Virus record (IMG/VR): IMGVR_UViG_3300005613_000444
Location: 1 to 22,141 of that record
Reading direction: 5' to 3' (one strand)
Length of the DNA stretch: 22,141 bases
From: a virus
In this document: one piece after another, positions 1 to 22,141 of the stretch
Position numbering within the stretch: the stretch's first letter is position 1
Layout of the letters: each line of letters starts with the position of its first letter
The notes under the pieces: model-generated
Told to the model about the DNA's origin: nothing
Databases searched by the model: none
Seen by the model: only the letters and a program-made list of their open reading frames with translations
Program-made: the position numbers and the translations under genes

Positions 1-181
1 ATTGTGATGTACCGTTAGCATTAGCTGTCATCACATAAGCTTTTTTACCGACTATGTCTACCCAGACGCAGCCTAGTTTTTCTCCCGTATCAGTATTGAG
101 GGGAGCTCTTTGTTTTTTAACAAAGTACATACCATTACGACGGCCGATTAGAGCGGTCAATGGTGCTTTTCTTTGAGTCAT
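1..181 (-). CDS. Hypothetical protein, partial (C-terminus outside window)
   Basis: The reverse strand is open from an ATG at 181 to the window edge, giving 60 visible residues beginning MTQRKAPLTALIGRR. The start is preceded by AGAGG five bases upstream, a good ribosome binding site. The visible part is basic at its N-terminus, followed by a segment with alternating hydrophobic residues (LGCVWVDIVGKKAYVM) that looks like beta strands, with no signal peptide or membrane segment. I do not recognise the family. It lies beyond the end of the leftward late block but has its own leader region (182-359), so it may form a separate transcription unit. The call as a real gene rests on the ribosome binding site and the uninterrupted frame; the function is unknown. 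Confidence 0.6.
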   Translation of the reverse strand, partial: MTQRKAPLTALIGRRNGMYFVKKQRAPLNTDTGEKLGCVWVDIVGKKAYVMTANANGTSQ

Positions 182-359
182 AATAACCTCTTGTTTAATT
201 AATAGTGGATTTATTCCCTCCACTCATAGGAGCCTTTTGGCAAATTATAATTTTAGGCTAGACAATGTTTTATTTTAACGCAAATCAAGAGATTAAAGGA
301 AAGTTTCGGACTTATGTGAATTGTTGGTTAGATGTATAATAAGGGAAATGGAGGTAGTT
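182..359. promoter_or_regulatory. Divergent intergenic control region with a 12-bp palindrome and leader hairpin
   Basis: This gap separates the leftward gene at 1-181 from the rightward gene at 360. A perfect 12-bp palindrome AAATTATAATTT at 242-253 contains TATAAT on both strands, so it could supply a -10 box in each direction, although neither strand has a convincing -35 at standard spacing. AGTGGA (204-209) and TCCACT (219-224) form a 6-bp hairpin in the leader of the leftward gene. An exact TATAAT also lies at 335-340 just before the rightward gene, with no clear -35. These assignments are by eye. Confidence 0.35.
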
Positions 360-539
360 ATGGAATTAATTACATTGCTTACAATACTTGGTATTTTTGC
401 TGTACTTGTTGGATTGGTTATTATGGTATTTTTGCATTTAGCTAGTAAAATTGATAATTTGCAGCATGCTGTAGTTACAGATATGCGCGACTTCCATGGA
501 AGATTATGTGCTATTGAAGAAAAGTATAGGGGAAAGTAA
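360..539 (+). CDS. Small single-pass membrane protein with FHGRLCAIEE motif
   Basis: A 59-residue protein. The ATG at 360 is chosen because GGAGG (350-354) sits five bases upstream; an earlier in-frame start at 321 lacks such a site. Residues 3-27 are almost entirely hydrophobic (one transmembrane helix), followed by a short amphipathic segment and the C-terminal motif DMRDFHGRLCAIEE at residues 41-54. The same 14-residue motif occurs at the end of the membrane protein encoded at 18978-19169, so the two are probably paralogous or share an exchanged module. The topology (short N-terminus, helix, polar tail) resembles small phage holin- or exclusion-type proteins, but nothing proves either role. 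The next gene starts one base after the stop, suggesting co-transcription. The function is unknown. Confidence 0.7.
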   Translation: MELITLLTILGIFAVLVGLVIMVFLHLASKIDNLQHAVVTDMRDFHGRLCAIEEKYRGK

Positions 540-540
540 G

Positions 541-654
541 ATGAAACTATTTATTCCGGTGGGAGCATTTTTTGGATGGCTCGCGTTAACGGGTGAACCT
601 ATTATAGGCTCAATTGTTGCAACTATATGGTTTTTTGTTGCTCTTGAATGTTAA
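541..654 (+). CDS. Very small hydrophobic membrane peptide (37 aa)
   Basis: ATG at 541 follows the stop of the preceding membrane-protein gene by one base and gives a 37-residue peptide, MKLFIPVGAFFGWLALTGEP then IIGSIVATIWFFVALEC. Two hydrophobic stretches (residues 3-17 and 21-35) are separated by a TGEP turn, compatible with a helical hairpin or a single long helix. The upstream gene's tail (AGGGGAAAGTAAG) supplies a plausible ribosome binding site. Its stop codon overlaps the stop of the convergent late gene in the palindrome TTAA at 651-654. The context with another membrane peptide suggests a two-gene unit, possibly lysis-related or a superinfection function, but this is inference. It is short, so the coding call itself is moderate. 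Confidence 0.5.
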   Translation: MKLFIPVGAFFGWLALTGEPIIGSIVATIWFFVALEC

Positions 655-2417
655 TTTCTTTCTTTTTCGTACTTTTTAATATCCTCATTAAGAGTTTCTG
701 CATATCTAATCATTGCTTTTTTACTTCCTGAACGAACTGATTTTAAAAAATTACTTATATTCCTAGCTCCCTGAGGAGAAGTCAACATATAACCACGTGC
801 TAATTGAAGTCCCTTATATGCAGGAATAGCTGCAGCTTTTACAGAAGTCAATCCTAATAATTTTAATAACCCTAATGGCGCTGCCCCAGTGAGCGTATCT
901 AAAATACCAAATGATTTTATTAAATTTATATTTTTATGAGCGGAAGCTAAATCTTTTGATATAAGTTTTAATTTATCTGTACCATCTTTACCAATTTGAG
1001 CTTTGAGAGAATTTATTTTTTTAGGATTTTTAAGAAATGTTTCTAATTTTTTAGGTGCTAATCTACCATTATCGGTTAAAGATTCAAAAATACTTTCGAA
1101 TTTTTCTAATCTTTTGAGTTGAGATGTTTCAGTATTTACTTCTTTATAAAGATCACTAAAGGCTTTTGGTGTGTTATTCTCAATATCTTTTAAAAATTGT
1201 TTTTGTAAACCAGAATAGAAATCTTGTGTGGCCTTTCTTTCACCATGAATAAATTTAGTTTCATAAAGCTTTTTTAAATCTTTATTTATATTAATCCTTT
1301 GTTCTACAAATTTTTCAGGTTTAAAGAATTTAGTTGTTCCCTCAGGAGCTTTATAAGCCTTCTCATATCTATCAATTAATTTTAAAATACCTTCTTGTTC
1401 TTCTGTTGGCACTGGAATTGCTTCAATTTCATTTCTATAATTTTCTAAATAATTAGAAATATTTGTTGTATCTATATCTTCAGGTAGTTTTTTAGCGATA
1501 TCTTTTGTTTTTTGCCAATTAATAGAATTTCTAGCTTCTACGTCAACTCCTTTTTCAATTTCTTGTGCTATCGGTAACTTTTCTTTTTTAATTTTAGAAA
1601 TAAGATTTTCTGCCTGTTGATCTAATTTCTCTAAAACTTTTTCTTTTCTAGCAGCTGTAACTTTAGGTTTAACAATTCCAAATTCAGCTCCTTCTCTTTC
1701 TACTACTTTAGGTAATTGAATTCCTGATTCAGAAACTACTGGTTTTTTAATTAAAGCACTTGCAGCGCGTCCAATATTTGGAGCTATCATTCCGGCTATT
1801 TCTGCAGCTATTTGAACCGGTTCAGGAGCACCAGCTGCTTCTGCTAACTGACCTGATAAGCCTCCTAAAATGGACGCTTGACCTAATCCTTGTAATGGCA
1901 ACTGACCATAGATATTTGCAGCTCTTTCTGTAGATTTTGTTAAAAATTCTTCACCAGAACCATAAGATTGTCCTAAAATATCTTCTATATATTGATTCAT
2001 TTGGTCCTGTCCACCTTTACCAATATCAGATAAATATTCTCCAGCTGCTTTTAATGCGCGTACTCCAGGATATTCTTCATCACCAAAAGAAGATACTAGT
2101 TGTAATAGACCTCCAATTCCTTTAGAAGGAGCAGATACAAGAGAAGATAAGCCACGACCTGTTAATCTAGCGATTCCTAATGGAACCTGTTTTAATGTTT
2201 CTGCTGTAGGAAGGATTTCATTATCACTTGTTGGTTCTTGATCTCCTTCTTGAATAGATTCTCCAGAAAAATGTGAAAATATTTCTTTAGGAGAATAGCC
2301 TTCATTAATAGCCTCTTGAAATTTATCATAAAGGTCTGGTTTATCTTTTTTTAAATAATTTAATATTTCTTGTTGACTGTACCCAGCATCTAAGGCTTCT
2401 TTTATTTGATCTTTCAT
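651..2417 (-). CDS. Large internal virion / ejection-type protein
   Basis: A 588-residue protein, the last gene of the leftward late block. The N-terminus carries two copies of a helical repeat, EALDAGYSQQEILNYL (residues 7-22) and EAINEGYSPKEIFSHF (36-51). Motifs of the form GYSxxEI are common at the N-termini of phage internal-virion and ejection proteins. A central Gly/Ala/Leu-rich region (about 75-220) with hydrophobic patches is followed by a long charged, mostly helical part rich in Lys and Glu, and a hydrophobic stretch near 510-540 (TGAAPLGLLKLLGLTSVKAA). This suits a protein delivered with the DNA that inserts in the host envelope. The start overlaps the upstream gene by four bases (ATGA), indicating translational coupling. 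No lytic transglycosylase motif was recognised. The exact role is inferred from position and composition. Confidence 0.6.
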   Translation of the reverse strand: MKDQIKEALDAGYSQQEILNYLKKDKPDLYDKFQEAINEGYSPKEIFSHFSGESIQEGDQEPTSDNEILPTAETLKQVPLGIARLTGRGLSSLVSAPSKGIGGLLQLVSSFGDEEYPGVRALKAAGEYLSDIGKGGQDQMNQYIEDILGQSYGSGEEFLTKSTERAANIYGQLPLQGLGQASILGGLSGQLAEAAGAPEPVQIAAEIAGMIAPNIGRAASALIKKPVVSESGIQLPKVVEREGAEFGIVKPKVTAARKEKVLEKLDQQAENLISKIKKEKLPIAQEIEKGVDVEARNSINWQKTKDIAKKLPEDIDTTNISNYLENYRNEIEAIPVPTEEQEGILKLIDRYEKAYKAPEGTTKFFKPEKFVEQRININKDLKKLYETKFIHGERKATQDFYSGLQKQFLKDIENNTPKAFSDLYKEVNTETSQLKRLEKFESIFESLTDNGRLAPKKLETFLKNPKKINSLKAQIGKDGTDKLKLISKDLASAHKNINLIKSFGILDTLTGAAPLGLLKLLGLTSVKAAAIPAYKGLQLARGYMLTSPQGARNISNFLKSVRSGSKKAMIRYAETLNEDIKKYEKERN

Positions 2418-3052
2418 TCAAAAATTTCCCCTAAAGAACGTTTTTCTTTTTGTTGTTCCTTTTTTTGCCCCAATTCACCTAATGTTATTCCAAATTCACG
2501 AGAAAGAGCTTTTAATTTCCCTCTATTGGTCGCATCAGTATCAGAAGCTTTTGGAAGAAGGCTTATTATATAATTAAATCTATCTTTTGCAAGCGTACCC
2601 TTACTTACTAATGGTAATAAAGCTGCCTCTATTCTTGCTGATAATCCATTGAATTCAGCAATATCTTCTCTAGCTTCACTACTAAATATTCTATTTACGG
2701 GAGCTGCTATTCCAATTGATCCAGTTTTTATTAAATCTAACTGTCTTTTCATTGTATCTGTAAGCTCTTCTCTAGCTTCGTCAGTAATTAATGATTTAGG
2801 TTTATCTACTTTTGATTGAGCTGACACAAATAATTTTTTTTCAGCTGGAGGCAAACTTGAAAATGCCTCTAATTGCTCTCCTTCTAAGCCTAATAGCTGT
2901 CCTAATGCAGTATTATTAGCTGAAGGCTGATTTTGTGCCTGCTGCATCAACATTTGAGACAACTGATTCACTGGCTGGACAGCTTGAGGCACAAATGCCT
3001 GACTAAATATTTCTAAAGCACTTGGCTGTCTAGGTTCTATAAACATACTCAT
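2414..3052 (-). CDS. Probable ejection / internal virion protein, Gln-rich N-terminus
   Basis: A 212-residue protein. The N-terminal ~50 residues are rich in Gln, Pro and Ala (for example QAVQPVNQLSQMLMQQAQNQ), followed by helical charged sequence ending in a Lys/Glu/Gln-rich tail (LGQKKEQQKEKRSLGEIFE). No catalytic motif or membrane segment is visible. Its start codon overlaps the previous gene's stop by one base (TAATG) and its own stop overlaps the next gene by four bases, so it is embedded in the coupled run of ejection-type genes. In P22-like phages three such proteins lie together after the tail genes, and the three genes at 651-3627 match this count and order. The family was not recognised directly; the call is from composition and synteny. 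Confidence 0.5.
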   Translation of the reverse strand: MSMFIEPRQPSALEIFSQAFVPQAVQPVNQLSQMLMQQAQNQPSANNTALGQLLGLEGEQLEAFSSLPPAEKKLFVSAQSKVDKPKSLITDEAREELTDTMKRQLDLIKTGSIGIAAPVNRIFSSEAREDIAEFNGLSARIEAALLPLVSKGTLAKDRFNYIISLLPKASDTDATNRGKLKALSREFGITLGELGQKKEQQKEKRSLGEIFE

Positions 3053-3627
3053 TATACGCCTCCAGTTAACTTTAAAAGATTAGCTAATTGAGAACTTCCA
3101 AATAAACCTGTTCCAGCACCTGCTAGACTTCCTAATCCTGGAGCTAATTTCTGTGCCATTGAGGGCTCTCCCTGAGTATATGTAGGATATACTGACTTAG
3201 TTCCAAGACCAGCTTGAAGGAGATTCATTAAATTACCTATACCTGCTTGCTGTGTTTGAGCTTGTTGAGCAGCCATGCTTTCAGCTAAAGATTGCCCAGC
3301 TTGTGTTGCTTGTTGAGCAAATGCTGATGATTGACCTGCTCCTAAGCCTCCAAACGTCTCTGCAAGTCCAGGTATTGTTTCTTCTCTAAATTGTCTTTGT
3401 AATAATTGGTTCTGTGGTGAATAACCACTTATTTGTTGTGATATAGCTCCCAATCCTTGCTGTAAAGGCATCCCACCTAAAAGCTGCTGTAATAATGCTG
3501 CTTGCTGGGGGTCTAAAGCTGATTGTTGGCCATATTCTCCAGGCTTTTGTTTGCTTCCAAACAAGCCGCTTAGTAATTGACCTCCTAATCCTAGTCCAGT
3601 CAACCCTAGTCCTAATAATGTTGCCAT
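3052..3627 (-). CDS. Gly/Gln/Ala-rich ejection (DNA transfer) protein
   Basis: A 191-residue low-complexity protein. It starts with a hydrophobic Gly/Leu-rich segment (MATLLGLGLTGLGLGGQLLS, residues 1-20), then Gln-rich repeats, then the stretch REETIPGLAETFGGLGAGQS (residues 80-99), a pattern I associate with small podophage internal proteins of the type 'FREETLP.IAERF...G'. A Gly/Ala-rich segment near the C-terminus (LGSLAGAGTGLFGSSQLANL) could form an amphipathic or membrane-active helix. The position between the 161-aa neck or tail gene and the other two internal-protein genes supports an ejection role. It has no cysteines and almost no charge in the middle. The functional class is likely; the precise role is unknown. 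Confidence 0.55.
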   Translation of the reverse strand: MATLLGLGLTGLGLGGQLLSGLFGSKQKPGEYGQQSALDPQQAALLQQLLGGMPLQQGLGAISQQISGYSPQNQLLQRQFREETIPGLAETFGGLGAGQSSAFAQQATQAGQSLAESMAAQQAQTQQAGIGNLMNLLQAGLGTKSVYPTYTQGEPSMAQKLAPGLGSLAGAGTGLFGSSQLANLLKLTGGV

Positions 3628-3631
3628 TTTT

Positions 3632-4117
3632 CTACTCCTGTAAATATTCTATTGTTACCGTACATACGGTATATGCGGTTTTATCATCCGCTGTTACTAT
3701 ATTGACATTTGTAGCATCTATATACAACTCAATTGGTACAGTTGCTGATACATACGGTAAAGGAAGATAGCTTTGTGCTGTTTGATCGTTAGCTACTCCA
3801 TATATCCTTATCATTTCTGTTCCAGCAGGAAGCGTTAATCCATGTGCTACTTGTTTTAATGCGTTATTAGGTAATGCCCCAAAATCAATTACATATCTAT
3901 AAACATTTTTTACATTCTGAACATCACTTCTATCAAATCGCAATTGACCATTAAGCACTACTTGATCAGAATAATATCCAAAATCCTTCTTATTAACAGC
4001 TGCGACTAGATCATTATATTTATCTTGGAAAGTAAGTAAAAACTCAGAAAACTCTTTATCAGTAAAAAGCTCGTTTTCTATCAATAAAGAATTTAAATCT
4101 GGTAGCGACGTACTCAT
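3632..4117 (-). CDS. Conserved phage neck/tail-associated hypothetical protein
   Basis: A 161-residue protein. The first ~50 residues are acidic and helical. From about residue 73 the sequence turns into a beta-rich domain with the recognisable pattern YVIDFGALPNNALKQVAHGL followed by TEMIRIYGVAND and ELYIDATNVNIVTADDKTAY, ending in a strand (VTIEYLQE). This 'VDFGALPN..T..VAHG' module is widespread in phage structural regions and usually carries no assigned function. The gene starts four bases inside the upstream stabilisation-protein gene (ATGA overlap), so the two are probably coupled and may act at the same vertex. A role as a minor tail or receptor-proximal structural protein is likely but not proven. 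Confidence 0.6.
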   Translation of the reverse strand: MSTSLPDLNSLLIENELFTDKEFSEFLLTFQDKYNDLVAAVNKKDFGYYSDQVVLNGQLRFDRSDVQNVKNVYRYVIDFGALPNNALKQVAHGLTLPAGTEMIRIYGVANDQTAQSYLPLPYVSATVPIELYIDATNVNIVTADDKTAYTVCTVTIEYLQE

Positions 4118-6267
4118 AATAACCCCAAATTCTTACCAGCTTGTGAAAGCCATAACCTCATAGCATGTATTACAACATCAGATTTGTATATATCAAGACC
4201 ATCATCACTCAATAATAAATCTTCTGTCATTTCTCCTTCTAATTGGAGACTATTACCATTAGCATTCACCTGAATTCTCTTCCAGTTTCTAGTTGAATCT
4301 TCTCTATTAAAACCTTCATATGCTGTACTAAAATCAGTTATTTCAGCTACTGGAGCTGATTTGGTTTCATCACCAAATATTTTAATAGAAAACTGTCCAT
4401 TCTCTGTCACATCAGTGAATAAATCCACATATCCAATTTTTATGTTTTTACCTTCTTGGATCATTGGGTTGAACTTTTTAGTTCTAAACTTAAACGGTTT
4501 GATTATAGCTATAGAACCGCCACCAATATAGGTTCCAGTCCAAGTATCATCTGTTACTATCTGTAGAGTGTTCGCATCAGTCGGGATTGCCTTATATATT
4601 TTAGTAGTGCTATATCCCGAAATCCCTAACAGATTAGTTAACGTTACATAATAATTTGTATTAGGATATTTTAAATTATGACTAGGACAAGTAATTACAA
4701 AGGTAGCGGTATTTATTGCTGTAACATCTAATGAAGGATCATCAATGGTTAAGAAATTCAACTCATGAACAAAACCTCTCTGATTACCTCCTATTACCAA
4801 CGGAGTTTCTGCTGTAGTTATTGCATCACTCCATTTAAATGCGCATTCTGACCATGTTTTGCCGATTGTAGACCATGTATACGACGTAGTCTTTTGGAAT
4901 ATTCCTAAAGCCGTATAATTGTCATCATAATAAGAATAAGACCCATTTTTATAATTAAATAATAAGACCTTATTAGGGTAGGTCAATTCTTGCTTAGCAA
5001 CGCTCCAATATATGTATTCATCAATATAGTCACGTACAGATTGAATTCTTTCCTTACCATTGCTCAAATTATTGACTTTAAAGACATCTTTTGGGATTTT
5101 TTCATCTATGCGCTCTATTCTTACTCCATCAGTTGCAGTAATCGCTCTCTGTCCAAATGTGATAGCGTTTCCGCCTGCAACTTGGGTACTAAATTGGCTC
5201 TCTGAACCAAATTCGTCACTTATAGTCCTAAAAACAAAAGGAAGGGCTGTATTGCCTGTATATGCAAGCTCTTTAGTGCTCCTTTCAAAATAAACTATTA
5301 ACTTATCATTGATTATTGCTGCACTTTGTATTGATTCATTTGTTGTGGCATCAAGATAACCACCCTGTCCCTTAATATCATGCCTCCAAGCACTAGCTCC
5401 TAATGGAGTAGCTAAAGAAGCACACCATCTAACTCTATTTTGATATTCAACAGCTTCTTCAGTCGTATTCATAACGATTAAACGACCTTTAAAGGGGATT
5501 ATTATTTTCGCGCCATTAAGATAACGATCTGAGCCATCATTATATATAACAGGACGTAAAGTAGCCCAATTAGTACCATCATAATATTTAATTCCATCTC
5601 TATTATCAGCTCCAGATAATGTATATGCTTTCCCATTTGTTGCCCAAAAATATTTAGCCCCTGCTGCTGTGTAATAATAATTAGCACCAGCAAAGAATTG
5701 CGCATTAGATCCAGTCCAAGAATGATTAGCTGTAGTATTAGGAACAAATTTACTTGTTGTTTGATTGTATACGTATGAATCTACTCTATCAAAAACTATT
5801 GTCTGCTCTATATTTACTGTTGTAGTTTCTCTGACATGTATACCCATTACAGGAAGAAGAGGATAATAATCATAATCCGCTGTAACTGCTCCTGTAGCTG
5901 CATTAAATGTTACATCTAAAGCCCCTGTCAAATAATTTATAGTTCCTGTTCCATCACCGCTTAATGTGCCATCACCATCGTCATCTATACTTTGTCCACC
6001 AGCATCTGTTAATTCAATACTTCCTGGAGCTATTGGAGTATTTGCTAATGTTACAGAATAATGATCTGTTCCAGTACCAACAGATTCACCAGTAATTGGT
6101 TTTTGCAGCCTTCCAAGCAACTTAGGACACTTTCTTTTTATAAGCTTTCCTCGATAGATATACATATTTTCAAGCTCATAAAACGCATCATCCATGATAC
6201 GCCATGGCTCTACGTCTTTCTCGAGGCCAGTCTCATAATTTGATATAAAAAAAGGCTGTAAACTCAT
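4114..6267 (-). CDS. Packaged-DNA stabilisation / tail hub protein (P22 gp10-like)
   Basis: A 717-residue beta-rich protein. The opening MSLQPFFISNYETGLEKDVE followed by 'PW.I.DDAF..LENMYIYRGKL.KR' is typical of the beta-propeller stabilisation proteins that plug the portal-adaptor channel in P22-like phages. Residues ~62-136 form an inserted Ig-like or jelly-type module (SIDDDGDGTLSGDGTGTINY). The middle contains propeller-like repeats with Trp/Tyr-rich strands (W..SLATPLG, YIYWSVAKQELTYPNKVLLF). Residues ~515-595 resemble the FCCH-like module found in phage structural proteins (ATFVITCPSHNL ... TNLLGISGYSTTKIYKA). It is somewhat longer than typical family members because of these insertions. 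It follows adaptor and fibre genes and overlaps its neighbours by one and four bases. Family membership is fairly sure; the exact partner contacts are inferred. Confidence 0.75.
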   Translation of the reverse strand: MSLQPFFISNYETGLEKDVEPWRIMDDAFYELENMYIYRGKLIKRKCPKLLGRLQKPITGESVGTGTDHYSVTLANTPIAPGSIELTDAGGQSIDDDGDGTLSGDGTGTINYLTGALDVTFNAATGAVTADYDYYPLLPVMGIHVRETTTVNIEQTIVFDRVDSYVYNQTTSKFVPNTTANHSWTGSNAQFFAGANYYYTAAGAKYFWATNGKAYTLSGADNRDGIKYYDGTNWATLRPVIYNDGSDRYLNGAKIIIPFKGRLIVMNTTEEAVEYQNRVRWCASLATPLGASAWRHDIKGQGGYLDATTNESIQSAAIINDKLIVYFERSTKELAYTGNTALPFVFRTISDEFGSESQFSTQVAGGNAITFGQRAITATDGVRIERIDEKIPKDVFKVNNLSNGKERIQSVRDYIDEYIYWSVAKQELTYPNKVLLFNYKNGSYSYYDDNYTALGIFQKTTSYTWSTIGKTWSECAFKWSDAITTAETPLVIGGNQRGFVHELNFLTIDDPSLDVTAINTATFVITCPSHNLKYPNTNYYVTLTNLLGISGYSTTKIYKAIPTDANTLQIVTDDTWTGTYIGGGSIAIIKPFKFRTKKFNPMIQEGKNIKIGYVDLFTDVTENGQFSIKIFGDETKSAPVAEITDFSTAYEGFNREDSTRNWKRIQVNANGNSLQLEGEMTEDLLLSDDGLDIYKSDVVIHAMRLWLSQAGKNLGLL

Positions 6268-6824
6268 TATACACCTATTGCTATGTAATAAACTGTAACT
6301 GTAGCTCCTGTAGAACTTCTGACAATTTTATATTGTGTATTAGTAAAAGTTGATAATCCATATCTATAAGAAGTATTATTTCCATTAGTTACAGTCATAC
6401 TTCTTGCTGATGAAGTAAAAGGAACTGCAAAACTAGTAAGAGCGCTGCTACCATCTCCTGAAGCAATAGAAATAGAACCCCAGTTAATAACCATTCCCCA
6501 TGGAGTGGTAACTCCATAATTTGTCCCAGAAGTAGTAACTGTTAAATCTGTTAACTGCTTAGCAGTACCAGCAGAATTCATAAATTTAAGAACAGCAGCA
6601 GCATCTTCTACGTATAATATACCCTGATTCGCGGAAGCAGCTCCAGCAGGTGTATGCTGATCATCAAAAGTAACTTGTTGATGAAGGCCTGCATTAGCTC
6701 CATTATCATCAAAAGATACATGGTCTTTAGAGATATAAGTCTCTATAGCATCAAAATTGTTTACTAAATTAGATCTACTAACACTAAGATCATCGTCTTG
6801 CGGTTGTGATTTATCGTAAGCCAT
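6267..6824 (-). CDS. Short tail fibre / receptor-binding-type protein
   Basis: A 185-residue protein. The N-terminal part reads like the standard attachment segment seen on many phage fibre and decoration proteins: 'LSVSRSNLVNNFDAIETYI', then 'DHVSFDDN.AN.GLH..VTF' (residues ~13-53). The C-terminal half resembles the gp53-like fibre tip fold: an INWGSISI strand (113-120), a hydrophobic strand pattern, and the characteristic end VYYIAIGV. No chaperone domain or catalytic motif is seen. It sits between the adaptor and the stabilisation protein, where podophages often encode vertex-bound fibres. It is short, so it probably forms trimers and may be the receptor-contacting fibre or a capsid-bound spike. 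The class is likely; the receptor is unknown. Confidence 0.65.
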   Translation of the reverse strand: MAYDKSQPQDDDLSVSRSNLVNNFDAIETYISKDHVSFDDNGANAGLHQQVTFDDQHTPAGAASANQGILYVEDAAAVLKFMNSAGTAKQLTDLTVTTSGTNYGVTTPWGMVINWGSISIASGDGSSALTSFAVPFTSSARSMTVTNGNNTSYRYGLSTFTNTQYKIVRSSTGATVTVYYIAIGV

Positions 6825-6833
6825 TTTAACTCC

Positions 6834-7532
6834 TTAAAACTTAGGCTTTGCCCTTGTTTGATTATACCAGTTTAATGTTTGCGAATGCACATTGCTTTTT
6901 TCTTTCTCATATAATGCACTCACTGTTTGTAAATCGTCTAAACTACCCATTTCTTCTAATATGTTCTTAGCAGTTCCATATACTATTATTTGACCCCATT
7001 CTTCGAGCTCAGGAATATCAGCATCATTAGCAAAAGAATTAGAAGTAGTGGTTCCAGCACTAACATAAACCAAAGGCCTACGCATAGCTTTAAAATTAAC
7101 ATAATAAGTATCATCAGGACATTTCCTAAATAACAATTCATTATTATAAATCAATACAGATGACGGTCTGGCCGTATTATCAGAGTCGGTATAATCTATC
7201 CCATCAGGCCATATCGCATAAAAATCTTCTAAGTTATAGTAAACACTCATCTGGTACTCTTTACGTCCCTGTGTGTCACTTATGTAAGCTAAAGGGTCTA
7301 GTTTCACGTATGTATCATAGAATGTTCCCTTTAAGTCATAAGTTTCTGTCCCATCAGACAGTGTCACCTCATAACCAGTTTCGAGTTGGATTGGCTTTAT
7401 CTCTTTTGGTAGCTGCCAGGTATAATACCTGTTTAGATAAGCAAGTAAATTATCTTCGCTCAATTGACTAGTCTCTTGAACTGTACATAAATTACGTATT
7501 CTGTTCTTCATCACTGAAAGTGTCCAACTCAT
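6834..7532 (-). CDS. Phage head-tail adaptor protein
   Basis: A 232-residue protein. The N-terminus is helical (RIRNLCTVQETSQLSEDNLLAYLNRYY), matching the 'LS.D.L..yiNrYy' opening of podophage adaptor proteins that dock below the portal. The central part is beta-rich and aromatic. Near the C-terminus comes the signature-like helix IPELEEWGQIIVYGTAKNIL (residues ~176-195), followed by a charged helix (LYEKEKSNVH) and an aromatic tail (LNWYNQTRAKPKF). The length suits gp4/gp11-type adaptors. It would assemble as a dodecamer and connect the portal to the stabilisation protein encoded next but one. It ends nine bases before the fibre gene. The assignment rests on these motifs plus position. Confidence 0.7.
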   Translation of the reverse strand: MSWTLSVMKNRIRNLCTVQETSQLSEDNLLAYLNRYYTWQLPKEIKPIQLETGYEVTLSDGTETYDLKGTFYDTYVKLDPLAYISDTQGRKEYQMSVYYNLEDFYAIWPDGIDYTDSDNTARPSSVLIYNNELLFRKCPDDTYYVNFKAMRRPLVYVSAGTTTSNSFANDADIPELEEWGQIIVYGTAKNILEEMGSLDDLQTVSALYEKEKSNVHSQTLNWYNQTRAKPKF

Positions 7533-7540
7533 GGTGCTAC

Positions 7541-7903
7541 CTATTCCTTAATTTTTCTTGGTACTTCTTTTTCATAAGTACTAATTACATCGAAGGCTAC
7601 TCTCTTAGTAAACTGAGTTGTTGGAATATATTGACCAACATTACCTTCGCTTCCTTTAACGTATCTTCTTTTAACTTCACGGCATGAATCATTTAGCATT
7701 TCAAAAAAAGCTAAAGGTCTTTCATATATTTCACCGTCTTTAAATTCTTCTCTTACACCCTGTGGTGCTATTTTCCAAACAGCTCCTGGGTGATCTTTCA
7801 TTTCTATATAACTGAAGCGAGCCTTTGCCCAGACTTCAATATCTATGTCTTTTTTTTCTTCCTGTTTTGGTTCTTCTTTCTTTTCTTGTTTCTTATAAAC
7901 CAT
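7541..7903 (-). CDS. Hypothetical late-region protein (120 aa)
   Basis: A 120-residue protein with a highly charged Lys/Glu/Gln N-terminus (residues 1-20, MVYKKQEKKEEPKQEEKKDI), then a compact mixed domain (WAKARFSYIEMKDHPGAVWK ... FFEMLNDSCREVKRRYVKG). There is no membrane segment or recognised catalytic motif. It sits between the HNH endonuclease gene and the adaptor gene, so before the HNH insertion it probably followed the 207-aa head-associated gene directly. The charged leader is typical of capsid-interior or connector-associated small proteins. I do not recognise the family, so only a structural or assembly role is suggested by context. Confidence 0.55.
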   Translation of the reverse strand: MVYKKQEKKEEPKQEEKKDIDIEVWAKARFSYIEMKDHPGAVWKIAPQGVREEFKDGEIYERPLAFFEMLNDSCREVKRRYVKGSEGNVGQYIPTTQFTKRVAFDVISTYEKEVPRKIKE

Positions 7904-7921
7904 AAACTTCCTTTATGCTTG

Positions 7922-8560
7922 TTACTGTTTTACATCTTCTCTAAAATATTTGCTATGCACTTTTGCGTGGCAGGTAGTACACAACCAAATTACGTCTAAT
8001 GGCTTGCTATAATCATGATGGTGAGCTTGTAATTTTTCTTTAATTTTACATTCATCACAATTTAACGATTTCATAATTTTTCCATTTTTTAAAGCATTAG
8101 CTAGAGTATATCTAGCTTTAATCTTATTCTTATTTTTTTCTCTATTCTGTTTAAAATATTCAAGTGCTTTTTCTTTATTGCTTTCATACCAATTTCTTGA
8201 TCGTCTTCGTGCTTTTTCTCTGTTTTTTTCTAAATTTTGCTTGTAACATTTTATATATATTTCTTTATATCTTTCTGGATTTTTTTCTTTCCACTTTTTG
8301 ACTCTTTCTTTTTCTTTTTCTGGATTTTTAGCATAATTGTTTCTTGCATATTCACGTTGCTTAGCTAAGTAGTTTTCTTTATTTTTTTCTATCCACTCTT
8401 TTTTTAATGTCTTCTGTCTTTCAGGATTTTTTTCTTTCCACTTTTTGTTTTTTTCATTTGCACATATTTTACAATAAGGTCTTAACGAACTTTTTCCAGA
8501 TGTTCTTTTATAAAAATCTGATTCTGCTTTCTCTATTTTACATATACTACACTTTTTCAT
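7922..8560 (-). CDS. Free-standing HNH endonuclease (probable homing type)
   Basis: A 212-residue, very Lys/Glu/Asn-rich protein. An N-terminal zinc-binding pair, C4xxC7 and C30xxC33, is followed by a long basic helical region with repeated WKEKNPER-type units (residues 41-48 and 90-97, with relatives between), likely for DNA contact. The C-terminal HNH fold has C168xxC171, the catalytic H180-H182-D183 block (AHHHDYSKPLDVIWL) and C194xxC197 ending in AKVH. It cuts DNA with a beta-beta-alpha-metal nuclease centre. The gene interrupts the structural run between the head-associated protein and the 120-aa protein, and its codons are more A-rich than its neighbours, both signs of a mobile insertion. 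Its ribosome binding site is locked in a hairpin (8560-8593), as in phage T4 homing endonuclease genes. Confidence 0.8.
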   Translation of the reverse strand: MKKCSICKIEKAESDFYKRTSGKSSLRPYCKICANEKNKKWKEKNPERQKTLKKEWIEKNKENYLAKQREYARNNYAKNPEKEKERVKKWKEKNPERYKEIYIKCYKQNLEKNREKARRRSRNWYESNKEKALEYFKQNREKNKNKIKARYTLANALKNGKIMKSLNCDECKIKEKLQAHHHDYSKPLDVIWLCTTCHAKVHSKYFREDVKQ

Positions 8561-8593
8561 ATGTTAGACTCCTTTTTACAGGAGCCTAACATA
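8560..8593 (-). promoter_or_regulatory. RNA hairpin sequestering the HNH ribosome binding site
   Basis: On the mRNA (minus strand) the arm TATGTTAGGCTCCT pairs with AGGAGTCTAACATA over 14 consecutive base pairs (one G-U), with loop GTAAAA. The 3' arm contains the AGGAG Shine-Dalgarno sequence and ends on the A of the ATG at 8560. Read on the plus strand the G-U becomes an unpaired A/C mismatch, so the fold is complete only in the HNH mRNA sense. Such a structure would silence translation from long late read-through transcripts and allow it only from a transcript starting inside the hairpin. No obvious terminator T-run follows it in the minus direction. Confidence 0.75.
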
Positions 8594-8621
8594 ATATTAT
8601 TTATGTACATATACCTAAGTA

Positions 8622-9245
8622 TTATACACTACCAAGATCAACATATGTATCGCTCAACTCAGCTCTTATATAAAGAATATCATCAGCAGCACCAACAACA
8701 GAAGTTCCAAGAGTAATCCCTTTAAATCCTTCTGCTTCAACAACTTTAGATAAATTGTATACAGTTCCACCAGTAGTTTCTGCTACATATGAACTTGCGT
8801 CCAAATCTAATGAAAAAGTTGTACCATCTATAATTTCCTTAATATAATAAGGCTTAGCAGTATCATTCAATTCAACCATTTCATCTAAATCTTTAAAACG
8901 AACTGCATCTCCAGCTGTCCATCCAGTAGTAGATGTGATTGTTACAACTGCTGGATTTGCTGCTGTAATTCCAGAAGCTGTTTGATAATTACCAGTTACG
9001 GCAGATGTATCATACAAAGTAAAGCCATTAGTTGTTGTAATGGCTCTATTTAACCCATCATCTTCTGTAATTTCTGTTAAGGCATAAGCGTCAGCCATGC
9101 CTTTGTGCCAGTAATGTTTTACTGTTTTGGTATCAGTTTCCCACTGCGTGTAATTCCACACAGTAACGGTATTAGGTTCAAACCCAATATCTAAGTTATA
9201 AGCTGTACCAGCTGAAGTTAATTTAAACTTCCTTTCTTGACTCAT
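8622..9245 (-). CDS. Head-associated structural protein with FCCH-like module
   Basis: A 207-residue beta-rich protein encoded directly after the major capsid gene (gap of 10 bases). Residues ~95-165 carry the pattern 'ITAANPAVVTITSTTGW.AGD.VRFKDL..M.ELN....Y.IKEI.DGTTFSLDLD.S.Y...TGG', which I recognise as the FCCH-like beta module present in many phage structural proteins. The flanks are hydrophobic-alternating strands; the C-terminus ends in DILYIRAELSDTYVDLGSV. It has no cysteine. Position immediately after the capsid gene favours a decoration or capsid-stabilising protein. It was probably followed directly by the 120-aa gene before the HNH gene arrived. The role is inferred. Confidence 0.6.
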   Translation of the reverse strand: MSQERKFKLTSAGTAYNLDIGFEPNTVTVWNYTQWETDTKTVKHYWHKGMADAYALTEITEDDGLNRAITTTNGFTLYDTSAVTGNYQTASGITAANPAVVTITSTTGWTAGDAVRFKDLDEMVELNDTAKPYYIKEIIDGTTFSLDLDASSYVAETTGGTVYNLSKVVEAEGFKGITLGTSVVGAADDILYIRAELSDTYVDLGSV

Positions 9246-9255
9246 GTTATTTCTC

Positions 9256-10212
9256 CTAACTGTTTAAAGTACAACGACCCCTTACTAAAAATAGGTCATT
9301 TAGAATCTTAGCCGCATGCCAACCTTTCCAGCCTAGAGAAGATTTTTGTTTCAATCTGTCACCAGGACCGCCAGGAGGTGTGAATATAGACTCAACATTA
9401 CCGCCGCTGATATCTGTGATACCATAGCTATCTTGACCAGTAATATAAAAGTCATAAACTGTGCTAGTACCTGCCAAATCACCATTAGCAGTTAATGGAG
9501 CTTTAGAAGACATACACCAACGTACGTTGTCTGTATAACCTCTTTCACCACTTTTACGTGCTCCAGGTGTTGGGTATTGGTTAATTGGAACCCAAGAATC
9601 TAAATCTTTAAGATCTCTATAAACTGCTGTGTTTGTCATACAGTAATATGCTTCATCAAGTGGAGCTGTACCAACTTTGTTAGATGCTCCCATGATTTCA
9701 GTAAACATTTTAGCGTTATTGTTCATTAGAGTTTGAACAATAGTGTCAACATCAGCTTGTGTTACTTCGGTTGGAGTTTTTAAGTTTCCACCGTTAGAAC
9801 AGTTGTAAATAGAGCCAGTTGCTTTCAACACATCAAAAGTTAGTGTGTCATAAGTACGACCCATTTGCTCACCAAGTCTTTTGTTAACTTGATTAGCTAC
9901 AGGATCTGATACTGTTAGCTCTACAACATCGGTCATAACGACGACATCCCCATATTGAGAAAGTACCGCATCCATACGAGTAACATCAACAATTTGACCT
10001 TCTGGCTCTACGCCTTCTGTCAATGGTGTTGTTGCTTCGTCAAATTCTTCGTATCTTGACCATCTGATACGATCGGAGCTATTTTTTGGAATGCTTTTCA
10101 TCTGACCGAACTGATTAGCGATCAACATTGGAACAGCAATATCCAAAAGGTTAGGTCCATACCATACTCCTACTGCATCAGGTATTTCAGCAGTGGTATT
10201 AACGTTAGACAT
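9256..10212 (-). CDS. Major capsid protein, N4-gp56 family
   Basis: A 318-residue protein with the diagnostic N-terminal series of the N4-gp56 major capsid family: 'YGPNLLDIAVPMLIANQFGQ' (18-37), 'IPKNSSDRIRWSRYEEF' (41-57), TPLTEGVEPEGQ (62-73) and the strand motif QYGDVVVMTDVVELT (86-100). The protein forms the HK97-fold icosahedral shell. A Gly/Pro-rich loop FTPPGGPGDRLKQKSSLGWK lies near the C-terminus, and the protein ends ILNDLFLVRGRCTLNS. The gene follows the scaffold gene by 12 bases with a good ribosome binding site (AGGATAAAAT before ATG at 10212). No prohead protease gene is visible nearby, consistent with separate scaffolding. This is among the most secure calls in the window. Confidence 0.9.
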   Translation of the reverse strand: MSNVNTTAEIPDAVGVWYGPNLLDIAVPMLIANQFGQMKSIPKNSSDRIRWSRYEEFDEATTPLTEGVEPEGQIVDVTRMDAVLSQYGDVVVMTDVVELTVSDPVANQVNKRLGEQMGRTYDTLTFDVLKATGSIYNCSNGGNLKTPTEVTQADVDTIVQTLMNNNAKMFTEIMGASNKVGTAPLDEAYYCMTNTAVYRDLKDLDSWVPINQYPTPGARKSGERGYTDNVRWCMSSKAPLTANGDLAGTSTVYDFYITGQDSYGITDISGGNVESIFTPPGGPGDRLKQKSSLGWKGWHAAKILNDLFLVRGRCTLNS

Positions 10213-10224
10213 ATTTTATCCTCT

Positions 10225-10854
10225 TTATTCCGAATACCCTCTAATAAAGCGATCTTGAATAGCCATTCTTTCAGCGACACTCATAGAATTATACCTCGAG
10301 GCCTTGCTTACAGCACCAGTGCTGCCGGCATTTAACGTACTCTTTGGTTTATTTGCATTCTCCATTGCTTTGGCTACGTTAATATGCTCCTTAGCATGGT
10401 CTTTTATGTAACTAGGTGTCATCTTAATAGCTTCAAGAGCTGCTTCTAAATCTTCTGATTTAGCTAAAGCATTCGCTACTTTAGGTGGTATTTCATTTCC
10501 GTATTTGCTTATTAACTGCTGAGCATCAGGATATTTAGACTGAACAAGCTTACGTTCAAAATCACTTTGAACACTAGAAATGTACTTAGTAAAAGCTTGC
10601 TCAACCTCTCCTTTGGTGATGATATCTTCTTTATCACCTTCGAATAAGCCTTGTTTACTTTCTTTAGGTTTTCTCATTTCTTCTATCATTTGATTTTGCT
10701 CATATACTTGTCTTTCTAGTTTATCCTTTTGCTCCCTAAGAGCCTTAAAATTCATTTCTTGGCTATTAGGTTGTTGCTGTTCGGCGACTTCAGCTGTTTC
10801 TGCCTGTGGTTGCTCCTCGACGATTGGAGCGTTTTGTACGTCTTCTTCTGTCAT
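10225..10854 (-). CDS. Capsid scaffolding protein
   Basis: A 209-residue, highly charged helical protein. The N-terminus is acidic and Gln-rich (residues 1-30), followed by a coiled coil FKALREQKDKLERQVYEQNQ (36-55), an acidic middle (LFEGDKEDIITKGEVEQAFT), more helices, and a basic, Ser-rich C-terminus (SKASRYNSMSVAERMAIQDR). This acidic coiled coil followed by a small positively charged capsid-binding tail is typical of phage scaffold proteins, which are lost or recycled after prohead assembly. Position directly upstream of the major capsid gene and downstream of the portal gene supports the call. The sequence family itself is too variable to name precisely. Confidence 0.75.
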   Translation of the reverse strand: MTEEDVQNAPIVEEQPQAETAEVAEQQQPNSQEMNFKALREQKDKLERQVYEQNQMIEEMRKPKESKQGLFEGDKEDIITKGEVEQAFTKYISSVQSDFERKLVQSKYPDAQQLISKYGNEIPPKVANALAKSEDLEAALEAIKMTPSYIKDHAKEHINVAKAMENANKPKSTLNAGSTGAVSKASRYNSMSVAERMAIQDRFIRGYSE

Positions 10855-10890
10855 GTTTTCCCCTTTTACGTCTGGTTACTAATATTTCAA

Positions 10891-11343
10891 TTAGCGAGGT
10901 GACGAGCCTTTTGTTTTTACTTTTTCTCCAGTCAATAAATCGCGTCCGATCTTTGACGAAGCTTTACTAAAATAATCTTTAATAAGTTGATTCCCTTCGC
11001 TCACTCGCTCGATGTCATCGACTGCACCAGCTTTGGATAGCGGAAGTATCCACTCAGGATACGCATCGCCTGTTACTTGGTTTGTATACCAAAGCTGACA
11101 TCCTTGTATTGGTGTGTCGATCTCGTGCTTTCTACCTTTATCCGCTGCTCGTATCATCACATTAATCTTTCCGGTGATGAAATCTTTCTTCGCTGCAAAG
11201 AGAATCCATAACTCTTTTATCTCTGGAAATTTCTTATAATAGGCATGTGCTACTTGTAACACCCTATCTTGAACAAACTTCTTCCCTTCTTCACGTTTTG
11301 TTTCGTCTATTTCTTCTTGTACGTGTTTTGGGATTATTAACAT
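10891..11343 (-). CDS. Hypothetical protein between portal and scaffold genes
   Basis: A 150-residue protein. A charged helical N-terminus (VQEEIDETKREEGKKFVQDR) leads into a mixed domain with aromatic residues (FPEIKELWILFAAKKDFITG) and a strongly basic C-terminal tail (GEKVKTKGSSPR). There is no membrane segment, zinc motif or recognised catalytic site. Its ATG overlaps the portal gene stop by one base (TAATG), implying translational coupling with portal. Genes in this slot of podophage genomes are often small assembly factors, but I cannot assign a family. Intact length, good frame and tight packing make it a real gene. Confidence 0.6.
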   Translation of the reverse strand: MLIIPKHVQEEIDETKREEGKKFVQDRVLQVAHAYYKKFPEIKELWILFAAKKDFITGKINVMIRAADKGRKHEIDTPIQGCQLWYTNQVTGDAYPEWILPLSKAGAVDDIERVSEGNQLIKDYFSKASSKIGRDLLTGEKVKTKGSSPR

Positions 11344-13379
11344 TATTCAACCCCCATATCTTCGGCGGTAGGTTCTTGTATAGTTTCTTCAGAAACTTCT
11401 TCAGTTTGTGGAACCAGTCCAATATTTTCGGCTTTTTCACGTTCCTCCATCTTTAGTTTTTCTATAATCTGGAGAGCCATTTGAATATGATCTAAATCTA
11501 TTCCTTGAATTTCTTTGACAGCTTTAACTTTATCCAAAGCTGCTGATTCTAAGTCTTTTATGGCCTCGGCCCTTCTTTCGACAGCCAACATTTTATTTTC
11601 TTCTATGCGTGAAATTCTTTCCAATCCGAGTCCTTTATCAGCCATGGCTTGGGAATTAACTAGATTGATCTTAGCTTGAAGCTCCATCATCTGAAGTTGT
11701 TGCTGTTGCTCTTGAACTTGTTGAGCCTGTTGAGCTTCTTTCTGATACATTTCCTCAAGATGTGTTTTATCAGCCATTGGCATTTGCTCTATCAAGTATT
11801 GTTGAGGAACATTGATACCTACTTTCATAGCCTCTAGAGCTTGGAAGTAAGCTAGATTTTTCTGAGAATCTGTTAGAAGTGTTTCTTTAACGATAATATC
11901 AAAGTCCATGACCTTATCTTGCGTTAGCCCTGGAGGCATCGGTTGCCCTGTTATCTTCATCCACATTTCAGGATTGTAGTTGGCAAGCATGATTTTTAAG
12001 ATCTTAGTACCACATTCTTTTTGAGATTGAGCTAATTTGTCATATACAGTCTGGAAGATTGTTATACTATTAGCAGCTCTTTGCTTAGCAAGAGTACCTG
12101 ATACTTCTGTATTACCGCCTTCAGCAACTCCTAAAGCTTCTTCATTAAGCCCTGGAATCTGAATAAGATCAGTATTTAACTGCTGCACAAGATTTACTAA
12201 TCCAGCAGGCAAATCAACACTCTGTTTCTCTCTGATAGCTCCAAGCTTGCCTATTTCTGTCTCAATTACCTGACCTTGACCAGTTTTAAAGAGATCTTCT
12301 TGGTTAACAACAGATCCTTTCTCTACTACCCAGCCCACTGATACTTGAGAGTCCAGAATGTCGGCTATTTTAGAACGTTTTCTATTATATTCACTTTGAG
12401 GATCACGTATAGATCTGATCATACCCTGCATTTTATAGGCATAATCATCAAATTGAGGCTTATATATCCAAAGAATAGGAACACAAGGAAAATCACCTAT
12501 TCCAAGCGGATCAATTCCGCTATACATTGGCTCACCCTGTATAAAGACATGATATTCAACTGTAGGCTCCCAGTTTTCTATTACTTCAATAAATGGAGCC
12601 TCAAGCAATAATGCATCTAATTCTTTCTTAGAACCTCTGAAGGTCTCAACTTGACCGGTGATAGTATGCGTTAAAACAAAAACTTTACGCTTAGAACGCC
12701 TATAATACTCGTCATAAGCTACAATATCTTTCTCATCCATACGGTTTCTTGAGAAACTCATATAATCAAACTTATTATCAACACGACCAGTCTTAACTTC
12801 GTCTATCTTCTTCTTAGCACTAGGTAATAACGCCTTTGCTTGTTCTTTGCTGATATATTGACGCTTGATCATATATCTACAGTCACTAAGGTCAATCTTA
12901 GTGAATAAAGGGTCTAAAACTACTGATTGGAAGGGTTCTACATCACAGTAAATACGCCCATTGATTAGATCTTTGGAGTAATCAATTCCAAAAGACATTA
13001 AAGAAAAGCCTGTTATTGAAGCATCTTCAAAACCATCAGAAAACTTATGATAAAAATCACATTTATTCGCTTGCCAGATTAAGGCATCTTGAAGATAATC
13101 GCTAAAAACTTCATCTCCTATTTGCTGTGGATCGACTCCAAAGCCTAATCTGTTCTTACGTTGATAGCCTGAATTTAAGTGTATATTACGTTGACAGTAG
13201 TTATAGACGTAAGAATTACGCCCTTCTTCTTTTAAATAACTCTTTTCAGATTCATTCCATTGATCACCAAGGTACATTTTGATATCAGTGTACATCTCCT
13301 CATGGGTAGGATGCCAATAGTCGACAGCTTCGTTATAATCATCTTCGTAGTCTTTTTTGATATCTTCATTAACTTTCAT
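11343..13379 (-). CDS. Portal protein, P22 type
   Basis: A 678-residue protein, close to the ~725 residues of the P22 portal. The N-terminal region matches the family pattern: an acidic start (KKDYEDDYNEAVDYWHP), 'YLGDQWNESEKSYLKEEGRN', then 'NYCQRNIHLNSGYQRKNRLG' with the DASITGFSLMSFGIDY segment. Middle parts include 'PQSEYNRKRSKIADIL' and NEEALGVAEGGNTEVSGTLA. The C-terminal ~150 residues are a Gln/Glu-rich coiled region (QQAQQVQEQQQQLQMMELQA), corresponding to the barrel/crown side of P22-like portals. It forms the dodecameric ring through which TerL pumps DNA. The start ATG at 13379 has only a weak AGG upstream. Its stop is coupled to the next gene by TAATG. Confidence 0.85.
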   Translation of the reverse strand: MKVNEDIKKDYEDDYNEAVDYWHPTHEEMYTDIKMYLGDQWNESEKSYLKEEGRNSYVYNYCQRNIHLNSGYQRKNRLGFGVDPQQIGDEVFSDYLQDALIWQANKCDFYHKFSDGFEDASITGFSLMSFGIDYSKDLINGRIYCDVEPFQSVVLDPLFTKIDLSDCRYMIKRQYISKEQAKALLPSAKKKIDEVKTGRVDNKFDYMSFSRNRMDEKDIVAYDEYYRRSKRKVFVLTHTITGQVETFRGSKKELDALLLEAPFIEVIENWEPTVEYHVFIQGEPMYSGIDPLGIGDFPCVPILWIYKPQFDDYAYKMQGMIRSIRDPQSEYNRKRSKIADILDSQVSVGWVVEKGSVVNQEDLFKTGQGQVIETEIGKLGAIREKQSVDLPAGLVNLVQQLNTDLIQIPGLNEEALGVAEGGNTEVSGTLAKQRAANSITIFQTVYDKLAQSQKECGTKILKIMLANYNPEMWMKITGQPMPPGLTQDKVMDFDIIVKETLLTDSQKNLAYFQALEAMKVGINVPQQYLIEQMPMADKTHLEEMYQKEAQQAQQVQEQQQQLQMMELQAKINLVNSQAMADKGLGLERISRIEENKMLAVERRAEAIKDLESAALDKVKAVKEIQGIDLDHIQMALQIIEKLKMEEREKAENIGLVPQTEEVSEETIQEPTAEDMGVE

Positions 13380-13410
13380 AGATAACCTATACTAAAATCT
13401 TTACTATAAG

Positions 13411-13446
13411 TTAGTAGACTAAAAGTTTAAATTAACAGCAAATCAA
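13411..13446 (-). promoter_or_regulatory. Candidate leftward promoter with overlapping TTAGT/ACTAA inverted repeat
   Basis: In the 71-base gap before the portal gene, the minus strand reads TTGATT (13441-13446), a 17-base spacer, then TTTAGT (13418-13423), which are 4/6 matches to -35 and -10 boxes. TTAGT-AG-ACTAA at 13411-13422 overlaps the -10. The same half-sites occur without the spacer at 18605-18614 beside the early promoter. Evidence is by eye only. Confidence 0.3.
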
Positions 13447-13450
13447 AATT

Positions 13451-13690
13451 TTAATAAGCGTGTTCTTTTTTTCTCCATTTTATTACGTGATCATCTTCTT
13501 TAAGACGAGTACTATACCAAGCCGATCCCTTCCACCAGCCTACAAGTATTTTGTTTTTGTCAGTTTTTATATATACTAGATCAAATGGGATAGGAGTACA
13601 GTTACGGGCATCTGCCCAACCGTTTTTATCATATTCTACGTCGCAGTATAGAACATAGCCTTGACGTTTGATATCACCTACATATATCAC
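13451..13690 (-). CDS. Small hypothetical protein (79 aa), GTG start
   Basis: A 79-residue protein starting at a GTG (13690) preceded by GGAG seven bases upstream. It is Trp/Tyr/Lys-rich and beta-like (VGDIKRQGYVLYCDVEYDKN, then LVGWWKGSAWYSTRLKEDDH), ending in a basic tail WRKKEHAY. No membrane or zinc motif is seen. The SH3-like run of alternating aromatic strands suggests a small barrel, but the family is not recognised. It lies between the 43-aa basic protein and portal genes. The upstream leader contains one copy of a 16-base repeat (13701-13716) also found at the end of terS. Coding is supported by the ribosome binding site and close packing. Confidence 0.55.
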   Translation of the reverse strand: MIYVGDIKRQGYVLYCDVEYDKNGWADARNCTPIPFDLVYIKTDKNKILVGWWKGSAWYSTRLKEDDHVIKWRKKEHAY

Positions 13691-13700
13691 GGTGTTTCTC

Positions 13701-13716
13701 CGCTGAAAGTGTTATT
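13701..13716. repeat. 16-bp direct repeat, copy 1
   Basis: CGCTGAAAGTGTTATT occurs here and again, identical and in the same orientation, at 16311-16326. This copy lies in the leader of the 79-aa gene, just upstream of its GGAG ribosome site. Confidence 0.75.
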
Positions 13717-13721
13717 GGGAA

Positions 13722-13853
13722 TTATTTTTTACATTTCTTTTTAGCTTTATTTGGCAGTTTCTTGCCTTTCGGTGTCTTAGATTCAAATTCTTTTGCTATT
13801 TCTGGATGCTTAGCATGAAGATATCTACGCTGAGCTTTAGATTTCATCGGCAT
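13722..13853 (-). CDS. Conserved small basic phage protein (43 aa)
   Basis: A short frame from ATG at 13853 to a TAA at 13722-13724 gives MPMKSKAQRRYLHAKHPEIA followed by KEFESKTPKGKKLP and a Lys-rich tail. 'MKSKAQRRYLHA..P..A.EFE..TPKGKKLP' is a recurrent small phage protein, usually unannotated and near packaging genes, with no established function. It is strongly basic (over one third Lys or Arg), so it may bind DNA or RNA. Its ATG overlaps the stop of the lipoprotein-like gene by one base (TAATG), the same coupling seen elsewhere in this block. The sequence pattern makes this a confident gene despite its length. Confidence 0.75.
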   Translation of the reverse strand: MPMKSKAQRRYLHAKHPEIAKEFESKTPKGKKLPNKAKKKCKK

Positions 13854-14083
13854 TATTTTTTCTCCTGCTTACCATTGTATTTTTTTTCCATCTCAGGAAA
13901 TCTATATGTAAAGCCTTCTTGCTGCTCTGGGCTTTCTGGAGTTAGATCTATAGAATCAACTTTAGTATATTGCTCTAGAGCATACTCTACCGCTTCTTCA
14001 GCAAAATTATCATCAACGTATTTCCCATCTTCTACTATCCCACATGCTCCAAACATCAAAGGGATCAAACATATAATTTTCAT
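13853..14083 (-). CDS. Small lipoprotein-like protein in packaging cluster
   Basis: A 76-residue protein. The N-terminus MKIICLIPLMFGACG resembles a short lipoprotein signal peptide, with Cys14 as the possible lipidated residue (positions -3 to +1 read FGAC; -3 is Phe rather than the usual Leu). The remainder is acidic and soluble (DDNFAEEAVEYALEQYTKVD), ending in a Lys-rich tail. The start overlaps the terL stop by four bases (ATGA). Its ribosome binding site AGGAGG lies within terL, formed by the AGG-AGG arginine codons of the terL C-terminus (NRRRR). A lipoprotein between terL and portal is unusual: candidates are an outer spanin-like or superinfection-exclusion factor. The function is unknown. 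Confidence 0.55.
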   Translation of the reverse strand: MKIICLIPLMFGACGIVEDGKYVDDNFAEEAVEYALEQYTKVDSIDLTPESPEQQEGFTYRFPEMEKKYNGKQEKK

Positions 14084-15393
14084 CGCCGCCTCCTGTTTAA
14101 TTCATTAAGACGATATATATCATTAACAGATAAACCTTCATTTTTTCCATCATAAAGTTTGCAGGCTATGGCTAAATATCTAAACGAATCTGCGAAGTGA
14201 GAATGTTCAGAATGAACTGGATAGTTTGTAAAGACGTTATGTTTAGCGTCATATTGCTTGCGGTAATTCTCTAGGGCTGTAATTAAGCGCTTATTTTTAG
14301 CCTCATCAATCCAAATACGTGGAAATAGACCCCTGGCAACTTCTATGCCGTCTAAAAGCTTAGTTTTAAGCGTAGGAAGGGTTATAAAGTCTATGCCAAG
14401 ATTATGAGCCATTTCTTTTCTACTTATACCCGTTCCAAGCTCTCTATTTTCTATGTCATGAGGTGCGTAATGTGCTTCATAGATATAAGGCTTTTCGTTA
14501 ATCAATTTTACATAATGATCAAGTCCTTTGCCGTTATTCTCATAACAATCAATTATGTGTATTTCTTGACCTATTTTCTGAAAAAATATAATCGTAGTGG
14601 AATCATTCATCCCTAAATCCCAAGCTGTACATACTCTTGCTGTTGGATCGTAAGGCACGTTTGTTATCCTATCCTCTCTACGCATAGAGTCTAGATATGT
14701 TATGTAATAAGAGCCTTCTAGGCCTATAAAGGACACGTAGAACTCTTGCTTAACAAGCTCTTCGCTCATTCCTGCATCTATTTCTGCTTGAACAACTTCT
14801 TTGCTAATAGCTCCTGTATCTTCTATAGAAAGCTTTTCACAGAACCAGTCTGGATTGCTTTTAGCCATGTTGTACATGTCATAGATCCAGTTCTTGCCTC
14901 TGGGTGTCGTGATAAATACAGCTACACCATCATTTTCTGTCAAAATAGGTCTTAGAAGATTCCAGGCATTGGGTAATTGTAAGGCTGCTTCTGAAAAAAT
15001 GCATATAGATGCTGCCGTACCAACAATTCTATCAGTAGAGTCACTACCTAGTAATTGCAAAATAGATCCATTCTTAAAGTGTACCGATAATTCTGACTCA
15101 TATTTCTTCTTTATCAATTCTGGAGGGATAAAATCCAAAAATGAAACGCCATCTTTAGTTTGAGAATTCCAAATAACTTTTTTAGCTTGGCTATATGTAG
15201 GGAAGAGGTAATGACAGATGCATTTTTTTTCGTTTAGACGTTTAATTATCCAATTCCATAAAACTAAATCCTTTCCAGCTCGCCTATGACATAGCCACAG
15301 AGCACGTTTACATCCCCCGTCTAAAGCCTCTAAGATTGGTAGCTGATAGTCTCTTGGTTCAAACTTGTGGGGTAGCGTTACTTCTGTTGGCAT
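14080..15393 (-). CDS. terL: Terminase large subunit (packaging ATPase-nuclease)
   Basis: A 437-residue protein counted from ATG 15393, which has AAGGA four bases upstream; a TTG at 15405 would add four residues but lacks a ribosome site. The ATPase domain shows an adenine-binding-like start (FEPRDYQLPILEALDGG, residues 11-27), Walker A CHRRAGKD (35-42), Walker B-like SICIFSEAAL (129-138, with Glu135 catalytic) and the coupling motif ITTPRGKN (161-168). The RNase H-like nuclease domain has Asp259 in AWDLGMND and Asp402 in SHFADSFRYLA. The enzyme cuts concatemers and pumps DNA into proheads through the portal. Downstream genes are coupled by ATGA. Its small-subunit partner terS is separated by the oppositely oriented rha gene. 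Confidence 0.92.
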   Translation of the reverse strand: MPTEVTLPHKFEPRDYQLPILEALDGGCKRALWLCHRRAGKDLVLWNWIIKRLNEKKCICHYLFPTYSQAKKVIWNSQTKDGVSFLDFIPPELIKKKYESELSVHFKNGSILQLLGSDSTDRIVGTAASICIFSEAALQLPNAWNLLRPILTENDGVAVFITTPRGKNWIYDMYNMAKSNPDWFCEKLSIEDTGAISKEVVQAEIDAGMSEELVKQEFYVSFIGLEGSYYITYLDSMRREDRITNVPYDPTARVCTAWDLGMNDSTTIIFFQKIGQEIHIIDCYENNGKGLDHYVKLINEKPYIYEAHYAPHDIENRELGTGISRKEMAHNLGIDFITLPTLKTKLLDGIEVARGLFPRIWIDEAKNKRLITALENYRKQYDAKHNVFTNYPVHSEHSHFADSFRYLAIACKLYDGKNEGLSVNDIYRLNELNRRRR

Positions 15394-15488
15394 CTTATCC
15401 TTCAAAATCTATTTATTCATCAGTATATACTTCATAAACTAAAAGACATCAAAAATCTTTTAAAAAACTGTTGGCATGTAATCTAAAT

Positions 15489-15517
15489 ATTTTACTATAG
15501 TACACTTATTGTAAAAT
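15489..15517. promoter_or_regulatory. Symmetric promoter/operator element between rha and terL
   Basis: A perfect 7-bp inverted repeat, ATTTTAC (15489-15495) and GTAAAAT (15511-15517), is separated by 15 bases. Read on either strand it gives a -35-like TTTAC(T/A), a 15-base spacer and TAAAAT as -10. An 8-bp palindrome ACTATAGT lies inside at 15494-15501. It sits 22 bases before the rha start and about 95 bases before terL, so it may be a divergent promoter and/or a repressor site. The 15-base spacing is short for sigma-70, so this is tentative. The rest of 15394-15538 holds no gene. Confidence 0.4.
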
Positions 15518-15538
15518 TTCCAAAAAATTAGAGAGATT

Positions 15539-16297
15539 ATGACTAAGAAAGAAAAAAAAGAAATTATAGTTTTTTTAAAAAATAATGATTTGATGGTTGG
15601 TACAGGAATTTTAAGCAAAGGATTTGGGGTTGAACATCGAGCATTAAAAAAGCTAATTGTTAAGTATAAAAATGAATTTGATGAATGGGGACTTATTGCA
15701 TCGCCGATGCAAAAAGTCGACCCTAATAATAAAGGTCGAAGACTTGAAGAATACGAATTAAACGAGCCCCAAGCCGCATATCTTTCTACTCTTTTAACAA
15801 ATAATGAAACCGTTAGAAAATTTAAACGCCGACTTGTAAGAGATTTTTTTAGGCAAAGAAAATTATTATCAAAAATCATTGCACAAAAACAAAATACTGA
15901 ATGGTTAGAGAAAAGAAAGCTCGGAAAGATAGAAAGACGACTTGAGACCGATGTTATTAAGGAATTTGTTGAATATGCATTATCACAAGGGAGCAAAAAC
16001 GCTAAAACATATTATATGAATATATCTAAAATGGAAAATCACACTCTCTTTAACTTAGATATGTTAGAAATGAAATTTCCTAATCTAAGAGATGTTCTTG
16101 AAGGATATCAACTTTTTACTTTACAAAATGCTGATAGAATAGTTGGAAGAGCGTTGAAAGAAGGTATGGAAAGAGAACTTTTTTACAAAGAGATATATAA
16201 ATTAGCCAAACAAAGAGTTGAAATGTTCGTTAAACTTATAGGCAAAACCCCAATACATGTTATATCAGAACAAAATGATAATTTAGTCTTAGAGTAA
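15539..16297 (+). CDS. rha: Rha-family phage regulatory protein
   Basis: A 252-residue protein. The N-terminal ~50 residues read like a winged-helix or HTH segment (VGTGILSKGFGVEHRALKKL, residues 20-39). Residues ~74-107 contain the Rha family core, LNEPQAAYLSTLLTNNETVR then FKRRLVRDFFRQR, normally 'LnE.Qa..L.tL.rNt..Vv.FK..LVr.Ff..R'. The C-terminal ~140 residues are helical and charged. In P22 and phi-80, Rha interferes with lytic growth in hosts lacking IHF. It is a single plus-strand gene between terS and terL, with AGAGAG three bases before ATG 15539. It looks like a moron insertion with its own promoter-like element. The stop is 27 bases from the convergent terS stop. Family assignment is good; its role in this phage is unknown. 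Confidence 0.8.
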   Translation: MTKKEKKEIIVFLKNNDLMVGTGILSKGFGVEHRALKKLIVKYKNEFDEWGLIASPMQKVDPNNKGRRLEEYELNEPQAAYLSTLLTNNETVRKFKRRLVRDFFRQRKLLSKIIAQKQNTEWLEKRKLGKIERRLETDVIKEFVEYALSQGSKNAKTYYMNISKMENHTLFNLDMLEMKFPNLRDVLEGYQLFTLQNADRIVGRALKEGMERELFYKEIYKLAKQRVEMFVKLIGKTPIHVISEQNDNLVLE

Positions 16298-16310
16298 AAA
16301 ACTATAATCT

Positions 16311-16326
16311 CGCTGAAAGTGTTATT
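16311..16326. repeat. 16-bp direct repeat, copy 2
   Basis: This is the second identical copy of CGCTGAAAGTGTTATT; it overlaps the first two bases of the terS stop codon region. The two copies bracket about 2.6 kb containing terL, rha and two small genes. Confidence 0.75.
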
Positions 16327-16768
16327 ACGAACCTTTTTTCTCGTTAGCTTTATTGGCAAAATTCACTGCGTTAACAATAATTTCCGCGTCTTGTTCTGAT
16401 AGATCTTTTTTGGCCATATCAGCCTTCTCTTTTAGAAGTGCCTTATACTCAGTAGAATATATCGGTAAAATCTTTTCTCCAAAGGCTGAATTCTTATCGC
16501 CTTCGAAGCAATGATTGGCGATCTTTCCAGCAATTAGCTCTTTGGCGTATGCCACAGCGGGTTTCATTTCCGGGTGATGTTCTGCAAGATTGTGTAACCA
16601 AGACGGACCTTTTTTATATTTTTCATAGATATAGGAGGCTAACCAAATACCTTTCCCAGAATGAGCCCATTCCAACAGATCATTAATAATCTCTTGTATT
16701 TGCTCTTTAGTGTGCTGAGGGTTTACCTTCCTTTTGAGTGCATAATTGTTATTCTTAGCAGCTGCCAT
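16325..16768 (-). CDS. terS: Probable terminase small subunit
   Basis: A 147-residue helical protein opening MAAAKNNNYALKRKVNP, similar to the 'GNKYAL..' openings of phage DNA-packaging small subunits. It has an N-terminal helix (EQIQEIINDLLEWAHSGKGI), then a region ASYIYEKYKKGPSWLHNLAE (residues ~44-63) resembling the HTH part of gp3/terS-type proteins, then helical oligomerisation-like sequence ending QDAEIIVNAVNFANKANEKK. The start has AAGGA three bases upstream. In the leftward direction it precedes terL, though rha intervenes on the other strand. The small subunit recognises the packaging site and loads TerL. The assignment is from opening motif, length and synteny; an alternative is an unrelated DNA-binding regulator. 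Confidence 0.65.
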   Translation of the reverse strand: MAAAKNNNYALKRKVNPQHTKEQIQEIINDLLEWAHSGKGIWLASYIYEKYKKGPSWLHNLAEHHPEMKPAVAYAKELIAGKIANHCFEGDKNSAFGEKILPIYSTEYKALLKEKADMAKKDLSEQDAEIIVNAVNFANKANEKKGS

Positions 16769-16857
16769 AAGTCCTTTCTTATTAAAATAATTCCTATTGA
16801 AAAGCTAGCTTATGTCTTACTTATGATCAAGAAAAAACTCACATTAAATTAATATGG

Positions 16858-16884
16858 TGTTATATTGGTGTTAAAACTAGGAGG
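16858..16884 (+). promoter_or_regulatory. Candidate extended -10 and strong RBS for the 68-aa gene
   Basis: TGTTATATT at 16858-16866 reads as an extended -10 element (TGn then TATATT), with no good -35. AGGAGG at 16879-16884 sits four bases before ATG 16889 and decides the start; the same TAGGAGG context precedes the first early gene at 18728. Confidence 0.35.
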
Positions 16885-16888
16885 ATAT

Positions 16889-17095
16889 ATGCCAACATTA
16901 TATTTCAGAGAAGACTGTCAGAAATGGAGAGTTCAAAGTAAACGTAGAAATGGTAAGAGTATTTCTGCACAATTTGATAGTTTAAATGAAGCTATAGAAT
17001 TTTGGGATGATGTGAAAGCTATTGAGGTAAGTTGGGTTAATAAATATCATCGTGATAATACAAATGAGAAATTAGATAAGCTTAAAGAGTTTTAA
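16889..17095 (+). CDS. Small stand-alone protein resembling an integrase arm-binding domain
   Basis: A 68-residue protein. ATG 16889 is chosen over the start eight codons earlier because of AGGAGG. The sequence MPTLYFREDCQKWRVQSKRR followed by NGKSISAQFDSLNEAIEFWD has the three-strand-plus-helix pattern (basic strand with W, 'GK.IS..F.s..EA..f') of AP2-like or arm-type DNA-binding domains at the N-termini of tyrosine recombinases. Here it stands alone with a short charged tail, and no catalytic recombinase domain follows. It may be a small DNA-binding regulator, excisionase-like factor, or relic of an integrase. It is convergent with a leftward gene, sharing the stop palindrome TTAA at 17092-17095. 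The domain resemblance is by eye and moderate. Confidence 0.5.
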   Translation: MPTLYFREDCQKWRVQSKRRNGKSISAQFDSLNEAIEFWDDVKAIEVSWVNKYHRDNTNEKLDKLKEF

Positions 17096-17265
17096 GATAT
17101 TTCTTTTCTTTGTCCAGACTCATCGTAAAATATAAATAAGTTATTTTCTTCTTGTTCGTGTAGGTAGTATTCTGCTGGATCTTCTATGTGGACATCTAGG
17201 GGGTAGTTAAGTCCTGTAGTCATGCTGAATGCTATCGAGGCAGTAAGTAATACCAGAATGTCCAT
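17092..17265 (-). CDS. Small exported or membrane-anchored protein (57 aa)
   Basis: A 57-residue protein. ATG 17265 is chosen because AGGAG lies seven bases upstream; an upstream in-frame start at 17319 lacks one. The N-terminus MDILVLLTASIAFSMTTG is a likely signal peptide or signal anchor, followed by a soluble acidic tail (NYPLDVHIEDPAEYYLHEQE and more) that would lie outside the cytoplasm. It begins inside the preceding 47-aa membrane-peptide gene in another frame (34-base overlap) and ends in the TTAA palindrome shared with the convergent gene. The nested pair of membrane and exported peptides recalls overlapping lysis gene pairs such as spanins, but both are much smaller than known Rz/Rz1 and there is no lipobox. 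The function is unknown. Confidence 0.5.
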   Translation of the reverse strand: MDILVLLTASIAFSMTTGLNYPLDVHIEDPAEYYLHEQEENNLFIFYDESGQRKEIS

Positions 17266-17375
17266 GCTAACGCTCCTGAGATGCATATGATTAAAGTTAC
17301 AATATGTATAAGTTCCCAAGCATATCTGTATGGGTTCCCTAGGACTTGTGTTAACCAGCCTCTTAATTTATCCAT
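17232..17375 (-). CDS. Small single-pass membrane peptide (47 aa)
   Basis: A frame of 47 codons from ATG 17375 to a TAG at 17232-17234. AAGGA lies seven bases upstream of the start. The peptide begins MDKLRGWLTQVLGNPYRYAW, followed by a long hydrophobic segment (residues ~20-44, ELIHIVTLIICISGALAWTF then WYYLLPR) typical of one transmembrane helix with a positively charged amphipathic N-terminus inside. It contains the ribosome binding site of the downstream 57-aa gene. Small holin-like or immunity-type membrane peptides have this layout, but no family is recognised. Support comes from a good ribosome site, plausible composition and compact packing. Confidence 0.5.
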   Translation of the reverse strand: MDKLRGWLTQVLGNPYRYAWELIHIVTLIICISGALAWTFWYYLLPR

Positions 17376-17424
17376 TTAAATTTCCTTTTTACATACCCTG
17401 ATTATATTACTATGCAAAGGCAAA

Positions 17425-17482
17425 AAGTAAGGGGAGTGAAGTTACAAAAACAAGGTTAAGTTAAATTAAATCCCCCTTACTT
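17425..17482. terminator. Long-loop inverted repeat, possible bidirectional terminator
   Basis: AAGTAAGGGG (17425-17434) and CCCCTTACTT (17473-17482) are a perfect 10-bp inverted repeat around a 38-base loop. A-runs flank one arm and T-runs the other, so on both strands the stem is followed by a T-stretch. It lies between the leftward RusA operon and the membrane-peptide genes, where partial termination would make sense. The large loop makes it atypical. Confidence 0.4.
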
Positions 17483-17486
17483 ATTT

Positions 17487-17711
17487 TTAATATTCGAAAC
17501 TTGTGCTAACCTTTACTTCGTAGTCTCTCATTTCGAAGTCATGAGCATTTACTAAATGAGAGTCTGCCACTATTTGCATGATTTTAGTTTTTAGATCATC
17601 AGAATTAGCATATATTGGGTAGTCTCTATCTACACGTATATTAGCAGAGAATGATCTATCATCTTTTTTGACTTTAACTTTGATAACAATATCTTTAATT
17701 TTTTCTGACAT
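17487..17711 (-). CDS. Hypothetical protein (74 aa)
   Basis: A 74-residue protein. ATG 17711 is chosen because GGAG lies six bases upstream; a longer frame to 17786 would run inside the preceding gene without a ribosome site. The N-terminal half alternates basic and hydrophobic residues (MSEKIKDIVIKVKVKKDDRS), giving two predicted beta strands. The rest is a helix plus strand (LKTKIMQIVADSHLVNAHDF ... YEVKVSTSFEY). It overlaps the upstream 101-aa gene by 17 bases. The compact alpha/beta layout fits a small phage accessory protein. No family is recognised and no function can be assigned. Confidence 0.5.
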   Translation of the reverse strand: MSEKIKDIVIKVKVKKDDRSFSANIRVDRDYPIYANSDDLKTKIMQIVADSHLVNAHDFEMRDYEVKVSTSFEY

Positions 17712-18000
17712 TAATTTCTCCAAATATTTCTTTGTAATCTTTACATTTATTCTCATTAATATTGAGAATATACATGCTATCAGCAAGGTTATAATCTTTA
17801 ATTTTTTGCAAACTTTCTTCGAGATATTTTATTTTATATACATTAGCTGGGTTTTCATGATCTATAATTTCTAGCTTAGATATGAAATAAGCTATTTGCT
17901 GTTTTATGAGTTTATCTAGGTATTTCTGTATTTCTTGTTTAGTGTCAAAGAATTTCTTTTTATGTGGTAATAGGTTATGGAAGTTTACGTAATAGATCAT
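17695..18000 (-). CDS. Hypothetical protein (101 aa)
   Basis: A 101-residue protein rich in Lys, Ile, Tyr and Asn. It starts MIYYVNFHNLLPHKKKFFDT and continues in mostly helical, charged sequence (KQEIQKYLDKLIKQQIAYFI, then YLEESLQKIKDYNLADSMYI). There is no membrane segment or catalytic motif. The ATG overlaps the RusA stop by four bases (ATGA), and its own end overlaps the next gene by 17 bases, so it belongs to the leftward early or accessory operon headed by the Xre-like gene. I do not recognise the family. Confidence 0.5.
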   Translation of the reverse strand: MIYYVNFHNLLPHKKKFFDTKQEIQKYLDKLIKQQIAYFISKLEIIDHENPANVYKIKYLEESLQKIKDYNLADSMYILNINENKCKDYKEIFGEINVRKN

Positions 18001-18422
18001 GTTTCCTCTATTTCTTCTAAAGAATATAATTCAATTTCTGTTTTTGGTTCTTCGTCATATATTTTTTGAGTAAATATTTCTGCTATTTGTGCGTCGTCGT
18101 CATAGGCTATTTTATTCATGCAATCGAGATAAAATTTTTCGAGGTTATCGCAATCCGGCTTAGTAATAACATAGCCTTTTTCTAAAGCTTCTTTACGCTT
18201 CTTTTTAGACCATGATTGAGGTATAGGGAACTTGGCTATTATGTTAGCGCCAATAGCGCCTTCAAGAGGTCTTAAATCATCTTTAGCCATGATTTCAGAA
18301 ATGAGTTTCTTGCATTCATTTTTTTCTTTGCTTTGGGGGTCATACATAATGCCGTTATGTACTCGGTGTCTTTGTTTAGCTATAGGTTTCCCGTTAATGA
18401 TAAAACTAAGAGATGTCTTCAC
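17997..18422 (-). CDS. rusA: RusA-type Holliday junction resolvase
   Basis: A 141-residue protein with RusA motifs: the N-terminal 'INGKPIAKQRHRV....YDP' (residues 9-29), KPDCDNLEKFYLD (88-100) with Asp90 and Asp92, and YDDDAQIAEIF (107-117) with acidic residues 108-110. These acidic residues bind the metal ions that cut four-way DNA junctions. The length matches the ~120-residue E. coli RusA with a short extension. Phage RusA proteins resolve recombination and replication junctions before packaging, complementing the ERF and YqaJ pair in this window. The start is a GTG at 18422 with GAGG four bases upstream, inside the end of the Xre-like gene (17-base overlap). This is a confident family call. 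Confidence 0.88.
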   Translation of the reverse strand: MKTSLSFIINGKPIAKQRHRVHNGIMYDPQSKEKNECKKLISEIMAKDDLRPLEGAIGANIIAKFPIPQSWSKKKRKEALEKGYVITKPDCDNLEKFYLDCMNKIAYDDDAQIAEIFTQKIYDEEPKTEIELYSLEEIEET

Positions 18423-18588
18423 GAAGCCTCACATTTCTTTTAGTTACTTTATAAATTCTTTTAGCTGTTTTAAGCGTACAGGGATATCCTTTTAAGAGTC
18501 GATAAATTGTAACAGAAGTGAGTCCTGTAATTTTTGCAAATGAATGAGGAGATAAATTATATTTTATTAAATAGTCTTTAAGGGTCAT
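18406..18588 (-). CDS. Small Xre/Cro-like HTH regulator
   Basis: A 60-residue protein that is almost entirely one helix-turn-helix domain: YLIKYNLSPHSFAKITGLTS (residues 6-25) followed by VTIYRLLKGYPCTLKTAKRI. The pattern 'S...fA..tGlt..ti.r.l.G...l..A.ri' fits the Xre/Cro fold. It is the first gene of the leftward operon, next to a divergent promoter with a palindrome, so it could be a Cro-like repressor that controls both directions. The start ATG has AAGGA five bases upstream. It is short for a CI-type repressor (no dimerisation or peptidase domain). The target sequence is suggested, not shown, to be TTAGTACTAA. Confidence 0.7.
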   Translation of the reverse strand: MTLKDYLIKYNLSPHSFAKITGLTSVTIYRLLKGYPCTLKTAKRIYKVTKRNVRLREDIS

Positions 18589-18604
18589 ACAATTCCTTAA
18601 GTTA

Positions 18605-18641
18605 TTAGTACTAAGTTACGCCTAAAGGGTATTTATGTCAA
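18605..18641 (-). promoter_or_regulatory. Leftward promoter with palindromic operator candidate
   Basis: On the minus strand an exact -35 TTGACA (18636-18641) is followed by a 17-base spacer and -10-like TAACTT (18613-18618), keeping the three most conserved -10 positions. A perfect 10-bp palindrome TTAGTACTAA (18605-18614) overlaps the -10 and start region, where a repressor would block transcription of the Xre/RusA operon. A second imperfect inverted repeat with TTTGT/ACAAA ends lies at 18651-18673. The rightward operon starts at 18728 with AGGAGG five bases upstream; no clear rightward -35/-10 pair was found. Confidence 0.6.
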
Positions 18642-18727
18642 TAAAATCTTTTTGTTAAATAACTATAGACAAAAAAGTGTAAAATGAAATATCTTGAGAA
18701 TATAAAAACAGTCACTAGGAGGACTTT

Positions 18728-18976
18728 ATGAATAAAGAAATTAAGCAAGCAGTTCTTGAGCTTTGGGAAGAGCTATATGACTCTGCTAACGCTATTAATC
18801 CAGATGTTATACATAGAAGCATGGTAATGCTTATGAAAGAGTATAATTTAGAAGAATTTACGGAAGAAACTGATGAAGATCTTTTATGTGTTGTACATGA
18901 AAAGGAATTGTATGATGCTAACCAAAAAAGATATGAGATAAAAATGTTACTAAGAAATACGCTGGAGAATTACTAG
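18728..18976 (+). CDS. Hypothetical acidic early protein (82 aa)
   Basis: An 82-residue acidic, helical protein: MNKEIKQAVLELWEELYDSA, then NPDVIHRSMVMLMKEYNLEE and FTEETDEDLLCVVHEKELYD, ending LLRNTLENY. No zinc, membrane or catalytic motif is seen. It is the first gene of the rightward early operon, with a strong AGGAGG five bases before ATG 18728, and is followed after one base by the small membrane-protein gene. Its acidic helical nature could suit an inhibitor or anti-host factor, but this is only compositional. The family is not recognised. Confidence 0.55.
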   Translation: MNKEIKQAVLELWEELYDSANAINPDVIHRSMVMLMKEYNLEEFTEETDEDLLCVVHEKELYDANQKRYEIKMLLRNTLENY

Positions 18977-18977
18977 T

Positions 18978-19169
18978 ATGGAATGGTCTCAATTTTTAGT
19001 GCTTCTAATTTCATTTACTGGTCTGTTCTTTTGGAATAGATCTGAATCTAGAAGCGATTCCAGACGTATGGAAGATTTAATAACAGCTATCCGTGAAGAC
19101 ATGAGAGATTTTCATGGAAGGCTTTGTGCAATAGAAGAAAGAAACAAACCTAGGGGAAAAAATGATTAA
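18978..19169 (+). CDS. Small membrane protein with FHGRLCAIEE motif (early operon copy)
   Basis: A 63-residue protein. A transmembrane helix at residues ~4-19 (SQFLVLLISFTGLFFW) is followed by an Arg/Ser-rich linker (NRSESRSDSRRMEDLITAIR) and the motif DMRDFHGRLCAIEE (residues 41-54), then a basic tail. The last 14-residue motif is identical to that of the 59-aa protein at 360-539. Counting the codons, the two motif copies differ at ten of 42 bases, all synonymous, so selection keeps the protein motif. The gene lies between the 82-aa gene and erf and overlaps erf by eight bases. Tail residues would face the cytoplasm if the helix inserts N-out. The function is unknown; a membrane-tethered regulator or recombination partner is possible. 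Confidence 0.65.
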   Translation: MEWSQFLVLLISFTGLFFWNRSESRSDSRRMEDLITAIREDMRDFHGRLCAIEERNKPRGKND

Positions 19170-19833
19170 AGAAGAAAATTACCAAGAATTAGTCGAAGAA
19201 CTAAAAGATTTAAGACAAGATATATTATCTGTGCGATTTGATGAAAATAGAAGTGATATGCTTAATGAGCTTAATACTGCGTTAGCGCTAGCTCAAAGTG
19301 AATTTGAAACGGCTTATAATGAAGCATCAAATCCTTTCTTTAAATCTCGTTATGCTAAATTAGTTCATATCGTAAAAGCTAGTAGACCCTACTTAACAAA
19401 ACATGGGCTTTCCGTTCGACATGAAGAAGAATATAATGACGGCAAACGCTTTTTAAGGACTATTCTAGCCCATAGTAGTGGTCAATGGACTAGTTCCTTG
19501 GCTCTTATAGAACCTCTAAAGCCTGATATCCAAAGTTATGGATCTTATCTAGCTTATCTAAAAAGATATCATTACACAATGATCACTGGGGTTACGACCT
19601 CTGATGATATGGATGACGACGGAGAATCTTTAATGGAAAGAAAGGATCCGTACATTTCCTTAGTTCACATCAACCAATTAAAGAAATTATTAGCACAATT
19701 ACCACCTCATGTTGAAAAAACTGTATTAGAGGGTTTTGGTATTAGTTCTTTAGCTGAAATCAAAATGTCGGCTTTTACTGGAACTCACAAACGTCTAAAA
19801 CAGATGATAGGAGAAGAAAATGAAGCTGATTAA
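19162..19833 (+). CDS. erf: ERF-family single-strand annealing protein
   Basis: A 223-residue protein. The ERF core shows NEASNPFFKSRYAKLVHIVK (residues 53-72), a central beta region (RFLRTILAHSSGQWTSSLAL) and the family C-terminal signature: QSYGSYLAYLKRYHYTMITG (124-143) followed by DDDGE (151-155). It binds single-stranded DNA and anneals complementary strands; in P22 it circularises the entering genome. Here it is encoded directly before a YqaJ exonuclease with a 14-base overlap, the usual two-component recombinase layout. The start ATG at 19162 lies inside the tail of the small membrane-protein gene, with GGGGA as ribosome site. Confidence 0.85.
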   Translation: MIKEENYQELVEELKDLRQDILSVRFDENRSDMLNELNTALALAQSEFETAYNEASNPFFKSRYAKLVHIVKASRPYLTKHGLSVRHEEEYNDGKRFLRTILAHSSGQWTSSLALIEPLKPDIQSYGSYLAYLKRYHYTMITGVTTSDDMDDDGESLMERKDPYISLVHINQLKKLLAQLPPHVEKTVLEGFGISSLAEIKMSAFTGTHKRLKQMIGEENEAD

Positions 19834-20713
19834 AGGAATGGAGCAAGGGACTGATACGTGGCATGACTTCAGATTATCTCACATTGGCGCTTCAGAAATT
19901 TCTATGATCGTTGGCGTTAATCCTTGGAAAAGCGCCTATGAACTTTGGCTTGAAAAGACAGGAAAAGTTAAACCCAAGAAAGCTAATAAAGCTATGAAAA
20001 GAGGCTCAGAGTTAGAGGAAGAGGCTTTGCATGAATTCATCACTCAGTCTCAGAGATTCTATGAGCCGATGGTTGGCACTTGCTCTAAATGGGATGTTGC
20101 AAGCGCTTCTTTTGATGGATTAAGCGAAGATTTAACACATATCGTTGAGATTAAATGTCCTTCCAGTGAAAAAAGCTATGATGACATGATGCAAAATGGA
20201 ATACCTGATTATTACATGTGTCAAGTTCAGTGGCAATTGATGGTTTCTTGTGCTGAAAAAGCTGATTTCTTCGTATATGCTGGTGAGAATCTAAACTTTA
20301 GCTATTCAGTTTTTCCTGATAAAGAAATGCATTCTGAGATGTTAGCAAAAGCTAAAGAATTTTGGCACCATATCGAAACTGATACTCCTCCTGAATTGAC
20401 TAAAGATGATTATAAATTAGTCACTGATGATTATGAGTTTTCGAAGCTTGCTAGTCATTACCTTGAGATTGATGAACAGATCAAGGAACTAGAATCGACG
20501 AGAAAGGCATTTAAAGCGTCGCTAATCGATTATATTGGCGAAGGTAATGCGATGGGCTATGGAATTAAGATAGGCTCAAATAAGGGCCGTAAAACGCTAA
20601 ATTTAGAAAAGCTCTGTTTTGATTATGGAATTGACCAGCAAGACATGGAAAAATATTATACTTGCGGTAAACCGTATACGATCATCTCAAGAAGTAGGGG
20701 TGATTTAATTTAA
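19820..20713 (+). CDS. YqaJ-type 5'-3' exonuclease (lambda Exo-like)
   Basis: A 297-residue protein with the YqaJ fold: 'QGTDTWHDFRLSHIGASEIS' (9-28), NPWKS (34-38), RGSELEEEAL (61-70), Asp99 in SFDGL, VEIKCP with Glu110 and Lys112 (109-114), and YYMCQVQWQLMV with Gln135 and Gln137. These are the D-x(n)-ExK nuclease residues and the distal Gln motif. It degrades one strand from a double-strand end to give 3' tails that ERF anneals. The C-terminal ~90 residues are a helical extension (EIDEQIKELESTRKAFKASL) seen in phage members. The start overlaps erf, with GGAG six bases upstream. A strong intrinsic terminator follows at 20756. Confidence 0.88.
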   Translation: MKLIKGMEQGTDTWHDFRLSHIGASEISMIVGVNPWKSAYELWLEKTGKVKPKKANKAMKRGSELEEEALHEFITQSQRFYEPMVGTCSKWDVASASFDGLSEDLTHIVEIKCPSSEKSYDDMMQNGIPDYYMCQVQWQLMVSCAEKADFFVYAGENLNFSYSVFPDKEMHSEMLAKAKEFWHHIETDTPPELTKDDYKLVTDDYEFSKLASHYLEIDEQIKELESTRKAFKASLIDYIGEGNAMGYGIKIGSNKGRKTLNLEKLCFDYGIDQQDMEKYYTCGKPYTIISRSRGDLI

Positions 20714-20755
20714 ACAAAACAATCTTCTTGTATTTTTACAGATCCCTAGGTCTGT

Positions 20756-20785
20756 GGCGTCCTTTGCACGGGGCGCCTTTTTTTT
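20756..20785 (+). terminator. Intrinsic terminator closing the early operon
   Basis: GGCGTCC ... GGGGCGCC (20756-20777) folds into a stem of at least seven pairs including one G-U, followed by eight T residues (20778-20785). It lies 43 bases past the YqaJ stop. A smaller hairpin CAGATC/GGTCTG (about 20739-20754) precedes it. This marks the end of the erf-yqaJ transcript. Confidence 0.9.
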
Positions 20786-20840
20786 GTCTAAACACGTTTT
20801 CCTAACGAACATTGCGCTGTCTAAACACGTTTTCCTGACG
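20785..20840. repeat. Two 23-bp direct repeats, possible iterons
   Basis: TGTCTAAACACGTTTTCCT followed by (A/G)ACG occurs at 20785-20807 and 20818-20840, with one mismatch in 23 bases and a 33-base period. Right after the second copy, GTACG (20840-20844) and CGTAC (20852-20856) form a short inverted repeat. The repeats sit between a strong terminator and the replication-type gene at 21183, in a non-coding region, so an origin or initiator-binding role is plausible. The rest of 20857-21003 shows no gene, only AT-rich sequence and weak hairpins (for example CTCT/AGAG near 20885-20902). Confidence 0.75.
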
Positions 20841-21003
20841 TACGAAATTAGCGTACAACTGAATGTCTGATAATATTTATATTGCTCTGGTGTATGCTAG
20901 AGAGGTGTTATATCAAAATACTCCCATCCAAAACTTTTTTCTATTTTTCGTAGCTTAAAAATTTTAATGAGAGTAAATTGAATTTGATAAAAAAAGTTCT
21001 TAC

Positions 21004-21036
21004 AAAAAAAAGTCGCTGCCACTAAACAACGACTTT
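21004..21036 (-). terminator. Leftward intrinsic terminator upstream of replication-type gene
   Basis: On the minus strand AAAGTCGTTG (21036-21027) pairs with CAGCGACTTT (21018-21009) around an 8-base loop, a 10-bp stem with one U-G, followed by five more T (21008-21004). In the plus-strand sense the U-G becomes a C/A mismatch and no T-run follows, so it points leftward. No leftward gene is seen to its right, so it may end an antisense or read-through RNA. GTTCTT/AAGAAC flanks add an outer 6-bp stem. Confidence 0.65.
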
Positions 21037-21182
21037 AAAGAACAACGTAACTGAAATAAGAAGCACTTACGTATGATTCATAATTTATCAAAACGTGGAA
21101 TTCTTAACCACTAAAATGATAATTTTAATCACACACAGTGTCTTCTAGTTCAGTTTTAAATTTAAACTTTACAGGAGAAATC

Positions 21183-22109
21183 ATGTCATCTAATCCAGAA
21201 TACAAAGAATTACCTAGTCATAATTTTAGAACAGAAATTCCTAATCTTATTTTAGATATGGGATTAACACCATACGAGTTATCCGTCTATTGCATGATGA
21301 AGCGTATAGCTGGTGATTTCAAAAGCTGTTGGCTGAGCAATAAAAAAATGGCTGAGCGTTGTAATATGAGTGAACGCAAATTCATATACATCAAAAAGCA
21401 GCTAGAAGAAAAAGGCCTTATCAAAATAACAAAAAGATTCAAAGTAGATGGCTCTCACGACTCTGACCTAATAGAAATTACAGATTTATGGATAGAAAAC
21501 CATAAGCATTTTAAAGAAAAGTTTAGTCATGCACAGAATGCAACAGGGGTGGTGCATAAAAAACAGGAGGGTGGTGCACGAGATGCCGATAAAGAAGAAC
21601 CTATTAAGAAGAACCATATTAAAGAAAAAGAAAGTAAACCAAAGAAAACCCAGAAGCCTGAGAAAAAAGTTCCTGCATCTAAAGACGCCAGCAAGCTGGC
21701 TGCGCCCCCTGATCCAAAAAAAGCAATCAAAAGAGAAAAGAATGTTTCTACTACAGGCGAAGAACATATCAAGCTCATTGAAATGCTTGGGGAAGAAGAA
21801 ACTTCTGCTTGTTATAAGCATTTGGACGAATGGAAAGAAGATACGCCAAAGTACAAATGGAAAAAGAATGATTACAGATCAATCCGGCGTTGGGTAATCA
21901 AAGCGAGAGAAGAAAATAAAGAAAAAGCTAAACCTAAAGCTAAGCCTCCAAGGCATTTTGATTTTGCCCATAAAGTAAAAGCTCATTTGAAAAATACGAC
22001 TATGCGAATTTTCCCTAGTGGAGTTAGCGATAGTAGTGGCACTCCCTGGCTAGAGCTCTCGTTTAATATGCCAGATGGTGGTTTTTTCAGACGGTTAGCT
22101 AAACGTTAG
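21183..22109 (+). CDS. Winged-helix replication-initiation-type protein
   Basis: A 308-residue protein. ATG 21183 is chosen (AGGAG five bases upstream); a GTG at 21138 has no ribosome site. The N-terminal domain (~20-85) reads 'FRTEIPNLILDMGLTPYELS', then 'LSNKKMAERCNMSERKFIYI' and KKQLEEKGLIKI, a typical HTH_36-type winged helix of phage replication proteins. A long basic, Lys/Pro-rich linker (about 125-190) is followed by a second small helical domain (HLDEWKEDTPKYKWKKNDYR, then RRWVIKAREENKEKAK) like the C-terminal parts of DnaD- or lambda O-like primosome factors. It would bind origin DNA and load the helicase loader or helicase. The position beside direct repeats and before another gene fits a replication module. 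The exact family is not certain. Confidence 0.7.
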   Translation: MSSNPEYKELPSHNFRTEIPNLILDMGLTPYELSVYCMMKRIAGDFKSCWLSNKKMAERCNMSERKFIYIKKQLEEKGLIKITKRFKVDGSHDSDLIEITDLWIENHKHFKEKFSHAQNATGVVHKKQEGGARDADKEEPIKKNHIKEKESKPKKTQKPEKKVPASKDASKLAAPPDPKKAIKREKNVSTTGEEHIKLIEMLGEEETSACYKHLDEWKEDTPKYKWKKNDYRSIRRWVIKAREENKEKAKPKAKPPRHFDFAHKVKAHLKNTTMRIFPSGVSDSSGTPWLELSFNMPDGGFFRRLAKR

Positions 22110-22122
22110 AAACTCAAACACC

Positions 22123-22141
22123 ATGAAGAGGATAGGGCAGG
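22123..22141 (+). CDS. Start of a further rightward gene (partial)
   Basis: An ATG at 22123 reads MKRIGQ before the window ends, 13 bases after the replication-type gene. Openings such as MKRIG are common in phage DnaC-like helicase loaders, which often follow winged-helix replication genes, so this is the likely next gene. Only six codons are visible and no strong ribosome site precedes the ATG (AAACTCAAACACC), so both the start and the identity are weak. Confidence 0.3.

Follow-up and report, generated by a model that had tools for sequence, protein, structure and literature searches.

The hairpin that covers the ribosome-binding site of a free-standing HNH endonuclease gene in the window (the whole 22,141-nucleotide stretch analysed) is probably, with a likelihood that we put at roughly three in four, a cis-acting RNA switch of a mobile HNH cassette, by which the endonuclease would be translated exclusively from a short transcript of its own. 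About 25 divergent HNH genes, which belong to unrelated phages and in most cases follow the capsid operon, carry an equivalent covarying hairpin linked to a sigma70-type promoter. The hairpin, its recurrence, its covariation, its RNA-strand bias and its promoter signature are established by sequence statistics.

Gene order and the HNH gene

The features of the window are collected in Table 1. The first-pass annotation had described a P22/N4-mosaic phage with the HNH gene lying within the block of late structural genes, and both points were borne out by the P22-type portal, by the annotation of the capsid protein's relative in Pseudoalteromonas phage vB_Pun_Y3 as N4-gp56 family, and by the free-standing HNH gene among the minus-strand structural genes.

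Table 1. Features of the window, with positions counted from its first nucleotide.
Feature	Position	Strand	Basis or remark
Window			22.1-kb IMG/VR virus record; structural genes on the minus strand
Structural gene order		-	terminase, P22-type portal (PF16510), scaffold-like gene, capsid, P8622, HNH ORF, more structural genes
Major capsid protein (MCP)	9256..10212	-	PF25209, phrog_1357
P8622, capsid-associated, FCCH domain	8622..9245	-	PF16190; between MCP and HNH
Candidate extended -10, TGT-TAGGCT	8583..8591	-	in the 5' arm; weak match; alignment and family-wide -10 enrichment
Alternative -10-like hexamer, TATTAT	8591..8596	-	foot of the 5' arm; score 3.7, poor -35
SD-sequestering hairpin	8560..8593	-	sequence, folds, covariation with L015, L058 and L020
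Hairpin, 5' arm	8593-8580	-	
Hairpin, loop GTAAAA	8579-8574	-	
Hairpin, 3' arm	8573-8560	-	
Shine-Dalgarno (SD), AGGAG	8569..8573	-	8 nt from ATG; entirely in the 3' arm
HNH / endonuclease VII-like gene, 212 aa	7922..8560	-	phrog_2340, phrog_2255
Next structural gene	7541..7903	-	own SD and start form the right edge of the HNH cassette

The HNH product matched the profiles phrog_2340 (endonuclease, 2e-34) and phrog_2255 (HNH, 7e-8), while no Pfam match and no significant PDB match by sequence or fold was obtained. It consists of an N-terminal zinc ribbon (CxxC..CxxC), a long tandem-helix linker and a C-terminal motif, CxxC-HHxDYSKPLDVIWLCxxCH in the window and CxxC-HHxDYSKPLxVxWLCxxCH across the relatives, whose HNH-type Cys and His residues are invariant in 22 relatives. 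The AlphaFold2 model reached a pLDDT of 94.7.

The cassette extends from the 3' end of the P8622 gene to the SD and start of the following structural gene, the latter edge being common to the empty-site relatives L007 and L008. P8622 orthologues occur in relatives with and without the HNH gene; what looked like insertions within P8622 in L221-L240 proved to be a second, small gene with an FCCH domain. Syntenic genomes are polymorphic at this one site, L007-L013 being without and L015, L020 and L058 with the HNH gene. The phylogenies of HNH and MCP are largely discordant, and vertical co-inheritance with the capsid was rejected as weakly supported (Mantel rho 0.28); the capsid of L015 is 78% identical to that of the window, and its HNH, in the same place, is only 36% identical and belongs to a different clade. 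This discordance is consistent with mobility of the HNH gene. In cultured phages, HNH relatives occur within split DNA-polymerase genes of Herelleviridae or downstream of SSB genes, both of which are typical locations of homing endonucleases; the enzyme of the window is a putative homing endonuclease.

Structure of the hairpin

The minus-strand RNA from 8593 to 8560 reads TATGTTAGGCTCCT-GTAAAA-AGGAGTCTAACATA and forms 14 unbroken pairs around a 6-base loop, exactly the stem that the first-pass annotation had noticed over AGGAG and the first base of the start codon, the final stem base 8560 being the A of the ATG of ORF 8560..7922. Its statement that one pair is G-U on the mRNA strand and A/C on the opposite one likewise holds: the only wobble pair is G8585.U8568, where the plus strand has an A/C mismatch. 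The folding of the minus-strand RNA, which it had proposed as a check, gave a stable structure, stronger on the HNH strand (isolated hairpin, -20.5 kcal/mol, versus -14.6 on the plus strand). In a 91-nt context the values were -30.3 (z -7.0) for the minus and -16.1 (z -4.1) for the plus strand. Opening of the SD is calculated to cost about 15 kcal/mol in a long transcript and 0.1 in one that begins at 8581 or further downstream. In the minimum-energy fold of 8530-8614 (minus strand) the 5' leader UAUAUGUACAU additionally pairs with early HNH codons, and this outer helix would surround both hairpin and start codon. Searches with the exact hairpin pattern gave 0 matches in viral contigs and 0 in bacterial genomes, and no match was found in Rfam.

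Recurrence, covariation and strand bias

HNH relatives were collected by profile searches (first set, n=73; enlarged set, n=130 distinct), an SD hairpin being defined as a perfect stem of at least 10 bp over the SD and the controls being genes from the same contigs. Within the first set such hairpins, of 10-20 bp, precede 18 of the 19 HNHs directly after P8622, 5 of 54 elsewhere and 2 of 432 control genes; with a stricter P8622 call in the enlarged set the first figure was 15/19. Among all 130, they occur in 21/44 capsid-region HNHs versus 7/86 elsewhere. Of the HNHs no more than 2 kb from the capsid gene, about half have a short SD hairpin or none, and many of these that lie directly after the capsid gene still show a TATAAT-then-CTCC..GGAG layout. 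Since the arm sequences of the members are mostly unrelated, it is the pairing that is kept and not the sequence.

When viral contigs were scanned blind with a query of nothing but upper stem, loop and SD, at least 119 matches were returned. Among the matches listed, four have stems of at least 12 bp, and three of these (L015, L020 and L058) precede HNH genes, all directly behind a P8622 orthologue. The L015 hairpin reads CATGTTATGCTCC-GATAAAAA-GGAGCATAGCATG; that of L020 has a 22-nt core in common with the window, the two HNHs being only 35% identical. Compensatory changes in homologous HNH insertions, suggested earlier as a test, were found: in the alignment of the four hairpins three pairs are altered on both sides, and 94.6% of the cells are paired versus 29-46% when the arms are slid. 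When hairpins were detected in a strand-neutral manner, G.U and A.C wobbles on the HNH strand stood at 31:3 (p = 4e-7) and in controls at 5:5; as the sequences are related and the p-values ignore kinship, these are optimistic. Covariation of the stem, together with the preference for G.U over A.C, indicates that the RNA of the HNH strand is the object of selection.

SD hairpins are also found on HNHs at other loci, namely L211 (after SSB), L391, L342 and the cultured Klebsiella phage VLCpiS13b (L423, ON602744), whose HNH relative behind SSB has a 9-bp hairpin, ACCCCCGAACGGGGGT, preceded by TGATATGAT. Stenotrophomonas phage StenR_269 (L418, OR838459) carries an annotated 'intron homing endonuclease' directly before its capsid gene, with no SD hairpin there. 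A non-HNH gene (MGNIQKKDGFIFYKSFYDSINALD...) at L026:3082-3120 (minus strand) has a 14-bp SD hairpin with the same loop type. At the post-P8622 site of L229 (4290-4640) lies another, unlike small gene (CxxCxxCC; YkgJ-like on visual inspection) preceded by the 11-bp SD hairpin CGCTAGACTCC-A7-GGAGTCTAGCG, which suggests that the hairpin may serve cargo other than HNH.

Promoter signature inside the hairpin

The -10 and -35 elements were scored as sigma70 type, the use of sigma70 being an assumption. A -10 score above 4 at 14-26 nt before the SD was obtained for 73% of the hairpin HNHs versus 14% of control genes, and for 77% of a second group, situated directly after the capsid gene, in which TATAAT is followed by a short CTCC..GGAG stem. 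Since the sequence of the 5' arm follows from that of the SD arm by complementarity, virtual hairpins were built on control genes; they exceed a score of 4 in 26-32% of cases, and pairing with SD and spacer does not by itself explain the enrichment. The -35 score, which is independent of the stem, is highest in the hairpin HNHs when the spacer measures exactly 17 nt and is flat in controls (Wilcoxon 4e-4); in the second group the peak lies at 17-18 nt. Examples are TTGACA-18-TATGAT (L169), TTGACT-17-TATACT (L148) and TTGACT-17-TATAAT (L153). With the start predicted 7 nt past the -10, the leader of the hairpin HNHs would be about 17 nt, and the cost of SD opening falls from 12.5 kcal/mol in the long transcript to 1.6, compared with 2.9 for control genes.

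The promoter match of the window itself is among the weakest: TATTAT (3.7, with a -35 of -1.1) or TGTTAGGCT. In the alignment, TGT-TAGGCT coincides in position with TGT-TATGCT of L015 and TGA-TATGCT of L058. As both -10 candidates are weak, the promoter of the window is deduced by homology. The earlier suggestion of a short transcript starting inside the hairpin thus stands for the family and is carried less well by the window's own sequence; support for a promoter whose short transcript would omit the 5' arm is strong in the former and weak in the latter.

The stem-loop behind the capsid genes

Seven phages without the HNH gene (L007-L013) have capsids 67-94% identical to that of the window. 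In these HNH-free relatives the gap between P8622 and the next gene is short and contains a GC-rich stem-loop, with a T-tract in most. Phages with the HNH gene mostly lack this ordinary stem-loop, the SD hairpin being the sole one, and those that keep it (L140, L308, L220) have a weak SD hairpin or none, a complementary distribution that is based on 3-4 phages only. This suggests that the SD hairpin either has a second role on the capsid mRNA or is needed only where read-through is unblocked. The HNH of L220 (4268-4725) is truncated to its N-terminal part and has its own TTGACA-17-TATATC promoter.

Alternative explanations

An unlikely, though not negligible, alternative is that the hairpin is mainly the 3' stem-loop of the capsid operon (terminator or RNase barrier), adopted at the landing site of the HNH gene, with burial of the SD as a by-product. 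The stem-loop of the HNH-free relatives speaks for it, as does L220, where the hairpin upstream of the truncated HNH is homologous to that of L142/L145 and the SD has changed from GGAG to CGAG with pairing kept by compensation. In HNH-containing phages, however, almost every SD hairpin is followed by ATG rather than a T-tract, the SD is placed in the 3' arm at normal spacing, a -10 box in the 5' arm would be superfluous for a terminator, and SD hairpins occur at the other loci named above. In the window TGAAAAAG comes next instead of a T-tract and no terminator is called at the site, and identity as an intrinsic terminator was rejected there.

It is very improbable that the palindrome is a DNA element, for example a site recognised or cut by the endonuclease, or one bound by an autorepressor. 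Near-perfect palindromes do adjoin an endonuclease gene, I-TevI binds such an operator (PMC2988022), and the window and L020 retain a common core despite their divergent HNHs, but the excess of G.U over A.C is unexpected for a DNA palindrome, for which reason it was rejected, and the arms differ wholly between most members, with the centre fixed by the SD. Chance formation of a functionless hairpin is less credible still. Dinucleotide shuffles of the window yield 0-2 stems of at least 14 pairs per 22-kb strand (mean about 0.3); a 14-pair stem is therefore not rare by itself, and the case rests on the relatives, where the repeated presence of hairpins at the orthologous site, the covarying stems and the strand bias contradict chance. 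SD stems of at least 12 bp occur in 0/432 control genes, and both the position of the window hairpin on the SD site and its conservation are beyond chance.

Proposed mechanism

Under the RNA-switch reading, the HNH cassette occupies the gap that separates the capsid genes from the following structural gene, replacing the stem-loop that HNH-free relatives carry behind the capsid operon. On the long read-through message from the capsid promoter the 5' arm would pair with the SD and start region, and ribosomes would be unable to begin the HNH gene despite abundant RNA. In the family, a sigma70-type promoter would have its -10 box in the 5' arm, and a transcript beginning about 7 nt past it would start in the loop, without the 5' arm and with the SD free. 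Because the SD would be buried on the long message and free on the short one, the endonuclease would come only from the latter, insulated from the strong capsid transcript. Translation repression, promoter use and timing are what we infer from these data. The timing is likely to be reversed relative to I-TevI, the long capsid transcript being presumably late and the internal promoter sigma70-like.

Comparison with known systems

In T4, a stable hairpin hides the SD of I-TevI, I-TevII, I-TevIII and segB in long transcripts (PMC2988022, PMC3014915), and the promoters of I-TevI, segB and, outside T4, Aeh1 mobE are sited so that short transcripts escape the hairpin (PMC2988022). The analogy with the I-TevI type drawn by the first-pass annotation is apt (PMC2988022): in I-TevI and segB, too, the endonuclease SD is buried in the long transcript and a promoter in or next to the hairpin gives a short translatable mRNA, and the sequences analysed here show the SD and start paired in the long transcript and covarying hairpins in homologues. 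The T4 genes, however, have their own middle or late promoters and encode mostly intron-borne GIY-YIG enzymes, whereas the window family has a sigma70-like promoter, a free-standing zinc-ribbon HNH, podophage-type capsid operons and probably inverted timing. Similar in enzyme type is mobE of the Aeromonas phage Aeh1, a free-standing HNH homing endonuclease whose RBS-sequestering hairpin lowers translation (Gibb and Edgell 2007, 2009, as summarised in PMC2988022). According to that summary it differs in belonging to a T4-like phage and lying inside a ribonucleotide reductase gene, and the reviews (PMC2988022, PMC3014915) report no family-wide conservation, sigma70 -10/-35 signature or replacement of a capsid terminator.

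The T4 genes e and soc are likewise silenced on read-through transcripts by an SD hairpin and translated from short late ones, but they are structural or lysis genes and not mobile endonucleases. Lambdoid morons are cargo genes with their own promoter between structural genes, usually insulated by a terminator; the window family resembles them as an inserted cargo gene and differs in being insulated by a hairpin at the start codon.

The view of the window as an independent example can be kept in part: phage group and promoter type argue for independence from the T4 systems, with common descent from intron-type HNH cassettes a conceivable origin, but it is one member of a recurrent feature of the HNH family and not a lone case. 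In the open-access literature, covered incompletely, no earlier report of such hairpins in such phages was found, and the reviews describe RBS-hiding hairpins on homing endonucleases only for T4-like phages (PMC2988022, PMC3014915). The window family differs from I-TevI, segB and mobE in its phage group, its sigma70-type promoter, its repeated occurrence behind the capsid operon, its substitution for the capsid stem-loop and, probably, its inverted timing.

This distribution points to a widespread mechanism that would keep such genes silent on capsid messages and have them made only from their own, a general solution for a selfish gene living in a highly transcribed late operon. A fuller reading, to which we give somewhat less than even credence, is that of a widespread portable promoter-in-hairpin cassette of uncultured phages, which would swap for the capsid stem-loop and take over its role for the capsid mRNA, silence itself on the late capsid transcript, be expressed early by host sigma70 with the I-TevI logic inverted in timing, have evolved outside T4-like phages, and sometimes carry other cargo (L229). 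The signature (-35, 17 nt, -10 in the 5' arm, anti-SD, A-rich loop, SD, ATG) is searchable and amenable to testing with simple reporters.

Other small genes in the window

Near the opposite contig ends, the small plus-strand ORFs 321-539 and 18978-19169 have a common C-terminal motif, DMRDFHGRLCAIEE, and are possibly the result of a gene duplication.
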